This document shows, one piece after another, positions 1 through 64,000 of a stretch of DNA of 64,000 nucleotides (its first letter is position 1; the number at the start of each line of letters is the position of its first letter). Where the stretch lies: the NCBI GenBank assembly GCA_016235865.1, contig JACRIK010000003.1, positions 248,001 through 312,000 on the forward strand, in the 5' to 3' direction. The notes beneath the pieces were generated by a model. It saw only the letters and a list, made by a program, of their open reading frames with translations. It did no database searches and was not told the origin of the DNA. Source of the stretch: Planctomycetota bacterium (lineage in GTDB: Bacteria > Planctomycetota > MHYJ01 > JACQXL01). The position numbers and the translations under genes were made by a program.

Positions 1-2
1 CG

Positions 3-1043
3 TCGTATGAGGCGCGGGTGGCCCAGGACCGGGCCAGCCTGGCACGGAGCATCGCCGAGGCCGAACGGGTCGAGGCCAACCTGACCCAGGCCGAGAATGA
101 ATTCAAACGGGCCCAGGAATTGGCCCAGAAAGAACTGATTTCACAGTCGGAACTGGACACAGCCGTGGCATCATACGATTCGCTGATAGCCCAGTTGAAA
201 CTGGCCAAGGCCGGCATCGAGCAGTCCCAGGCCGCCCTGAAGATGTCCGAGATAAACCTGGCCTATACCACCATCAAATCCCCGATTGACGGCATCGTGG
301 TCTCCCGCAACGTGGATGAAGGCCAGACCGTGGCCGCTTCGCTCTCGGCCCCGACCCTGTTCGTGATTGCCAATAATCTCAATAAAATCCAGATCCAGGC
401 CAGCGTAGCCGAGGCCGATATCGGAAAGATTTCGCTGGACCAGGCGGTTAATTTTACCGTGGACGCCTATCCGGAACAGAGGTTCAGCGGCCGGGTGGCC
501 CAGATCAGATTATCGCCCACCACCACCCAGAATGTGGTCACCTATACGGTAATTATCTATGCGGATAATCCCGAGGAGAAACTCCTGCCCGGCATGACCG
601 CCAACCTGTCGTTCGAGGTTGATAAACATGCTAACGTCCTGCGGGTGCCCAATGCGGCCCTGCGCTTTGTGCCCCAGGATGCGGATAAATATAAGACCAC
701 CGAGACGGCTGAGGCCAATAAGGAACAGGCCGGCGCAAATACCGAGTCTCGCCCGCAGGGTGACCCGGCGGGCCGGTCACCTGATTCCCAGCATCAACCT
801 GGAATGGGCCGAAGGACAAAAGAGAAAACCGAGACCTCAGTTCGGAAACAAATCTGGACGCTGAGCGATGGAACACTCAAACCCATTAGCGTCAAGGTTG
901 GCATCACAGACGGTTCTTTTACCGAGATACTGAACGGCGATATCAAGGAAGGCCAGGAAGTGGTGACCGGCACAATAACCAAAGAAGAATCCGCGGCTAC
1001 CAATCCGTTTATGCCGCAGCGAACCGGATTCGGACGGCGTTAA
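3..1043 (+). CDS. Periplasmic adaptor (MacA/HlyD type), 5' truncated by window edge
   Basis: This is the C-terminal part of a membrane-fusion protein that links an inner-membrane transporter to an outer-membrane channel. The frame is open to the window edge, so the GTG at 18 is internal and the true start lies upstream. The visible part begins in an alpha-helical hairpin rich in Ala, Glu and Gln. The lipoyl half-motif follows (SPIDGIVVSRNVDEGQTV, about residues 88-105), then the beta-barrel and a membrane-proximal domain. A linker of roughly 50 residues rich in Gln, Pro and Arg interrupts the last domain; its DNA holds a small inverted repeat (GGTGACC at 759-765, GGTCACC at 775-781). The MacB-type ATPase and permease follow directly, which supports an ABC efflux system of MacAB type. 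The substrate cannot be read from the sequence. Confidence 0.9.
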   Translation, partial: SYEARVAQDRASLARSIAEAERVEANLTQAENEFKRAQELAQKELISQSELDTAVASYDSLIAQLKLAKAGIEQSQAALKMSEINLAYTTIKSPIDGIVVSRNVDEGQTVAASLSAPTLFVIANNLNKIQIQASVAEADIGKISLDQAVNFTVDAYPEQRFSGRVAQIRLSPTTTQNVVTYTVIIYADNPEEKLLPGMTANLSFEVDKHANVLRVPNAALRFVPQDADKYKTTETAEANKEQAGANTESRPQGDPAGRSPDSQHQPGMGRRTKEKTETSVRKQIWTLSDGTLKPISVKVGITDGSFTEILNGDIKEGQEVVTGTITKEESAATNPFMPQRTGFGRR

Positions 1044-1065
1044 TTTGCCGTATGTAATTTCAAAG

Positions 1066-1161
1066 AGATTGCTTCGCTGACGCTCGCAATGACAAGCAGA
1101 AAGTATGCCACTGCGAGGAGCCCCGCTGGGAAGCGGGATAAACTCCGCGACGAAGCAATCT
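1066..1161. repeat. Palindromic intergenic repeat (AGATTGCTTCG arms)
   Basis: The arms AGATTGCTTCG (1066-1076) and CGAAGCAATCT (1151-1161) are perfect inverted repeats around a GC-rich centre with further internal symmetry. The element sits between the adaptor and the ATPase gene. Similar palindromes built on this motif are familiar in many bacterial genomes as short non-autonomous repeats. An in-frame ATG inside it (1105) would extend the ATPase, but that extension would be translated repeat. Confidence 0.7.
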
Positions 1162-1173
1162 AAATTTGCCATT

Positions 1174-1845
1174 ATGCAGACTTTTATCTCACTGGAGAAT
1201 ATCACCAAGACCTACCGGTTGGGCGAGGTGGATATCCCGGCCTTGAGGGGCGTTTCGCTTACTATTAAAGAAGGTGATTTTATCGCTATCATGGGCGCTT
1301 CGGGCTCGGGCAAGACCACCCTGATGAATATCATCGGTTGCCTGGACAAGCCGACCAACGGCCGATATCTAATAGAAGGCACGGATATCGCCACGCTCAG
1401 CCGGGACGAACTGGCCCGCATCCGCAACAAGAAAATCGGGTTCGTATTCCAGAACTTCAATCTCCTGGCCCGGACCTCGGCCTTGGAGAACGTGGAACTG
1501 CCCCTGTTTTACGGCAGTTCATTAACCGGCAAGGAAAGGCACAGGCGGGCCAAGGCCATACTGGAGCAGCTGGGCTTGGGCGACCGGATCAGGCACTATT
1601 CCAGCCAGTTGTCCGGCGGCCAGCAGCAGCGGGTAGCCATTGCCCGGGCCCTGGTCAACCAACCCAAATTCCTGCTGGCCGACGAACCGACCGGGAATCT
1701 CGACTCCAAGTCCAGCAAGGAAATAATGGAGATAGTCCGCACCCTAAACGAACAGGGACTGACGATAGTGATGATTACCCACGAACCTGATATCGCGGAA
1801 TTCGCCAGAAAGAGATTCCAGATGAAGGACGGCGTGATAATATGA
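1174..1845 (+). CDS. ABC transporter ATP-binding protein, MacB/LolD type
   Basis: This 223-residue nucleotide-binding subunit would power lipoprotein- or drug-type export by a MacB/LolCDE-like permease. Visible motifs are the Walker A GASGSGKTT (residues 41-49), the Q-loop region VFQNFNLL, the signature LSGGQQQR and the Walker B LLADEPTGNLD with its D-loop. I chose the ATG at 1174 because homologues begin close to the LENITKTY strand and the upstream in-frame ATG at 1105 lies in a palindromic repeat. The stop overlaps the permease start in an ATGA, so the two are translationally coupled. The adaptor gene upstream completes the set. Confidence 0.93.
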   Translation: MQTFISLENITKTYRLGEVDIPALRGVSLTIKEGDFIAIMGASGSGKTTLMNIIGCLDKPTNGRYLIEGTDIATLSRDELARIRNKKIGFVFQNFNLLARTSALENVELPLFYGSSLTGKERHRRAKAILEQLGLGDRIRHYSSQLSGGQQQRVAIARALVNQPKFLLADEPTGNLDSKSSKEIMEIVRTLNEQGLTIVMITHEPDIAEFARKRFQMKDGVII

Positions 1846-3083
1846 ATATATTTATTTCCCAGCGTATTGCATTAAGGGCGTTGATGCGCAACAAGGCCCG
1901 CTCGGTGCTGACCATCATCGGCATCATCATCGGGATTGCCGCGGTAATTACGGTGATTGCGGTGGGCCAGGGCGCAACCACGATGATTAAAGAGCAGATA
2001 AAAAGCATGGGCAACAACGTCCTGATGATATTCCCGGGCAGCGCCACCAGCGGCGGACTCCATTATGGAGCCGGAAGCCGGTCCACCCTGACCATCAAGG
2101 ATTGCGAGGCCATCGCCCGGGAATGCGGTTCGGCCCTGGCGGTTTCTCCGATGATCAGGGTGGGCGGGCCGCGCGGCCAGATTGTCTACAAGGAAAAAAA
2201 CTGGCGCACCAGCGTTCAGGGTATCGGTATGGATTACCTGACCATCCGGAGTTTGTCCATGGCGCAGGGCGAATTCTTTACCGAATCGGATATCAATAAT
2301 GCGGTCAAGAACTGCATACTCGGCCAGGGCGTGGCGGAGAACCTGTTCAGCGAAGAAGAAAGAGAAAATGTGGTCGGGAAAATAATTCGGATATCCAACA
2401 CGCCTTTCAAGGTCGTCGGGATGCTGGAAAAAAAGGGCGCCTCGGCCTTCGGCCAGGACCAGGACGACGTAATTCTGGTGCCCTGGACCACGGCCAGTCG
2501 GATTCTCCAGGGCTCCTCATTCAATAATGTCGACCATATCCTGGTCAGTTCCACCTCCACCGAGATGATACCCAAGACCAAGAAAGAGGTAACGGAGCTC
2601 CTGCGCCAGCGCCATAACATTATGGAAGGCGCCGAGGATGATTTCACTATCCGCGACATGACCGAACTGACCGAGATGGTTACCTCAACGTCAAGATTGA
2701 TGACGATTTTGCTGGCGATTATCGCATCCATTTCTTTAATTGTTGGTGGAATCGGGATAATGAATATTATGCTCGTTTCGGTGACCGAACGGACCAGGGA
2801 AATCGGCATCCGGATGGCCATCGGCGCCCGGGCCAAGGATATCCTGCTCCAGTTCCTGGTTGAGTCGGCCATCCTCTCGTCCATCGGGGGAATCTTCGGG
2901 ATAATTCTGGGCGCGTCGGCGGCCAAGATTATCTCAGGTTTTACTAACTGGCCGGTTTCGGTCTCGCTGGCTTCGGTCATCATTGCGGTCTTGTTCTCGG
3001 CCAGTGTCGGAATCTTCTTCGGATTCTGGCCGGCCTGGAAGGCCTCGCGACTGGATCCGATTGAGGCGTTGCGCTATGAATAG
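1842..3083 (+). CDS. ABC transporter permease, MacB/FtsX family
   Basis: This 413-residue membrane protein has the four-helix layout of MacB permeases. A first TM segment lies at about residues 20-42. A large periplasmic domain runs to about residue 285. Three C-terminal TM helices follow, with the conserved cytoplasmic coupling stretch TERTREIGIRMAIGA. It overlaps the ATPase by four bases and the next gene by eight. Together with the adaptor it would form a tripartite efflux pump or an envelope-stress exporter. Substrate is unknown. The length is below the roughly 650 residues of E. coli MacB because the ATPase is a separate protein here. Confidence 0.92.
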   Translation: MNIFISQRIALRALMRNKARSVLTIIGIIIGIAAVITVIAVGQGATTMIKEQIKSMGNNVLMIFPGSATSGGLHYGAGSRSTLTIKDCEAIARECGSALAVSPMIRVGGPRGQIVYKEKNWRTSVQGIGMDYLTIRSLSMAQGEFFTESDINNAVKNCILGQGVAENLFSEEERENVVGKIIRISNTPFKVVGMLEKKGASAFGQDQDDVILVPWTTASRILQGSSFNNVDHILVSSTSTEMIPKTKKEVTELLRQRHNIMEGAEDDFTIRDMTELTEMVTSTSRLMTILLAIIASISLIVGGIGIMNIMLVSVTERTREIGIRMAIGARAKDILLQFLVESAILSSIGGIFGIILGASAAKIISGFTNWPVSVSLASVIIAVLFSASVGIFFGFWPAWKASRLDPIEALRYE

Positions 3084-3957
3084 ATTAATTTTGGCTTTAC
3101 TGTTTCTGACCGGCATCCTGTTGTCGCCGGTAAACGGCGATACAACTGACACCCTTCTCGACACCGAGGAAACGCCTGACCTGACCACGCCTGATTCGGT
3201 GATTCGCTCTCAGATTTATATGATGGACCGCAAGGTCCAGGCCGTCCAGATTGAGATTCAGACTATTAAGGCGCAACTGATGCAGGCGCTCAAGGATAAT
3301 AAACTAGAGCAGGTCAAGGAACTCACGGACAAAACCAATCAGCTGGAAAAGAATCTCAAGGACACCCGAATAGAACTGGATATTCTCATCAGCAACCACC
3401 AGCGCGACTTTGCCAACCGACCCTGGTGGCGCAAACTGATGATAGAAATCGGTCCGCAATATACCTACTTTGACAACGACCTCAAGATTAACGACGTGGC
3501 CGGCGCGCGACTGCGGATTCATTTGCGCCAGGATACCTTCGGCCGTTACCATTCTTATCCTTTTATCGGAACGTCCGATTCGCCTATCCGCGATATCACC
3601 AGCTCGCCGTTCATATTTGAATACCGCAATTCCATCCACGAGGTGGACGGACAAACCAAGAAAGGCCGGGTGGATACCTACCTGGCCGGCTTCGGCTTGA
3701 GCGGGCAGCTGACCAAAAAATCGTTCATCCATTTAAGCATCCTGGGCGGCGTGCAGGACTATTCCAATATGGAGCCGGAAGATCTCGGGCTGATACTTTC
3801 TTATTCAATGGGACTTCAGCGACGGGTTTCCGATTCGGTCGCCCTGGGACTAATCGCCACCGAAGATTGGGTCATGACCAAGGCCACTCAATCCGACGGC
3901 CAGACGAATTCGTTCTTTAATTTCAGTTTAAACCTTTTAGGCCGGGTTAAGTTTTAA
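3076..3957 (+). CDS. Secreted coiled-coil protein with beta-rich C-terminus
   Basis: I do not recognise a named family. The 293-residue product starts with a clear signal peptide (MNRLILALLFLTGILLSPVNG), so it is exported. Residues about 40-110 form a charged coiled coil (DRKVQAVQIEIQ, LEQVKELTDKTNQLEKN). The remainder is rich in aromatic and alternating polar/hydrophobic residues, as in a small outer-membrane beta-barrel. The ATG at 3076 overlaps the permease stop by eight bases and precedes the signal peptide; a longer in-frame start at 2983 lies inside the permease and is unlikely. Its place directly behind a MacB-type operon suggests an outer-membrane or periplasmic accessory, but this is inference. 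Confidence 0.75.
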   Translation: MNRLILALLFLTGILLSPVNGDTTDTLLDTEETPDLTTPDSVIRSQIYMMDRKVQAVQIEIQTIKAQLMQALKDNKLEQVKELTDKTNQLEKNLKDTRIELDILISNHQRDFANRPWWRKLMIEIGPQYTYFDNDLKINDVAGARLRIHLRQDTFGRYHSYPFIGTSDSPIRDITSSPFIFEYRNSIHEVDGQTKKGRVDTYLAGFGLSGQLTKKSFIHLSILGGVQDYSNMEPEDLGLILSYSMGLQRRVSDSVALGLIATEDWVMTKATQSDGQTNSFFNFSLNLLGRVKF

Positions 3958-3960
3958 TAT

Positions 3961-4293
3961 ATGAAACAGCTCCCCATGATCCAACACAGCGGCCACGGAA
4001 TCACGGCCACGGTCCTGGGATCTCTGGCTATCTGCATCTTCCTGCTTAATACCTCGCTTTGGCTTTTCTTCCGGGTTGATAATCAACTGGAGTATCCGCA
4101 TCAAGTCTTGCTGGCGTCTCTGGCCGGATTTAACCTGATAATTATTTTCTTCGGATTAGCCAGCAGCTTCAAGGGAATTCTCCAGTCCGGACGAAACAAA
4201 ACCCTGCCGCTGATTGGGCTGGGATTGAATGCATTTACCCTAGTATTGTATCTCATCGTGATTATCACCTATCTGAGCCGGAAATATTTTTAG
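3961..4293 (+). CDS. Small membrane protein, three TM segments, unknown function
   Basis: This 110-residue hydrophobic protein has three predicted membrane spans, at about residues 15-37, 50-70 and 83-105. It starts three bases after the preceding stop, so it is probably the last gene of the exporter operon. The stop codon overlaps the left arm of a hairpin repeat at 4293. I see no motif that identifies a family. Confidence 0.6.
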   Translation: MKQLPMIQHSGHGITATVLGSLAICIFLLNTSLWLFFRVDNQLEYPHQVLLASLAGFNLIIIFFGLASSFKGILQSGRNKTLPLIGLGLNAFTLVLYLIVIITYLSRKYF

Positions 4294-4330
4294 AGCCTGC
4301 AGGAACGTAGTGACGTACAGGCTCTTATCC
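4293..4330. repeat. GAGCC-type hairpin repeat, copy 1
   Basis: The stem is GAGCCTG (4293-4299) with CAGGCTC (4318-4324), followed by TTATCC. The loop contains AGGAACGTAGTGACGTA. Near-identical copies lie at 6333-6370 and 40097-40134, always just after a gene. It could act as a terminator-like 3' end, although no T-run follows. Confidence 0.75.
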
Positions 4331-4353
4331 TGAGTAGAACGAAGAGTTAATGT

Positions 4354-5271
4354 ATGTCCTTTCACTTGGTCGGGATTGACGAAGCCGGCTACGGCCCACA
4401 GTTAGGGCCGCTGGTAGTCAGCGCGGTCGTCCTGGAACTTCCTAATGACCTGCTGATAAAGCACCCCTTACCAAGAATTAAATGCCTTTGGAAAATCCTG
4501 TCCAATATAATCTCAGAGCGTAAATGCCCTGCTAAAATAACCGTCTGCGACAGCAAGGCGCTCTACACTCCGGCCCGGGGATTAAAGGAGCTGGAAAAAA
4601 CCGCCCTTGTCTTCCGGCGACTGATAAAACCTAATTATCGATGCCATGGCAAACTAAATCTTCCGCTGTCAGCGGACAATACTGAAATAAAAAGTCTCAC
4701 TAAACTGCTTCGGACAGAATTCAATCATAATTCCATCCGATTCCGCGATGCCCAGGTCAGCATTATTGAACCGGCTGATTTCAATGACGGCATCCAGCGC
4801 CTTCAGAACAAGGCGGATTTTCTCTGGGAGATTTCGGGTAATCTAATTAAGCATTGCATAGATAAATACAGCCATGATAATATACTCGTCGTCCGGGCCG
4901 GCAAGCAAGGCGGACGGAATTATTACTTTCCCCATCTCCAGAGATTATTCACTGATAAAACAGTCCGCCCGGTAATGCAAGGATTCAACAACTCATCGTA
5001 TACCATCGGATCAAAGTCGCAAGTTACCGCCGTTGTCAGTTTTATCAAGGATGGCGATGCGTCCGAATTCGTTATTGCCTTGGCTTCTATCTTTTCTAAG
5101 TATTATCGGGAGCTGGCAATGTTCCAACTCAACCGGTTGTTCCAATCACATATCCCATCGCTCAAGCCCACCAGCGGATATCACACGGACAGCCGCAGAT
5201 TCATCCAGGCCGTCAACCCGTTGTTCAACCAGCTCAATTTAGACCGGAATAATTTCATCAGGATAAGATAA
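4354..5271 (+). CDS. Divergent RNase HII-like protein (RNase H fold)
   Basis: The N-terminus carries the RNase HII signature GIDEAGYGPQLGPLVVSAVV, with Asp9 and Glu10 in the catalytic positions, and a CDSKAL motif at about 65-70. Near the C-terminus, KDGD (232-235) followed by ALASIFSKYYREL (242-254) matches the family's last catalytic Asp and helix. RNase HII cleaves RNA in RNA-DNA hybrids and removes misincorporated ribonucleotides. This protein is longer (305 against about 200-220 residues) and has a middle insertion. Where RNase HII has the IDG strand with its third Asp, it reads VVRAGKQGG (179-187), so that carboxylate seems absent. It may be a specialised paralogue rather than the housekeeping enzyme. 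It stands alone between two hairpin-bearing spacers. Confidence 0.7.
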   Translation: MSFHLVGIDEAGYGPQLGPLVVSAVVLELPNDLLIKHPLPRIKCLWKILSNIISERKCPAKITVCDSKALYTPARGLKELEKTALVFRRLIKPNYRCHGKLNLPLSADNTEIKSLTKLLRTEFNHNSIRFRDAQVSIIEPADFNDGIQRLQNKADFLWEISGNLIKHCIDKYSHDNILVVRAGKQGGRNYYFPHLQRLFTDKTVRPVMQGFNNSSYTIGSKSQVTAVVSFIKDGDASEFVIALASIFSKYYRELAMFQLNRLFQSHIPSLKPTSGYHTDSRRFIQAVNPLFNQLNLDRNNFIRIR

Positions 5272-5404
5272 TTCCAGGTTGTTTCCGCACGCCATTTTTA
5301 TCAGGTCCAAGATAAAAGAATGCGACGGGAAACAAATACAACATCTGGTAGTGCACAATAATTATCCCTCCGGACGATATTTCCCATAAAATATTTATTT
5401 TTGA

Positions 5405-5433
5405 TTGACTAATACCTTTAGAATGTATTTAAT
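5405..5433 (+). promoter_or_regulatory. Sigma70-like promoter for uridine phosphorylase
   Basis: TTGACT (5405-5410), a 17-base spacer and TTTAAT (5428-5433) precede the gene at 5498. The leader would be about 57 bases and contains a purine-rich AGAAGGGA stretch near the start codon. Confidence 0.5.
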
Positions 5434-5497
5434 GCGAATTCTCCGTTTCGCCAAAAACCAATAAGATACTTTGTAAGAGAGAAGGGATAAGTGTTTT

Positions 5498-6244
5498 ATG
5501 GCTCGCCAATATCATATCGCCTTAAGCAGAGGCGAGGTGGCACCCAATGTCCTGCTCTGCGGCGATTATTCCCGGGCAGAAAAGACATCCAAGCTCTTTG
5601 ACCGGATTAAACTCACCAGGCACAACCGCGAGTTCGTCACTTATACCGGCTCGTATAAAGGATTACCGGTTTCGGTTATGGCCACCGGCATCGGCCCGGC
5701 TAATACCGAAATCGCCCTGATAGAGCTTTCACAGATTGCCAAAGACCTGACGATTTTAAGGGTTGGCTCTTGCGGCGGACTGCAGAAACACACAGCGGTG
5801 GGTGATTTGATTATCTCCTCGGCGGCCTTGCGGCTGGAAAACACCTCGCTGTTCTTTGTGCCGGAAGGATATCCGGCCGTGGCGCATCATCAGGTCATCC
5901 AAGCGCTGGAAGACACCGCAGGCGAGATGAAACACAAGTATCACACGGGATTGACCGCCACAGCTCCGGGATTCTATGCGGCCCAGGGTCGTTCAGTGGG
6001 TGGATTCCCGGTTCTGACTCCGGATATTGCCAAGTATTTTGGCAAAATCGGAATTCTTAACTTTGAAATGGAGACCAGCACGCTTCTGACTCTAGCCAGT
6101 TTGAAGAATTACCGGGCTGGCAGTATCTGCACGGTTTTTATCAACCGGGTTAAGTATAGTATAATTAACGAAGCACTCAAGAAGCAGGCGGAATTGAAGT
6201 GTATTAAGACCGCCTTGGGCGCGCTCCAGAAATTGAATACGTAA
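5498..6244 (+). CDS. udp: Uridine phosphorylase (PNP/UDP family)
   Basis: This 248-residue nucleoside phosphorylase should convert uridine and phosphate to uracil and ribose-1-phosphate in pyrimidine salvage. It follows E. coli Udp almost throughout. The phosphate-binding region GDYSRAEK (residues 22-29) corresponds to GDPDRVEK. ATGIGPANTEIALIEL, the LRVGSCGGLQ strand and the nucleoside-binding NFEMETSTLLTL near the C-terminus are all present. A purine nucleoside phosphorylase is less likely because the base-site region resembles Udp (FYAAQGR). The gene is monocistronic behind its own promoter, with tRNA-Phe just downstream. Confidence 0.82.
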   Translation: MARQYHIALSRGEVAPNVLLCGDYSRAEKTSKLFDRIKLTRHNREFVTYTGSYKGLPVSVMATGIGPANTEIALIELSQIAKDLTILRVGSCGGLQKHTAVGDLIISSAALRLENTSLFFVPEGYPAVAHHQVIQALEDTAGEMKHKYHTGLTATAPGFYAAQGRSVGGFPVLTPDIAKYFGKIGILNFEMETSTLLTLASLKNYRAGSICTVFINRVKYSIINEALKKQAELKCIKTALGALQKLNT

Positions 6245-6256
6245 AATAAACTAAAC

Positions 6257-6328
6257 GGGTAGGTAGCTCAGCGGTAGAGCAGTGGACTGAAAATCCACGT
6301 GTCGGCGGTTCGATCCCGCCCCTGCCCA
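6257..6328 (+). tRNA. tRNA-Phe (anticodon GAA)
   Basis: A full cloverleaf can be drawn. The acceptor stem is GGGTAGG/CCTGCCC with one G-T pair and the D stem is GCTC/GAGC. The anticodon stem GTGGA/TCCAC encloses the loop CTGAAAA, anticodon GAA, and the T arm is GGCGG-TTCGATC-CCGCC. The discriminator base is A at 6328. CCA is not encoded. Confidence 0.95.
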
Positions 6329-6332
6329 TTTA

Positions 6333-6370
6333 GAGCCTGTTAGACCGCAGGTCGTTACAGGCTCTTATCC
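6333..6370. repeat. GAGCC-type hairpin repeat, copy 2
   Basis: GAGCCTGT (6333-6340) pairs with ACAGGCTC (6357-6364), followed by TTATCC as in the copies at 4293 and 40097. It lies four bases after the tRNA and could define its 3' end. Confidence 0.72.
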
Positions 6371-6431
6371 CGCCGCGGCGGGACTTCAAACACAGATTAT
6401 ACAGATAGTACAAAAATAAAATACATTGATC

Positions 6432-7259
6432 ATGTCTGCACTTTCTGTTGACAAGTTAGAATCGCTCAAGGCCAAGGCCAGGACTATCCGCCAGCATATC
6501 ATCCGGATGATAGGGAAGGCCGGGTCGGGTCATCCGGGCGGCTCGCTCTCGGCTGTAGAAATCCTGGTAACGTTATATTTCCATAAACTCAAGGTAAACC
6601 CCAAAGACCCCAGGTGGCTCGAACGGGACCGTTTCTTGCTCTCCAAAGGCCACGCCGCGCCGGTCTGGTATGCCGCGCTGGCCGAAGCCGGATTCTTTCC
6701 CATCAGCCAACTTGATTCCCTGCGCAAGATGGGGAGCATACTCCAGGGCCATCCGGATATGAAACGCACACCCGGCGTGGAGATGTCCAGCGGTTCTTTG
6801 GGCCAGGGATTGTCCATTGCCAACGGGATTGCCATTGCCGGAAAACTGGATAAGAAATCCTATCGGGTCCATGTCCTCTTAGGCGACGGTGAATGCCAGG
6901 AAGGTCAGGTCTGGGAGGCAGCCATGGCCGCGGCACATTACAAACTGGATAATCTGGTCGGGCTGATTGATTACAACGGGCTGCAGATTGACGGGCCGAT
7001 TGAGAAAATAATGTCGCCCCTGCCGCTGGCTGAAAAATGGGCCGCTTTCGGCTGGAACGTGATTAATGTGGACGGACATAAAGTGGAAAAAATCATCGCG
7101 GCGCTGGACCATGCCGAGACCGCCAAGGGCAAGCCGACCATGATTATCTGCCGGACCGTCAAAGGCAAGGGCGTGTCCTTTATGGAAAACAAGCACGAAT
7201 GGCACGGCAAGGCGCCCAATGCCCAGCAGATAGAAGCCGCGCTGAAAGAATTGGGGTAA
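6432..7259 (+). CDS. Transketolase, N-terminal (thiamine diphosphate-binding) subunit
   Basis: This 275-residue protein is the N-terminal half of a split transketolase. Visible features are the GHPGGSLSAVEIL motif, the RDRFLLSKGHAAP block and the thiamine diphosphate/Mg site GDGECQEGQVWEA followed by VGLIDYNGLQIDG. With the next gene it would move two-carbon units between sugar phosphates in the non-oxidative pentose phosphate pathway. I prefer the ATG at 6432 to the TTG six bases upstream. The C-terminal subunit follows after 12 bases. Confidence 0.93.
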   Translation: MSALSVDKLESLKAKARTIRQHIIRMIGKAGSGHPGGSLSAVEILVTLYFHKLKVNPKDPRWLERDRFLLSKGHAAPVWYAALAEAGFFPISQLDSLRKMGSILQGHPDMKRTPGVEMSSGSLGQGLSIANGIAIAGKLDKKSYRVHVLLGDGECQEGQVWEAAMAAAHYKLDNLVGLIDYNGLQIDGPIEKIMSPLPLAEKWAAFGWNVINVDGHKVEKIIAALDHAETAKGKPTMIICRTVKGKGVSFMENKHEWHGKAPNAQQIEAALKELG

Positions 7260-7271
7260 ATTTATTATTTT

Positions 7272-8210
7272 ATGGCAGAACTAAGATGCACCCGTGAATC
7301 CTGCGGTAACGCCCTGGTGGAACTGGGCAAGGCCAATAAGGACATCGTGGTCCTCTCGGCTGACCTGGCCGGCTCGACCAAGACCGACGATTTTGCTAAG
7401 GCCTTCCCGGAACGGTTCTTCAATATGGGCATTGCCGAGGCCAATATGATGAATACAGCCGCCGGTCTGGCCGTGGCCGGTAAGATTCCCTTTGCCACCA
7501 CCTTCGCCATCTTCGCCTCGGGCCGGGCCTGGGAGCAAATTCGGAACACCATTGCCTACGGTAATCTTAATGTTAAGATTGTTGCCACGCACGGCGGGAT
7601 TTCAGTCGGTCCAGATGGCGCCTCTCACCAGGGCATCGAGGATATGGCCCTGATGCGGATGATTCCTGGGATGACGGTGCTGGTGCCGTGTGATGCCGTA
7701 GAAACGCCCAAGGCGCTCTTTGCCGCCTCGGAATACAAAGGGCCGGTCTATGTCCGGCTGGCCCGACTCAAGATTCCGGTTATCACCCAGCTGACCGACT
7801 CATTCATTATCGGCAAGTCCAATATCCTCCGCGAAGGGAGTAACGTAACTATCATTGCCTGCGGAGTAATGGTCGCCGCGGCGCTGACTGCGGCCGAGGC
7901 GCTCCTCAAGGAAAATATCAAAGCCACGGTCATCAATGCCTACAGCATCAAACCACTGGATACGGAAATGATTCTTACCTGCGCCAAGAAGACTGGAGCG
8001 CTTGTCACGGTGGAAGAACATCTGGCCATTGGCGGCCTGGGCAGTGCCGTCGCCGATGTCCTGGCTCAGAATCATCCCACGCCCTTGGAAATGGTGGCGA
8101 TTAACGACCGCTTCGGCCAATCCGGCGAGCCGGATGAACTGATGAAGGAATATCACCTGACCGCAGACGACATCATCCAAGCGGTCAAGAAGGTTATCAG
8201 CCGAAAATAG
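7272..8210 (+). CDS. Transketolase, C-terminal (pyrimidine-binding) subunit
   Basis: This 312-residue partner of the preceding gene carries the pyrimidine-binding and C-terminal domains. The block RFFNMGIAEANMMNTAAGLA holds the conserved Glu that activates thiamine diphosphate, and TTFAIFASGRAWEQIRN and HGGISVGPDGASHQ follow. A C-terminal Rossmann-like domain contains VVTVEEHLAIGGLGSAVADVL. Split transketolases of about 280 plus 310 residues are known from archaea and many uncultured bacteria. A 1-deoxyxylulose-5-phosphate synthase is excluded by the gene split and the shorter N-terminal half. Confidence 0.93.
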   Translation: MAELRCTRESCGNALVELGKANKDIVVLSADLAGSTKTDDFAKAFPERFFNMGIAEANMMNTAAGLAVAGKIPFATTFAIFASGRAWEQIRNTIAYGNLNVKIVATHGGISVGPDGASHQGIEDMALMRMIPGMTVLVPCDAVETPKALFAASEYKGPVYVRLARLKIPVITQLTDSFIIGKSNILREGSNVTIIACGVMVAAALTAAEALLKENIKATVINAYSIKPLDTEMILTCAKKTGALVTVEEHLAIGGLGSAVADVLAQNHPTPLEMVAINDRFGQSGEPDELMKEYHLTADDIIQAVKKVISRK

Positions 8211-8252
8211 GAACGCTGTTCTCGGAATCACGCCCAGTGTTGTACGCTCCCA

Positions 8253-9311
8253 CTAGCGTTTACCGCCCTTATTACCACCATCTGACTTGGGCTTATCAGA
8301 CTCTTTTGACTTGTCCTTACCCTTGTCTTTAGATGGTTTGTTCTTATCGGTTTTAGGCTTGTCGTCTACCTTTGGTTTATCCTCTAGCTTAGGTTTTTCG
8401 CCTGCCTTGGGTTGTTCGTCCCTGCCGCCGGTAATATCGCCTGCGCCAGAACGTAATCCGGGTTTACCCTTGTCTGAGCCAGATTCTTTATTGTCTTCAA
8501 TCTTGCCTTCTGCCCCTGATATAATGGGTTTACCTTTGTATCTATCATGACCTGGTTTATTCCTGTCATTTTCATGCTCAACCGGCCTCATCTTTATCTT
8601 AGCCGGTGGTTCCCTGACATCCCGGCCTTTAGTCGTCTTGATATGCCGGCCTTCGCTCCGGTGGACCCAGATAATCTGGTTAAAATCACGGCCCTGCTCG
8701 CGAAGTTTAATCACCTCAACCGGAGAGGCGTTGTAAGCTAAACACGTGGTCTTCAAATAAACTAAATTAACCATTTCGCTGTCGGTCAAAACCACGGTCT
8801 TGGGGTTTTTCCAGTATCTGCCATAGGCATTGCCGTAAGGCGGGCCGAATCTGTAGGCCGGCGAGACCGGCACGAAGAAGATGTCCGGCTGTAATCTCAA
8901 GTTGTAGGTGGTTATGGTCATCCAAGGTATGCCGGACTGGCGCCACTGGACTATCTGAATCGGCTGGCAATGCCCGTAATACGCCAAAAAGAGTATCAGA
9001 GCCACCTCGTCATCCGAGTATTTGTACCGGTAATGGAGGTTGTATACCACGTCATAGTCCCAGTCGTAATATTCCCAGAGTACCCATTCGATATCCGAGT
9101 GGACAAATTCAACCCGGACCGGCTGGGGCGGCTGGGTATAATGTATGGCCGGGCTGTAGAAATCCGGGCCGTCTGGGTCCGGCGGGGTGTAGATGATGCA
9201 TCCACCTAAGAGAGTGGCGATTACCAGCGCAACCATAATTATTATTGACCTGCGCCCCCCGAATGCTTTTGGGGTGCTCGGATTCACGCTACGCTTAGTT
9301 CTGGTTTTCAT
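8253..9311 (-). CDS. Lipoprotein with charged low-complexity tail
   Basis: I do not recognise a family. Residues about 21-38 form a signal peptide ending in the lipobox LLGGC, so this is probably a lipoprotein of 352 residues. The middle part (about 45-210) is rich in Tyr, Trp and Pro. From about residue 225 the chain is low complexity, dominated by Lys, Asp, Pro and Gly with KPK, KPKVDD and KDKSKE repeats, and is likely disordered. The N-terminal extension before the signal peptide is translated from a palindrome (9257-9274), so the original start may have been closer to the hydrophobic core. It is transcribed toward the transketolase genes and is divergent from the S10 operon. Confidence 0.65.
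   Translation of the reverse strand: MKTRTKRSVNPSTPKAFGGRRSIIIMVALVIATLLGGCIIYTPPDPDGPDFYSPAIHYTQPPQPVRVEFVHSDIEWVLWEYYDWDYDVVYNLHYRYKYSDDEVALILFLAYYGHCQPIQIVQWRQSGIPWMTITTYNLRLQPDIFFVPVSPAYRFGPPYGNAYGRYWKNPKTVVLTDSEMVNLVYLKTTCLAYNASPVEVIKLREQGRDFNQIIWVHRSEGRHIKTTKGRDVREPPAKIKMRPVEHENDRNKPGHDRYKGKPIISGAEGKIEDNKESGSDKGKPGLRSGAGDITGGRDEQPKAGEKPKLEDKPKVDDKPKTDKNKPSKDKGKDKSKESDKPKSDGGNKGGKR
9257..9274. repeat. CCCC(R)AAAGCATTCGGGG palindrome inside lipoprotein gene
   Basis: CCCCGAA-TGCT-TTTGGGG lies within the first 20 codons of the lipoprotein gene and encodes PKAFGG. The same 18-mer with one change occurs at 44554-44571 in an intergenic hairpin. Confidence 0.6.
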
Positions 9312-9443
9312 GACTTGCCTCCTTTTAATATAATCAGGTTACAGGTTTAATATAACAATACCCCGGCAAAAAGCAAATAAATAATCATTGTCAGCTGATT
9401 TAACTGATTAAGCGGATATTTTAACAAAAAATATCAAATTATA

Positions 9444-9472
9444 TTGACAGTTGATACGATTTCGAGTATAAG
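9444..9472 (+). promoter_or_regulatory. Promoter of the S10 operon
   Basis: A perfect TTGACA (9444-9449), a 17-base spacer and TATAAG (9467-9472) form a strong sigma70-like promoter 65 bases before rpsJ. The leader contains a short GTCCCG...CGGGAC hairpin (around 9487-9502) and ends in an ATAGGAG ribosome-binding site. Confidence 0.75.
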
Positions 9473-9536
9473 AGAAAACTCTTTTCGTCCCGTCAAGGCG
9501 GGACTGGCAGGGTAACCCCTTTAGAAATAGGAGTCT

Positions 9537-9839
9537 ATGTTAGTGCGAATTAAATTGCGTTCTTATGACCATACGGTCCTGGACCAGACCGTGGGCGAAA
9601 TTATCAATACGGTCAAGAAGGGCGGGACTAAAATCGCCGGACCCATCCCCCTGCCGACCCATATTGAGCGTTATACGGTTCTGAGGTCGCCGCACGTGGA
9701 TAAAAAGGCCCGGGAACAGTTCGAAATCCGCACTCATAAGCGACTGATTGAACTGATAGACCCGACAGCCCAGACCACCGAGGCGCTTAAGAACCTGAAC
9801 GTGCCCAGCGGCGTGGATATCCAAATAAAATTGATATAA
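9537..9839 (+). CDS. rpsJ: 30S ribosomal protein S10
   Basis: The 100-residue S10 begins RIKLRSYDH and contains GPIPLPT and the [20 protein letters not shown] block typical of all bacterial S10. It has a role in 30S head assembly and in NusB-S10 antitermination. It opens the ribosomal operon behind a strong promoter, with a GGAG ribosome-binding site at good spacing. An 81-base structured spacer separates it from rplC. Confidence 0.98.
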
Positions 9840-9841
9840 TA

Positions 9842-9908
9842 ACCCTGAATATTCAGGGTCCAGAGGGATGCTGAAATAAATAGGGACATTACCTATAGTG
9901 TTCAGCAT
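9842..9908 (+). promoter_or_regulatory. Nested inverted repeats between rpsJ and rplC
   Basis: An 18-base perfect palindrome, ACCCTGAAT-ATTCAGGGT (9842-9859), is followed by a second arm pair ATGCTGAA (9868-9875) and TTCAGCAT (9901-9908). Inside that pair lies TAGG/CCTA (9881-9884, 9892-9895). The mRNA could form two stable hairpins just before rplC. Possible roles are autoregulation by a ribosomal protein, mRNA processing, or simply a palindromic repeat. Confidence 0.5.
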
Positions 9909-9920
9909 GACAGTGCCTAT

Positions 9921-10643
9921 ATGTTACCAATGCCCGGATTATTAGCAACGAAGCTGGGAATGACCCAGGTCTTCAAGGAAGACGGCAATGTGGTGCCGGT
10001 GACCGTGCTCAAGGCCGGTCCCTGTCCGGTGTTGCAGGTCAAGACCATTAAGACGGACGGCTATAATGCGGTCCAAGTCGGATTTGACGCCAAGAAGAAG
10101 CAGAATACCACCAAGGCCATTCTGGGGCATCTGAAGCATTCCAAGGTTGAGACCCCGCCCCGTTTTATCCGGGAATTCAGATTAGCTAATGGCCCGGCCG
10201 GAGAAAAGGAAGCCGAGTCGTTCAAGCCGGGCGACGAGGTCAAGGTGGATATTTTTGAAGGCGTATATAAGGTCTGCGTGACCGGCACAACCAGAGGCCG
10301 GGGATTTACCGGTATGGTCCGGAGATGGAACAAGAAACGCGGCCCGGAAAGTCACGGCTCAATGAACATGCGCGGTCCGGGCGGACTTTCGGGCGATTCG
10401 CGCCTGACCCATATCAGGCCCAACCGACATATGTGCGGGCATTACGGGGTGGAAACCGTGACGGTAGATAATTTAGAGGTGGTTCGGGTAGATAAAAACC
10501 GCAACCTGCTTTTTGTGTACGGCGCAGTACCCGGGCACAAGAACGGGTTTGTGACGATTTATAAGACGAACCTGGTCAAGAAGGCGCCGGTGGTTTCCGG
10601 CAAGGCCAAGAAGAAGATAGAGCCAAAGACGGCTAAGAAATAG
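9921..10643 (+). CDS. rplC: 50S ribosomal protein L3
   Basis: This 240-residue L3 begins LLATKLGMTQVF, the universal start of the family, and carries TTRGRGFTGMVRRW and the GSMNMRGPGGLSGDSRLTHIRP region that reaches the peptidyl-transferase area. It is slightly longer than E. coli L3 because of a Lys-rich C-terminal tail. The ATG at 9930 is an alternative start. It lies behind the nested hairpins and two bases ahead of rplD. Confidence 0.97.
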   Translation: MLPMPGLLATKLGMTQVFKEDGNVVPVTVLKAGPCPVLQVKTIKTDGYNAVQVGFDAKKKQNTTKAILGHLKHSKVETPPRFIREFRLANGPAGEKEAESFKPGDEVKVDIFEGVYKVCVTGTTRGRGFTGMVRRWNKKRGPESHGSMNMRGPGGLSGDSRLTHIRPNRHMCGHYGVETVTVDNLEVVRVDKNRNLLFVYGAVPGHKNGFVTIYKTNLVKKAPVVSGKAKKKIEPKTAKK

Positions 10644-10645
10644 AT

Positions 10646-11290
10646 ATGTTAGAGTTAAAAGTATACGACAACGAGGGCAAAGAGATCGATAAGGTTTCGG
10701 TTGACGAGGCCCTGTTCGGCGGCACGGTCAACAAGAAACTGCTCCAGGAAGTTGTGGTGATGTACCAGTCCAACCAGCGCAAGGGCAACGCCTCGACCAA
10801 GGACAGAGGCGAGGTAGAAGGCAGCACCAAGAAACCCTGGAAGCAGAAGCACACCGGCCGGGCCCGGGCCGGCACCATCCGCTCTCCGCTTTGGAGGCAC
10901 GGCGGCGTGGTCTTCGGTCCTCATCCCAGGAGTTACTATTATTCAATCCCCCACCAGTTAAAGATTAAAGCCCTGGATTCGGCGTTGCTGTCCAAATTCA
11001 AGGGTAACGAGACCTATATCGTCAATTCGTTTAATATTGAAATCCCCCGGACCAAGGATTTTTCCGCTATCATCAAAAAACTGGGGATTGACCCGAAAAA
11101 GGAAAGGCCCAAGCATAAATGCCTGCTGGGCATAAAAGACCCCAAGCGTTCCCTGCATCTGTCTTCCCGCAATATCCCGGGCATTAAATTGATGCCGATT
11201 ACGGACCTGAATGCTTATGATGTAATAAAATACCAGCGGCTGATGCTGACCAAAGAGGCTCTGGAACACCTTATTTCGTTAAGAAAATAA
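10646..11290 (+). CDS. rplD: 50S ribosomal protein L4
   Basis: This 214-residue L4 contains the conserved loop segment STKKPWKQKHTGRARAGTIR and the GGVVFGPHPRSY block that lines the exit tunnel. In E. coli L4 also represses the S10 operon. Spacing to its neighbours is two bases on each side, as expected for tightly coupled ribosomal genes. Confidence 0.97.
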   Translation: MLELKVYDNEGKEIDKVSVDEALFGGTVNKKLLQEVVVMYQSNQRKGNASTKDRGEVEGSTKKPWKQKHTGRARAGTIRSPLWRHGGVVFGPHPRSYYYSIPHQLKIKALDSALLSKFKGNETYIVNSFNIEIPRTKDFSAIIKKLGIDPKKERPKHKCLLGIKDPKRSLHLSSRNIPGIKLMPITDLNAYDVIKYQRLMLTKEALEHLISLRK

Positions 11291-11292
11291 TT

Positions 11293-11571
11293 ATGAATAA
11301 ATCCCCGTACGATGTTATAAAAAAACCCTTGCTGACCGAGAAGACCGAGTTTGCCAAGCAAAAAATGGTCTATTCTTTCATGGTTGACAATGACGCCACC
11401 AAGGATATTATTAAACATTCGGTGGAAAGCATTTTCCCGGTCAAGGTGGACAGCGTCCGGACCATTAACGTCAAGGGAAAAGTCAAGAGATATAAATTCC
11501 GTCCGGGGCAAAGGAAGGACTGGAAAAAAGCAATGGTAACCTTAAAAGAGGGTTACCGGATAGAGATATAA
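11293..11571 (+). CDS. rplW: 50S ribosomal protein L23
   Basis: The 92-residue L23 starts with DVIKKPLLTEKTE and ends with the RPGQRKDWKKAMVTL block typical of the family. L23 sits at the exit tunnel and docks the signal recognition particle and trigger factor. It is in the canonical order between L4 and L2. Confidence 0.97.
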   Translation: MNKSPYDVIKKPLLTEKTEFAKQKMVYSFMVDNDATKDIIKHSVESIFPVKVDSVRTINVKGKVKRYKFRPGQRKDWKKAMVTLKEGYRIEI

Positions 11572-11574
11572 AAT

Positions 11575-12399
11575 ATGGCATTAAGATTATACAAACCAAC
11601 CAGCCCGGGCCGCAGATCGGCATCAGTAGTGGATTATTCCATCCTGACCAAGAAAGATCCGGAGAAGCGTTTATTGGTATCGCTCCGGAAAACCGGCGGG
11701 CGGAATAACCAGGGCGAGATTACCTGCCGTCATATCGGCGGCGGTAACCGGCACCAATACCGTATTATAGATTTCAAGAGAGACAAAGACAACATCCCGG
11801 CCCGGGTGCTGTCCGTAGAATACGACCCCAACCGCACGGCTTTCATCGCCCTGCTCTGCTATAAGGATGGCGAGAAACGCTATATCATCGCGCCCAAGGA
11901 TATCCAGACCGGCGAGGTTCTGATGTCCGGTGAAAAGGTGGAGCCGAAAAACGGCAACACCATGCCTATCAAGAATATCCCGTTAGGATTATTGATACAC
12001 AATGTTGAATTATACCGGGGCCGGGGCGGCCAGATGGTGCGCAGCGCCGGCTCGTTTGCCAAATTGATGGCCCGGGAAGGCGAGTACGCCCATCTCCAAC
12101 TGCCCAGCGGTGAAATCCGCAAGGTCCATGTGGAATGCCGCGCCACCATCGGGCAGGTCAGCAACCCGGAATACGCCACGATCTGGTGGGGTAAGGCCGG
12201 ACGCAAGCGCTGGCTGGGAATAAAGCCGACCGTCCGGGGCACGGCCCAGAACCCGGTTTCCCACCCGATGGGCGGCGGCGAAGGCCGGTCCGGCGGCGGA
12301 CGCCACCCGTGTTCGCCTTGGGGTAAACTGGCCAAGGGCGGCAAGACCCGCAAGCGCCGTAACCCAAGCAGCTCTTTTATTATTAGGAGAAGGAAATAA
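11575..12399 (+). CDS. rplB: 50S ribosomal protein L2
   Basis: The 274-residue L2 has the family start [19 protein letters not shown], the [15 protein letters not shown] segment, and the strongly conserved C-terminal block [21 protein letters not shown] close to the peptidyl-transferase centre. Length and order are canonical. Confidence 0.98.
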
Positions 12400-12407
12400 C
12401 ATATTAT

Positions 12408-12689
12408 ATGAGCCGTTCAGTTAAAAAAGGCCCGTTTGTGGATGAAAAACTGCTGAAAAAGGTAAACAAGCAGAAAGAAAACAGGGGTCACGACCCGATA
12501 AAGACCTGGTCCAGGCGCTCGACCGTGGTGCCGGAATTCGTTTCCCACACTTTTATGGTGCATAACGGAAATAAATTCATCAAGGTCTTTGTGACCGAAG
12601 ATATGGTCGGCCATAAATTGGGCGAATTCGCGCCGACCCGGATGTTCCGCGGCCACCCGGGCCTGAAAAAAGCAGAGGTTGAAGAATAA
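12408..12689 (+). CDS. rpsS: 30S ribosomal protein S19
   Basis: The 93-residue S19 begins [18 protein letters not shown] and contains [19 protein letters not shown] and [16 protein letters not shown]. It is a head-domain protein that contacts S13 and tRNA. It ends one base into the start of rplV. Confidence 0.98.
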
Positions 12690-13144
12690 TGGAATATAAG
12701 ACGCTGTTAAGATATGCCAGAAGCACGCCGCGTAAGATGCGTTACGTGGTGGATATGATACGCAATAAACCTATTCCCGAGGCACAGCGGATTTTGAGAT
12801 ACACCCCGAAAAGGGTATCGTATTTCCTGCATAAGCTCGTTAATTCGGCGGTGGCTAACGCCACGACCAGGGATGCTAATCTGGCGCCGGAGAATTTATA
12901 TATCAGTACGATAACAGTGGGTGACGGGCCGGCATTCAAGCGATGGCGTTCCGGGTCTATGGGCCGGGCCACCCAGGTGAAGAAGCGGACCTCTCATATT
13001 ACCCTGGTATTAAAAACCATACAGCAGGTTGTCAAAACACCGGTCAGTGCCCGCCCTGAAGCGGCTCCGAAACGCCATAAGGCGGCGGACGGACACACCA
13101 ACCAGCCTGCGGCAGTAAAAGAGAAAGAACATAAGGCCAAATAA
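12689..13144 (+). CDS. rplV: 50S ribosomal protein L22 with C-terminal extension
   Basis: The core (about 110 residues) shows the L22 pattern ARSTPRKMRYVVDMIRNKP and, after the tunnel hairpin region, RWRSGSMGRATQVKKRTSHITLV. The 151-residue product has about 40 extra C-terminal residues rich in Lys, Ala, Pro and His, which suggests a disordered rRNA-binding tail. The gene starts on the last base of the rpsS stop codon. Confidence 0.96.
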   Translation: MEYKTLLRYARSTPRKMRYVVDMIRNKPIPEAQRILRYTPKRVSYFLHKLVNSAVANATTRDANLAPENLYISTITVGDGPAFKRWRSGSMGRATQVKKRTSHITLVLKTIQQVVKTPVSARPEAAPKRHKAADGHTNQPAAVKEKEHKAK

Positions 13145-13146
13145 CT

Positions 13147-13932
13147 ATGGGACAAAAAGTATCGCCTTTCGCATTAAGACTCGGCATTAACAAGGATTGG
13201 ATTTCCCGCTGGTACGCCGATAAAAAGAACTACGGCAAATACGCCGTGGAGGACCAGAAAATCCGTAAGTTCGTCAAGAAGGAATACAATTTTGCCGGTC
13301 TCCAGAAGATAGAGATCGAACGCAATACGGAAAAGACCATCGTGATTGTCTACTGCGCCAAGCCGTCGTTTATTATCGGCCGGCGCGGTATTAAGGCGGA
13401 TAAACTGACCGAAGACCTGGTTAAACTCTGCGGCGGCCGGGTCGTGGACCTGAAGGTAATCGAGGTGCTGAAACCGGAATTAAGCGCCCAGTTGGTGGGC
13501 GACTCCATTGCCCAGCAGTTGGAAAAGCAATCCCATCACCGCCGGATAATGCACAAGGTCATCGAGACGGTAATGGAAGCCGGCGCTCTGGGTATAAAGA
13601 TACGGATTTCCGGCCGCATCGGCGGCGCGGAAATCGCCCGGGCCGAATCCTTAAGCAAAGGGTCGGTCCCGCTGCATACCCTTAAGGCGGACATAGATTA
13701 CGCCCGTTCTACCGCCACTTTGAGCAAAGGAACAGTCGGCGTTAAGGTCTGGATTTATAAGGGCATCATTGAAAAAACTAAGAAGCCACATGGTGTTGCA
13801 GCGGTTGCCGCGCCGGCCACTTCCAGGCTTCAGCCCAGGCGCGAGGAAAAACCGGCCGGACAGCCCGGTATTACAGCCGCAACACCGGCGCCGGCATTAA
13901 ATGCCGCGAGCGAACCGAAGTTAACTACATAA
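13147..13932 (+). CDS. rpsC: 30S ribosomal protein S3 with C-terminal extension
   Basis: The S3 core includes the KH domain motif PSFIIGRRGIKADKL and the C-terminal domain with SGRIGGAEIARAE and KVWIYKG. About 45 extra residues rich in Ala, Pro and Arg follow, giving 261 residues against 233 in E. coli. S3 helps form the mRNA entry channel. Order and two-base spacing to rplV are canonical. Confidence 0.97.
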   Translation: MGQKVSPFALRLGINKDWISRWYADKKNYGKYAVEDQKIRKFVKKEYNFAGLQKIEIERNTEKTIVIVYCAKPSFIIGRRGIKADKLTEDLVKLCGGRVVDLKVIEVLKPELSAQLVGDSIAQQLEKQSHHRRIMHKVIETVMEAGALGIKIRISGRIGGAEIARAESLSKGSVPLHTLKADIDYARSTATLSKGTVGVKVWIYKGIIEKTKKPHGVAAVAAPATSRLQPRREEKPAGQPGITAATPAPALNAASEPKLTT

Positions 13933-13944
13933 GGAAAAACGTTT

Positions 13945-14355
13945 ATGTTAATGCCCAAAAGGATAAAATACCGCAAATGGCAGCGCGGCCGGATGAAGGG
14001 CGACGCCCAAAGAGGCAATTATGTTGCCTTCGGCGAATACGGCTTGATGTCCATGGAAATGGGCTGGCTGTCCGCCCAGCAGATCGAGGCCGGCCGGGTG
14101 GCCATTACGCACCAGATGCCGCCGACCGGCAAATTCTGGCTGCGGGTATTCCCCCATAAACCGATTACCGCCAAGCCGGCCGAGACCAGAATGGGCACCG
14201 GCAAAGGCGAACCGGAATATTATGCGGCGGAAGTCAAAAAAGGCACCATCCTTTACGAGGTAGACGGCGTGAGCGAGGATATCGCCCGCAAGGTCTTTAA
14301 CAGCGTGGCCCATAAGATGCCTTTTGTCACTAAATTAGTTAAACGAATACATTAG
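13945..14355 (+). CDS. rplP: 50S ribosomal protein L16
   Basis: The 136-residue L16 contains the family start PKRIKYRKWQRGRMKG, the AGRVAITHQMPPTGKFWLRVFP block and the GTGKGEPEYYAA segment near the A-site tRNA. The start is either ATG 13945 or ATG 13951. It is separated from rpmC by 32 bases. Confidence 0.97.
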   Translation: MLMPKRIKYRKWQRGRMKGDAQRGNYVAFGEYGLMSMEMGWLSAQQIEAGRVAITHQMPPTGKFWLRVFPHKPITAKPAETRMGTGKGEPEYYAAEVKKGTILYEVDGVSEDIARKVFNSVAHKMPFVTKLVKRIH

Positions 14356-14387
14356 AAGCTCCCCCGGAGGGATTAGGATACAATCTT

Positions 14388-14603
14388 ATGTTGACCTTAA
14401 AAGAGATGAAACAGAAGGACATGGCTGAACTGGCTACGGAACTCGAGAATACCAAAAAGGAATACTTCCGCCTGCGTTGCCGCCAGGTTACCGATGTTGT
14501 CCAGAACCATACGGAAATACGAAACCTGCGGAAAAATGTTGCCCGTTTAAATACCATTATAAAAGAAAAGCAGGCCAATGAAAAGAAAGAAAAAGGTAGT
14601 TAA
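14388..14603 (+). CDS. rpmC: 50S ribosomal protein L29
   Basis: The 71-residue L29 shows the two-helix pattern LKEMKQKDMAELATELENTKKEYFRLR ... QNHTEIRNLRKNVARLNTII (here shown with a gap). It is the last ribosomal gene of this cluster; the usual next genes (rpsQ, rplN, rplX, rplE) are absent. Its last 26 bases overlap the next gene in another frame. Confidence 0.95.
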   Translation: MLTLKEMKQKDMAELATELENTKKEYFRLRCRQVTDVVQNHTEIRNLRKNVARLNTIIKEKQANEKKEKGS

Positions 14604-15066
14604 GCGCAAGCGGACAGCGTCCCGGAAGATAAAACAGCAAAAACTGCGTATCGTGGCGAACCTGAAGGATGTCTCTATGGAAGCAAAAACCCCGTTTACT
14701 AAACCCAAGCTGAAGGAATTCGAGCAGCGGCTCCTCAAGATAAAAACCATGTTGCGCGCAGGCATGGAGCACCTTGAGGACAATTCCCTGAAGAAATCCG
14801 GACGCGATGCCAGCGGCGACCTTTCCAACCTGCCCATCCACCTGGCTGACACCGGCAGCGACACCTTTGAACAGGATTTTTCCCTGGGACTCCTGGAAGG
14901 CGAGGATATTGAACTAAAGGAAATAGACGAAGCCCTGGAACGGATAGAAAACAAAATTTACGGCATCTGCGAAGAATGCTCCAGCCCGATAGCCGAAAAC
15001 CGGCTAAAAGTTATTCCCTATGCCCGTCTCTGCGTCAAATGCCAGGAATCTGCGGAGAAACACTAA
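14578..15066 (+). CDS. DksA/TraR-type C4 zinc-finger protein
   Basis: This 162-residue protein has a very basic N-terminus (MKRKKKVVKRKRTASRKIKQ), a central helical pair and a C-terminal four-cysteine finger, CEEC at about 139-142 and CVKC at about 155-158. This layout is that of the DksA/TraR superfamily, whose members bind RNA polymerase. The DksA-type acidic coiled-coil tip is replaced by a segment rich in Asp and Ser, so a direct DksA role is not assured. It overlaps rpmC by 26 bases and is probably co-transcribed. The ATG at 14677 is a possible shorter start. Its position where rpsQ should be is unusual. Confidence 0.85.
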   Translation: MKRKKKVVKRKRTASRKIKQQKLRIVANLKDVSMEAKTPFTKPKLKEFEQRLLKIKTMLRAGMEHLEDNSLKKSGRDASGDLSNLPIHLADTGSDTFEQDFSLGLLEGEDIELKEIDEALERIENKIYGICEECSSPIAENRLKVIPYARLCVKCQESAEKH

Positions 15067-15138
15067 TCCGATTATTCATACGATGCTCAAAATGATAACA
15101 AGGTGTGTTAGATATTCGTGCTTATACCATAAAGTAGC

Positions 15139-15189
15139 CCCGCACATAACCTCTATGTCGGGACGCCCAAGTTTAAGGTTATGTGCGGG
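15139..15189. repeat. CCCGCACATAA palindromic repeat, copy 1
   Basis: CCCGCACATAACCT (15139-15152) and AGGTTATGTGCGGG (15176-15189) form a 14-bp perfect stem with a 23-base loop between the DksA-like gene and lspA. Copies with the same arms lie at 57912-58008 and 61611-61645. Confidence 0.85.
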
Positions 15190-15251
15190 ATTGCCCTTGC
15201 AATATAACAATTATCAGACGGTCTTTTGTGGAATTTTATAGAAACTTACGA

Positions 15252-15845
15252 ATGATGCGGGCTAATTTCATGAGATGGCTCGTTTTTTTCCTCATTGCCA
15301 TCCTGGGAGCCATCGGTGATTTAGTCACCAAGCATCTTACCGCCACCATGATACCCCGGGATATCATCTCCGACGTGCTCCGCTTTAACCCGGTTCTTAA
15401 TAAAGGAATCATCTGGGGATTATTCCAGCAGGGTTCTATTCTGTTCCTGGTCATCCCGGCGCTGGCCGTCCCGCTTATCATTATAATGTTCAAATATGTC
15501 AACCTGTTCAGCGGAGAAGGAAATAAAGACGAGTCTGCCGGCGGGCAGTCCGCGCGATTACACCTTTGGCTGACCATTGCCTTTGGCCTGATTCTGGCCG
15601 GCGCGCTGGGTAATTTATACGACCGGATTGCCTATCGGGCCGTGCGCGATTTCATTGATTTCTATGTAATTAACTGGCCTATTTTTAATCTGGCTGATAC
15701 CTATATTACCGTCGGCGCCGGGCTGATTGTCATCTCCCTGTTTACCCCTAAACGAAAACCCGGCCTGGCAGACAGCCCGGCCGCCGCGACAGGGACAGAA
15801 CCCGCTATTCAGCCGGACAGCACTGCCCGGGAGAATAATATATGA
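15252..15845 (+). CDS. lspA: Prolipoprotein signal peptidase (signal peptidase II)
   Basis: LspA is an inner-membrane aspartyl protease that removes signal peptides from lipid-modified prolipoproteins. Four TM segments are visible. The two catalytic aspartates lie in the conserved blocks GALGNLYDRIAYRAVRDFIDF and, after a short gap, FNLADTYITVGAGLIVI. The loop before the third helix carries an extra segment (GEGNKDESAGGQSAR), and the C-terminus has a 30-residue polar tail. I start at the ATG at 15252 (15255 and 15270 are alternatives); the longer GTG start at 15183 lies in the upstream palindrome. The stop overlaps the next start in ATGA. The window's many lipoproteins are its likely substrates. 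Confidence 0.92.
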   Translation: MMRANFMRWLVFFLIAILGAIGDLVTKHLTATMIPRDIISDVLRFNPVLNKGIIWGLFQQGSILFLVIPALAVPLIIIMFKYVNLFSGEGNKDESAGGQSARLHLWLTIAFGLILAGALGNLYDRIAYRAVRDFIDFYVINWPIFNLADTYITVGAGLIVISLFTPKRKPGLADSPAAATGTEPAIQPDSTARENNI

Positions 15846-16813
15846 ACCCCGTTAGAAGCGAACACGAGCGTGAAAATAGCATTTTAACCAGGTCTGACTC
15901 CTCGTTATTGGACGCTTCTAACGGGGTGAGCAAGAAATTATTATTCGGATTGCCCTTGTTAATAATCGGCTTGTTCGCCGCCATATCTTTAACCTGGCTG
16001 GAATCGGCCGACAACCCAAAATCATATTCCCTGAAATATCTCATGAAAGAGGGCGATAAAGAGGTCATTATCTATAAGCTAGAGGCGACTGCTAACGTGA
16101 AAGTCCCGTCCATGCCCACCCATCCGGGCATGCCCTTGTATTCCAAACTCCAGCAGGAGATAGAGCAGAAAATATTAAAAATAACCGACGGGCAGGTTAC
16201 CCGGCTGGAGCGCAATTACCGCTCATCCAAATATTTTGTCAGCAAATCATCCCAGACCCCTAAAGCCGAACCGCTGGATACCAAGAAAATAATTATAGAT
16301 TCCGACGGGACCATCACCCCGGTGGGCCAAGGACCAACCAATCAGATTACCGACTCAATCAAGGCGTTCATTTCCATAGACGAGCACCGGTTTGCCCCGA
16401 TTCTCCCGGCGGAAGAGGTTCAGGCCAAGTCGGAATGGGAAGTGCCTTCGGAATCCGTGCCGCGCATATTTAATTTCAGCAACCATAAAAGGCGGACCGT
16501 GTCGCACGGCTGCACCGAGGTCTGCATCAACGCCCGGTTTAACAGCGGCTCGCTTAAATGCCTGCTTAAAGAAGTTAAGTCAGATAATGCCGTAATCGAA
16601 CTCAACGGGACATTAAAAGGCGAGGATAACGGAATGAATCTTGAAGCGACCATCAAAGGCACCGCAACCTTTGCCATAAAAAAGGGGCGGTTTACCAAGG
16701 TTGAAATATCAGGAGATATAACGCTTGACGGAAATCAACCCTGCACCAAAGGGAATACCATGGGCCAGGCCACCGGCGAGGGTAAAATTAACATCTCTTA
16801 CGAGTTCAAATAA
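15842..16813 (+). CDS. Membrane-anchored protein of unknown function
   Basis: I do not recognise a family. The 323-residue product has a single TM helix at about residues 34-52 (LLFGLPLLIIGLFAAISLTWL region) and a large, probably periplasmic, domain of beta character. A Cys pair (HGCTEVC) lies near residue 222. The first 28 codons are translated from an 80-bp palindromic element (15847-15926), so the N-terminus is repeat-derived. It overlaps lspA by four bases and is probably coupled to it. It ends 16 bases inside the convergent bioA gene. Confidence 0.65.
   Translation: MNPVRSEHERENSILTRSDSSLLDASNGVSKKLLFGLPLLIIGLFAAISLTWLESADNPKSYSLKYLMKEGDKEVIIYKLEATANVKVPSMPTHPGMPLYSKLQQEIEQKILKITDGQVTRLERNYRSSKYFVSKSSQTPKAEPLDTKKIIIDSDGTITPVGQGPTNQITDSIKAFISIDEHRFAPILPAEEVQAKSEWEVPSESVPRIFNFSNHKRRTVSHGCTEVCINARFNSGSLKCLLKEVKSDNAVIELNGTLKGEDNGMNLEATIKGTATFAIKKGRFTKVEISGDITLDGNQPCTKGNTMGQATGEGKINISYEFK
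15847..15926. repeat. CCCCGTTAGAA palindromic element at a gene start, copy 1
   Basis: CCCCGTTAGAAGCG (15847-15860) and CGCTTCTAACGGGG (15913-15926) are perfect 14-bp inverted repeats bounding an 80-bp element. It begins three bases after the ATG of the downstream gene and encodes its first residues, ending in SNGV. A second element of almost the same length is at 21526-21604, in the same orientation relative to its gene. Confidence 0.85.
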
Positions 16814-18165
16814 TTCATTACCGTCCGGATGGATTGATAGGTTGCATCTAATAACAACTTCAATTCCTTAAGTGTAATACTTAGCGGCGGCATCAGCACG
16901 ATGACATTGCCAAGCGGCCTTAGGATTACGCCATGCTTACGCGCCTCAAGGATTACCTGATGCCCTATCCGCGCCTCGTGCGGAAACGGCTTTTTAGCCG
17001 CCTTGTCCATAACCAATTCTATACCTATCATAAACCCGCGCTGGCGGATATCGCCCACGTTCTTCAATTCATAGAAACTCTGCAATCCCTCTTTAAGCAT
17101 CCCTACCTTTGGTTGGAGTTTCTCAAGCGTCTTGTTCCTTCGGAACATCTTCAGGTTGGCCAGTGCCGCGGCGCAGGCCAGCGGGTTGCCTGTATAGGTA
17201 TGCCCGTGGAAAAAGGTCTTATTATCCTTAAACTCGCCCAGGAATCCCTTGAATATCTTTTCTGGCGTCAACGTGGCCGCCAAAGGCAGGTAACCTCCGG
17301 TAATGCCCTTGGCCACGGCCATAATATCCGGCGTAACCTTCTCGTGCTCGCAGGCAAACATCCGACCGGTCCGGCCGAATCCGGTCGCCACCTCGTCGGC
17401 TATCATCAAAACATCATATTTGGTGCAGAGCTGCCTGATGCGCCTGATGAATCCCCTGGGCTGGGTAATCATCCCGGCCGCGCCCTGGACCAGCGGCTCA
17501 ATTACCACCCCGGCTAATTCCCTGTGGTGATGTTTTATCAGCCGCTCTGCTTCAGCCAGGCATTCCAGCTTACATCGCTCCCTTTCCTTGTTCATCGGAC
17601 AGCGATAGCAATACGGCGCCGGCGCCTGAATCGTCTTAAACAGCAGCGGCTTGTAGGTTTTATGGAATAAATCCATCCCGCCCAGACTCACCGAGCCGAT
17701 GGTGTCACCGTGATAGGCGTTAACGAAGGTGAGGAAACGCGTCTTGCGTCGTGTGTCTTGCGTCATGCGTTGTGACACCTGCTGCCAATACTGGAACGCC
17801 ATCTTGAGGGCAATCTCCACGGCGGTTGAGCCGCTGTCCGAATAAAATACCCGCTGTAAACCATTGGGGGCGATCCTGATAAGTTCCTCAGCCAGCTCTA
17901 TAGCCGGGACATTGGACAGCCCCAGCATCGTGGAGTGCGCCACCCGGCCCAGTTGCGCCTTGATGGCCCGGTCAATATCCCTAACCTGATGCCCGTGGAC
18001 ATTGCACCAGAGCGAGGAAATCCCGTCCAGGTATCTCCGGCCCCGGGTGTCGTAAAGATAATTTCCCTTGGCCCGTTCAATAATCACGATATCGTCGGCC
18101 ATCCAGTCCTTCATCTGGGTAAATGGATGCCAGAGGTATTTCTTATCTTTGCTTTCTAAGCTCAT
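16798..18165 (-). CDS. bioA: Adenosylmethionine--8-amino-7-oxononanoate aminotransferase
   Basis: BioA makes 7,8-diaminononanoate from 8-amino-7-oxononanoate, using S-adenosylmethionine as amino donor, in biotin synthesis. The 455-residue product shows the BioA-specific start HPFTQMKDW, the pyridoxal-phosphate-site YSDSGSTAVEIALKMA, NAYHGDTIGSVSLGG, and the IADEVATGFGRTG block. The Schiff-base lysine lies in DIMAVAKGITGGYLPLA. A short insertion (about residues 130-144, QRMTQDTRRKT) comes from a low-complexity DNA stretch at 17736-17776. I use the ATG at 18165 rather than the TTG six bases upstream. No other bio genes are nearby. Confidence 0.93.
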   Translation of the reverse strand: MSLESKDKKYLWHPFTQMKDWMADDIVIIERAKGNYLYDTRGRRYLDGISSLWCNVHGHQVRDIDRAIKAQLGRVAHSTMLGLSNVPAIELAEELIRIAPNGLQRVFYSDSGSTAVEIALKMAFQYWQQVSQRMTQDTRRKTRFLTFVNAYHGDTIGSVSLGGMDLFHKTYKPLLFKTIQAPAPYCYRCPMNKERERCKLECLAEAERLIKHHHRELAGVVIEPLVQGAAGMITQPRGFIRRIRQLCTKYDVLMIADEVATGFGRTGRMFACEHEKVTPDIMAVAKGITGGYLPLAATLTPEKIFKGFLGEFKDNKTFFHGHTYTGNPLACAAALANLKMFRRNKTLEKLQPKVGMLKEGLQSFYELKNVGDIRQRGFMIGIELVMDKAAKKPFPHEARIGHQVILEARKHGVILRPLGNVIVLMPPLSITLKELKLLLDATYQSIRTVMNYLNS

Positions 18166-18247
18166 AGGCAAATAATATAATTGTATTTCTCTAATGCGTC
18201 AAGAATCCTTGACAGTAGATGATGAAATGACTAAGGTCTAATACCGA

Positions 18248-19036
18248 ATGACTAAAAAACTCACTATTGTCCTGGGCACCAAAAATCCGCACAAGGTCAG
18301 GGAGATTATGGCCATCTGGCGCCTGACCGGAAGAAAACCGGACATCAGATTCATCCCCCTATCCAAATTCAAGAATACGCCGGAAGTCAAAGAGACCGGG
18401 CGAACCTATCTGGCCAATGCCGCCCAGAAAGCAATTGCCTGGGCCAGATTCACCGGCCTGCCGGTCCTGGCCGAGGATTCCGGCATAGAGGTCAAGGCGC
18501 TGAACTGGCAGCCGGGCATATATTCAGCCAGATTCGCTTCGCTCACTACAAGCCGTTACGCTTCAACCGGAAACAGGAAAAACGCCGCCTACAAAGACAA
18601 TAACCAGAAACTCCTGGCCAAACTCAAAGGCCTGCCCATGTCCCAAAGAACCGCCCGGTACAGATGCTCAGCCGTGCTGGCATCGTCAACAGGCCGGATT
18701 ATTGCCCGCACCGAAGGCGTCTGCTGGGGCCGGATTACATTTAAACCGTCCGGCCGAAACGGATTCGGCTACGACCCGATATTCACCCCCACACCAATCC
18801 CGATAACAAAACTTCTTACTATCAGGCGGAAAAGGAATGTGAGGGACGCAAAATCTATTATACCGATACACCCTCACACCAAAATCGTTGGTGTGGGGGT
18901 GAACACCGGATTGGTGTGGGGGTTAATCCCCCGTTCCGCGTTTGGCAAGACCTTCGGCCGGCTCCCGGCCGGCTTGAAACACCGCATCAGCCACCGGTCC
19001 ATCGCCCTGCGGAAAATATTCAAGAAAATACACTAA
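18248..19036 (+). CDS. rdgB: RdgB/HAM1 non-canonical purine NTP pyrophosphatase with in-frame insertion
   Basis: RdgB hydrolyses dITP, XTP and related nucleotides to keep them out of DNA. The family motifs are present: LGTKNPHKVREI at the N-terminus, LAEDSGIEV, QPGIYSARF, and GRNGFGYDPIF for base recognition. After GYDPIFTP about 49 residues (179-227) are inserted, encoded by a nested inverted-repeat element at 18782-18926. The family C-terminus then resumes with GKTFGRLPAGLKHRISHRSIALRKI. The frame is intact, so the gene may be functional, but the insertion is close to the active site. It is divergent from bioA and is followed by guaB, another purine gene. Confidence 0.88.
   Translation: MTKKLTIVLGTKNPHKVREIMAIWRLTGRKPDIRFIPLSKFKNTPEVKETGRTYLANAAQKAIAWARFTGLPVLAEDSGIEVKALNWQPGIYSARFASLTTSRYASTGNRKNAAYKDNNQKLLAKLKGLPMSQRTARYRCSAVLASSTGRIIARTEGVCWGRITFKPSGRNGFGYDPIFTPTPIPITKLLTIRRKRNVRDAKSIIPIHPHTKIVGVGVNTGLVWGLIPRSAFGKTFGRLPAGLKHRISHRSIALRKIFKKIH
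18782..18926. repeat. Nested palindromic element inserted in rdgB
   Basis: The outer arms of 19 bp (18782-18800 and 18908-18926) share the core CCCCCACACCAATCC with its complement and have one mismatch. An inner pair, CACCCTCACACCAA (18869-18882) and TTGGTGTGGGGGTG (18888-18901), forms a hairpin with one mismatch. The whole is about 145 bp and keeps the rdgB frame open. Confidence 0.85.
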
Positions 19037-20581
<1,545 letters not shown>

Positions 20582-20719
20582 GAATATCTCCGCATTTTAT
20601 ACCCTACATCTAATCAGCGCAAACTTGTAGTGAGCCGTTCGGCCCTGAGTTCGCTGCCGAATCTAGCTGTGTAAATTGCCTGCGCTAAACCCTTCGCTGT
20701 CTCTTAGCGAACGTGTGGA

Positions 20720-21568
20720 TTACACCCGGGCCACCTGAATATCTAAGGCCAGTGATTTGCGTATCCCGCCCGGTTTGGTTGAATCAGGCGTTGAAATGAC
20801 CATAAAATCAATCCGGGAGTCACCGCCTGAGGTGAATGGGACAATCCCTTCTTTGCGATATTCATTAATCAGTTGATTTAATTCCTCATTGGCACGCTCG
20901 ATGATGTGCCCTGCAAAATCAAGGGTGATTATCTCGCTGCCCCAATGAACAATCCGGCTGTCTAATATGCGTTTGAACTTATTAAGTTTCTCAGGGGTGG
21001 TGATGATTGCGGGTTCACCCACAACCGGGGTCTTTTGCGCTCTCAAATAATCAACCAAACTCCTCACGCCGGCCAGGGCCATTATGGCCATCCGGGCCAG
21101 CCCCAGGATATGGCCGGCCTTATATCCATTAAGCGGCCCGGTATAGGCGCACCATTTCTTGTCATATTCCTTTTGACCGGATGCCAACCCCTTCTCATAT
21201 CCCCCACTTTCAAAAGCCGCCTGGCGTGCCTGGAAATAACGCTTTCCCGCATGCGCCAAACTATCGTGCGTTTTATTCATCACATCCTCGTAGGTCAGGC
21301 CGTGTTTTGAGACCCATTTCGGGTTGAGAAAAGAGGCAATTTCATTCTCCAGTGGTTTGGCTATTTTTTCCTTGAAATCCTTCTGGGTCTTGATGGCCTT
21401 TTGGATGCCCTGATAGGTCTTGGAAGCGGCCTTTTTGGCGCCGCTCAGCCATTTAGCGCTGATTTCCGGCGGAATTTCTGTAAAATAGGGCGCGACCAAT
21501 TGCGCCTTGAATTCTATTTGGTTCACCCCGTTAGAAATATCTCCATTTAGTAATTTATCGTTTTTCAT
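20720..21568 (-). CDS. Conserved-looking protein of unknown function
   Basis: I do not recognise a family. The 282-residue product is soluble and mostly helical at the N-terminal half, with a Lys-rich stretch (about 40-85). A Gly/Ala-rich hydrophobic segment at about 150-170 could be buried or membrane-associated. The C-terminal half has LDFAGHIIERANEELNQLINEY. The first 20 codons, including the start codon, lie inside a 79-bp palindromic element (21526-21604) and read MKNDKLLNGDISNGV. The true ancestral start could therefore be a few codons downstream. Upstream it faces the 22-bp tandem array. Confidence 0.5.
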   Translation of the reverse strand: MKNDKLLNGDISNGVNQIEFKAQLVAPYFTEIPPEISAKWLSGAKKAASKTYQGIQKAIKTQKDFKEKIAKPLENEIASFLNPKWVSKHGLTYEDVMNKTHDSLAHAGKRYFQARQAAFESGGYEKGLASGQKEYDKKWCAYTGPLNGYKAGHILGLARMAIMALAGVRSLVDYLRAQKTPVVGEPAIITTPEKLNKFKRILDSRIVHWGSEIITLDFAGHIIERANEELNQLINEYRKEGIVPFTSGGDSRIDFMVISTPDSTKPGGIRKSLALDIQVARV

Positions 21569-21604
21569 ATGTTTTATCTTATGTCTGGGAAATTTCTAAC
21601 GGGG
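21526..21604. repeat. CCCCGTTAGAA palindromic element at a gene start, copy 2
   Basis: CCCCGTTAGAAAT (21526-21538) and ATTTCTAACGGGG (21592-21604) are perfect 13-bp inverted repeats bounding a 79-bp element. It contains the ATG (21568) of the minus-strand gene and, read with that gene, ends with codons for SNGV, exactly as the copy at 15847-15926 does. Confidence 0.85.
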
Positions 21605-21679
21605 CAAGTTTTATAACTCCTTATTATTATATAGTTAGATGAAAATGGGGTGCCCCCACCCCACTCCAATACCATACCC

Positions 21680-22075
21680 CATACCACCCTGTTAGATTAC
21701 CCATACTACCTTGTTAGGTCACTCATACTACCATTTTAGGTTATTCATACCACCTTTTTAGGTCGCTTATACCACCTTTTTAGGCCACCCATACTACCTT
21801 ATAAGGTTATGTATACTGCCTTCTGAGGTTCTCCATACTACCTTGCAAGGTTATCCATACTACTTTGTTAGCTTACTCATACCACCTTGTTAGGTCATTC
21901 ATACCATCTTATTAGGTTACCTATACTACCTTGCTAGATTACTCATACCATCTTGTCAGGTTACTTATACCACCTTGTTAGCTTACCCATACCATCTTGT
22001 AAGATGACTTATACTACCCTGTCTGGTTAGCTATATTCTCTTGTTAAGCTACCTCTCCTACCTTGTTAGGCCAGC
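21680..22075. repeat. Tandem array, 18 units of 22 bp, with internal ACCT-N4-AGGT dyad
   Basis: Eighteen consecutive degenerate 22-bp units fill this stretch without spacers. Most contain CATAC or TATAC followed by ACCT-N4-AGGT. Several variants change both halves of the dyad together: ACCTTGCAAGGT and ACCTTATAAGGT are perfect palindromes, and ATCTTGTAAGAT has a paired change. The period is not a multiple of three and no frame runs through it, so it is not coding. A 22-bp period equals two DNA helical turns, so protein sites would lie on one face of the helix. Confidence 0.92.
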
Positions 22076-22597
22076 CATAGTCTAAAATCAGGGCATCCCT
22101 GCCGGATCCTGTATATATAAACGAACTCGCAACTCGAACTACTGCGAACTCCGCAGAGACCCTGCCTGCGGCAGGCAGGCGCATCCAGCGAAGAGACCGG
22201 AAATAACGCCCCTTGCGCCCCTGTGCGCAGCACTGGTCGAGAGCACGCCAAAGGCGACGCATCGGGTACACTGCGAGCCTACGAGTACCTACGGAACGGA
22301 GTGAATAAACACCCCTGACGGTTCAATTTATTTTGGAATTTGTGCAGTTCTTGGCCGGCCGCCAAAGATTGACAAGGGAGATAAGGAACTGGTATTATAT
22401 CCCCGGATTATTACTAAAAGGTCTGTTTTAGAAAAACAGCGCCCGGTAATCCGTGATAATAAAGGAAAAGGAGCCAAGGTGTGTGTCACCGGCCCCTGTC
22501 ACCGGCCCCACCGGCCCTCCTTTAGGCAGTGTGATTCCTGGACCAGGCGATCCGGCATCCACAAGTAAAGACTGTAAATAAAAAATGAGGAATAAAA
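22076..22597 (+). other. Non-coding stretch with a promoter and hairpins
   Basis: No gene is visible. The first part (22080-22320) holds repeat-like GC-rich palindromes such as CCTGCCTGCGGCAGGCAGG and the motif TGCGAACTCCGCAGAGACC, which recurs near 42212. A good promoter follows: TTGACA (22369-22374), 18 bases, TATTAT (22393-22398). The RNA from it would fold as CGGATTA (22404-22410) with TAATCCG (22447-22453), enclosing CTGTTTT-AGA-AAAACAG (22423-22439), then GC-rich arms near 22476-22505. It is either a long leader for the gene at 22598 or a small RNA. Confidence 0.45.
22476..22492. repeat. Left copy of a 17-bp inverted repeat flanking the gene at 22598
   Basis: AAGGTGTGTGTCACCGG here is the exact complement of 23147-23163. 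The two copies bracket a small lipoprotein gene and most of an RHS remnant, a span of about 690 bp, as insertion cassettes or recombination joints often do. Confidence 0.65.
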
Positions 22598-23023
22598 ATG
22601 ACCAGACACTATAAGATTTGTTTCAATATCTTTACGATGATTATCTTTCCAGTAATGCTAATTTCATGCAGCTTTTTATCTCCATCAGCTGAAGATGTTT
22701 GGCAGAGGAACGAAACTGATTTCCGTAAAGATTTGGATGTTTTATATCCCCCAGGAACGTTACGAGATAAAATACTTGAACGAGAGTGGAAACCAAAGGA
22801 AACTTGTTATGTTAACCAAGAAAGTATGGGAAATTGGTATATTAATAAATGCGTCCGTACGATTACTGCTGAATTAATGGTTACGCCTGTGCGGTATGAT
22901 TTTTACTGGGTGCCAAGAATGGGGTATCTTCCAATACCCATAGGGGCAGGATTATGGGGCGATTATATCTTTTATGATAAAAACGATAAAGTTATTAAAT
23001 CATATCGGCGGTTTTTAGATTAA
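22598..23023 (+). CDS. Small lipoprotein, possibly SmpA/BamE-like
   Basis: The 141-residue product has a signal peptide with the lipobox-like ISC (MLISCSF, Cys at about residue 24), so it is probably lipidated. The mature part reads LYPPGTLRDKILEREWKP and ends GDYIFYDKNDKVIKSYRRF. A Pro-Gly-threonine turn followed by a helix and a strand ending in 'dk.gkV' is the outline of SmpA/OmlA (BamE-like) domains, but the match is weak. The base composition is more AT-rich than its neighbours. A GAGGAATAAAAATG start region supports the ATG. An RHS fragment follows, so it might also be cargo of an RHS-type locus. Confidence 0.6.
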   Translation: MTRHYKICFNIFTMIIFPVMLISCSFLSPSAEDVWQRNETDFRKDLDVLYPPGTLRDKILEREWKPKETCYVNQESMGNWYINKCVRTITAELMVTPVRYDFYWVPRMGYLPIPIGAGLWGDYIFYDKNDKVIKSYRRFLD

Positions 23024-23029
23024 TATTTA

Positions 23030-23179
23030 ATGTATAACTCATCCGATAATATAGAAAAGATAACAGACGCTAACGGCACGCAGATAACGCAGCTTTATGA
23101 TGATATTAACCGGCTGACCCGCAAGGATATTATTGTCCGGTATTGTCCGGTGACACACACCTTTCCGTGTAACTATTGA
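23030..23179 (+). pseudogene. RHS/YD-repeat protein remnant
   Basis: This short frame starts MYNSSDNIEKITDANGTQI and goes on to QLYDDINRLTRKD. It matches the RHS/YD repeat pattern, in which Asp-Ala-Asn-Gly and Tyr-Asp...Asn-Arg-Leu recur every 20 or so residues. RHS proteins are very large surface or toxin-delivery proteins, so 49 residues can only be a fragment. The frame runs straight into the right copy of the 17-bp inverted repeat (23147-23163), which marks the break. Confidence 0.65.
23147..23163. repeat. Right copy of the 17-bp inverted repeat
   Basis: CCGGTGACACACACCTT is the exact inverted copy of 22476-22492 and truncates the RHS remnant. Confidence 0.65.
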
Positions 23180-23268
23180 ATCACTTGACATTCAGGGCAC
23201 GACTTTTATAGATTCGTTTTACTCACTACAAGTAAAATAGCCATTATGCCTCGACCAGCCCGGACCTC

Positions 23269-24183
23269 TTAATCCGGTATGCTGTCCTTGGTCTTGAACC
23301 ACCAGTCCTCCCAGTCCTTCTGGCAGTCCCGGCGCATGTCCCGGTTTAACATCTGGGTTACCCGGGTTGTGTCGTCCTTATTCCGCTTGGTCATCTTCAG
23401 GAGTATGTCGTAGGCATACATGGCCGCCCATTCATCAGCCCCGCCGACGGCTTCAATCAAAACCGGGATGGCCTTCTTGCCCTTGGCCATAATCTGTTCC
23501 TTAAGCGGCTCAATCTCACGCTGGTTTTTTATGTCCTTGAGAATCGGCTCTATCTCGGCCTTGATTACCTCGTCAATGTCGTCCTTGAGCTTGGGCTTGG
23601 ATGACTTCTTGGGTTCAGGCGGCGGTGATTTCCGCATCTCCGGAGCCGGTTTTTCCTCGGCCGTCTTTTCCCCGGCCGTCTTCTTGTCCGTCTCGGACTT
23701 TTTGGCCGCCTCGGCCTTGGCCTCGGCCTCGGCTTTGGCTTCCGCCTCCACCTTTTTGAGCATGGCCGCTTCCTCGTTGTCCGTTCCGCCGCCTGAGGAC
23801 AGGGCGATGACAATTACCACTAAAACAACCACGCCTATCCCGATGCCAATAAAAAGAGGCGCCTTGCTCTTCTTCTTTACCGCAACGCCGCCCAGGTCTT
23901 CCTCGTCCATATCGCCGGCCGGTTTTCTGGTGGGCAAGCCCTTTCTCAATCCGGATGTCTTTATGCCCATGCCCTTAGCCGGAGGCATCAACCTGGTGGG
24001 CGGCTTGGCTCCTCTAATCACGGGCCGGGCCGGCATGGCCGGCGCCGGAGCGGCCGGAACCGGCACGGAATTTATCGTGCCGCACTTCTGGCACTTGAAC
24101 CTGGCGCCCGGCTGCAGGGTGGCCACGTTATATTGGGCGGCGCAGGATGAACAAACAACAATAACTTTTTGTCCGTCTGGCAT
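23269..24183 (-). CDS. Zinc-ribbon protein with one TM helix and a HEAT-like C-terminus
   Basis: The 304-residue product begins with a zinc ribbon (CSSC at 11-14, CQKC at 31-34), similar to the MJ0042/FHA-associated ribbons common in Planctomycetes and Myxococcota. A Pro/Ala-rich linker follows, then one TM helix (about 108-130, FIGIGIGVVVLVVIVIAL). A Glu/Ala/Lys-rich probable coiled coil spans 140-200. A HEAT-like helical end (GKKAIPVLIEAVGG...WAAMYAYDILLKM) closes it. Function is unknown. It starts three bases after the MerR-like gene stop, with a GGAGGA ribosome-binding site inside the end of that gene, so the two form an operon. Confidence 0.7.
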   Translation of the reverse strand: MPDGQKVIVVCSSCAAQYNVATLQPGARFKCQKCGTINSVPVPAAPAPAMPARPVIRGAKPPTRLMPPAKGMGIKTSGLRKGLPTRKPAGDMDEEDLGGVAVKKKSKAPLFIGIGIGVVVLVVIVIALSSGGGTDNEEAAMLKKVEAEAKAEAEAKAEAAKKSETDKKTAGEKTAEEKPAPEMRKSPPPEPKKSSKPKLKDDIDEVIKAEIEPILKDIKNQREIEPLKEQIMAKGKKAIPVLIEAVGGADEWAAMYAYDILLKMTKRNKDDTTRVTQMLNRDMRRDCQKDWEDWWFKTKDSIPD

Positions 24184-24186
24184 AGA

Positions 24187-24624
24187 TTATTCCTCCGGAT
24201 AAGCCATTGGGCTTATCGCATTGGCGTCTTTGTTATTTTTTTCACCGGTCTTGATAATAAAAATCGGGCAGAACGGGCAGATTTCCGGGCTGCAGCCTTT
24301 ATGATTCTTGACCACCTGCCAGCAATGTTTGCGGATATTGCCGTAGGCCGGGCATTTGGGGCGCCGGCAGCGCTTAATCTCCCAGCAGCCGGCCCGCAGG
24401 TAGAACTCCTTCAGGCCGCTGATGGTCATCCGCCGCTCGGTCAGGTAATACCTGATGTCCTTGACAAATCCCACCTCGCAGCCGGTGTACATCCGGCGGT
24501 TGTTGATTTTCTTGGGCCTGATTAATCCCTGTTTTTCGTATTCCCGGAGCATGCGAATCGGCGTGCCGGTTAACTGCGCCACCACCGCGATACTGAAAGC
24601 CGGTATGTTGTCAGCCACTTTCAT
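24187..24624 (-). CDS. MerR-family regulator with cysteine-rich C-terminus
   Basis: The N-terminal 70 residues are a MerR winged helix (FSIAVVAQLTGTPIRMLREYEKQGLI, broken here by no gap larger than shown in the family), closest in style to HspR/GlnR-like members that recognise a partial operator. The C-terminal half has about nine Cys, in patterns such as CRRPKCPAYG and CSPEICPFCP, suggesting a metal or Fe-S sensor domain. I use the ATG at 24624, since the longer frame to 24675 covers the promoter region (TTGACA complement at about 24655). It is co-transcribed with the zinc-ribbon gene and divergent from the GAF-HD-GYP gene. Confidence 0.75.
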   Translation of the reverse strand: MKVADNIPAFSIAVVAQLTGTPIRMLREYEKQGLIRPKKINNRRMYTGCEVGFVKDIRYYLTERRMTISGLKEFYLRAGCWEIKRCRRPKCPAYGNIRKHCWQVVKNHKGCSPEICPFCPIFIIKTGEKNNKDANAISPMAYPEE

Positions 24625-24697
24625 AATAATTATCCAGCCATATTTTTGTAATATTGTCAAGTAAAATAATCGCATCTGAATTTATAGTCCAGTTTAC

Positions 24698-24726
24698 TTG
24701 ATTCCCGCTGCTAAATAAGATATACA
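24698..24726 (+). promoter_or_regulatory. Promoter of the HD-GYP gene, predicted leaderless
   Basis: TTGATT (24698-24703), 17 bases, TATACA (24721-24726), then seven bases to the ATG at 24734. No Shine-Dalgarno is visible. Confidence 0.6.
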
Positions 24727-24733
24727 CATTTTT

Positions 24734-26173
24734 ATGGATAAATGTAATATTGACCGGGCGGTTTCCTCGACCATCAGGATTGACAAGCTGACCATGCTGC
24801 TGCAGGTCAGCAGCGCCCTGATGCGGGAAAAGGACATCGACCGCCTGCTTAAGCTGATAATCGAAAACGCCACGGTCATCCTGGGCGCCGAACGCAGTTC
24901 CATCTTCCTGATGGATTACGATACCAACGAGCTCTATACCAAAGTGGCCCAGCTGAAAGAGGCCTCGGAAATCAGGTTCCCGGCCGACAAGGGCATCGCC
25001 GGTTACGCGGTCAAGAATTCCTCGCTGGTCAATATCCCGGACGCCTACAAGGATGCGCGTTTTAATCCGGCCGTGGACAAGCAGACCGGATTCAAAACCC
25101 GGAACATCCTGACCGCCCCAATGCTCAACCACAAGAACGAAACGGTCGGGGTCTTGCAGGTGCTGAATAAAAGGCGGGGCGTTTTCCTGGCCGAAGACGA
25201 GGCGCTGATAATGGCCTTGGCCGCCCAGGCCGCGGTAGCCGTGGAAAACGCCCAGTTATACCAGGAACAGGAACTGACCCTGAAGAGTTTCCTCAAGACC
25301 ATGGGCTCGGCCATCGATGCCCGGGACCCGACCACGGCCGGCCACTCGGAACGGGTAGCCCGCTTTGCCATCAACCTGGGCAAGGCTTTGGGCTTTAACG
25401 AAACCGAATTGAAGATGCTGGACTATTCCGCGGCCCTGCACGACGTGGGCAAGATCGGCGTGCCGGACCGGGTGCTGCTTAAACCCGACAAGCTCACGCC
25501 CGAGGAATTCGACGAGATGAAGCGCCATGCCAGCCGGACCAAGGAAATACTGGATAACATGTTCTTTGCCCGGGAACTCCGCGAGATTCCCCACATCGCC
25601 TCGACCCATCACGAGAAACTGGACGGTTCCGGTTATCCCTCTGGCCTGAAGTCGGAACAGATGACCGTCTCGGCCAAGATTCTGGCCATTGCCGACGTCT
25701 ATGACGCCCTGGTGGCCCAGGACCGGCCGTATAAAAAGGCCATGACTCACGAACAGGCCATTGCCATACTGGAACAGGGCCGGGACGCCAAATTCGACGG
25801 CAAGCTCCTGGACCTGTTCAAGGAAAAGAAACTCTACCTGATTGAACGGCGTCGATTGCCCAGGTTTGCCGTTAAACTTCCCTTTGAATACCGGCCGGTA
25901 AAGACCGCCGGGATTGACAAACTCACGGCCGAGACCGTCAATATCAGCGCCACCGGCCTGTTGCTGGGCAGCCGGAAATTATTGCCGCTGGGCGCCGAAC
26001 TGGAGATATTCATGCGCCTGGCGGAACGGGATTATCATTTCATCGGCAAGGTGGTCCGGTCCGAGCAGAAATTCGCCATGCAGGTATATTATATGGGCGT
26101 GGCATTCTTCGGCATAACCGAACCCGAACAGAATGACTTATCCGCGGTCCTGGCACAGTATAAGAAAGTATAA
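24734..26173 (+). CDS. GAF - HD-GYP - PilZ signalling protein (c-di-GMP phosphodiesterase)
   Basis: Three domains are visible in 479 residues. A GAF sensor spans about 28-175 (FPADKGIAGYAV, VGVLQVLNK). An HD-GYP phosphodiesterase spans about 185-345, with HD at 236-237 (ALHDVGKIGVPD) and HHEKLDGSGYPSGL at 292-305. A PilZ domain spans about 350-475 (RRRLPRFAVKLPF, NISATGLLLG), which binds c-di-GMP. HD-GYP enzymes hydrolyse c-di-GMP to pGpG or GMP. The PilZ domain on the same chain suggests product or substrate feedback. It is a single gene with a promoter seven bases before the ATG. Confidence 0.93.
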   Translation: MDKCNIDRAVSSTIRIDKLTMLLQVSSALMREKDIDRLLKLIIENATVILGAERSSIFLMDYDTNELYTKVAQLKEASEIRFPADKGIAGYAVKNSSLVNIPDAYKDARFNPAVDKQTGFKTRNILTAPMLNHKNETVGVLQVLNKRRGVFLAEDEALIMALAAQAAVAVENAQLYQEQELTLKSFLKTMGSAIDARDPTTAGHSERVARFAINLGKALGFNETELKMLDYSAALHDVGKIGVPDRVLLKPDKLTPEEFDEMKRHASRTKEILDNMFFARELREIPHIASTHHEKLDGSGYPSGLKSEQMTVSAKILAIADVYDALVAQDRPYKKAMTHEQAIAILEQGRDAKFDGKLLDLFKEKKLYLIERRRLPRFAVKLPFEYRPVKTAGIDKLTAETVNISATGLLLGSRKLLPLGAELEIFMRLAERDYHFIGKVVRSEQKFAMQVYYMGVAFFGITEPEQNDLSAVLAQYKKV

Positions 26174-26320
26174 AAAGGCAACCACGCACTAAGCGAAGCG
26201 TGACCACGGAGTGAATTAACACTAATACACACGAAAAATACTCGGGTAAAATAAATCCCCAATTATTGGTGTTCATTCGTGTCTATTCGTGGTTACGAAG
26301 TTTTCCTGATTAGGTAATAT

Positions 26321-27670
26321 ATGCATAATATCGTCGCAATCGTCGGCCGGCCCAATGTCGGCAAATCCACTCTCTTTAACGCCCTGACCCGGCGCCGGGT
26401 GGCCATCGTGGACGCCATTGCCGGCACCACCCGGGACCGCATCTCGGCCGAGGTCACCCGGAATAATCTCACCGTGGAATTGATTGACACGGGCGGATTC
26501 GAACCCAACTCGCAACAGGCGCTCTGGGCCGAGATTCGCCAGCAGATAAATGCCGCCCTGGATTCCGCCGACCTGATTATCTTCCTGGCCGATATCCGGA
26601 CCGGAGTGACCGACCTGGACCTGGAAATCAGCAAGACCCTGCACCGCCAGACCAAGCCCGTGTTCCTGTGCATCAACAAGGCCGATACCATGCAATTGGA
26701 GGCCAGGCTCGGGGAATTCCGCAAGCTCGGTTGGGGCGAACCCCTGGCCGTCTCAGCCCTGCAGAAACGGGGCCTGGACGAGCTCTGGGAAAAACTAAGG
26801 GGTTATACGCCTGAAACGCCCAAAGTTTACACTGATGGCGCCGAGGCGCCAGAATGTGCAAGACCCGCGCCGCACGACGCCTTGAAAATCGCCATTGCCG
26901 GCAAGCGCAACGTGGGCAAATCCACCCTGGTCAATAACCTGGCCCAGGAGGAACGCACCATTGTCAGCCCGATTCCCGGCACCACCCGGGACGCTATTGA
27001 CGTCCTGTTCGAAAAGGACGGACAGAAATTTATCGCCATCGACACAGCCGGCGTCCTGAAAAAGAAGAAACTCAAAGATGCGGTGGAAATCTACAGCCAG
27101 CAACGGACCGACTCGGCCATCCAGCGGGCCGACGTGGTGCTCTTTATGCTGGACGCCCGCGATAAAATCTCAGAGGTGGATAAGAAAATCGCCCATTCCA
27201 TCGTGGAAAATTACAAGCCCTGCATTATCGCGGTCAATAAATGGGACCTGGTAAAAGACCGGAAATCAGGCGAATACCAGGAATACCTGGACGGGGTGCT
27301 GCCGGCGCTGTCGTTCGCGCCGATTGTCTTCATCTCGGCCAAGACCGGATTTAATGTTGACTCCATCGTCCAGATGAGCCGGGAACTCTACCAACAGGCC
27401 GGCATAAAAATCCCGACTCCGGGCCTGAACAAGGTGGCCGAGAAGATAAAGTCGCTTCTGCCGGTGGCGCACCGGGGCGCCCCGATTCCCAAGATATACT
27501 ATGTGGCCCAGACCGGCTCATTCCCGCCCACTATTACCCTGATGATAAACAACAGCGCCCTGTTCAGCAAGCAGGCTATCCGCTATATCCAGCAGCAATT
27601 GCGCAAGGAACTATCCATCAGCGAAGTGCCGATCAAGGTCCTGCTCAAGAATAAGAGCCGGAAAAAATAG
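26321..27670 (+). CDS. der: Ribosome-associated GTPase Der (EngA)
   Basis: The 449-residue protein has two tandem GTPase domains. The first has GRPNVGKST (8-16), AGTTRDR, DTGGF and NKAD. The second, from about residue 188, has GKRNVGKST, PGTTRDAID, DTAGV and NKWD. A KH-like C-terminal domain follows. Der is needed for 50S assembly. The C-terminus is complete and Lys-rich. It is preceded by a spacer with an ACCACG...CGTGGT repeat (26174-26320) and stands alone. Confidence 0.97.
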   Translation: MHNIVAIVGRPNVGKSTLFNALTRRRVAIVDAIAGTTRDRISAEVTRNNLTVELIDTGGFEPNSQQALWAEIRQQINAALDSADLIIFLADIRTGVTDLDLEISKTLHRQTKPVFLCINKADTMQLEARLGEFRKLGWGEPLAVSALQKRGLDELWEKLRGYTPETPKVYTDGAEAPECARPAPHDALKIAIAGKRNVGKSTLVNNLAQEERTIVSPIPGTTRDAIDVLFEKDGQKFIAIDTAGVLKKKKLKDAVEIYSQQRTDSAIQRADVVLFMLDARDKISEVDKKIAHSIVENYKPCIIAVNKWDLVKDRKSGEYQEYLDGVLPALSFAPIVFISAKTGFNVDSIVQMSRELYQQAGIKIPTPGLNKVAEKIKSLLPVAHRGAPIPKIYYVAQTGSFPPTITLMINNSALFSKQAIRYIQQQLRKELSISEVPIKVLLKNKSRKK

Positions 27671-27760
27671 CCGGTTCAGCCACCCATTTTTATTCAATGT
27701 CAGCAGGATTGAATTTAATAGACATGTCTTGAGCGTCTCTGTTATAATAAATTACATATT

Positions 27761-28648
27761 ATGCTTATCCCGATTATTGAATCGCTCCGGCCCAAGCAAT
27801 GGCTGAAGAACCTGTTCGTCTTTGCCGCCCTGGCCTTCTCGCGTAATTTCACCGAGATGCCTTTGCTGCTGAAAACCCTGGAGGCCTCCGTAGTCTTCTG
27901 CCTGTTAAGCAGCGCCTGCTATATCATCAACGACATTCTGGATGCCAAGGCTGACCGGCTTCACCCCATCAAGTCCCGGCGCCCGATTGCCTCAGGCCGG
28001 CTGCCCATCCTGCCCGCCCTGATTGTGGCCACCATATTATTGGCCGTCTCGCTGGGCTGGGCCGCAAAATTATCCCTGCCCATCAATAACCAGACCGGTC
28101 TGCCGTTCTTCCATATCGTCATGGCGTATGCGCTATTGCAGATATTGTATTCGCTGGCCCTGAAGAAAGTCATCATCCTGGATGCGCTGGTGATTGCCAC
28201 CGGATTCGTCCTGCGGATGGTGGCCGGGGCTGTAGCTATCAATATCGCCATCTCCAGCTGGCTCTATATCTGCACCATTTCGCTGTCACTGTTCATCGCC
28301 TTCTCCAAGCGCCGGGCTGAGATGACCGTAATGGAGACACCTGAAAGCCACCGTCCGGTCTTGGGTGAGTATTCGCCCTATCTGTTGGACCAGATGATTT
28401 CGTCCTTGACTGCCTCAACCATTATGGCCTATACGCTCTATACCCTGGCCGAGGAGACGGTCGCCAAACTCGGCTCCCAAAATATGCTCCTGACCATCCC
28501 CTTTGTAGTCTACGGAATCTTCCGGTATCTGTATTTAGTACATCATAAGCAGCAAGGAGGAGAACCAGAGAATATCATCCTGGCGGACAAGCCTCTGCTG
28601 ATTGATATATTAGCGTGGGTAACGGTGGTGATAATAATTTTGTATTAG
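27761..28648 (+). CDS. UbiA-family prenyltransferase, decaprenyl-phosphate phosphoribosyltransferase-like
   Basis: This 295-residue membrane protein has eight or nine TM segments and the UbiA catalytic motifs NDILDAKADRLHP (about 53-65) followed by KSRRPIASG, and a second Asp-rich region (ECS-like, SKRRAEM) after the sixth helix. The RPKQWLKNLFVF start is characteristic of the 5-phosphoribosyl-1-diphosphate:polyprenyl-phosphate transferase subgroup. That enzyme starts decaprenyl-phosphoryl-arabinose synthesis, so this may supply a lipid-linked pentose for envelope glycans. A TATAAT (27743-27748) 12 bases before the ATG suggests a very short leader. Confidence 0.82.
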   Translation: MLIPIIESLRPKQWLKNLFVFAALAFSRNFTEMPLLLKTLEASVVFCLLSSACYIINDILDAKADRLHPIKSRRPIASGRLPILPALIVATILLAVSLGWAAKLSLPINNQTGLPFFHIVMAYALLQILYSLALKKVIILDALVIATGFVLRMVAGAVAINIAISSWLYICTISLSLFIAFSKRRAEMTVMETPESHRPVLGEYSPYLLDQMISSLTASTIMAYTLYTLAEETVAKLGSQNMLLTIPFVVYGIFRYLYLVHHKQQGGEPENIILADKPLLIDILAWVTVVIIILY

Positions 28649-28733
28649 CCACTAAGGCACAAAACCAATAAAGCAATAAAGAGTAAATGATATCTTGTTC
28701 CTAGTGACTTCGTGTCTTTGTGGCAAAGCATTT

Positions 28734-29807
28734 ATGCGTTCTAAAATAGCAGTTCTTAAGACCACGCCAGCCACGGTGCTGGATGATTACCGGAAACTGA
28801 TGCGCCTGGCGGACTACAAAAACACCCTGTCACCGGACCAGGACACGATTATCAAACTCAATCTCTCCTGGACCCGTTATTTCCCGGCCTGTTCCTCGCA
28901 ACCCTGGCAACTGGCTGGCGTGGTCCAGACCCTGCTGGCGGACGGCTTTGCCCGCGAGCGCCTGTTCCCGCTGGAGAATAAGACCGTGGTAACCGACCCG
29001 ATTAAGGGCGCGCAGAATAACCGCTGGCTACCAGTACTGGATAAATACAACCTGGCCTTCACGCCGTTGACGGAGGTTAAGTGGGTCAAATACCAGTTCA
29101 AACATAATCTCCTGATGCTGGATAAGATATTCCCGGATGGCATTGAGATTCCGGAGATGTTTATCGGGAAGAACATCATCCATCTGCCGACCGTCAAGAC
29201 GCACGGGCATACGGTCACGACCGGCGCTATCAAGAACTCCTTCGGCGGCCTGCTGAAAGAGGCGCGCCACTATGCCCACAAACATATCCATGAGGTGCTG
29301 GTGGATTTGATGATAATGCAGCAGGAACTGCATCCCGGTATATTCAGCGTGATGGACGGCACGGTCTGCGGAGACGGGGCCGGTCCGCGCACCATGGTGC
29401 CGGTCATCAAGGACTACATCCTGGCCGGCGCTGATTCGGTGGCGCTGGATGCCGTGGCCGCTAAGATGATGGGCTTTGACCCGCTCAAGATAGATTACCT
29501 CCGAATCTGCAACGAGATGGGACTGGGCAATGCCGAGATGAAGAACATCGAGATAGTCGGCGCGGATATCTCTGGCGTGGATTTCGGATTCCGGACCAGG
29601 AAGAGTTTGGTCATCTGGGGCGACCAGCTGCTGCGCCAGGGCGGGCTAAAGACCATCGGCAAGATTGCTTTGCATCCGGCGCTGATGGGCTGGGCGCCGC
29701 TGGCCTCTAATCTCTATCACGATTTCCTCTGGTATCCGCTGATAGGTAAACACAGAATCAGTAAATTTATGGAAACGGAATGGGGGAAACTGTTCCGGGA
29801 ATATTAG
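28734..29807 (+). CDS. DUF362 domain protein
   Basis: The 357-residue product fits DUF362, a family often linked to Fe-S proteins but of unknown reaction. Visible blocks are IIHLPTVKTHGHTVTTGAIKN, FSVMDGTVCGDGAGPRTMVP and ADSVALDAVAAKMMGFDP, in the usual order. The Cys-rich 4Fe-4S domain found in some members is absent. I start at ATG 28734; the longer frame to 28695 reads through a CACAAA/TTTGTG-type intergenic repeat. Its neighbour is a UbiA prenyltransferase, so a role in lipid-linked sugar metabolism is possible but unproven. Confidence 0.8.
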   Translation: MRSKIAVLKTTPATVLDDYRKLMRLADYKNTLSPDQDTIIKLNLSWTRYFPACSSQPWQLAGVVQTLLADGFARERLFPLENKTVVTDPIKGAQNNRWLPVLDKYNLAFTPLTEVKWVKYQFKHNLLMLDKIFPDGIEIPEMFIGKNIIHLPTVKTHGHTVTTGAIKNSFGGLLKEARHYAHKHIHEVLVDLMIMQQELHPGIFSVMDGTVCGDGAGPRTMVPVIKDYILAGADSVALDAVAAKMMGFDPLKIDYLRICNEMGLGNAEMKNIEIVGADISGVDFGFRTRKSLVIWGDQLLRQGGLKTIGKIALHPALMGWAPLASNLYHDFLWYPLIGKHRISKFMETEWGKLFREY

Positions 29808-29888
29808 CCACAGAGATTAGCCACCAAGTCACGAAGGCACGAAAAGGAAAAACAAACCCGTGCGAACTTAGTGTCTTCATGGCAGGAA

Positions 29889-31484
29889 TTACGATGTCTT
29901 CTTGGGGTGAATAACCTCAGTCATTAAATGTGGCTGGAATATCTTGGAAAACCCCAGGTATGAACCGATGCCTAACACGACCAGGCCGAGGACCCGGACG
30001 GTCTCCCACAAAAGATTCGGCGCCGGAGGCAGATACCTGAATCCCAGGTAACACACCATGCCCATCAGCAAACTGCAGAAGAGCGGCAGAATCAGGCTTT
30101 TCATAAACGCGCTTAATATTCCACCGGCTTCCGGAGCAATCGTCCGGCTTTTCCGCCCCAGGATATAAAGCAGTATCACCAGATTCAGGATGGATGAAAC
30201 CGTGGTGGCCAGGGCGATGCCGCTTTCCCTGAACGGGAAGACCAGAATGATATTGAGAATGAAGTTGGTGATAACCATATAAATCCCGACCTTGACCGGC
30301 GTGACCATATCCTTCAGGGAATAGAAGGCCCGGTTGGTAATCTGGACCGCGCCATAAGACCAGATGCCGATGGAGTAGAATATCAGGACAAAGGTGGTCC
30401 GGGACACCGCGTCCAAGGAAAAGGACTTGATATGAAACAACGCGGACGGCAGCGAATAAAAAGACCAGTGGATAACCGGCTCGGCCAGGACCATCAGGCC
30501 GACTGAAGCCGGAAACCCCACGAACAGGGCAATCCTGAGCGCCTTGTTCAGCTCCTTGAACATCCCGCTGATGTCGTTCCTGGCCACATACTCGGCCAGG
30601 AACGGAAAGACCGCGGTGGCCAGCGAGATGCCGATTAAGGCAAAGGGGAATTGCATCAGCCGGTTGCCGTAATAGAGCGCCGAAACCGCGCCTTTTTCCG
30701 GAATCAGCGCGTAAGCAATCAGGTTATCTATAAAAAGGTTGACCTGGAACACCGCCAGACCGATTACGACCGGTCCCATCAGGCGCAGGATTTCCTTTAG
30801 GCCCGGATGCCGGAAATCTACGGCCGGCCGGTAGATGATATTACGCTTGAACAGCGGCGGCAGTTGAATCAACACCTCAAGGATGCCGCCGGCCAGGATA
30901 GCCCAGGCAATAATCGCCACCTTATTCTCATCGCTGGTATTGATCTGCCCGGCTATGATAAACCCGCCGATCCAGCAGATATTCAGGACCACCGAGGCCA
31001 GGGCCGGCATCAGGAAGTGCTTGAACGAATTCAGGACAGCCTGGAGCAGCGCCACCAGGCAGATCAGCGGCATATAGGGAATCATTATGCGCAGTAATTT
31101 CAGGAATACCGGTGAAAATACCTTGGTCGGCTGAACCAGCGAAGGCGTGATAAACGGGATAACAAAGGTGGTTAATATGACCAGCCCGGCAATCAGGGCC
31201 AGGAACCCGAAGAGCATGGTGATAATAACATTGATCAACCGCACTACCTCGGAAAACGGTTTTTGGTTGATGTAGGATGACAGGGTGGGTATGAACGCGG
31301 CCGAGAGCGCGCCCTCGCCAAACAGCCGGCGGAAGAGATTGGGAATCTGGAAAGCAAAGATGAAGGCGTCCCAGACCGGGCCGAAGAAGCCGGTGCAGAG
31401 CACATCGCGCAGGAATCCCAGAATCCGGCTCAACAGGATACAGGCGCTGATAAGACCGGCCGAACCAAGAATGCTCTTTTTCAT
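29889..31484 (-). CDS. murJ: Lipid II flippase MurJ
   Basis: The 531-residue protein has about 14 TM segments and the MviN/MurJ signature near the N-terminus: GLISACILLSRILGFLRDVL, then ARG-rich loop residues FRRLFGEGALSAAFIPTLS. MurJ flips lipid II across the inner membrane for peptidoglycan synthesis. Its presence shows a peptidoglycan-synthesising cell. It is convergent with the DUF362 gene and divergent from a lipoprotein gene. Confidence 0.95.
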   Translation of the reverse strand: MKKSILGSAGLISACILLSRILGFLRDVLCTGFFGPVWDAFIFAFQIPNLFRRLFGEGALSAAFIPTLSSYINQKPFSEVVRLINVIITMLFGFLALIAGLVILTTFVIPFITPSLVQPTKVFSPVFLKLLRIMIPYMPLICLVALLQAVLNSFKHFLMPALASVVLNICWIGGFIIAGQINTSDENKVAIIAWAILAGGILEVLIQLPPLFKRNIIYRPAVDFRHPGLKEILRLMGPVVIGLAVFQVNLFIDNLIAYALIPEKGAVSALYYGNRLMQFPFALIGISLATAVFPFLAEYVARNDISGMFKELNKALRIALFVGFPASVGLMVLAEPVIHWSFYSLPSALFHIKSFSLDAVSRTTFVLIFYSIGIWSYGAVQITNRAFYSLKDMVTPVKVGIYMVITNFILNIILVFPFRESGIALATTVSSILNLVILLYILGRKSRTIAPEAGGILSAFMKSLILPLFCSLLMGMVCYLGFRYLPPAPNLLWETVRVLGLVVLGIGSYLGFSKIFQPHLMTEVIHPKKTS

Positions 31485-31562
31485 ATTATAATGCCCTTTT
31501 ATATTATCGGACAGGGGCAGTGCCAGATTAAACTAATTTAATCTTATACACAATAAAATAAC

Positions 31563-31591
31563 TTGACTAAAACCGCGGGGATATTAATAAT
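31563..31591 (+). promoter_or_regulatory. Promoter of the LpoB-like lipoprotein gene
   Basis: TTGACT (31563-31568), 17 bases, AATAAT (31586-31591). The leader would be about 40 bases and ends with AAGGAG before the ATG at 31637, so this gene has a normal leader. Confidence 0.5.
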
Positions 31592-31636
31592 AATCGTCAA
31601 TTAACTTCGCATCATGATTAGATAAGGAGCCAAAAT

Positions 31637-32278
31637 ATGAATAAGGTTATAAAAATGGGTTTTGTATTGTTTTTAGGGTTATTGATTACCGGCTGCGCCA
31701 TGCCCGCGGGGGGAATGATGAAGGAGCGGGTTTCGTCATATAACACCGATAGTACACAAGTGGTTTATTCCAATCAGGTCAGCCAGGAATTTATTGACGG
31801 GGTCGGGGATATGGCCTTGGGCCTGCTGACCTCAGACGCCATTGCCAAGGCGTCAACACCGCCGTTAATCGTCATCAGGCCGCTGGAAACCGAAGGCGAG
31901 GTGCCTTTTGACACCGCGAAATATGCGGAAGCCGAACGGAGCCTGTTAATCGGCAAGGCCGGAGACAAGGTCAGATTTATCGATAAAGAGACGACCGTGG
32001 AGGCGAATTATTATCTGTACGGGGTGATTTCCATAGCCGCAGCCGCCACCCCGCCATCCAATACCCCCGGCAGGAGACGATACTCGACTCAATCCGCCAC
32101 AAATTATTTACAGCAAGCAGCTAAGAGCAACCAAGAAACGACGAGCGACAATAGGGCGTATAAGTTTACCATGATGCTGGTTGACCCGCATGCCAATGCC
32201 ACGCTTTGGAAGGATGAATGCGGTTTCACGCCAACAGAAATGCCGCAAACCTCTCCCAAGAAGAAGCGTTCCAAATAA
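31637..32278 (+). CDS. Lipoprotein, possibly LpoB-like PBP activator
   Basis: The signal peptide ends with the lipobox LLITGC (Cys at residue 22), so the 213-residue product is a lipoprotein. The body reads SQEFIDGVGDMALGLLTS, LIVIRPLETEG, YYLYGVISIAAA and FTMMLVDPHANATLWKDE. This order (helix, strand with a conserved Pro/Leu, 'yyl.G.i', 'm.lvd..t..ilW') is that of LpoB, which activates penicillin-binding protein 1B. The match is by pattern only. The tail is Lys-rich. It is convergent with the P-type ATPase gene, six bases away. Confidence 0.65.
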   Translation: MNKVIKMGFVLFLGLLITGCAMPAGGMMKERVSSYNTDSTQVVYSNQVSQEFIDGVGDMALGLLTSDAIAKASTPPLIVIRPLETEGEVPFDTAKYAEAERSLLIGKAGDKVRFIDKETTVEANYYLYGVISIAAAATPPSNTPGRRRYSTQSATNYLQQAAKSNQETTSDNRAYKFTMMLVDPHANATLWKDECGFTPTEMPQTSPKKKRSK

Positions 32279-32283
32279 TACTC

Positions 32284-34497
32284 CTATCTTAACAGGCGCA
32301 GGGAGTTAGCGATAACCAGGAGCGAGGAAAGCTGGTGCGCCACCGCGCCCCAGATCATATTGTGCTGGTGCTGGACGAACCAGGTCACCACGACCATCAT
32401 TACGATATTATATAAAATAGAAAAGGAGAAGTTCTGCCTGATGACGCCCAGGACCCGGCGGGACAGCGCAATGGCCTGCGGGATTTTGGACAGGTCATCG
32501 CTCATCAGCGAGACGTCCGCCGCTTCAATGGCCACGTCAGAGCCGAAGGCGCCCATGGCCAAGCCGACATCCGCGGCGGCCAGGGCCGGGGCGTCATTGA
32601 CCCCGTCGCCCACCATCCCGACCTTAAAACCCTGGGCCTTGAGTTCCTTGAGTTTGTTGACCTTGTCTTCGGGCAGCATACCGGCATAGAATTCCGGAGC
32701 GCCCACCTGTTGGGCAACGGCGGACGCCACCCGTAGGTTATCGCCGGTAATGATGGCTATCTTTTTTATCCCGGCCTGTTTTAGTTTCTGTATGGCTTCC
32801 GGCGCCTGGGACTTGAGGGTGTCGGTCACGCCGATAATGCCGACGATGTTTTTATCGCGCACTACTACTAAGGTGGTCTTGCCCTGGCCCTCCAGGCGAG
32901 CGATTGTCTCATTCACGGCCGGTGTAATATTAATCTTTTCTTCACTAATCAGCCGGCTGTTGCCGACTATGATGATTTTATCCCGGCAGGTTGCCTTGAT
33001 ACCCGAGCCCTTGAATATTTCGCAGGTCTCGGGCTCCGGAACCGGTATTTTAAATTCCGCTGCTTTATTCAACACAGCCCGGGCAATCGGGTGTTCGGAA
33101 CTTCGCTCAGCCAGCCCGGCTAATGATAAGACGTCTGATTCGGTATTGTTGCCTACAGGAACGATATCGGTCACGGCCAGTTTGCCGGTAGTGAGCGTGC
33201 CGGTCTTGTCTATCAAGAGCGCATTCAGCCCGCCTAATGCCTCCAGGTATTGACCGCCCTTGATAAGAATGCCCTTGCGCGAGGCATTGGCCAGACCGGT
33301 GATTACCGCGGTGGGCGTGGCCAGAACCAGGGCGCAAGGACAGGCCACGATAAGCAAGGTTATGGCTGTATAGATATTGAGAGTCAGGACAAACACTATA
33401 ACGCTGATGGCCAGGACCAGAGGGATAAAATATTTGGCATAGCGGTCCGCCACCCGCTGGATAGGCGCCTTCTGCGATTCGGCTTCCAGAATCAGCCGCT
33501 TAATCAGGGCGAATTTGGTGTCGTCTCCGGTCTTGGTGGCCTTCATCTCAAAGGCATTGCCTTCGTTAATAGTGCCACTGTAAACCGTATCGGATTGTTT
33601 TCCGCCAGAGGCGGATCCGCCGTTATCTTTGGCGGACTTCTCCACCGGCAGCGATTCGCCGGTCAGCATTGATTCATTAAGCGTGCCCTGGCCTTTGACA
33701 ATGACGCCGTCTACCGGGATTCTGGCGCCCGGCTTGATTATCAGAATATCGTCAACCTTGACGCTTTCAGAAGGGACTTCCAGTTCAATGCTTATTTCGT
33801 CGGTGCCCCGTTTGACCAGCGTCGAAACCGGCGCCAGATTGAGAAGTTTAGTGGTGGCCTTGCGGCTCTGGCGCAGAGCGAATCGCTCCAGGGTCTCGCC
33901 GATGAGCATAATCAGGATGACCATGGCGGCTTCTTTATAGGCGCCGACAATAACCGCGGCAATAGAGGCGATAGAGACCAGGGTAAACACGGTCAGGTCC
34001 CGGACCAGCAGCGCCTGGATAGCGCCTTTTAATATGGTGTAACCGCCGATGATGATAACGCCTAATGACAACAAATTGGATAGGGTCAATTCCCAAGCCA
34101 GCGGATGAGGCGCCAGATGCAGTAGGTCGACCAGATTGGCGGCAATGACCAGAACCGCGCAGAGCGCCATCTGGGCAAAGAATATCCGTTCCGCCCAATA
34201 AGCCCGGGTCTTTTCCCAGACGGTTTCCCGGACAATATATCCGGGTCGGGTAATGGCTTTTTTGATGTGCTCAATATCGGTCCGATACGGGTCGTAACGC
34301 ACCGCCACCTTCTCGCCGATGAAGTTAACGCTGGCCTCCATCACGCCGTTGACGCAGAGCAGTGATTTTTCTATATTCAGGGCGCAGGCCGGACAGTGCA
34401 TTCCGGCAATTGGAATAGTCACCCGGCTGCTGTTTATATCTTTGCGTGCCGGCGGGGTATCTTTTTTCGGCTGATGGTCACAACAAGCAATGGACAT
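32284..34497 (-). CDS. Heavy-metal-translocating P1B-type ATPase
   Basis: The 737-residue pump has an N-terminal metal-binding domain (GMHCPACA, Cys35 and Cys38), the TGES actuator loop, the transport motif ACPCALVLATP at about 383, the phosphorylation site DKTGTLTTGK at about 428, the SEHPIA histidine motif and GDGVNDAPALA. It exports a soft metal. The last helices read AVAHQLSSLLVIANSLRLLR, a His-X-X-Ser-Ser pattern rather than the Met-X-X-Ser-Ser of Cu(I) pumps or the Asp of Zn pumps, so the metal is uncertain. A 12-residue insertion (GGSASGGKQ, about 288-300) after PVEKSAKD derives from a palindromic repeat at 33598-33636. Its promoter predicts a leaderless mRNA. Confidence 0.92.
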   Translation of the reverse strand: MSIACCDHQPKKDTPPARKDINSSRVTIPIAGMHCPACALNIEKSLLCVNGVMEASVNFIGEKVAVRYDPYRTDIEHIKKAITRPGYIVRETVWEKTRAYWAERIFFAQMALCAVLVIAANLVDLLHLAPHPLAWELTLSNLLSLGVIIIGGYTILKGAIQALLVRDLTVFTLVSIASIAAVIVGAYKEAAMVILIMLIGETLERFALRQSRKATTKLLNLAPVSTLVKRGTDEISIELEVPSESVKVDDILIIKPGARIPVDGVIVKGQGTLNESMLTGESLPVEKSAKDNGGSASGGKQSDTVYSGTINEGNAFEMKATKTGDDTKFALIKRLILEAESQKAPIQRVADRYAKYFIPLVLAISVIVFVLTLNIYTAITLLIVACPCALVLATPTAVITGLANASRKGILIKGGQYLEALGGLNALLIDKTGTLTTGKLAVTDIVPVGNNTESDVLSLAGLAERSSEHPIARAVLNKAAEFKIPVPEPETCEIFKGSGIKATCRDKIIIVGNSRLISEEKINITPAVNETIARLEGQGKTTLVVVRDKNIVGIIGVTDTLKSQAPEAIQKLKQAGIKKIAIITGDNLRVASAVAQQVGAPEFYAGMLPEDKVNKLKELKAQGFKVGMVGDGVNDAPALAAADVGLAMGAFGSDVAIEAADVSLMSDDLSKIPQAIALSRRVLGVIRQNFSFSILYNIVMMVVVTWFVQHQHNMIWGAVAHQLSSLLVIANSLRLLR
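33598..33636. repeat. TTTTCCGCCAGAGGCGGATC palindromic repeat inside P-type ATPase gene
   Basis: The 39-bp element starts TTTTCCGCCAGAGGCGGATC and ends in GGCGGA; it has overlapping hairpins. It sits in frame in the loop between the TGES motif and the next strand. The same 23-base start recurs at 35020-35054, again inside a gene and in the same frame. Confidence 0.85.
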
Positions 34498-34504
34498 ATA
34501 TAAT

Positions 34505-34533
34505 AATGTATCTTACCTCAAAGGTTAAGTCAA
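34505..34533 (-). promoter_or_regulatory. Promoter of the P-type ATPase, predicted leaderless
   Basis: On the minus strand TTGACT (34533-34528), 17 bases and TACATT (34510-34505) lie seven bases before the ATG at 34497. No Shine-Dalgarno fits in between. Confidence 0.6.
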
Positions 34534-34536
34534 CCA

Positions 34537-35196
34537 TTATTTCAGATAGCTGACCTCAGCGCCTGACTTGATTATCCGGTGGGCAATAATTTCGGTAATG
34601 ATAATTATGTCTTCCAAAGGCAGGTAATGGGTAATGCCGGTGTCGTAGAGCACCTTAAGAGTCTCGATTGCCGGCTCTGGTGAGTTATCCGATTCCCAGA
34701 GCACAAAAGACAGTGGCACATTGGGCAGGACCAGTGACTTAAACCGATATTGCCGCCCTTCCCGGGTCAGGTTAAATCCGATACTCTGCACAGCCTTGAT
34801 GAATCCGGCCGGCGCTGCGGCAAATCTCCTGACAATCAGGTCGATACTGCGCGCCTTGTAGGTGGGATAATAGAATGCCGCGCCCGGGATATGTTCCAGG
34901 GTGGCCTCCTCCCGGGTGAGCGGTGAGCCGTCGGCCGTAACCAGATAATGCAGGAGCAGGATCTTCTCGCTGATTTTTGGCTCCCGGCCGGAAGAAGTAA
35001 CTATGTTTTTGCCCCGGTCTTTTCCGCCAGAGGCGGATCCGCTTTCGGCGGAAATTATAAAGGTCTCGCCCAGCAGTTCAATAGATAATATGCCGTCAGC
35101 CAGCCTGGCGCTGCTGTTAAAGGCCACGTCAGCCAAATCCAGCTGGGCCAGCTTTTCGCAGGCCAGTTTGTATGACGTTTCGTAGGGATTCTGCAT
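34537..35196 (-). CDS. DUF3786 domain protein
   Basis: The 219-residue product matches DUF3786 by outline: LLLHYLVTADGSPLTREEATLEH, then PGAAFYYPTY and the central GFIKAVQSIGFNLTREGRQYRFKSLVLPNVPLS (here in parts). Members are often found with corrinoid or methyltransferase proteins, but no function is established. Residues about 48-59 (SGSASGGK) are encoded by a palindromic repeat (35020-35054) that also occurs in the neighbouring P-type ATPase gene. The two genes are co-directional, but the ATPase has its own promoter in the 40-base gap. Confidence 0.72.
   Translation of the reverse strand: MQNPYETSYKLACEKLAQLDLADVAFNSSARLADGILSIELLGETFIISAESGSASGGKDRGKNIVTSSGREPKISEKILLLHYLVTADGSPLTREEATLEHIPGAAFYYPTYKARSIDLIVRRFAAAPAGFIKAVQSIGFNLTREGRQYRFKSLVLPNVPLSFVLWESDNSPEPAIETLKVLYDTGITHYLPLEDIIIITEIIAHRIIKSGAEVSYLK
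35020..35054. repeat. TTTTCCGCCAGAGGCGGATC palindromic repeat inside DUF3786 gene
   Basis: The element begins with the same 23 bases as the copy at 33598 and ends with CGGCGGAAA, giving arms TTTCCGCC...GGCGGAAA. It encodes SGSASGGK in frame, in the same reading frame as in the ATPase gene. Confidence 0.85.
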
Positions 35197-35320
35197 AATA
35201 TTCAGTAAGCGGATTTAGCAGATTCTGCCGATTTAGCAGATTTATTCCGTCATTCTGCTTAATCAGTTTTATCTGCTTAATCTGTTTACACAACGGCTGT
35301 ACAAATTATAATTAATCATT

Positions 35321-35947
35321 ATGAAATATTCCATCGCCTTTGAAGACGATTACCTGCTGGTCGTGGACAAATCATCCGGGCTGCTGGTCATCCCCACGCC
35401 CAAGGGTGAAACGAACACCCTAACCGACCTGTTAAATAACTATCTGGCGTCCAAATACCCGGGGCAGAATATCAAGGCCCATCCCTGCCACCGCCTGGAC
35501 CGGGAAACCTCAGGCCTGATATTATACGCCAAAGGCAAGGCAATGCAACAAAAAGTGATGGACCAGTTCCACCAGAAACAGGTGGGCAAGAAATATCTGG
35601 CCTTTGTCCAGGGCCGCCCCAAGAAACAAACCGGATTCATCAATTACAGGCTGGAAGGCAACGAGGCCGGCACCAAATATCAGGTGGTAAAATATTACCC
35701 GGCCGGATATTCACTGCTGGAAGTGGAGCCGGTTACCGGCCGAACCAACCAAATTCGCCTGCATTTCAAGATGATCGGCCATCCGGTGGTGGGCGAGCGC
35801 AAGTTTGCCTTTGCCAAGGATTATCCGGTCAAGGCCAAGCGGCTGATGCTCCACTCATCCTTTATTTCCCTGGTTCATCCGAACACCAATGAACCGGTGA
35901 GTTTTAGTAGCAATCTGCCGGCCGATATGCTATCATTCAACGCATGA
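35321..35947 (+). CDS. RluA-family pseudouridine synthase
   Basis: The 208-residue enzyme carries the catalytic block PCHRLDRETSGLILYAK, in which the Asp attacks the uridine, followed by KKYLAFVQG and the terminal GRTNQIRLHF. These identify the RluA family, which modifies rRNA or tRNA uridines. It lacks the S4 RNA-binding domain found in RluC/RluD. The exact target is not predictable. Its stop overlaps the lptF start in ATGA, so the two genes are coupled. Confidence 0.92.
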   Translation: MKYSIAFEDDYLLVVDKSSGLLVIPTPKGETNTLTDLLNNYLASKYPGQNIKAHPCHRLDRETSGLILYAKGKAMQQKVMDQFHQKQVGKKYLAFVQGRPKKQTGFINYRLEGNEAGTKYQVVKYYPAGYSLLEVEPVTGRTNQIRLHFKMIGHPVVGERKFAFAKDYPVKAKRLMLHSSFISLVHPNTNEPVSFSSNLPADMLSFNA

Positions 35948-37053
35948 TTATTCAGAGATACGTTATCCGGGAATGGCTGATAAATCTCATGATAGTTACC
36001 ACGGTCCTGCTGGCTGTGATTCTGCTGATAGTCCCGTTCTTCCAGTTCCAGAAGTATACGGCTCTGGATGAGGAATTCGTCTTCAAGGTCCTGCCGTATT
36101 TTGTGCCTATTTCGCTGGTCTATATCATTCCGCTGGCCGTATTGCTGGCCAGTTTATTCGTCTTCGGCCGGCTGGCCGAGGACAATGAATTGCTGGCCAT
36201 GAAATCATCCGGCATTTCGCTGGGCCGGATAACCCGGCCAATATTATACCTGACCGTTATCCTATCCATCGGGGTAATCCTGATAAACACCCGGCTCATC
36301 CCCTACTGCCATTCCCAGACCAGGCAGTTGACTATTTCGGTGTTTGAGAAACGGCTGTTCTCCGGTTCCCGCGGGGCGGACGAGATAAAACTGCCGGACG
36401 GCAAGATTACCTATGCGAACTATGATAACGGGATTTTCGAGTCGGTCCGCCTGCTCAAGTTCGGCCAGAAAAAAGAGGATTTGACCGAGGAGCTCTCGGC
36501 CCAAAAAGGCAAGTTCAAAATTGACGAAGACAAGGCCGAACTCGCGCTGGACCTAGACAAAGTCTATATCACCCGCTGGGAAAAAGGCGCCGCGACAGGC
36601 AAAGAACGAACCATACCGCATCTGGTGCCGGCCGACCGGATGATTTACAAGATGGACGTCTCCACCCTGTTTGCCCCGTCCCGCCGAAACCTGGCCAGTT
36701 TAACCGACAGCGAGCTGGATGAAATGCTCATCCAGTATAAAGACAATCCCACCAAAACCCGGCAGGTCCTGTTCAGCAAATACCAGCGCTATGCCAGCGG
36801 CCTGACGCCGCTGATCTTCGCCCTGATCGGCATTCCCATCGGCGTGTTAATCCGCAAGGGCTCCAAAGTAGCCGGCATCGGCATCAGCATGCTGGTCGTC
36901 TTTGTCGGCTATTATCCGCTGACCATGTTTTCCAACCTGCTGGGCGTGAAAAAAACCGTTATTCCGGTCATAGCCTCGGTCTGGCTGGGCAATATTATTA
37001 TCGGACTGGCCGCCCTGGCTTTGGTTTACTACATAATCAAGAATGATAAATAA
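35944..37053 (+). CDS. lptF: LPS export permease LptF (YjgP/YjgQ family)
   Basis: The 369-residue protein has the LptF/LptG plan: three N-terminal TM helices, a periplasmic beta-jellyroll domain (about 130-270) and three C-terminal helices with LIFALIGIPIGVLIRKGSK. With LptG and LptB it extracts lipopolysaccharide from the inner membrane. The start is RYVIREWLINLMIVTTVLLA. It overlaps the next gene, its partner, by 11 bases. Assignment of F against G follows the gene order. Confidence 0.9.
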   Translation: MIIQRYVIREWLINLMIVTTVLLAVILLIVPFFQFQKYTALDEEFVFKVLPYFVPISLVYIIPLAVLLASLFVFGRLAEDNELLAMKSSGISLGRITRPILYLTVILSIGVILINTRLIPYCHSQTRQLTISVFEKRLFSGSRGADEIKLPDGKITYANYDNGIFESVRLLKFGQKKEDLTEELSAQKGKFKIDEDKAELALDLDKVYITRWEKGAATGKERTIPHLVPADRMIYKMDVSTLFAPSRRNLASLTDSELDEMLIQYKDNPTKTRQVLFSKYQRYASGLTPLIFALIGIPIGVLIRKGSKVAGIGISMLVVFVGYYPLTMFSNLLGVKKTVIPVIASVWLGNIIIGLAALALVYYIIKNDK

Positions 37054-38185
37054 ACTGCTGCTGTCCGGGCCTTATTCATACATCCGGAAACTGGATTATT
37101 ATGTCCTGAAAGCTTTCCTGTTCGCGCTGACCATCTCCATCCTGGCCCTGCTGGGCTTATATATCGTGATTCACTTTTTCACCAATATCAGCGACTTCAT
37201 CGAGATTACCCAACAGGAGGTTTTTATCTTCATTCCCAGGTATTATCTCATCCGGCTGCCGATAATCCTGTATAAACTCATCCCGATAATGATGCTCATT
37301 GCGGTGATGATCGCCGTTTCCCGCCTGATGAAAACCCGGGAACTGATCGCCATGCTCTCGGCCGGCATCGGCATCCACCGTATCGTCCTGCCCATCTTTA
37401 TCGCCGTGTTGTTTATCATCGGCATAATGTATTTTGTCAACGAGGTGGTCACGCCGTATCTGGGCAAGTACCTGACCATCACGGAAAAGATTCTCAAGTC
37501 CGAAGGCTCGGACCGGTTCCTCATCCGCCAGGCCCGCTCGGCCGCCTCATCAGAAGGGCCGGCATCAACCTACCAGTTTACCATAAAGAAATACGACTAT
37601 GTAAAACAAACGATGCATTCCATCTGGGTGAATCAGTATGACCCGGAGAGCAACCTGATGGCCCAGATTATCGCGGAACGGGCCGAGTGGACGGAAAAGA
37701 AGCTCCCGGGCTGGATGTTTTACCACGGGACGTTTTATTCGTATGACAATACCGGGCGCCGCAAGTCGCTGCCCCGGTCCTTTCAGGGCGAGGGCTTCCT
37801 GCTTTCCTGCGACCTGACTCCGCGCTCCATAGAAAAGGTCGAGGAGACCTCGGCCTATATGAACTCTCGCCAGCTGGGCAATCTCATTACCCTGCAGCCC
37901 AACAACCGCGCCCTGCAGGTCCAGTATTACTCCAAGCTGACCGATCCGCTGATTGTCCTGATACTGATATTCCTGGGCCTGCCGTTTGCCCTGGCCCGGA
38001 AAAACCAGAATTTCTTTACCGGCATCGGCATCTGCCTGATGGCCAGCCTGGGATTCTTCATGGTGAAATTCCTGTTCGAGGGATTCGGCAACAAGGGCAT
38101 CATGCCGCCCCTGTTGGCCGTAACATTACCCTTGATAATATTCGCCGCGCTTGGTATAATATTAGCCAGAAGGATTCGTACTTAG
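37043..38185 (+). CDS. lptG: LPS export permease LptG (YjgP/YjgQ family)
   Basis: The 380-residue partner of LptF has the same three-helix, jellyroll, three-helix layout, with the conserved LDYYVLKAFLFAL start, MLSAGIGIHRIVLPIF and the C-terminal LILIFLGLPFALARK. The LptFG pair implies lipopolysaccharide or a similar glycolipid in the outer membrane. lptB is not in the window. The genes overlap, as is normal for this pair. Confidence 0.9.
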   Translation: MINKLLLSGPYSYIRKLDYYVLKAFLFALTISILALLGLYIVIHFFTNISDFIEITQQEVFIFIPRYYLIRLPIILYKLIPIMMLIAVMIAVSRLMKTRELIAMLSAGIGIHRIVLPIFIAVLFIIGIMYFVNEVVTPYLGKYLTITEKILKSEGSDRFLIRQARSAASSEGPASTYQFTIKKYDYVKQTMHSIWVNQYDPESNLMAQIIAERAEWTEKKLPGWMFYHGTFYSYDNTGRRKSLPRSFQGEGFLLSCDLTPRSIEKVEETSAYMNSRQLGNLITLQPNNRALQVQYYSKLTDPLIVLILIFLGLPFALARKNQNFFTGIGICLMASLGFFMVKFLFEGFGNKGIMPPLLAVTLPLIIFAALGIILARRIRT

Positions 38186-38233
38186 CAAAGCGTGACACGA
38201 AGCACCCCGATAGGGGAGCGCACGTAAACTTAA

Positions 38234-39082
38234 ATGAATAACAGCGAACACCGCAGTGACCGTCCGCCCTCTGGACGGGACCTCGCCTCGGCGGGCGATA
38301 GCGACCAATTCAGCCGCCATATCCGGCTGCCCTATTTCGGCGTCGAGGGGCAGAAGAAAATCAGCCAGGCAAAAGTGTTTGTGGTCGGCGCCGGCGGACT
38401 GGGCTCGCCGGTGGCCACTTACCTGGCCGCGGCCGGGGTCGGCACGCTCGGGCTGATTGATAACGATACAGTGGAAATCTCCAACCTGCCCAGACAGATA
38501 TTGCATCATCCGGGCACGGTCAGCGAACTCAAGACCGCCTCGGCCGAAAAACGCCTGGCCCAGGTCAATCCGAATATCAAACTCAATATCTACTCCGAAC
38601 GGCTCAAGGCCGATAATATCGCCGGCCTAATCAAGGACTACGATGTGGTGGTGGACGGCAGCGATAATTTCGCCACCAAATTCCTGCTCAACGATGCCTG
38701 CGTGATGCAAAGTATCCCGCTGATTCACGCCGGCGTCCTGCGCTACGGCGGACAAGTAATAACCATCTTACCCCATAAAAGCGCCTGTTACCGATGCATC
38801 TTTCCGGAACCGCCGCCGGCCAACAGCGTCCCAACCTGCCAGGAGGCCGGCATCCTCAATACCGTGGCCGGAATCATCGGACTGATACAGGCCACCGATG
38901 CAATCAAACTTATCATCAAGGCCGGCCAGCCGCTGACAAATAAATTACTGGTCTTTGACGCACTGGATATGAGTTTCCGAACTATAGAAATACAGCGCAG
39001 CCGGAATTGCCCGGTTTGCTCCAAAAACCCCTCGATTAAGACGCTGAACGACTGTGATTCCACTTCATTGGAATGCAGATAA
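38234..39082 (+). CDS. ThiF/MoeB/HesA-family adenylyltransferase
   Basis: The 282-residue enzyme should adenylate the C-terminal Gly of a ubiquitin-like sulphur carrier such as ThiS or MoaD. Motifs: FSRHIRLPYFGVEGQKK, the nucleotide loop VVGAGGLGSPVATYLA, LIDNDTVEISNLPRQ, DGSDNFATKFLLND, and two zinc Cys pairs, CYRC and CPVC. The region after residue 9 (HRSDRPPSGRDLASAGDSDQ) is unusual and its DNA includes GTCCGCCCTCTGGACGG, so the N-terminus may be repeat-derived. A carrier-protein gene is not visible nearby, so MoeB against ThiF is open. Confidence 0.9.
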   Translation: MNNSEHRSDRPPSGRDLASAGDSDQFSRHIRLPYFGVEGQKKISQAKVFVVGAGGLGSPVATYLAAAGVGTLGLIDNDTVEISNLPRQILHHPGTVSELKTASAEKRLAQVNPNIKLNIYSERLKADNIAGLIKDYDVVVDGSDNFATKFLLNDACVMQSIPLIHAGVLRYGGQVITILPHKSACYRCIFPEPPPANSVPTCQEAGILNTVAGIIGLIQATDAIKLIIKAGQPLTNKLLVFDALDMSFRTIEIQRSRNCPVCSKNPSIKTLNDCDSTSLECR

Positions 39083-39121
39083 CATGCTAAATACTGTATA
39101 CTTTATACTACATACTTTACC

Positions 39122-40093
39122 ATGACCACCTATTTAGTTTACTCTGACATCTATCTGGAACACGACACCGGACCGCATCCGGAAACCAGCCAGCGGCTGG
39201 CCGCCACCATGGCCTACCTCAAAAGAAAGGACTGGCTAAACAAGACAACCCTGCTTGAACCGCGCCAGGCATCCATTGACGAGATTGCCTATGTCCACAG
39301 CCGGGAACACATCGAATCGGTCCGGAAAGTGGCCGAGCAAGGCGGGGGCTATCTGGATGGCGATACCCCGGTGTCAGAAAAATCCTATGAGGTGGCGCTC
39401 TATGCCGCCGGCGGAGTCCTAACCGCGGTTGATAAGGTTATGAAATCTAATCCGGGAAATCCGCATTCCGCACTCCACACTCCGCAATTTAATAACGCCC
39501 TGTGCCTGGTCCGTCCGCCCGGGCATCACGCTATGCCTACGCACGGCATGGGATTCTGCCTGTTCAATAACGTCGCCATTGCCGCCCGCTACGCCCAGAA
39601 GAAGCACGGCCTGAAAAAGATTGCCATCATCGACTGGGACCTGCACCACGGCAACGGCACCCAAGAGGCGTTCTGGTTTGACGACACGGTCCTGTTCTGT
39701 TCCCTGCATCGTTACCCCTATTATCCGGGCAGCGGCTCGGAGGCGGAAACCGGCTCAGGCAAGGGCGCGGACTTCACAATCAATATCCCGGTCTCCGGAT
39801 ATACCTCCAGCCGGGAATACCTGGACAAATTCTCCCGCCTGATGACCGATGCGGTCCGGCCGTTCAAGCCGGATTTCATCTTCATCTCTGCCGGATTTGA
39901 CAGTTACAAAAACGACCCGCTGGGCGGACTGGGCCTGGAAATAAGCGACTATGGTGAGATGACCCGTCTGGTCCGGGCCGTGGCCGATGAATGCTGCCAA
40001 GGCCGGATGGTCAGCGTCCTGGAAGGCGGTTATGACCTCCAGGGCCTGCCGCTCTGTATCGAGGCGCACCTGTCGGAATTAAGCGCTGGTTAG
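39122..40093 (+). CDS. Histone deacetylase-family (acetoin utilisation-like) hydrolase
   Basis: The 323-residue zinc hydrolase has the class II deacetylase blocks RPPGHHAMPTHGMGFCLFNN (general base His pair), IDWDLHHGNGTQEAF (zinc ligands Asp and His) and SAGFDSYKNDPLGGLGL (third ligand Asp). Bacterial members deacetylate small amines or proteins; the substrate is unknown. A 15-residue stretch before the active site (NPGNPHSALHTPQFN, about 110-125) is encoded by a low-complexity DNA stretch (39449-39490) not typical of the family. A GAGCC-type hairpin follows the gene. Confidence 0.92.
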   Translation: MTTYLVYSDIYLEHDTGPHPETSQRLAATMAYLKRKDWLNKTTLLEPRQASIDEIAYVHSREHIESVRKVAEQGGGYLDGDTPVSEKSYEVALYAAGGVLTAVDKVMKSNPGNPHSALHTPQFNNALCLVRPPGHHAMPTHGMGFCLFNNVAIAARYAQKKHGLKKIAIIDWDLHHGNGTQEAFWFDDTVLFCSLHRYPYYPGSGSEAETGSGKGADFTINIPVSGYTSSREYLDKFSRLMTDAVRPFKPDFIFISAGFDSYKNDPLGGLGLEISDYGEMTRLVRAVADECCQGRMVSVLEGGYDLQGLPLCIEAHLSELSAG

Positions 40094-40096
40094 TTA

Positions 40097-40134
40097 GAGC
40101 CGATAGGAAGGTAGTGACGTACCGGCTCTTATCC
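40097..40134. repeat. GAGCC-type hairpin repeat, copy 3
   Basis: GAGCCG (40097-40102) pairs with CGGCTC (40123-40128), followed by TTATCC. The loop shares GTAGTGACGTAC with the copy at 4293. Confidence 0.72.
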
Positions 40135-40179
40135 CGTAGCTTACGTCCTCCCAAGCGGAGGGGTTAGAAATTATTTTAT

Positions 40180-40209
40180 TTGACTTTTATCCCTCTTTTT
40201 GGATAATAT
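40180..40209 (+). promoter_or_regulatory. Promoter of the ABC-2 permease gene, predicted leaderless
   Basis: TTGACT (40180-40185), 18 bases, TAATAT (40204-40209), then six bases to the ATG at 40216. No Shine-Dalgarno is possible in that gap. Confidence 0.6.
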
Positions 40210-40215
40210 TTCACA

Positions 40216-41070
40216 ATGTCTAACATCTACAACATCGGCCGGATTACCTATCAGGAGGCGGTGCGCCAGACGCTGTTTTATATCGTGCTGGCCGTCTCGG
40301 CCGTCCTGCTCCTGATTTCGCCGCTGTTCTGCCTGTTTGCCTTTGGCGAGGAGGTCTCGATGATGCGCGAGGTCGGCCTGGCCACCATCACCTTCGCCGG
40401 CATCCTGATTGCCGTCCTGACCGCTTCACAAGTCATCACCAGCGAGATAGAAAACCTGACCGCCATCATGCTCCTGGCCAAGCCGGTCCGCAGGAGCGAA
40501 TTCATCATCGGCAAATTCGCCGGCATCCTATTCACCATCCTGATTGCCTTCCTGTTTCTGGGCGCGGTCTTTATCCTGACCTACTGGTATACGGAATTCC
40601 TGCCGGTGCTCGAAGCCAATGTCAAGGCCGGCAAGTATCTGACCGGTTCGGCGTCAAAGCTCCAGGACACCTATACGTTCTTCCGGACCGATGTCTGGCT
40701 GCTGGCCAAAGGCATCTACGGCTGTTTCCTCCAGGTGTCTATCATGACCTCATTTGCCGTGATTCTGTCCACCTATTTCTCGCTGGTCATTTCCGGCATC
40801 GGCTGTTTTGCCGTGCTTATCCTGGGCAATATCTCTGATTACCTTTATCATTCGCTCAGCCAGGGTTCCTCCATAATCGTTACCGGCCTGGCCCGGATCT
40901 TCTCCGCGCTCCTGCCCCATTTCAGCCTGCTCAACACCAGTTCACTGGTTACCGCCCAGTCACCTGTTTCCCTCTACTATCTCTTATTGACCTCTTTTTA
41001 TACGCTGATTTATGTTGCTTTTGTCTTATATATAACCATACTGATATTCTCGAAGAGGGAAATCAAATAA
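40216..41070 (+). CDS. ABC-2-type transporter permease
   Basis: The 284-residue membrane protein has six predicted TM segments. The N-terminal stretch YNIGRITYQEAVRQTLFYIVL and the ASQVITSEIENLTAIMLLAKPVRRSEFIIGKF region (in parts) are typical of ABC-2 permease subunits of the NosY/CcmB-like kind. An ATPase partner is expected but is not adjacent; the only ABC ATPase in the window belongs to the MacB system. It may be fed by an ATPase encoded elsewhere, or be an orphan. Substrate unknown. Confidence 0.78.
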   Translation: MSNIYNIGRITYQEAVRQTLFYIVLAVSAVLLLISPLFCLFAFGEEVSMMREVGLATITFAGILIAVLTASQVITSEIENLTAIMLLAKPVRRSEFIIGKFAGILFTILIAFLFLGAVFILTYWYTEFLPVLEANVKAGKYLTGSASKLQDTYTFFRTDVWLLAKGIYGCFLQVSIMTSFAVILSTYFSLVISGIGCFAVLILGNISDYLYHSLSQGSSIIVTGLARIFSALLPHFSLLNTSSLVTAQSPVSLYYLLLTSFYTLIYVAFVLYITILIFSKREIK

Positions 41071-41183
41071 TTCTTTATGTACACGGATTAAGCGGATACG
41101 ACTGATTAAACGGAAATATAAACCGCCCTCAGGCGGGTCAGTTAAATCAGCAAAATCAGTTTAATCCGCTTACGAAATTTTCT

Positions 41184-41909
41184 ATGCGTTATGTAGTATT
41201 CGGCGATATCCACGGCAATCTGGAGGCGCTCGAGGCCGTGACGGAAAAAATGGCCAATGAAAAGCCGGATAAATACATCTGCATCGGCGATTTGGTCGGC
41301 TACGGCGCCAATCCCAATGAATGCATTGACAAGGTCAAGTCATTAAATCCCATCCTGATCGCCGGCAACCACGACTACGCCGCGGCCGGACTGCTCAACG
41401 TGGATTTCTTCAATACCTACGCCTTCCGGGCCATCGAATGGACCAAGCACCAGTTGACCCCGGAGCACAAGGAATTCCTCCGGAATATGAAACTCATCCA
41501 GCGGATTAACAATCTCACCGTGGTCCACGCCACGCCCTACAGCCCGGAGATGTTCGAGTATATGGAGAACAATTACGACGTCCAACTGGCCCTGACCTCG
41601 CTCAATACCCCGGTCTGTTTCATCGGCCATTCCCATATCCCCATCTCGTTCACGATTAACCGGGGCAGTATCTCATTCTCCACCGAGCCCTATACCACCA
41701 TAAAAGGCAATAACAAGGTCATTATCAATGTCGGCAGCGTCGGCCAGCCCCGGGATGAAAACCCGGAAGCGTCCTATGCGGTCTATGATACCGAGGAGGC
41801 CGTGGTCTGGATTAAACGGGTGGAATACGACATCAAAAAGACGGCGGACAAGATACTCAAGGCCAAACTGCCGGAAATCCTAGCTGAACGAATTAAATAC
41901 GGACGGTAG
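41184..41909 (+). CDS. Metallophosphoesterase (YfcE/DNA-repair-type)
   Basis: The 241-residue enzyme has all calcineurin-type motifs: GDIHGNLEALEAV (metal-binding Asp and His), GDLVGYGANPNECI, AGNHDYA, VVHATPY and GHSHIPI. It could act on phosphodiesters such as cyclic nucleotides or on protein phosphates, and no specificity is visible. The spacer before it holds a GATTAAGCGGATA type inverted repeat (about 41080-41175). Confidence 0.92.
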   Translation: MRYVVFGDIHGNLEALEAVTEKMANEKPDKYICIGDLVGYGANPNECIDKVKSLNPILIAGNHDYAAAGLLNVDFFNTYAFRAIEWTKHQLTPEHKEFLRNMKLIQRINNLTVVHATPYSPEMFEYMENNYDVQLALTSLNTPVCFIGHSHIPISFTINRGSISFSTEPYTTIKGNNKVIINVGSVGQPRDENPEASYAVYDTEEAVVWIKRVEYDIKKTADKILKAKLPEILAERIKYGR

Positions 41910-42259
41910 AAGATGCAACCACAGCCCTTCCCGATGGATATCGGGATGGTCGGTAGCATTTAGCCAGTGGCTAAAGCGCACCGGGTACTTGCACAGATGT
42001 ACAATTCCCCCTTAATAAAGGGGGTAAGGGGGTTGTTGAAATCCTCCACAAAAACCTCACCTATAAAATAATCGGGATAGCCAGTGGAATACACAGCAAA
42101 TTAAACGATAGGATTAAAAGTCGGATTACTCATTAATTTTGGCACCAAAAGTCTGGATTGGAAACGAATAGTTTATTAGAATTATATTCCACTGATTATA
42201 CTCTTCTTAATCTGCGAACTCCGCAGAGACCGCGAAGCGAAATCTGTGGCTAAGTATTT
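41910..42259. other. 350-bp spacer filled with repeat-like sequence
   Basis: I see no gene. It holds CCGATGGATATCGGG (about 41932-41947), the direct TTCCCCCTTAATAAAGGGGG hairpin near 42006, an AGTGGAATA/TATTCCACT pair (about 42083 and 42184), and TGCGAACTCCGCAGAGACC near 42212, which recurs near 22142. These are probably fragments of several dispersed palindromic repeats. Confidence 0.5.
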
Positions 42260-43201
42260 ATGAAATTATCTACCAAAGTCGGCCCGTTCAGATTCAAGAA
42301 CCCCATCCTGCTGGCCTCCGGCACCTATGGCTACGGTAAATCATCTAAGACCCTGAATGTTGATTCCCGGGTCAGCCAGTTAGGCGGATTCATCACCAAG
42401 ACCATCACCATCAAGGAGCGATTAGGCAATAATCCGCCCCGCATCGTGGAAACCGCATCCGGCATCATCAACTCAGTCGGCCTGGAAAATCCGGGTATGG
42501 CCAGATTCTGCGCGGAATACCTGCCGGAGATGGGACGGCTCAAGACGGTTCGGATTATCAGTATCGGCGGCGCATCCACCGACGAGATTATCCAGGCCAT
42601 TAAATTATTCCAGCAACACAAATACCGGACCTTTGACGGCATCGAACTCAACATCTCCTGCCCAAACGTAAAGATGAGTGGCAGGTTTATCCAGCCCCTG
42701 CGTGCGCAGTCGCAACGGAGTCCCGATTATTTCGGGGCAGGGGCTGGATGCATTGCTCAATCGCCTGTGGAAGTCCGCAAGACCGTGCAAAAGGTCTTGA
42801 AGGTAGCCCGTCTGCCCATCATTGTTAAACTCTCACCCAATGTCACGGATATAGTGGAGATTGCCAATTCCGCCCTGAAAGCCGGGGCAAAGGTCCTGTC
42901 GCTGATTAATACCGTCTCGGCTTTGGCAGTTGATTACCGTACCGGCAAACCCATGCTGGGCGGCGTGACCGGCGGACTATCCGGCCCGGCCATCAAACCC
43001 ATTGCCCTGAAGATGGTTGCAGATGTGGCCAGCAAGACCAAGGCCGAGGTGATTGGCATCGGCGGGATAATGAATGCCAAGGATGTCCTGGAATTCCTGT
43101 CTGTCGGGGCTAAGGCAGTCCAGGTCGGCACGCTGAATTTAGTCGACCCCTTCGCGGTCTTTGACCTACCGGCTGCTCTGAAGAAATATATAACAAAATA
43201 A
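42260..43201 (+). CDS. pyrD: Dihydroorotate dehydrogenase, class 1B-like
   Basis: PyrD oxidises dihydroorotate to orotate in pyrimidine synthesis. The 313-residue protein shows the FMN-barrel pattern of class 1: NPILLASGTYGYG, TKTITIKERLGNNPPRI, NSVGLENPG, LNISCPNV, VKLSPNVTDI and the phosphate site GIGGIMNAKDVLEFLSVGAKAVQVGT. Class 1B enzymes use a PyrK partner, which is not in the window. After NISCPNVKMSGRF an unusual stretch (QPLRAQSQRSPDYFGAGAG, about 144-163) is encoded by a palindromic repeat at 42689-42749. The frame stays open. Confidence 0.92.
   Translation: MKLSTKVGPFRFKNPILLASGTYGYGKSSKTLNVDSRVSQLGGFITKTITIKERLGNNPPRIVETASGIINSVGLENPGMARFCAEYLPEMGRLKTVRIISIGGASTDEIIQAIKLFQQHKYRTFDGIELNISCPNVKMSGRFIQPLRAQSQRSPDYFGAGAGCIAQSPVEVRKTVQKVLKVARLPIIVKLSPNVTDIVEIANSALKAGAKVLSLINTVSALAVDYRTGKPMLGGVTGGLSGPAIKPIALKMVADVASKTKAEVIGIGGIMNAKDVLEFLSVGAKAVQVGTLNLVDPFAVFDLPAALKKYITK
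42689..42749. repeat. GCAGTCGCAACGGAG palindromic element inside pyrD
   Basis: The arms ATCCAGCCCCTG (42689-42700) and CAGGGGCTGGAT (42738-42749) are a perfect 12-bp inverted repeat. The core GCAGTCGCAACGGAGTCCCG then ATTATTTCGGGG is shared with 54005-54063 (inside the O-antigen ligase gene) and 56829-56862 (intergenic). About 61 bp, in frame. Confidence 0.88.
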
Positions 43202-43212
43202 ATTCCCCCTCT

Positions 43213-43267
43213 CCCCTTCGTGCGAAGGGGGTTAAGGGGGATTTTTACTCCCCTCTATTAAGAGGGG
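43213..43267. repeat. Two hairpins between pyrD and the fibre-like gene
   Basis: CCCCTTCGTGCGAAGGGG (43213-43230) and CCCCTCTATTAAGAGGGG (43250-43267) are perfect stems. The second belongs to a CCCCTCT-N-AGAGGGG family also seen at 56760, 58083 and 58140. They lie between convergent genes and could terminate both. Confidence 0.6.
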
Positions 43268-43281
43268 TCGGGGTGTGTCGG

Positions 43282-44511
43282 TTACACCACATATCCAAGA
43301 ATATAGATTACCAACTCAGTAGAATTCGTTCCGCCGACATAGGCCTGCCAGAGCAATGTTCGGTCGGTTGCCACCGGCATCAGAACCGAGCCGCCATTAC
43401 TAATCCCCGGGGCATTAACCGCCGGAGCCATGACCTGCAGGGCATATTCCGCGCCTAACTGCCGAAAGATGTATGCCATCATCCCGCCATCGGTATAGCT
43501 TTGGGTGATACAGGCGATTGAGACAATCACGCCCTTGGTGCCGACCGGGATGATTGTAGACAGGTCAACGCTGGCCGGCTGGGTTGTTGCGGTAATCCCG
43601 CCTTGGTCAAGGGCCGTGGCCGGAACAGGAAGCATAGTCAAAACATCGCCGCCGCCCACGCCCGGCGCTAATTTGGCCTGGGTCACTTGCCCATCGCCGA
43701 TTTCCGCAGTAGCAATTGGCGGTGTCAGCGGTCTGGACGGAACACTAAAGGATAATTTTTCAGGCGTAATCTCGCCGTTGATAATCTTCTCGCGGTTGAT
43801 GCTGTTGGATGCGATTTGCGTATAGCCGACCGTATAATCAGCTATTTTAGCGCCGGTTACGGACTTGTCTTTTATCTTGACCGTCTCTACTGCATTGGTG
43901 GCAAGTTTAGAAACCGTTACTGACGCATCGGTAATCTTCGGCCCAGTTACTGCCAAAGCCCCAATCTCATCTGTAGTCACTGCCGGAGTAATCGGCCTTG
44001 CTACCGAGGGCGGAGTAAATGACAACTTGGCTTGAGTGATTGCTCCGTTGACTATCTTCTCAGTAGTCACGGCGTTGGGGCTCAGTTTCTCTGCAGTGAC
44101 TGCGCCAGGGCCGATTTTGGGCCCGGTGACTGCGCCGAAGATAATCTTTTCCGTGGTCACGCTATCTGTTGCCAACTTACTGCCGATTACTGCCCCGGGC
44201 GCAATCTTGTCCGTAGTCACTGACGCATTGGCAATCTTTTCCGTAATGACGCTATTCACTGCCAGCTTACTGCTCTCTACGGCCGCAGATGCAATCTTCG
44301 GCGTGGTAACAGCCGCATCTTTCAAGCGGGATGTGGTCACCTGTTGCTCGCCGATTTTGTAGGCGGTCACTGCGGCATTGGCGATTTTCTCGGTGGTCAC
44401 AACCTTAGTCCCGAGTTTAACCGTGCTGACTGCGCCGTCTGCTATCTTGGGCGTGGTTACTGCGCCATTAGAAATATGTTCAGTTTTTACTTCGTTGGGT
44501 TGTAGCGCCAT
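43282..44511 (-). CDS. Fibre-like protein with about 27 ten-residue repeats
   Basis: After a short start (MALQPNEVKTEHISNGAVTT) the 409-residue product is a long run of degenerate ten-residue units of the form GAVTTxKIAD, in which T-x-K-I/L alternates with A-V. Such decapeptide repeats occur in phage tail fibres and other trimeric beta-helical fibres. The last 120 residues are non-repetitive (GGDVLTMLPVPATALDQGG...TELVIYILGYVV) and could be a tip or receptor-binding domain. I place the start at ATG 44511; the longer frame runs into a hairpin repeat. The 217-residue gene upstream on the same strand may be its partner. It could be a remnant of a phage or contractile particle. Confidence 0.72.
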   Translation of the reverse strand: MALQPNEVKTEHISNGAVTTPKIADGAVSTVKLGTKVVTTEKIANAAVTAYKIGEQQVTTSRLKDAAVTTPKIASAAVESSKLAVNSVITEKIANASVTTDKIAPGAVIGSKLATDSVTTEKIIFGAVTGPKIGPGAVTAEKLSPNAVTTEKIVNGAITQAKLSFTPPSVARPITPAVTTDEIGALAVTGPKITDASVTVSKLATNAVETVKIKDKSVTGAKIADYTVGYTQIASNSINREKIINGEITPEKLSFSVPSRPLTPPIATAEIGDGQVTQAKLAPGVGGGDVLTMLPVPATALDQGGITATTQPASVDLSTIIPVGTKGVIVSIACITQSYTDGGMMAYIFRQLGAEYALQVMAPAVNAPGISNGGSVLMPVATDRTLLWQAYVGGTNSTELVIYILGYVV

Positions 44512-44530
44512 ATAAAACTCACAATCTTTC

Positions 44531-44594
44531 ACCACGGAGACACGAAGGACACACCCCGAAAGCATTCGGGGCGTGCCTCTGTGCCTCCTGTGGT
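44531..44594. repeat. Hairpin repeat with CCCCGAAAGCATTCGGGG core
   Basis: ACCACGGAGACACGAAGG pairs imperfectly with the CCTCTGTGCCTCCTGTGGT end, around the core CCCCGAA-AGCA-TTCGGGG (44554-44571). The core recurs with one change at 9257-9274 inside a lipoprotein gene. Confidence 0.7.
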
Positions 44595-44600
44595 TGCATT

Positions 44601-45254
44601 TTACGGACTGACCGTGCACTTGGCCGTTTCGCCGAAAGGACCAAAACGAATCCTCTTATCAAACCACTGAGCCCGGTATTCCACATTGGTCGGTTCGGTT
44701 ATGCCCAGATTGTGCAGATAGGGACTGTTGGTATCGTCGGCCACATAGACCCACGGCCCGCTTTCTATGCGATAGAAAATTCTGGCTCCGGCAATGTCTT
44801 TGGGTTTGGCGTTACGTTTTTCATTGGATGGATTGACGCCGAAATGAATCGTAACCTGTCCGCGTTGCTTCCAATCCAGCAACAAAATGGGCGGCGTCAG
44901 ATTCAGCACATAGTCCGGCGAAATCGGGGTCGGATTCGTGTCCCACACGGTAATCCGCAGTGTGGCCCGTTGTCCGTCGGTCAGTTCCGGGTGTTTCTGG
45001 GCCATCCCAGCCACTGGCCTGACCGTATCCTTGGCCGTATCACGTCCGGCATCCTTGTCCTCGGCCGCAGAACGGGCGGCATCCTGGGCGCTCTGGTGCG
45101 CTACATAGAGAACCTGCCAGGCCGGATAGGCGTTGACGGCCGCGGTAATCTGGGCCGCCGGCAGCCCGAGGGCCGTGCCAATCGGGCCGATATTAGCGCT
45201 GAAATTACGCAGCCACTCGTCAAACTCGGCATCCGTTTTCGGGATATAATCCAT
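44601..45254 (-). CDS. Unknown protein beside the fibre-like gene
   Basis: I do not recognise a named family. The 217-residue product starts MDYIPKTDAEFDEWLRNFSA, a start also seen in a widespread family of small bacterial proteins with an N-terminal helical part and a C-terminal fibronectin-like domain. The N-terminal half is helical (AYPAWQVLYVAHQSAQDAARSA). The C-terminal half is beta-rich (VTIHFGV, IFYRIESGPWVYV, VEYRAQWFDKRIRFGPFGE) and resembles an Fn3-like sandwich. It has no signal peptide. Proximity to the fibre-like gene suggests a shared structure. A good AGGAG lies upstream of the ATG. Confidence 0.55.
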   Translation of the reverse strand: MDYIPKTDAEFDEWLRNFSANIGPIGTALGLPAAQITAAVNAYPAWQVLYVAHQSAQDAARSAAEDKDAGRDTAKDTVRPVAGMAQKHPELTDGQRATLRITVWDTNPTPISPDYVLNLTPPILLLDWKQRGQVTIHFGVNPSNEKRNAKPKDIAGARIFYRIESGPWVYVADDTNSPYLHNLGITEPTNVEYRAQWFDKRIRFGPFGETAKCTVSP

Positions 45255-45315
45255 ATTATACTCCTCTCTTTTTCATTAACCCATTAAAGTTAATAGGGTT
45301 ATGATAATAATCAGC

Positions 45316-45596
45316 CCTTGGGTCTGAAACTTTCATCCCCTGGGCGGAAACTTTCATCCCTGGGGCGGAAACTTTCATCCCTCGGACTGAAACCTTCATC
45401 CCTCAGTCCAAACGTTCATCCTTGGGGATGAATCCTTCATCCCTAGGACTGAATCTTTCATCCCTGGGGCGGAAACTTTCATCCCTCGGCCTGAATCTTT
45501 CATCCCTGGGGCTGAAACCTTCATCCCTCAGTCCGAGCATTCATCCGTGGGGATGAACCTTTCATCCCTGGGACTGAATCTTTCATCCCGTAGTCC
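45316..45596. repeat. Tandem array of about 13 units of 21 bp with TTCATCCC core
   Basis: About 13 degenerate units of 20-21 bp, each with TTTCATCCCT followed by GGG and a GAA or GAAA stretch. Some adjacent halves are complementary (GGGATGAA and TTCATCCC). No frame is conserved through all units, and no unique spacers exist, so it is neither coding nor CRISPR. It lies between two minus-strand genes of the island and fills most of the 379-bp gap from 45255 to 45633. Confidence 0.9.
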
Positions 45597-45633
45597 AAAA
45601 CGTCTGTTGTCCCCTACAAAACACCTCCTTTCG

Positions 45634-46197
45634 TTAATATAAAATATTTACCATAGTCGCATTGGTGGAAATTGTCGTTGGAGTTCCGCCGCCTATTGCT
45701 ACTGACTTTAGATTTCCGATGCCTAAAGAATCGGCTCCGTCTATATAAAATACTTTCGTGGAATCAGAACTGATTTCATAACAACTGTAAGAATACGCGC
45801 TAACTCCTGAAGCCAAAGTAATCGGGGTGCCGCCATTTATGGGCACGACTTTTAAAGTACCGATACCGGACGACCAAATCACATCACATAAATAAACCAC
45901 TTTTGCGCCATCCGGAGTAATTTTCCGATACCGATTATCAGTAACATTATCAAGCGTAATAGGTGTGCCGCTGATTATCGGCGCCGATTTTAATACGCCG
46001 CTATAATCACTGCCTGTTATATTAGCGGTAGGGTTATCAATGTAAACGACGTAATTGGAAGGCGCGGGTGAGCCTGCTGAAGCACTGCTTCCACTATCGC
46101 CCTTAGAGCCCCCGCATGCCCCCATATAAAACGCGGCAATCGCCATGCCTAACACCAGTACTGTAAAAGCCCTCCCAATTACTTTTGTGCTATTCAT
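45634..46197 (-). CDS. Lipoprotein with TolB-like repeats
   Basis: The N-terminus has a hydrophobic signal ending YMGACGGS, so Cys at about residue 28 is probably lipidated. The mature part has two or three blade-like units of the form LKSAPIISGTPITL, then LKVVPINGGTPITL, then LKSVAIGGGTPTTI, with linking YVVYID/KVVYLC/KVFYID strands. This resembles a piece of a TolB-type or DUF5050 beta-propeller. At 187 residues it is much too short for a closed propeller and may be truncated or oligomerise. Neighbours give no clear role. Confidence 0.65.
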   Translation of the reverse strand: MNSTKVIGRAFTVLVLGMAIAAFYMGACGGSKGDSGSSASAGSPAPSNYVVYIDNPTANITGSDYSGVLKSAPIISGTPITLDNVTDNRYRKITPDGAKVVYLCDVIWSSGIGTLKVVPINGGTPITLASGVSAYSYSCYEISSDSTKVFYIDGADSLGIGNLKSVAIGGGTPTTISTNATMVNILY

Positions 46198-46256
46198 AAT
46201 AGCACCTCCTTTCTTACGGACCGTTAAAGTTTAGACGTTACAGTCCAATTAGGTTG

Positions 46257-46597
46257 TTATTCCATCAGAAAAGGAAAATCCCGAACTCGAAAATAAGTCA
46301 AATTTCCAATCGGGATATTGTCCTTTTCATAGCGACCGATAAATGCCCATGCATCAGGTCGCTCCATATAGACCACCCAAAGAATCAATCCAAGCATACG
46401 CCCGGCCAATTTATCATCTCCTCCGGCCGCTTTTTCATAAATTACCTGACGAGAAGTATCGTTGGGCGTTTTTTCTCGTCATTCATGCTGTCTTTAACCG
46501 CTTCAACCTCTTCTTTAGTAAGACGAGAGCACATTAAATTATATATCTCTGGATACGGTATGTAATCAATGACCTTACGATCAGTGGTAATCAGCAT
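46257..46597 (-). pseudogene. Frameshifted, C-terminally truncated paralogue of the HTH gene at 47927
   Basis: The minus strand reads MLITTDRKVIDYIPYPEIYN and so on to ...EVEAVKDSMNDEKK, then a stop. In the next frame the homology resumes as RQVIYEKAAGG...LGLILWVVYMERPD and GRYEKDNIPIGNLTYFRV, ending soon after. The intact gene at 47927-48442 has the same sequence of motifs (RVIYKKAARR, FGLIVWVVFMERGD, GRYEKDKMPIQKLTYFRV). The shift falls at a run of six T on the plus strand (46469-46474); one more base would restore the frame, so a sequencing error is possible. The HTH part of the paralogue is missing. The start overlaps the HEAT-protein stop. Confidence 0.78.
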
Positions 46598-47787
46598 TTA
46601 AATTTAAATTTTCTTTTTGTTGTTTTTATTACGTCCAAAAAGATTAGCGCCATTTTGGTGCGCTTCCAATAATCCCATTTCGCGGTCGGAATCATCTCTT
46701 CCAATAGTTCTTTGGCAAACGGCTTTATGTCATCTATGGCTTGCTGGGGTATTTCAACCCTAAGTTCAAAGAGCGAGGCAATAGTCAATAAACAGACCAT
46801 CCGGTCAGCATCATATAAATGCGCTTTCAATACCGGAATCGCCTCTTTGGCCCTGAGCAACCCCAGACCGGCTATGGCATCACGCCGAATTCTGACATTG
46901 GGATTGTCCAGCATCTTTATCAAGACCGGAACCTCCGTCTTTTTCGCACCCAGTTTTTTCAGGGCGACGACGCACTCCTCCCGGGGTGAACGCCAGTCAG
47001 GACTGGCCAGCAGTTTTATTATTCCGGGAACGGCCTCTTGGGCGTCTAGTTCAGCCAGGGCATTAACTGCATCAACCGCCACATATTCATCATCTAACAG
47101 TTTAATCATGGCCGGGATTGATTCTCTGGCGCCCAATTTAGCCAGGGCATCCAAGGCCGCGGTTTTGGTTATCCGGTCTTCATTAACAGCTAGAAATTTT
47201 ATCAGCCGGGGGATTATTTCTTTGACGCCGAAGTCGGTCAGGGCCATTATGGCCACCCAGCGCACCCATTTGTCGCTGTCTTCCAGTGCCTTAATCAGGT
47301 TTGGGATATACAACCTGGCGCCGGTTTTCGTAATAGCCGTTATGGCATCGCAGCGCACCTCATCATCCTTATTACTTAAGAGTGGTTTTATCAGGGGCGT
47401 CACCTGCTTGACGCCGAATCTGCCCAAGGTTATTACGGCGTAAGCGCGGACAAATTCATCCGGGTCGTTCAATAATTTCATCAGACCGGGTCGGGCTTTT
47501 TTGTCGTCCAGTTTTTTGATGACCTTCACGGCGCTGAGGCGAATTAGGCTTTTCTCGTTATTCAGAAGTTTTAGCATGGCCGGAAGGACCATCCGGGATT
47601 TAAGGCGTACTCCCAGAAAATGAACGGCGAATTGCCGAGTTTCCTTGTCGTCACTGGCCAGCATTTTTATTAGTTCGGAGATTAGGGTTTTGGAGCTGAT
47701 TTTGGACAGGGCGTCCGCGGCAAAATAATCTTTTTTGCTCAACAATCTGATTAATTCCGGGACAGATTTTTGTGCAGATGCCAGCAT
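46591..47787 (-). CDS. HEAT-repeat protein
   Basis: The 398-residue product is built almost entirely of HEAT-type helical pairs of 31-37 residues. Typical units read DPDEFVRAYAVITLGRFG, DSDKWVRWVAIMALTDFG and NPNVRIRRDAIAGLGLLRA. There are about eleven. HEAT arrays bind proteins or serve as lyase-type scaffolds (as in phycobilin lyases), and no catalytic motif is visible. The ATG at 47787 has AGGAGG six bases upstream; an in-frame GTG two codons earlier is less likely. It overlaps the broken HTH paralogue and shares a promoter cassette with the HTH gene at 48442. Confidence 0.85.
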   Translation of the reverse strand: MLASAQKSVPELIRLLSKKDYFAADALSKISSKTLISELIKMLASDDKETRQFAVHFLGVRLKSRMVLPAMLKLLNNEKSLIRLSAVKVIKKLDDKKARPGLMKLLNDPDEFVRAYAVITLGRFGVKQVTPLIKPLLSNKDDEVRCDAITAITKTGARLYIPNLIKALEDSDKWVRWVAIMALTDFGVKEIIPRLIKFLAVNEDRITKTAALDALAKLGARESIPAMIKLLDDEYVAVDAVNALAELDAQEAVPGIIKLLASPDWRSPREECVVALKKLGAKKTEVPVLIKMLDNPNVRIRRDAIAGLGLLRAKEAIPVLKAHLYDADRMVCLLTIASLFELRVEIPQQAIDDIKPFAKELLEEMIPTAKWDYWKRTKMALIFLDVIKTTKRKFKFKC

Positions 47788-47848
47788 AACCACCCTCCTT
47801 CTGTAGTTTGTTTTAGTAACGGATATTTAGCCGTTTCTAACTACTATG

Positions 47849-47885
47849 AATGATACAGAAGGGAAGTGACAGGGTAGGACACGGG
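47849..47885 (-). promoter_or_regulatory. Promoter cassette upstream of the HEAT gene
   Basis: On the minus strand the block from CCCGTGTCCTACCCTGTCAC leads into TTCCCTTCTG. Within it TGTCAC and CATAGT are 17 bases apart. The same block, at the same distance (78-79 bases) from the start codon, lies upstream of the HTH gene (48520-48539). A short AACGG/CCGTT dyad in the leader (47818-47835) has an ATTAGG/CCTAAT counterpart there. Confidence 0.55.
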
Positions 47886-47926
47886 CGAAGAAATTTCTTA
47901 TATATAATTCGAATAAAGATTGGGCA

Positions 47927-48442
47927 TTACTTATGCCTTTTACAACGTTTGCGTCTATGATTCACTGCGTTGACCAGAATCCGGCTAACGCGTGATTCGG
48001 ATATATTCAGCACCCTTCCTATTTCTTTCATAGTTAAATTACCGTAAAAATAAAGCCGTGGCGCGAGTTTATCTGGTTTGTTCAATGCCTTGTTCGGAGA
48101 CACACGAAAATATGTCAGTTTTTGTATTGGCATTTTGTCTTTTTCATAACGCCCAAAGGACCATGTATCGCCACGTTCCATAAAGACCACCCAGACAATT
48201 AATCCGAACATTAACGAGACATCATCATTATTTCGCCGGGCGGCTTTTTTATAAATCACCCGGAATGGATTATGTAGCGGCCTCACCCCGGCTGTGAGTA
48301 TTTCGTTATCGTCAATCATTTGATTTAATGCCTTTTTGACGGCATTAAACTCATCATCAGAAAGTCGTTTGCGCATTAAATTATATATTGCCCGGTGCGG
48401 AATTCTCCGAATTACTTTTCCGGTATTAATGGAAACCAGCAT
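47927..48442 (-). CDS. HTH protein with sigma region 4-like C-terminus
   Basis: The 171-residue product has an unfamiliar N-terminal domain (RAIYNLMRKRLSDDEFNAVKK, RVIYKKAARR, FGLIVWVVFMERGD, GRYEKDKMPIQ) and ends with LTMKEIGRVLNISESRVSRIL. That segment strongly resembles the DNA-binding helix-turn-helix of sigma factor region 4 in FliA/RpoF-like proteins (LKEIGxxLxVSESRVSQI). It lacks region 2, so it is not a complete sigma factor. It may be a regulator or an RNA-polymerase-targeting factor. The start has an ideal AAGGAGGT ribosome-binding site. A frameshifted paralogue lies at 46257-46597. Confidence 0.7.
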   Translation of the reverse strand: MLVSINTGKVIRRIPHRAIYNLMRKRLSDDEFNAVKKALNQMIDDNEILTAGVRPLHNPFRVIYKKAARRNNDDVSLMFGLIVWVVFMERGDTWSFGRYEKDKMPIQKLTYFRVSPNKALNKPDKLAPRLYFYGNLTMKEIGRVLNISESRVSRILVNAVNHRRKRCKRHK

Positions 48443-48500
48443 ACTTACCTCCTTATATAATGTTTTAAAGGTATTAGGCCCAAGCCCTAATAAACAACTA

Positions 48501-48539
48501 TATACTACACCAGAAGCAAGTGACAGGGTGGGACACGGG
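48501..48539 (-). promoter_or_regulatory. Promoter cassette upstream of the HTH gene
   Basis: The minus-strand block CCCGTGTCCCACCCTGTCAC followed by TTGCTTCTG matches the one upstream of the HEAT gene. TGTCAC and TATAGT are 17 bases apart. The shared block is 78 bases from the ATG. Confidence 0.55.
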
Positions 48540-48572
48540 GAATGAAATTTATATGCAAAAACAAGATAATTA

Positions 48573-49184
48573 CTAAACCGGGTGCAACCTGTAATCTTTC
48601 AGTTCATATATACCGGATCGATCTAAAACATATTTTTTAAAATTTCCTTTTGGGTACGGGATCCCAACCATAAGATAACGAAATTTATGTCTACTCGGGA
48701 AAGCGTTGGGACACATAGCACATTCTTTAACTACTTGTAACAACCAATCTTCCCCCCTGTTTCTGCTTTTGTTATTATACCAGACTACCATTAAACGATG
48801 ATCAGCAATACCAACAGTCAATTTTTGAAAATCATATAAAATGTCATCTTTCTTTCCCCATTCTATTTCTGCAATCAGAGCAAGCCCCCTAAATTTCTTC
48901 CACCCCTCTTTTTTATTTCCCCCTTCTTTACTCCAACATAAATCATATAACCATTCACCCCAGTGGGCGTTTAGTTTTTTACAAGGAGCCGCACATATAC
49001 ATATTTTGTATTGGTTTTTGTGTTGCCTCATTAAATTAAGGCGCCGGCTTTTCCCTAATATCGTTAAGCATTTTTTGACTGTTTTTGTCCATTTCTTATC
49101 CTTATCTTTGGTTGGTCTCAAATTGGTTGTTGTATATTTCTCTATATGTTTAAAAATTTCGGATTCGACTTTAGATAGCTTCAT
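48573..49184 (-). CDS. Unknown protein with PD-(D/E)XK nuclease-like pattern
   Basis: I do not recognise a named family. The 203-residue protein has a basic N-terminal half (residues 25-55, many Lys). The centre reads EWLYDLCW, then LALIAEIEWG (Glu106, Glu108) and ILYDFQKLTVGIADHRLMVVW. The order Asp - strand with Glu-X-Glu - Asp-Phe-X-Lys-Leu is that of restriction-endonuclease-like folds in which a short Glu-rich strand is followed by a helix with the conserved Lys. Several Cys are also present (63, 68, 83, 155, 158). The gene is AT-rich and is preceded by a fragment of a WYL regulator gene that supplies its ribosome-binding site (GGAGG at 49190-49194). Confidence 0.55.
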   Translation of the reverse strand: MKLSKVESEIFKHIEKYTTTNLRPTKDKDKKWTKTVKKCLTILGKSRRLNLMRQHKNQYKICICAAPCKKLNAHWGEWLYDLCWSKEGGNKKEGWKKFRGLALIAEIEWGKKDDILYDFQKLTVGIADHRLMVVWYNNKSRNRGEDWLLQVVKECAMCPNAFPSRHKFRYLMVGIPYPKGNFKKYVLDRSGIYELKDYRLHPV

Positions 49185-49185
49185 A

Positions 49186-49283
49186 TTAACCTCCTTTATA
49201 CTGTTTCACTATACCCTGGCTTATTTTTACTATCTGGTCAGCTAATTGTTTCGGCTTAATCACCTTTACCTCATCGCCCATTT
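49186..49283 (-). pseudogene. 3' remnant of a WYL regulator gene
   Basis: This 98-base stretch encodes MGDEVKVIKPKQLADQIVKI followed by SQGIVKQYKGG and a stop. It is the counterpart of the C-terminus of the complete WYL gene (GDGVKVLKPKQLVDNMVKIS and then QGIVKQYKKFG) at 51763-51866. The plus strands match over about 86 bases with some 14 differences. No other part of the gene is present. Confidence 0.8.
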
Positions 49284-49316
49284 AAAACTACGGGCTGTCC
49301 CTCACGGGATGCGTTG

Positions 49317-50813
49317 CTACTGTCCCGCCTGTCCAAACTCATGGCAAAGGTTGCGGTCAATGTGGACCATAGCCAGGCAGTCATCTTCGTTATATTTAAG
49401 AACCTTGTTTATTTTATTTTTATCTCCGTCCTTGAGGTATTCCCAATACAAGACCATAGATTCAAATGCCCCTACTTCTTTCTGTCGCCAGTTAAACCCT
49501 AATGCCGGTGCCACATGCTTAATGGAATATGTCGGAGCAGGCATATAGACCTGCTTTTTAAGAACATCCATTAAATCAACGCATCGCTTCATTAGGTTAT
49601 TTAAGTCCGTCGTGAGTTCCGGATGCCGTGTAATTACTTTTTTCATAGTACCTGTTTCAAAACTATACCAGTGGTAGAGGCAATCGTTTTCATAATTACC
49701 AAGGTAATCTATAAATTGCCTGAAAATCTTGGTTTCATCCCTTACCCCTTTGCCAAGGAAATAGACGAACTTATCTCTTGACTCGTCCCAGACGCCAATC
49801 AAATAAACATGAGGTGGTTCAGTGGGATGAACCGCATCAGAGGTCTCAAAATCAAAATAGAAATTCCGTTTCCCACGAGGAATAGATAGTTTTACTCCCG
49901 GCTCTATAATCGGTTTATTATGTTTATACGCCTGAGCGTTGTAATAAATTCTTGTTCCCTGATTCTGACCCAATTCCTTTACGAGTTTTTCTAATTTGAA
50001 GGAATACAGGTCTTTTATAGAGGAGATATTAATTTTTTTCTGTAATTTAGGTCTTGTTCCGGCGCCGACATTATATAATAAAGTCAGGTCCATAGAATCC
50101 TTGAGTATTTTATTGGCGTAAACACGCCAAGGTGATTCTGTAGAATCCATCTTCCCGGGTATGGGCTTGTTTTTGCCGTCCCTAATTTGCTTCCATAGGT
50201 TAACATAATGATTAAATTTATCTATAATTTTTTTATTATAAGCCACGTTTTCCCGGCCTTCCTTTAAAACAACCGTAACCTCTTTTGAAGCATAACCCTG
50301 TATTGCCTCAAGCATTTTATTGTAGCATACGGCTTGAAAGGAATGATAATCCTGCAGGTTCTTTGACCTTTTGATTTCTATGACACGGTAATGATATTTG
50401 CCCAAATCAGACGGGGCGTCGTCGCTACGCACCAGCAAATCCCCCTTGCCATACATCTCTTCGGACAGCAACCAGAGATTGGGCTGGTAGATAACCTGTG
50501 TGCCTTTAAGCATTAATTCCATGGTTTGCTTAAGCGCCTTAAGTCCCCATTTTTCCTCTATTTTAATTGCATCGGGATAATTCTTTTCAACCCATTGCTT
50601 TTCATATTCCGCGCCACGTTGCATCTTAATCTCTGAATACCTATCAACTTCTTCCACCATTTCAGATTCAGGGGCGTGGAAGCTGCACCAGACAAAGAAA
50701 GGGTCATTAATAAGTTGGTAGAGGATGGAGGGCGAGAAGGTTTGACCGCTGACCGGGCTTTTATTATTTGTCGCCCTTCGTAAAAGTGTTGCTAACGTTA
50801 TATCCTGACTCAT
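49317..50813 (-). CDS. TM0106-type RecB-like nuclease fused to RNase H-like exonuclease domain
   Basis: The 498-residue protein has a Cas4/RecB-type nuclease region at about 110-170 (Asp125, the strand VIEIKRSK with Glu146 and Lys148, and FQAVCYN, the QxxxY motif). A ribonuclease H-like 3'-5' exonuclease domain follows from about 315, with DFETSDAV (DxE motif), a central Asp in CVDLMDV and NEDDCLAMVHI (ExoIII motif). This combination is that of the TM0106/YprB-like family of putative nucleases, seen in helicase-associated and CRISPR-adjacent contexts. The Fe-S cysteines of true Cas4 are absent. Upstream and downstream genes are also nuclease-like, and no helicase is adjacent. Confidence 0.85.
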   Translation of the reverse strand: MSQDITLATLLRRATNNKSPVSGQTFSPSILYQLINDPFFVWCSFHAPESEMVEEVDRYSEIKMQRGAEYEKQWVEKNYPDAIKIEEKWGLKALKQTMELMLKGTQVIYQPNLWLLSEEMYGKGDLLVRSDDAPSDLGKYHYRVIEIKRSKNLQDYHSFQAVCYNKMLEAIQGYASKEVTVVLKEGRENVAYNKKIIDKFNHYVNLWKQIRDGKNKPIPGKMDSTESPWRVYANKILKDSMDLTLLYNVGAGTRPKLQKKINISSIKDLYSFKLEKLVKELGQNQGTRIYYNAQAYKHNKPIIEPGVKLSIPRGKRNFYFDFETSDAVHPTEPPHVYLIGVWDESRDKFVYFLGKGVRDETKIFRQFIDYLGNYENDCLYHWYSFETGTMKKVITRHPELTTDLNNLMKRCVDLMDVLKKQVYMPAPTYSIKHVAPALGFNWRQKEVGAFESMVLYWEYLKDGDKNKINKVLKYNEDDCLAMVHIDRNLCHEFGQAGQ

Positions 50814-50938
50814 TTAAAATAAGAGAATTTCCTTTAACATTGTCACCGTTTTTCTTTAAGTTAGGTGCAATTCCGACGCCAAAATACCTAACTACTTCGT
50901 CCCCTTGTTCGTTCCCATCATTCCCCATCCTATTTTGT

Positions 50939-51586
50939 TTATCTGCGTTTCCATCCTTCAAGAGATGTTGACAGGATAAAACGATTTTTACCCATTTTAA
51001 ACAACTTTGTCAGAACATACGATATTTTAATATTTCTATGCTTGTTTTGCAAATCGGTAAACCCCTGAAATACTCTTTGTGCAATCCTCGGCGCGATGAT
51101 GATAAACTTAACTCCTCTAATGCTATTGTGTTTTCCAATAATTTTGTCCAAAAGCCATAAACCGTCTTGTTCGTGTTTAATCATCATTGATACGCCTGGC
51201 ATAAACCGGTGCTTACTCTTATTGCTTTCTATACAACTTTTCTTGTACTTATCTATTTCCTTTCCATGTTCTCTCTTGCTTAGTTTTTTTATTTTTTCCC
51301 ATTGCTTGCGTACTTGGTCCACTATCTTGACTGGAACAGATTTGACTTTCGCCTCGCAAATAACCAGGTGTCCTGTTTTATCAACCCCAAATAAATCAAC
51401 GTTCTTAAACTCACGTCCGATCCATGTAACATCTTTTGTATTGGGGATTAGCCTCTCGATGTTTTCCCGAATGATTCTTTTTAAATATTCTTCATTGGCA
51501 CTCTTGTCTTTTTCTTCTTTTACACTGTTGCCTTCTTTTAAAGAAAACAACCTGCTCTCAAGTAATTTTGCTTTTATTTTCGCCAT
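50939..51586 (-). CDS. PD-(D/E)XK endonuclease-like protein (NucS/DUF91-like core)
   Basis: The 215-residue protein has a basic helical N-terminus and the core VDLFGVDKTGHLVICEAKVKS, with Asp64, Glu78 and Lys80 in the spacing of PD-(D/E)XK nucleases. The outline (IGREFKNVDL, then E-A-K, then VDQVRKQW) resembles the C-terminal nuclease domain of NucS and of Type IV or Type II-like restriction enzymes. I use the ATG at 51586, which has AAAGGAG at good spacing. It lies between the WYL regulator and the TM0106-type nuclease. Confidence 0.75.
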   Translation of the reverse strand: MAKIKAKLLESRLFSLKEGNSVKEEKDKSANEEYLKRIIRENIERLIPNTKDVTWIGREFKNVDLFGVDKTGHLVICEAKVKSVPVKIVDQVRKQWEKIKKLSKREHGKEIDKYKKSCIESNKSKHRFMPGVSMMIKHEQDGLWLLDKIIGKHNSIRGVKFIIIAPRIAQRVFQGFTDLQNKHRNIKISYVLTKLFKMGKNRFILSTSLEGWKRR

Positions 51587-51762
51587 AAATATCTCCTTTA
51601 AATAAAATTTCAGCAAGCCACGCCTTTTCGGAGATTGTCCCGAGTTTAGTTTAAATTAGGTTAGCCAATATTAAGCCCCAATATTCATCGGGACTCCGTT
51701 CACACTACGCAATCTTCTTTGCCCTGTCAATATTTTTAAGGTTGGTAACACCCGTTATCCTC

Positions 51763-52773
51763 TTATCCGAATTTCTTATACTGTTTCACTATACCCTGGC
51801 TTATTTTTACCATATTATCAACTAACTGTTTCGGCTTTAGCACCTTCACTCCATCGCCCATTGGCAGAAGCCAGCATATCAGGTCTCCTAATCCGGCTAC
51901 GGTCAGGGTCATTTCTATTTCACCCTTGGGTAGTTTCTTTATTTTCTGAGACGGGTGCCATTGGCGCTCGGTTATCCATTGCGCATATTCCTTGCTAAAC
52001 CTCAACACCACATCCTGCAACTTGCCTTCGTGCGAGATGCCGAAGCTTTCATCTAGGAATCTAGTCACCTCAAATTCCTCGCCATCTTTGTCTTTGAGTA
52101 GGGTAAATTTGTCGTCCGACACCTCAACTAATTTGATGCGTTGGATTGCAAAATTTCGCAGCGCCCGGCGCAGTTCGCTATATCCCACGCAGTATAATCC
52201 GCCTTCATAAAAAGACAGGGCATAGGGATGGAATAAGTGCTTGTCGGTTTTATCCCGGCCGTATGCCAAATAGGTGATATGGCATTTCCTCTTTTCCCGC
52301 GATGCCCGGTTCAATTTCTCTATGATAGAGTTAAAATTCCGGTAATCAGTCAAAGCCCCCAGTTTAGGAACGACAGTTTCCTGCGAATAGAGGATGAAAT
52401 CTATGGCATTAACCGGCAGGGTCTTATGGATTTTATCCAGGGCGGAATCTATGCCCTCTTTGAAAGGCGTGCCTTGAAGCGCGCTTAATAGACCCTTGCT
52501 GAAATAAAGGGACATCAGTTCGGTCAGGGTGAACGGGACACTGGGCGTGCGGGCTCCCTTTGTCAGAAGCCATTTTATTTTCTCGCCTATCTTCTCCTTT
52601 TCCAAGGGGAAGCCGGCGTTCTGCAAGACATTCAGGTCGCGATAAATAGTCCTTTTGCTGTAGCCGATTTCGTGCGCCAGTTCTTCAGCCGTGATGCCAT
52701 AATGAAGCATATCCAGCCGCTTTAATATCTTCCACTGCCGGACGAATTGCCTGCCTCGTTCTTCTGTTTTCAT
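51763..52773 (-). CDS. WYL-domain transcriptional regulator
   Basis: The 336-residue regulator has an N-terminal DeoR-like winged helix (LDMLHYGITAEELAHEIGYS and KRTIYRDLNVLQ), a long linker, and a WYL domain (about 160-230) with YLAYGRDKTDKHLFHPYALS and GLYCVGYSELRRALRNFAI. A WCX C-terminal part follows. WYL proteins bind nucleic-acid-derived ligands and often control defence operons. It is the first gene of the AT-rich cluster 48.5-52.8 kb, and its C-terminus is duplicated at 49186-49283. Confidence 0.9.
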   Translation of the reverse strand: MKTEERGRQFVRQWKILKRLDMLHYGITAEELAHEIGYSKRTIYRDLNVLQNAGFPLEKEKIGEKIKWLLTKGARTPSVPFTLTELMSLYFSKGLLSALQGTPFKEGIDSALDKIHKTLPVNAIDFILYSQETVVPKLGALTDYRNFNSIIEKLNRASREKRKCHITYLAYGRDKTDKHLFHPYALSFYEGGLYCVGYSELRRALRNFAIQRIKLVEVSDDKFTLLKDKDGEEFEVTRFLDESFGISHEGKLQDVVLRFSKEYAQWITERQWHPSQKIKKLPKGEIEMTLTVAGLGDLICWLLPMGDGVKVLKPKQLVDNMVKISQGIVKQYKKFG

Positions 52774-52849
52774 ATTTTATTGATATAGTGACCCACTACT
52801 CTCACCCTACCATTTACGCCTTTGCCAAACAAGGTTTATAACCTATGAC

Positions 52850-55800
52850 CTACTTCCCCGTTTTCAATCTCTCCAACAGTTCTTTGATAGCCGGCTTGAC
52901 GGCCTCATCCGCCAGGGGCAATGCCTTGGCCAGCATCTCGATGGCCGGTGCCCGTTTGCCCTTGCCGGCATAGTAACGTCCCAGATTATAATAGGCCCGG
53001 TAGTCCTGCGGATAATTCTTTAGCACCATTGAGTTGGTCCGTTCAAACATCACCTCCTGATTCTGCTCCCGCAGGTCCGGCATGACCTGGGCCTGTATCT
53101 TGACCGCCTGGTAATAATTCTTGATGGCGTTATCCCTGTCCACACCGGTGCCGCTGGGTTTGGTGGATTTCTCCAGCCAGGCATCTCCGATGTGCGAATA
53201 GGTCTCTGATAATTCCGGCGCGATGACCAGCGACCTTTCGTATTGCTTAATCGCCTCGTCATACCGGCCCATCTCGTGATAGACCTCGCCGACCTCGTTC
53301 CGCAATGCCGGATGCTGGGGCGAGAGTTCGCAGGCCTGCTCGTAATATTTGATGGCCAGATTGAATTGCTCAGCCCGCCGGGCCGGGTCTTTGGATTCCC
53401 GGCCCTGAACCCGGTAGAACCGGCCCATATTGGCCTGGCGGGTTGGGTCTATCGGATTATATTTAACCGACTTGTCCAGATAATCCAGGCACCGGTCATA
53501 CCAGGCCTTTTTCTTCGCCGGGTCCGGCTCGGCATAGTATTTTTCCAGGCACATCCGGGCTGATTCCCCGAAATAGGTATTCTTTTTCGGCGAGAGCGCC
53601 AGCGCCTCTTCGTAAAGTTTCAGCGCGCCGGACCAGTTCTTGGCCCCCTCCTGGCCCGAGCCGACCTTGTAAATCAGGTCGCCCTTAATCAGATTGAGGT
53701 TGGTATACGTGATAATGAACAGGGTGATGACCGCTATCAGGATAGACGAGAATACCCGGAGCGGGGAGACGGCCAAAAGAGATTTTGGATTTCTGATTTC
53801 GGATTTCGGACTTGTGGCAATACCAGGTTTATTCCCGGCCTCTTGGCGGGTCAGCGCCCAGGCCAGGGCCAGGATATTGATAAACAGCCCGCTATAGAAA
53901 ATCGTGATGGCCGCGGTCGGGCTATAAAACGGCGGCAGGAAGGAAACCAGGATAATATAATAGATGACGGTGATGACGGCGGAAATCAGGGATGAGAGGA
54001 TGAACCCAGCCCCTGCGGGCGCAGTCGCAACTGAGCCACGATTATTTTTGGGCTGGGGCTGGGTAAACTTCCGGTTTAATAAATAGAACAAGACGGTTGA
54101 GGACAGCCAGGCGGCAATTATCAGCACCGCGATGCGCATGGCCTTTTCGGCGTTATCGTGCGGAGACGGGGCGGAGACGAAATTAAAGACCAGGGTAGTC
54201 AGGATGAGGGTGACTATCAGCATAGAGCTCAGAGCATAGGGCATAGAGGTTGCGGGGATAGGGTCAGAGCCCTTTTTCTTGGGTTCCTCCGGCTGCTCAT
54301 TGGTCAATCCCTTAAACATAATCACGATAAGTATGGCCAGATAGATATAGAAATAGGTGCGCGAGGCGGTCAGGTCGATCCCGAACTGGGTCTCGATAAA
54401 GTGGCCGATGAGCGCGGAGAAGAGGGTGATGAGAAGAAGCGTAGGGCGTAGAGCGTAGAGCGTAGAGCATGAAGCGTCGAGTGCTTTAAGTTCGGCTATT
54501 GTGCGATAGAACAAATAAACGACCGCGCCGGCGACTATGCCTAATGGCACGCCGACGGCTATAAATATGGTCTTATCCAGTAATATCGGAACAACCAGTC
54601 CGGCCAGGCCGAAGAGCAATAAGAGGCAAATAAAGACGACAAGTTCAATCGAGGTTTTGTGTGTTCTGTTTTTACCAAGCGCCTTTTCTTTTACTATGTC
54701 ATTCCCGCGCAGGCGGGAATCCATATGTTCCGGTGTATTCTGGATTCCTGCTTTCGCAGGAATGACAGCACCGGGGTCCTTATTACCAATCAATCCTAAT
54801 GACTTAAATGCGTAGAAGATAATGGCGCCGAATAATAACAGATATATCAATGCGCCGATTAGGCCGTTGGTGATGACCGTATCAAAGAATTCGTTGTGCG
54901 AGCGGTCCGGCAGGGTAATCCTGTTCTTTTCGCTGGTGACCAGCTCGGCCGGGCAGTATTTATAGTAAGGCACGAACATGGTCTCGGGCCCGTAGCCGAC
55001 CACGGCCCGGTAGGAATCCGATTGGACCATCTTAACCACGCCCTGCCAGATGAGTAGCCGGACTGTCGCCGCGCCTTCCCGGGCTTCGAGCAGCTGTCCC
55101 AGGCGCCCCATCTTGGATTTCAGGGCTTGAAAGGGTGTATTGGGCAGTGCCAGCGCCAGGAAGAATCCCAGCACCAGGGCCGCCGCGATGTAACTGCCTA
55201 ATGACAAATAGCGCCGGCGGAATACCAGGCCGGATAATACAATAAAGAAAAACCCCGCGGTAATCAGGCCCAGGAGCGGGCCCCGGCTCTCGGTCAGAAA
55301 TAGACAAACCACCTGGGCCAGTAATATGATGATATAGAATACGGATTTAGCCGGAGCGGATTCCTTTAGCGCGCGTATCAGCAGATAAACCGTGAGCGGG
55401 ATGACCATGAGCAGATACGAGCCCAGGAATATGGGATTGCCCAGGGTGGAGGCAATCCGAATGGAGAAATCAGCGCCCCAGTCCAGGGCCTCCAGCTTGC
55501 CTTTCTGGGCAAAGCCGTAGAGCATCACCGGAATCGATGTCAGGATGATGGCCACGAAGATGCGTTCCAGTTGCTTCCAATTATTCAAGGTCAGGGTGGT
55601 AATGGCGAAGATGATAAAATAACCCATCAGGGTATAGGCGCCCTGGCCCCGGACATCGTTGCCCCACCAGCTGCCGGACGGCAGGACCGACAGGAAGGTG
55701 GAGGCGAGATAACTCAGGCCCAGCAGGAGCGTCAGGATAACCAGGGGCTGTCTGAGCAGGGATTTTAGTTCTGGGAGTGAAACCCGCTTAATGATGAATG

Positions 55801-55957
55801 CGGCCAGCATGACCAGGGCAATGGAGCGCACCGCCGTGCTCTTATTCAGCTCAAAGGGAACCGTGGAATTGAGGTTAATGAACAGCGGCGCAATTACCAG
55901 CCCGGCCAGCCAGCACGCCTCGATGACCCTATCGCAGAATGAAGTGAGTTTGTTCAT
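52850..55957 (-). CDS. O-antigen ligase-like membrane protein with C-terminal TPRs
   Basis: The 1035-residue protein begins with about 10-12 TM helices typical of O-antigen ligase/polymerase (Wzy/WaaL) proteins, including FLTESRGPLLGLITAGFFFIV and a large loop with the GYGPETMFVPYYKYCPAEL and RSHNEFFDTVITNGLIGALI motifs. More helices follow to about 775. The C-terminal 250 residues are tetratricopeptide repeats (YEEALALSPKKNTYFGESAR, YEQACELSPQHPALRNEVGE, YERSLVIAPELSETYSHIGD). Such proteins link or polymerise surface sugars, with TPRs for partner binding. At least two repeats are inserted in frame: VIPAKAGIQ...DSRLRGND (397-420) and PKNNRGSVATAPAGAG (632-651). SEIRNPKS (about 715) is a further candidate. 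Confidence 0.85.
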   Translation of the reverse strand: MNKLTSFCDRVIEACWLAGLVIAPLFINLNSTVPFELNKSTAVRSIALVMLAAFIIKRVSLPELKSLLRQPLVILTLLLGLSYLASTFLSVLPSGSWWGNDVRGQGAYTLMGYFIIFAITTLTLNNWKQLERIFVAIILTSIPVMLYGFAQKGKLEALDWGADFSIRIASTLGNPIFLGSYLLMVIPLTVYLLIRALKESAPAKSVFYIIILLAQVVCLFLTESRGPLLGLITAGFFFIVLSGLVFRRRYLSLGSYIAAALVLGFFLALALPNTPFQALKSKMGRLGQLLEAREGAATVRLLIWQGVVKMVQSDSYRAVVGYGPETMFVPYYKYCPAELVTSEKNRITLPDRSHNEFFDTVITNGLIGALIYLLLFGAIIFYAFKSLGLIGNKDPGAVIPAKAGIQNTPEHMDSRLRGNDIVKEKALGKNRTHKTSIELVVFICLLLLFGLAGLVVPILLDKTIFIAVGVPLGIVAGAVVYLFYRTIAELKALDASCSTLYALRPTLLLITLFSALIGHFIETQFGIDLTASRTYFYIYLAILIVIMFKGLTNEQPEEPKKKGSDPIPATSMPYALSSMLIVTLILTTLVFNFVSAPSPHDNAEKAMRIAVLIIAAWLSSTVLFYLLNRKFTQPQPKNNRGSVATAPAGAGFILSSLISAVITVIYYIILVSFLPPFYSPTAAITIFYSGLFINILALAWALTRQEAGNKPGIATSPKSEIRNPKSLLAVSPLRVFSSILIAVITLFIITYTNLNLIKGDLIYKVGSGQEGAKNWSGALKLYEEALALSPKKNTYFGESARMCLEKYYAEPDPAKKKAWYDRCLDYLDKSVKYNPIDPTRQANMGRFYRVQGRESKDPARRAEQFNLAIKYYEQACELSPQHPALRNEVGEVYHEMGRYDEAIKQYERSLVIAPELSETYSHIGDAWLEKSTKPSGTGVDRDNAIKNYYQAVKIQAQVMPDLREQNQEVMFERTNSMVLKNYPQDYRAYYNLGRYYAGKGKRAPAIEMLAKALPLADEAVKPAIKELLERLKTGK
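54005..54063. repeat. GCAGTCGCAAC palindromic element inside the O-antigen ligase gene
   Basis: CCCAGCCCC (54005-54013) and GGGGCTGGG (54055-54063) bound a 59-bp element whose core GCAGTCGCAACTGAG is shared with 42689-42749 (in pyrD) and 56829-56862. It adds about 20 codons between membrane segments. Confidence 0.85.
54699..54767. repeat. dRS3-like paired hairpins inside the O-antigen ligase gene
   Basis: GTCATTCCCGC-GCAGGCGGGAAT (54699-54721) and ATTCCTGC-TTTC-GCAGGAATGAC (54745-54767) are mutually complementary hairpins, as in dRS3-type repeats (ATTCCC-N8-GGGAAT) of Neisseria and many other genomes. The 69 bp are 23 codons and read VIPAKAGIQ...DSRLRGND. Confidence 0.88.
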
Positions 55958-56110
55958 ACAATCATGCAGTAGTCAGTAGACAGTGGTCAGTAGTCAGTTT
56001 CACGGAAATTTACTGTCTACTGTTTACTGCCTACTGTATACTTCTTTCTATATAATAAATCTCTTTAAACAATTTGACAACTAATAAAGGGTTTGTTATG
56101 AATAAGCCCG

Positions 56111-56338
56111 ATGTTACAGGTAACGTTGCAAAACCGGAAGGAGATTATCTTCGAAGGCATGGCCGAATCGGTGTTTCTGCCGGGCGAATACGGGGAGTTT
56201 GAGGTCCTGCCGTTCCACGCCCCGATTATCAGCACGCTCCGGAAGGGAAAGTTAAGAATTGATGACCTTTTCCTTGAGATAAACGGCGGAATTGCTAAAA
56301 TGGACCAGACCAACAAGCTGTTATTGTTGGTGGAGTAA
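56111..56338 (+). CDS. Orphan AtpC-like (ATP synthase epsilon N-terminal) domain protein
   Basis: The 75-residue protein reads VTLQNRKEIIFEGMAESVFL, PGEYGEFEVLPFHAPIISTL and so on to LEINGGIAKMD. This is the N-terminal beta-sandwich of the F1F0 ATP synthase epsilon subunit (pattern FEGxxESVxLPGxDGEFxVLPxHAPL, in which the Pro-Gly and Phe-x-Val-Leu-Pro blocks are fixed). The C-terminal helical hairpin is missing and no other ATP synthase gene is near. It may be a split-off or degenerate epsilon, or a protein reused for another role. It is followed by rpsP. Confidence 0.75.
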   Translation: MLQVTLQNRKEIIFEGMAESVFLPGEYGEFEVLPFHAPIISTLRKGKLRIDDLFLEINGGIAKMDQTNKLLLLVE

Positions 56339-56343
56339 GGAAT

Positions 56344-56400
56344 ACCCCGCAATTCTGCGGGGTCTAAGTGCCAGTAAGTCGCTTTGCTTCAACTGGCACT
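56344..56400. promoter_or_regulatory. Two hairpins before rpsP
   Basis: ACCCCGC-AATTCT-GCGGGGT (56344-56363) and AGTGCCAGT (56367-56375) with ACTGGCACT (56392-56400) lie between the AtpC-like gene and rpsP. No T-run follows the first, so it is more likely an mRNA leader structure or repeat than a terminator. Confidence 0.5.
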
Positions 56401-56416
56401 AAGAAAGGGAATTAAA

Positions 56417-56716
56417 ATGTCAGTAGTAATCAGAATGGTCCGCCAGGGCCGGAAGAATGAACCACACTTCCGCATCGTAGTGTCCGACAAGCGGCAGAAG
56501 ATAGACGGCGCCTATATCGAAAATCTGGGTAATTACGAGCCCAAGGCGGAAAAGGATAAGAAAATCAACATCAAGGACGAACGCCTGAAATACTGGGTCA
56601 GCCAGGGCGCGCAGGTGAGCGATGCCTTATCGGCTATCCTAAAGAACCTCGGCAAACTGCCCAAGTCCGAGAAGCCCAAGAAGGCGGTCAAGGCAAAGGC
56701 CAAGGCCGCGAAATAG
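56417..56716 (+). CDS. rpsP: 30S ribosomal protein S16
   Basis: The 99-residue S16 has the family pattern IRMVRQGRKNEPHFRIVVSD, DGAYIENLGNYEPK, and a Lys/Ala-rich tail. S16 is needed for 30S assembly. I use the ATG at 56417 (AAAGGGA ribosome-binding site upstream); the frame extends 11 codons further, into the hairpin before it. The usual partners rimM and trmD do not follow. Confidence 0.96.
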   Translation: MSVVIRMVRQGRKNEPHFRIVVSDKRQKIDGAYIENLGNYEPKAEKDKKINIKDERLKYWVSQGAQVSDALSAILKNLGKLPKSEKPKKAVKAKAKAAK

Positions 56717-56759
56717 ACTCGGGGTTATTATAGCTTAGCCTACGAATTACACACCCCTA

Positions 56760-56775
56760 CCCCTCTCAAGAGGGG
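56760..56775. repeat. CCCCTCT-type hairpin
   Basis: CCCCTCTCAAGAGGGG, a perfect short stem after rpsP; the same motif occurs at 43250, 58083 and 58140. Confidence 0.55.
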
Positions 56776-56828
56776 ATTTGCCCGCATTATTCATGAGGTG
56801 AATGAATAATTCTAATCTGTTAAATCCT

Positions 56829-56862
56829 GCGGAGTCGCAACGGAGTCCCGATAATTTCGGGG
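56829..56862. repeat. GCAGTCGCAACGGAG-type element, intergenic copy
   Basis: GCGGAGTCGCAACGGAGTCC and CGATAATTTCGGGG match the core of the elements inside pyrD and the O-antigen ligase gene. It lies just downstream of fabH. Confidence 0.7.
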
Positions 56863-56880
56863 TTGTCTGATTTGCTCTAA

Positions 56881-57870
56881 TTACCATTTCAGAACTGTGA
56901 CGCCCCAGGTCAGCCCGCCGCCAAAGGCCACCAGGACCACATAATCGCCTTTTTTCAGCCGGCCGGAGCGAGCCGCCTCGTCAAAGGCAATCGCCGCCGA
57001 GGCGGCGGCGGTGTTGCCGTACTTGTGGATGTTGACGAAGATTTTGTCCATGGAAATGTTGAGCCGCTCAGCCGCGGCCTCCAGGATGCGCTGATTGACC
57101 TGATGCGGGACAATCAGGGCGATATCGGCCACCGTAATATTGCACTGCTTGGCCGCGTCCGCCACCAGGTCGGCCATTTTCATCACGGCAAATTTATATA
57201 TCTCCCGGCCGCGTAATCTCATATAATGCAGCCGCTCATCAACGGTCTTGTGCGAGGCCGGATTCCGGCTTCCGCCGGCCGGCTGAACCATGACATCGGC
57301 CCCGGTTCCGTCCGCGCCCATATAGGTGTAAATCACTTCATGGCCCTGATTATTAGGCTGGAGAACAACCGCGCCGGCCCCGTCTCCGAACAGCACGCAA
57401 CTGGCCCGGTCCGTATAATCGGTAATCTTGGTCAGGATATCGGCGCCGATAATCAGAACGTTTTTATAACTGCCGGTCGAGACCATCCTATAGCCGACGG
57501 TTAAGCTGTACATAAACCCGCTGCAGGCCGCCGAGATATCAAAGGCCGGTGCGTTTATCGCGCCGATATTCTTCTGGACATAACAGGCCGTAGATGGAAA
57601 AGGATGGTCCGGGGTCACGGTTCCGACAATTATCAAATCCAATTCTTCCGCCTGAATCTTGGCAGATTCCAGCGCCTTAAGCGCGGATTTGGTCGCCAAA
57701 TCAGACGTGACCACATCGGGCTCAACTGCCCGGCGCTCCTTGATGCCGGTCCGGGTGGTAATCCATTCATCCGAGGTGTCGACTATCTTCTCGAAATACG
57801 CATTGTCCAGCACCTTGTCCGGCACGCAGGAACCGTTGCCCACGATTGATACCTTATTCAATTCTGGCAT
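56881..57870 (-). CDS. fabH: Beta-ketoacyl-ACP synthase III
   Basis: FabH condenses acetyl-CoA with malonyl-ACP to start fatty-acid synthesis. The 329-residue protein has the full triad: Cys116 in DISAACSGF, His256 in VPHQVNQRI and Asn286 in KYGNTAAAS. The start SIVGNGSCVPDKVLDN and DEWITTRTGIKERR are family hallmarks. An AAAGGAGA ribosome-binding site supports the ATG at 57870. It is monocistronic here and is not followed by other fab genes. Confidence 0.96.
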   Translation of the reverse strand: MPELNKVSIVGNGSCVPDKVLDNAYFEKIVDTSDEWITTRTGIKERRAVEPDVVTSDLATKSALKALESAKIQAEELDLIIVGTVTPDHPFPSTACYVQKNIGAINAPAFDISAACSGFMYSLTVGYRMVSTGSYKNVLIIGADILTKITDYTDRASCVLFGDGAGAVVLQPNNQGHEVIYTYMGADGTGADVMVQPAGGSRNPASHKTVDERLHYMRLRGREIYKFAVMKMADLVADAAKQCNITVADIALIVPHQVNQRILEAAAERLNISMDKIFVNIHKYGNTAAASAAIAFDEAARSGRLKKGDYVVLVAFGGGLTWGVTVLKW

Positions 57871-57911
57871 TATTTATTCTCCTTTAGATGCGTATAATAA
57901 ATTCGCGTCAA

Positions 57912-58008
57912 CCCCGCACATAACGGCTCTTGAATGCACACCGGTATTAACGCTGATTTGACCTTTTTTATATCAAGGTTGGGATTATTAACATTTTTAT
58001 GTGCGGGG
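57912..58008. repeat. CCCCGCACATAA palindromic repeat, copy 2
   Basis: CCCCGCACATAA (57912-57923) and TTATGTGCGGGG (57997-58008) are perfect arms around 73 bases. It lies in the divergent spacer between fabH and glyS, with hairpins CCCCTCTATCAAGAGGGG (58083-58100) and CCCCTCTTATTAGAGGGG (58140-58157) farther on. No gene is seen in this 298-bp gap. Confidence 0.82.
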
Positions 58009-58168
58009 TCAACATTATTTTTACTTTATTTTATCTTTACCCCGTTAGAGGTGTTTGGTATAAAACATTACCATTCATAAGTCCCCTCTATCAAGAGGGG
58101 ATTTAGGGGTGTGTCGTCTATAGAATTACACACCCCCGGCCCCTCTTATTAGAGGGGATACACTAACT

Positions 58169-60349
58169 ATGACAGATTTTTTATTAGAACTCGGTACCGA
58201 GGAAATCCCGGCCGGGTATATCCAGCCGGCCTTAGCACAAGGTGTGGCCTTCCTCAAGGAATACCTGGCCGAACATCGCCTGGCTTACCAGGATATCAAG
58301 ACCTGTTCCACGCCCAGGCGGATGGTGTTCTCAATTACCGGACTGCCGGATAAGCAGGCGGATATAGACAAGGAACTGTCCGGTCCGCCCTGTTCCGTGG
58401 CCTTTGATAAAGATAACAAACCGACCCCAGCGTATTTTGGGTTTATCAAGAAATATAATCTCAAGGAATCCGATGTTAAAACCAAGGATACGCCCAAAGG
58501 CAGGGCCTGTTTCGCCTCAGTGCTGGTAAAAGGCGAGAAGTCCGAGAAAATACTGGCTGAATCCGTGCTCGGGCTGGTCAATTCGCTGCCATTCCCCAAG
58601 TCCATGTGGTGGCTTGATAAGGCCCTGACCTTTGCCCGGCCGCTGAGATATATCCTGGCTGTCTTCGGCGCTAAGCCTCTCAAGATTACCCTGGCCGGCG
58701 TAACCTGCGGGAATAAAACCTATGGACATCCGTTCCTGTCAGCCAAGGCCATCGTCATCAAATCAGCTGATTTTGCCAGATACCAATCCGCCCTGCGCCA
58801 GGCAAAGGTTATTGTTGACTCGGCCGAACGCCGGGCTTTTATAGCCAAAGAGATACAGCAAATCCTGGATAAATATAATGCGGTTTGCCAGGAACCGGAA
58901 TTGCTGGACGAGGTGACCAACCTGGTAGAATTCCCGGTGACTGTAGAATGTGAGTTTGACGAATCATACTTAAAATTACCGTCAGCGGTGATAGAATCGG
59001 CCATGAAGTCGCACCAGCGCTATTTCCCGCTCAAAGACAAAGACGGTAATTTACTCAACCGCTTTATCACCATCTCGAATATCACGGCTAATAAGGAAAT
59101 CAAGGAAGGCAACGAACGGGTCATCAAGGCCCGCCTCTCGGACGCCCTGTTCTTCTGGGAACAGGGTAAGAAAATACCGCTGGAAAAATATGCCCTATGC
59201 CTTGATTCCATCGCCTTCCTGGGGAAATTAGGCACTATGAAGGAGAAGTCAACCCGACTTAATGATTTGGCTTTATCCATAACTGAAATCTCTGATTATA
59301 ACAGGACCACTATTAATCGGGCGGCAGAATTATGCAAGGCGGACCTGTTGACCGGCATGGTCGGCGAATTCCCGGACCTGCAGGGCATCATGGGCTATGA
59401 ATATCTCAAGGATAAAGAACCGGAAGTGGCCTTAGCCATTAAAGAACACTACTTACCAAGATTCGCCGGTGATAAATTACCTCAAAGCCAAGCCGGGATT
59501 TGCCTGGCCCTGGCTGAGAAGTTTGACAATCTGGTTTCGGCTTTCTCGCTGGCTCAAAAACCCACCGGCTCTTCCGACCCCTATGGGTTAAGGCGGCAAG
59601 CGCTGGGTATTATCAAGATAATCATAGAACAGAAACTTAATATTTCCCTTAATGCCGTGTGGAGCCACACCTTTGAAATGCTTGCGCCGTCTGTTCAACC
59701 ATACGCATTAGAAATCTCTAAAACGCACCAACGTTTTCCGGGGGTTAAAGAACTATACGAAAAGATAGCCCAAACCGGGAAAATACCGGACGACCATAGG
59801 AAATCTCTCAAAGGAGAATTAGATAGATTTATTGATGCCCGCCTTCATCAAATGCTTGTAGAAGAAACTGGCATTAATTCCAATATTTACAATGCCGTAA
59901 TATGGCCCACTGGAACTCAAGAACCCCAGATTGATAAATTATATGGTTCTTATGCCCGAGTAATTACTCTTCAAAAACTATCCAAGGAATCATTCTGGAG
60001 CGAATTAGTTGAGGTGGTGGAACGAACCTACAACATTAGTAAAGCAATACATACCATTATACCTGAAGTTGACAATGCCCTTCTTAAAGAAGAATCGGAA
60101 ATAGAGTTACACCGCCTTTACGAGACTAATAAGGACGCCATCCAGAAACTGATAGCTACCGCGCAATACGAGGATGCCTCACGATTATATCACAAGGTCT
60201 TTGCCAGGCCGGCGCACACCTTCTTCGAAAATGTTTTTGTCAATGTAAAAGAAGAGGACGTTAAAACTAACCGCCTAACACTACTCAAGAAGATAAACCA
60301 GCTCTATTCATCCGGCATTGCCGACCTGTCCCGTATCCCGCGGAAATAA
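58169..60349 (+). CDS. glyS: Glycine--tRNA ligase beta subunit
   Basis: GlyS is the tRNA-binding subunit of the alpha2beta2 glycyl-tRNA synthetase of bacteria. The 726-residue protein has the family start LLELGTEEIPAGYIQPAL, the STPRRM motif, YGHPFLS, and the central SAFSLAQKPTGSSDPYGLRRQALG region. The C-terminal anticodon-binding DALR-like part ends VFVNVKEEDVKTNRLTLLKK. The alpha subunit gene glyQ normally precedes glyS and is not in this window. No T-box leader is visible. Confidence 0.96.
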   Translation: MTDFLLELGTEEIPAGYIQPALAQGVAFLKEYLAEHRLAYQDIKTCSTPRRMVFSITGLPDKQADIDKELSGPPCSVAFDKDNKPTPAYFGFIKKYNLKESDVKTKDTPKGRACFASVLVKGEKSEKILAESVLGLVNSLPFPKSMWWLDKALTFARPLRYILAVFGAKPLKITLAGVTCGNKTYGHPFLSAKAIVIKSADFARYQSALRQAKVIVDSAERRAFIAKEIQQILDKYNAVCQEPELLDEVTNLVEFPVTVECEFDESYLKLPSAVIESAMKSHQRYFPLKDKDGNLLNRFITISNITANKEIKEGNERVIKARLSDALFFWEQGKKIPLEKYALCLDSIAFLGKLGTMKEKSTRLNDLALSITEISDYNRTTINRAAELCKADLLTGMVGEFPDLQGIMGYEYLKDKEPEVALAIKEHYLPRFAGDKLPQSQAGICLALAEKFDNLVSAFSLAQKPTGSSDPYGLRRQALGIIKIIIEQKLNISLNAVWSHTFEMLAPSVQPYALEISKTHQRFPGVKELYEKIAQTGKIPDDHRKSLKGELDRFIDARLHQMLVEETGINSNIYNAVIWPTGTQEPQIDKLYGSYARVITLQKLSKESFWSELVEVVERTYNISKAIHTIIPEVDNALLKEESEIELHRLYETNKDAIQKLIATAQYEDASRLYHKVFARPAHTFFENVFVNVKEEDVKTNRLTLLKKINQLYSSGIADLSRIPRK

Positions 60350-60380
60350 CAAAGGGCAATGAATAAGTCGGCACCTCCTA

Positions 60381-60704
60381 TTATGACTTTATCATTATCA
60401 ACAACATCTTGAATTTCTTAACCGCCTTTAAGGCGTGCGGTTTATCAGCCGGCATAATGATGGTTTCACCGGCCTTGAGATTGAACGGCTTGCCCGAGAT
60501 GCGGATATCCGCCTCGCCGTCTATGACATTTACCATGGCGTCAAAGGGCGCCACGTGCTCGCTTAAACCCTGGCCCTGGTCAAAGGCAAAGAGCGTCACC
60601 GTGCCGGTTTTCTTGTTAATCAGGGTCTTGCTTACAATGGAACCATTTTGATAGTCCACTAAACCATTTAGGTCTAATATCTCCGGTCCGGTCTTTTCTG
60701 TCAT
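60381..60704 (-). CDS. Cupin-domain protein
   Basis: The 107-residue protein is a single cupin barrel, with motif 1 HVAPFDAMVNVIDGEADIRI and motif 2 PADKPHALKAVKKF giving metal ligand positions. Small cupins of this type bind metal and are often found with redox or stress genes. It is the last gene of the minus-strand cluster whose other members are a ferredoxin-type protein and a hemerythrin protein. Function in the cluster is not known. Confidence 0.85.
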   Translation of the reverse strand: MTEKTGPEILDLNGLVDYQNGSIVSKTLINKKTGTVTLFAFDQGQGLSEHVAPFDAMVNVIDGEADIRISGKPFNLKAGETIIMPADKPHALKAVKKFKMLLIMIKS

Positions 60705-60720
60705 AATTACTCCTTTTTAC

Positions 60721-61584
60721 CTAATTCTTAATCTCTCCCTGGATGCTGACGTTAACTTCTTTGAGCGGAATATCAGCGCCTGAATTAGCCAATGCCTGTT
60801 TGACCAGATGGACCAGGCCAAAACAGCAAGGCACCTCCATGTGCAACAGGGTGATTGACTTGATATCCGCTGTCTTGAACATCTGGGTCAGCTTATCAAG
60901 GTAAATCTCGGTGTCATCCAGCTTGGGGCAGGCGATCAGCAACGACTTGCCTTTTAGGAAATCCTGATGAAAATTGGCATAGGCGTAGGAAACACAGTCC
61001 GCCGCGATGACCAGGTCGCTGTTTTTAAGGAACGGCGCGCCGGGCGGCACCAGCATCAGTTGCACCGGCCACTGGGTCAGCTGCGATTCGGCCCGGGCCG
61101 ATGGCGCTGATTTTGGCACGGCCTCTTTCCTGGGCGCGAATGAACGGACTGATGAACCCGGACACCCGCAGGGTAATGGGGCTGCCTTGTGGCCGGCTTG
61201 TTCTAACGGAACATTGATATGTTTCTCATTGAGGAAATCTATTGCCTGCTGCAGGTATTCATCCTGCCTGTGGTCTTCCAGATGCCTCAGGTGGGCCTTA
61301 ATCGTATTGGCGCCCTGCTTGACAATATTGGCCATGACCTTTCTTTCATCATACGGCTCGGCCACGCGCTCCTCGGTGGCAATCGCGCCTTCCGGGCAAT
61401 GGCCGATGCAGGCGCCCAGTCCGTCGCAGAACAGGTCGCTGATCAGCCGGGCCTTGTTGTCGATTATCTGCAAGGCGCCTTCCGGGCAATTGGGGATGCA
61501 CTCGCCGCAGCCGGTGCATTTATCCGCATCTATCCTGATTATCTGCCTCTTGGCCTTTTTTCCTGTCAGTGTTTTCATCTTCAT
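60721..61584 (-). CDS. 4Fe-4S ferredoxin-domain protein
   Basis: The 287-residue protein begins with two 4Fe-4S motifs, CTGCGECIPNCPEGA and CDGLGACIGHCPEGAI. A middle part has LPCGCPGSSVRSFAPR. The C-terminal domain includes LVIAADCVSYAYANFHQDFL, LLIACPKLDD and MEVPCCFGLVHLVKQA, which resembles proteins of the ferredoxin/DUF-type family next to hydrogenase or hybrid-cluster genes. It probably takes part in electron transfer or metal-cluster work. It is in a minus-strand cluster behind an FNR-like box. Confidence 0.85.
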   Translation of the reverse strand: MKMKTLTGKKAKRQIIRIDADKCTGCGECIPNCPEGALQIIDNKARLISDLFCDGLGACIGHCPEGAIATEERVAEPYDERKVMANIVKQGANTIKAHLRHLEDHRQDEYLQQAIDFLNEKHINVPLEQAGHKAAPLPCGCPGSSVRSFAPRKEAVPKSAPSARAESQLTQWPVQLMLVPPGAPFLKNSDLVIAADCVSYAYANFHQDFLKGKSLLIACPKLDDTEIYLDKLTQMFKTADIKSITLLHMEVPCCFGLVHLVKQALANSGADIPLKEVNVSIQGEIKN

Positions 61585-61610
61585 CTCCTATCTAATTGTA
61601 CGGGGTTCAT

Positions 61611-61645
61611 CCCGCACATAATTTATGCGTTTGTTATGTGCGGGG
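61611..61645. repeat. CCCGCACATAA palindromic repeat, copy 3
   Basis: CCCGCACATAA (61611-61621) and TTATGTGCGGG (61634-61644) are perfect arms with a short loop. The hemerythrin gene ends inside it, so the last residues (PHITNA) and the stop codon are repeat-derived. Confidence 0.8.
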
Positions 61646-62624
61646 TAAAACAGCAATACCCTATTTCATCGCACTTCTTCTTTACCTCTACCCAATCCTC
61701 GGGCTTAAAGGTCTTAAGAGCCGCCTGATAAAGGATGTTGTCTTCCTTGAAGATGTGTTTGGCAAGCTCACGCACGATGTATTCACCTGCATCCTCAAGA
61801 CCCCGAAGAAGCTTCTCATAATTATCAGGCGGATTCTGGGTTAATTCGTGTAATGACTTCTTACGCTTCCTGAGTTCCACGTGCTCCAAGCGCATAATCT
61901 CCGGCGGCTCGGTAATTCCATATTTCTCCAGCATCGGAAAAATCACCTCTTCCTCGCGCTGGTGGTGCTTTTCCGCCTCTACCAGATGATGGGCGATGTA
62001 CTCCAAATCTGAGATTCTCCTCCTCACCCCTTCGATGGTCCCGTTGTTTCTGACCATTGCGATTAGATTCTTCAACTTATCCAGGTATTCCATAATCACC
62101 TTGTGCTCTTCCATCATCGTATGAATCGGATGGCCCGGCTCTGGTGTAATCTGGTCGGCCTTTAGGTTTTCGGCCATCACCTCGAGATGCACATCGCACA
62201 GGCCCATAATTTCATCGCGGGTAATGCCTTCCTTAATAAGTTCCTGCTCTAGCACGGCCAGTTCGGTCGGCCCGACCGAGCGCAGTAACTGCTTAGCCTG
62301 TTCCTTTATGACAGCTGAACCGCCGGCAGTCTGCAGTTTCTTGAGAATCTCTTTTATTTCCCCCTTTGGGTTACTGGCGGCTAAATCCTTCGTCTTCTTA
62401 ATCTGGACAATCCAGTCCCTGGGCCCCTGTTGCCTGTATTCCCACTCAAAGATATTTGGATACTCGGCCTGAAACTGGTACCTAAGTGGCTTGGGGTCGT
62501 GGTCATTGGTAATCTCCAGGGTTTGGCCGGCCTTGAGGCCATTCCAAACCTCAAATATCTTTTCGTGCCGTTCAAAAGGATGCATCGGCCTTAAATCCAG
62601 TTTTTCTACGGTTGTTTCTATCAT
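61623..62624 (-). CDS. DUF2249/DUF438/hemerythrin protein
   Basis: The 333-residue protein has a TusA-like DUF2249 start (VEKLDLRPMHPFERHEKIFE), a central DUF438 region (about 95-155), and a C-terminal hemerythrin-like domain with His ligands in GHPIHTMMEEHKVIMEYLD, YIAHHLVEAEKHHQREEEVIFPMLEK and RLEHVELR. Such proteins sense or buffer O2, NO or other redox ligands at a di-iron site. The C-terminal residues come from a palindromic repeat. It is located between the Cys-rich protein and the ferredoxin, all probably in one operon. Confidence 0.88.
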   Translation of the reverse strand: MIETTVEKLDLRPMHPFERHEKIFEVWNGLKAGQTLEITNDHDPKPLRYQFQAEYPNIFEWEYRQQGPRDWIVQIKKTKDLAASNPKGEIKEILKKLQTAGGSAVIKEQAKQLLRSVGPTELAVLEQELIKEGITRDEIMGLCDVHLEVMAENLKADQITPEPGHPIHTMMEEHKVIMEYLDKLKNLIAMVRNNGTIEGVRRRISDLEYIAHHLVEAEKHHQREEEVIFPMLEKYGITEPPEIMRLEHVELRKRKKSLHELTQNPPDNYEKLLRGLEDAGEYIVRELAKHIFKEDNILYQAALKTFKPEDWVEVKKKCDEIGYCCFTPHITNA

Positions 62625-62745
62625 TCTTTTACCCTCTGGCGCCGAAGCGCCATGGCGCCCTTATGGCGCCACTTTATTCCCCGATACAATATCGGGGTAG
62701 ACCCGCCCCCCGATGTCCATCGGGACAGGTTTGACGGTGTTATTC

Positions 62746-63069
62746 TTACTGTTTCTTCTCTTTCTCATTTTGTTCTTTAGTAATCCCTCTGTTCATGGTT
62801 TGTTTTGTAGTATCACCGGTTTCCGTGGCGCAGGGCGCGGTCTTTTCTATTTCCTTTAGGTCCCGGCCGATGCAGTATTTGGCATACTGGCACCATTCGG
62901 CGCAACCCAGGTCGAGCTTGGGATTCCGGAACCGGTGCCCGCACTTCTTACAACGCCGGTAGACATCGTCCTTCCAGAATTCCACCTTGGCCTGGCATTT
63001 GGGGCAATCTACATCGTAGATATCCTCCGGCTTCCAAAACTGCATATCCTGTCCGGGACATCTGGCCAT
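62746..63069 (-). CDS. Small cysteine-rich zinc-ribbon-like protein
   Basis: The 107-residue protein has about nine Cys in pairs (CPKC, CKKC, CAEWC, YC) and begins MARCPGQDMQFWKPEDIY. The pattern occurs in small proteins encoded beside hybrid-cluster and hydrogenase genes of anaerobes. It has no assigned reaction and may bind zinc or an Fe-S cluster. It is the first gene of the minus-strand redox cluster and sits directly behind a promoter with a class II activator box. Confidence 0.7.
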   Translation of the reverse strand: MARCPGQDMQFWKPEDIYDVDCPKCQAKVEFWKDDVYRRCKKCGHRFRNPKLDLGCAEWCQYAKYCIGRDLKEIEKTAPCATETGDTTKQTMNRGITKEQNEKEKKQ

Positions 63070-63094
63070 ATATCACTTTCCTTTCTCCGCTTAT

Positions 63095-63136
63095 ATTATA
63101 ACATAGATCGAGAATTTAACCTTGACCTAAGTCAAG
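63095..63136 (-). promoter_or_regulatory. CRP/FNR-type operator and -10 box of the redox cluster
   Basis: On the minus strand the palindrome CTTGAC-N4-GTCAAG (63121-63136) is followed by TATAAT (63100-63095) with no good -35. The box centre (about 63128.5) lies about 41 bases upstream of the predicted start of transcription near 63088. That is the classical class II activator position of FNR and CRP family proteins. TTGAC-N4-GTCAA is close to sites of the HcpR/Dnr branch. Confidence 0.6.
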
Positions 63137-63198
63137 AACGGTTAAAATTTTTATCAGCCTCCGTTTAATAAGAATCTCACTAAAATATGAGAATGGGA

Positions 63199-63227
63199 TT
63201 GACATTTTTATGTCAGCATGCTATCAT
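63199..63227 (+). promoter_or_regulatory. Promoter of the PAS sensor gene
   Basis: TTGACA (63199-63204), 17 bases and TATCAT (63222-63227) precede the ATG at 63247. Confidence 0.6.
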
Positions 63228-63246
63228 ACCGGCAGGGAAAAAGGTT

Positions 63247-64000
63247 ATGTCTAATTCTAATATTATCATTAATAAAGCCCAGCAAGATCCCGTTTCGTCT
63301 CAACATGATTTGGAACACATTACTTTAGATAACCTATTAGAGAAATCTCTTATCGGAGCATATCTCTTCCAGGATGGAATTATCAGATATATCAATCCTC
63401 AGATGGCGCAGATGCTCGGCTATACGATTGATGAATTAATCGGAAAGGAAGCCAAAAGCCTCATTCTACCTGAAGATTTACCAGTAGTACAGGAAAATAT
63501 TCGGGCACGCTTGTCCGAAAGTGTTTCGGGTATTCGTTATTCCTTCAGGGCGGTAAAAAAGAACAAGGAGATTATCTGTTTTGAGGTCCATGGCTACCGG
63601 ACCACATATGAAGGCCGTCCGGCTATTATCGGGACCGCCCAGGATGTCACCGCCCATAAACTGGCAGACGATAAACTCAGGGAAAGCGAAGAGTATTACC
63701 GCACAATGGTTGACCACTCTAACGATATGATATGGACACTGGATACCGCCGGCAACTTTACCTATTTCAATAAGCGCTCCGAAGAAATAAGCGGTTATAA
63801 ATTGGAGGACTGGCGTGGTAAATCATTTGCCCCCTTAATCGTCAAAGACGACCTGCCCGCCATTTCCGATGCCTTTCAGAAAACACTGCAAGGAACACCC
63901 CAACATTATGAGGCGCGGGTATTTAATAAAGAAGGCAATATTTTTGTCCTTTCGGTGAATTCGGCGCCTATCATTAAAAATGGTAAAGTAACCGGCACGG
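63247..64000 (+). CDS. PAS-domain sensor protein, 3' truncated by window edge
   Basis: The frame is open to the window end, giving 251 residues. Two PAS domains are visible: about 28-138 (GAYLFQDGIIRYINPQMAQM, LGYTIDELIGKEAKSLI, GTAQDVTAHK) and about 146-250 (SNDMIWTLDTAGNFTYFNKR, SGYKLEDWRGKSF). The linker reads KLADDKLRESEEYYRTMVDHS. The usual output domains are histidine kinase, GGDEF or sigma-54-interacting regions, but nothing of this is visible. It is divergent from the redox cluster. Confidence 0.85.
   Translation, partial: MSNSNIIINKAQQDPVSSQHDLEHITLDNLLEKSLIGAYLFQDGIIRYINPQMAQMLGYTIDELIGKEAKSLILPEDLPVVQENIRARLSESVSGIRYSFRAVKKNKEIICFEVHGYRTTYEGRPAIIGTAQDVTAHKLADDKLRESEEYYRTMVDHSNDMIWTLDTAGNFTYFNKRSEEISGYKLEDWRGKSFAPLIVKDDLPAISDAFQKTLQGTPQHYEARVFNKEGNIFVLSVNSAPIIKNGKVTGT

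What the first reader, a model, noticed from the sequence alone, without database searches (positions are those of the whole stretch)
48573..52773. Candidate defence module: WYL regulator with three nuclease-like proteins
In one minus-strand, AT-rich block lie a WYL regulator, a NucS/DUF91-like PD-(D/E)XK protein, a TM0106-type nuclease with RecB-like and RNase H-like domains, and a further PD-(D/E)XK-like protein. WYL regulators control CBASS, BREX and other systems. I know of no described system with this exact set. The composition and a truncated WYL copy inside it indicate horizontal origin.
Basis: inference. Interest (0 to 1): 0.78.

Follow-up and report, generated by a model that had tools for sequence, protein, structure and literature searches.

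The report
Patchwork islet of nuclease-like genes
In a Planctomycetota bacterium, a horizontally acquired stretch of DNA holds a WYL regulator beside three nuclease-like genes; the four genes do not travel together in other genomes, so it is most likely a patchwork of genes against foreign DNA rather than one new defence system.

Summary
The four ORFs are real, all on the minus strand, in a 36-47% GC block beside housekeeping genes of 54-56% GC. The WYL regulator and the TM0106 RecB/RNase H nuclease pass curated cut-offs. The 50939 protein (N225 here) is NucS-C-like only below cut-off but keeps a D/E/K triad. The 48573 protein (R203) belongs to a family absent from Pfam, NCBIfam, PHROGs and PADLOC; I found members in a Dnd-containing island, two viral contigs and a plasmid. 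It looks PD-(D/E)XK-like by motif only. The set is not co-conserved: N225, TM0106 and R203 do not adjoin WYL in 80 related WYL loci, and N225 and R203 have no detected relative in 391 other genomes of the phylum. An in-frame tail of a second WYL gene lies directly before R203, so R203 once followed another WYL copy and the block is a recombination mosaic. Best reading: a composite accessory islet of anti-mobile-element nucleases. Weak hints of more: R203 adjoins a RecB/RNase H protein in one distant genome, and a PDC-S11 protein lies near a broken TM0106 gene in another. Interest is modest; the uncatalogued R203 family is the newest element.

The parts
51763..52773 (-). WYL-WCX transcriptional regulator with N-terminal HTH_11 (336 aa); only full copy of this kind in the genome
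50939..51586 (-). N225/N215: NucS-C/PDC-S11-like PD-(D/E)XK protein (215 aa from the ATG; 225 aa from an upstream TTG at 51616); putative catalytic D64, E78, K80 (215-aa numbering)
49317..50813 (-). Stand-alone TM0106-family RecB-like + RNase H-like nuclease (498 aa); D125, E146, K148, Q160 and D321, E323 motifs present
49186..49282 (-). In-frame 3' tail of a second WYL gene, ending in TAA next to the R203 start; recombination scar (aligned repeat 49196-49282)
48573..49184 (-). R203: member of an uncatalogued family (GEWxxDxxW ... ExEW ... DFxKL), PD-(D/E)XK-like by motif only
47927..48442 (-). 171-aa protein with C-terminal sigma-70 region 4-like HTH; neighbour in the same AT-rich block, not part of the claimed set
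46284..46597 (-). Frameshifted remnant of a paralogue of the 47927 gene (60% aa identity over 55 residues)

Best explanation
A composite, horizontally acquired accessory islet beside housekeeping genes, built stepwise by recombination, holding three unrelated nuclease-like proteins and one WYL regulator of the ligand-binding type. Shown: the genes, the WYL scar, the patchwork composition, the lack of co-conservation in the genomes searched, and R203 relatives in a Dnd-containing island, viral contigs and a plasmid. Inferred: N225 and TM0106 (and less surely R203) act independently as nucleases on foreign or damaged DNA, and WYL may control the gene or genes just behind it. R203 was probably once translationally coupled to another WYL copy, since its start codon abuts the stop codon of the WYL tail.
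For: Uneven composition: GC3 is 0.57 in WYL, 0.44 in TM0106, 0.38 in N225, 0.34 in R203, against 0.69-0.70 in flanking genes. WYL-tail scar. None of the five available contigs of relatives that carry the neighbouring TPR/ligase gene shows a hit to the four genes, though three of these contigs end soon after it. An R203 relative lies next to a DUF2779 RecB/RNase H gene, about 1 kb from a PDC-S11+RAMA gene and 12-18 kb from dndE, an AAA ATPase, a PAPS-reductase protein and dndB. Other R203 members are in two viral contigs and in plasmid pALVIN02, which also carries a type I restriction gene. Two helicase-sized (about 1140 aa) TM0106 proteins lie near brxL or beside an McrC-family gene.
Against: No experiment. 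TM0106's closest relative (G010, 43%) and the second copy in this genome show no obvious defence neighbours in the few kb read. N225 misses NucS cut-offs; R203's nuclease nature rests on motifs that are degenerate in the plasmid paralogues. The genes could be decaying passengers.
Confidence: 0.55

Rival explanations
1. Genuine four-gene, WYL-regulated anti-phage operon that is simply rare: WYL senses infection and derepresses three nucleases.
For: Same strand, contiguous genes; WYL tail abutting R203; RecB/RNase H and PDC-S11-like genes also near the R203 relative in a distant genome.
Against: No co-conservation in 80 WYL loci, in the phylum sample or in 50 WYL genomes; intergenic gaps of 125-176 bp; differing gene composition; N225 and the G404 PDC-S11 protein share no pairwise similarity.
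Confidence: 0.12
2. Neutral passengers: genes accumulated and decaying at an insertion-prone slot, with no joint or current function.
For: WYL tail and frameshifted 47927 paralogue in the same block; a broken TM0106 gene in G052.
Against: All four main ORFs are open; N225 and TM0106 keep their catalytic motifs, and N225 and R203 have clear ribosome-binding sites.
Confidence: 0.2
3. DNA repair or replication accessory genes rather than defence (NucS-like mismatch or flap processing, RecB/RNase H end processing).
For: NucS-C similarity of N225; TM0106 carries an HHH-like region matching Y-family polymerase models, one of them below cut-off.
Against: Patchy distribution, AT-rich horizontal origin, and R203 relatives on mobile elements and in a defence-type island.
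Confidence: 0.13

Closest known systems
TM0106 family RecB-like putative nuclease (TIGR03491)
   Same: 211 bits against cut-off 97.45; RecB-like and RNase H-like motifs both present
   Different: Stand-alone 498 aa; three of four plasmid members looked at are about 1140 aa, some near BREX or McrBC-type genes; function of the family unproven
PDC-S11 (PADLOC phage defence candidate) / NucS C-terminal domain
   Same: D-x(13)-E-A-K motif aligns to NucS 158-197 (2VLD), weakly; PADLOC E 3e-6
   Different: Below NucS cut-offs; PDC-S11 match covers about 100 of 358 profile positions; no NucS N-terminal domain detected
WYL regulators of defence systems (BrxR of BREX, PMC9122589; sll7009 of CRISPR-Cas I-D, PMC4012209)
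   Same: HTH-WYL-WCX architecture; located upstream of nuclease-like genes
   Different: The nearest WYL relatives (25-38% identity) have no conserved defence partner in the loci compared; the shared Geomonas neighbourhood looks like housekeeping
BamHI-type PD-(D/E)XK enzymes with an E-x-E third motif (from memory)
   Same: R203 has D81 ... E106-x-E108
   Different: No credible sequence match in the PDB; no confident model

Membership tests
WYL-WCX transcriptional regulators | HTH plus WYL plus WCX domains above Pfam cut-offs | tested here: met
TM0106 family (TIGR03491) | Score above the curated cut-off with RecB-like and RNase H-like regions | tested here: met
Endonuclease NucS | Score above NucS_C (Pfam) or NucS (NCBIfam) cut-off | tested here: not met
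   16.5 vs 24 and 20.8 vs 216 bits
PDC-S11 | Full-length match to PADLOC PDC-S11 models | tested here: inconclusive
   E 3e-6 but residues 29-128 only, 24.5 bits
PD-(D/E)XK nuclease superfamily (R203) | Fold and conserved D ... (D/E)-x-(K/E) site | tested here: inconclusive
   Motif in four members, degenerate in two; model pLDDT 42
WYL-controlled defence system | WYL gene co-conserved with the same effector genes | tested here: not met
   80 WYL loci; 50 genomes
WYL-controlled defence system | WYL binds the promoter and regulates the neighbours | not testable with these tools
   needs EMSA or RNA-seq

The most novel reading that the evidence does not exclude
R203 is a new PD-(D/E)XK-like nuclease family carried by mobile elements and, together with a RecB/RNase H protein and a PDC-S11-like nuclease, forms a recurrent anti-phage nuclease set that different regulators (WYL here, a small HTH in a viral contig) pick up by duplication of the regulator gene.
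Probability: 0.12. Interest if true: 0.6.

Novelty: new member of a known kind. Interest (0 to 1): 0.32.

Why it matters
It shows that a same-strand row of nuclease-like genes behind a WYL regulator need not be a system; the scar shows assembly in steps. The uncatalogued R203 family, with members in a Dnd-containing island, viral contigs and a plasmid, is a concrete candidate for testing that current defence-gene libraries miss.

Tried and rejected
N225 and R203 against phages and plasmids by tblastn: no match. Viral contigs with R203, N225 and TM0106 queries: nothing. R203 in genome contigs: nothing. The R203/G404 alignment in viral contigs: nothing; a hand-made DNA pattern for the EW...DFxKL motif then gave two real members after profile filtering. 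attC/integron idea: the inverted repeat before the TM0106 gene has the wrong polarity for attC (read by eye). The motif CCGTGTCCYACCCTGTCACTT occurs only twice in the genome, before two neighbouring genes, so it is a local duplication, not a dispersed repeat. Promoter and terminator scans were near chance levels. Literature searches for TM0106 and DUF2779 gave nothing relevant.

Full report
What is there. Four open reading frames lie on the minus strand at 48573-52773. The first in reading order is the WYL regulator, 51763-52773, with HTH_11, WYL and WCX domains above Pfam cut-offs. Next comes N225, 50939-51616; the ATG at 51586 behind AAAGGAG is the better start and gives 215 residues. Its D64, E78 and K80 lie in a stretch that aligns with residues 158-197 of NucS 2VLD, a weak match, E 0.23. 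NucS models score below their cut-offs, and PADLOC's PDC-S11 is hit over about 100 residues, E 3e-6. Third is a stand-alone TM0106-family protein, 49317-50813, well above the TIGR03491 cut-off, with RecB-like (D125, E146, K148, Q160) and RNase H-like (D321, E323) motifs. Last is R203, 48573-49184, without any family match above noise.

Host and origin. GC is 35.8% in N225 and R203, 40.8% in TM0106 and 47% in WYL, against 54-56% in the flanking TPR/ligase and FabH genes; GC3 runs 0.34-0.57 inside against 0.69-0.70 outside. Five contigs of relatives that carry the TPR/ligase gene show no hit to the four genes; in G003, G008 and G005 other genes follow it, in G001 and G002 the contig ends.

The scar. 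87 bp at 49196-49282 match the end of the WYL gene at 51776-51862 with 87% identity. The tail is in frame, ends in TAA at 49186-49188, and R203's ATG starts at 49184 (sequence). The genome has no other match of this kind. So R203 once stood directly behind another, close WYL copy, and N225 plus TM0106 now sit between two WYL ends. The neighbouring 47927 gene also has a frameshifted paralogue at 46284-46597, so a broken copy of a regulator-like gene marks this block twice.

Co-conservation. Relatives of the WYL protein (25-38% identity) were found in 80 loci from many phyla. tblastn of N225, TM0106 and R203 against those loci (up to about 21 kb each) gave one TM0106-type hit at E below 1e-5, about 7 kb from its WYL gene (L096), and nothing for N225 or R203 at E below 0.1. 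I did not annotate every gene in the 80 loci, so a WYL partner of another family could have been missed. Among 27 of the best loci, gene neighbours were shared mainly within five Geomonas genomes, and these look like housekeeping genes. N225 and R203 had no relative in 391 other genomes of the phylum; these are single-sequence searches and would miss distant relatives. N225 had none in 50 WYL-bearing genomes, R203 one.

What that one relative shows. In the Deltaproteobacterium OFTM107 the R203 relative (42% over the matched stretch) lies about 120 bp before a DUF2779 RecB/RNase H protein on the same strand; a PDC-S11+RAMA gene lies about 1 kb away on the other strand, and dndE, an AAA ATPase, a PAPS-reductase protein and dndB lie on the same contig, 12-18 kb off. 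The DUF2779 protein is homologous to the window's TM0106 protein (pairwise E 5e-9); the window's N225 and the PDC-S11 protein there show no pairwise similarity. In G052 a TM0106 fragment with a stop codon has a PDC-S11 protein about 0.9 kb downstream. I did not systematically inspect the other TM0106 loci for PDC-S11 genes, so no rate of association is claimed. Both neighbourhoods may simply be mixed defence islands.

The R203 family. A DNA pattern for the motif, followed by a profile, gave two further members, in viral contigs L270 and L197; plasmid pALVIN02 carries two adjacent copies. The six sequences share the W..D..W element, and four of them also ExEW ... DFxKL. None matches Pfam, and PHROGs gives only weak single-member hits. 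In L270 the member overlaps a small HTH gene, and a 30-bp repeat at 97% identity marks a second, similar HTH gene 2.5 kb away, a pattern like the WYL scar; the two HTH proteins were compared by eye only.

Reading. The block is best explained as a patchwork accessory islet. That its proteins act against foreign DNA is inferred from nuclease motifs and from where relatives lie; nothing here shows activity. A four-gene WYL-controlled system is not supported by the comparisons made. Structure prediction did not help.

Noticed in passing
46284-46597 (-): Frameshifted remnant of a paralogue of the sigma-region-4-like gene 47927-48442.
   Followed up: partly
47866-47884 and 48520-48538 (-): Two copies of CCGTGTCCYACCCTGTCAC, each upstream of a gene start; the only two matches found in the genome.
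   Followed up: partly
49285-49327 (-): About 42 bp at the TM0106/WYL-tail boundary recur at 88% at G000:C3:61926-61967.
   Followed up: partly
L030 1285-2751 (G000:C3:357639-358853): Second TM0106-family gene in the same genome (29% identity), not in an obvious defence context.
   Followed up: partly
L138, L140: Defence-type island in Deltaproteobacterium OFTM107: dndB, dndE, an AAA ATPase, PDC-S11+RAMA, DUF2779, HNH and GIY-YIG genes, and an R203 relative.
   Followed up: partly
L270 1-3323: Viral contig in which an R203 member overlaps a small HTH gene; 30-bp direct repeat at 807-836 and 3294-3323.
   Followed up: partly
43282-44619 (-): Protein made of repeated TTEKIAN/TTPKIA units, tail-fibre-like by eye.
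   Followed up: no
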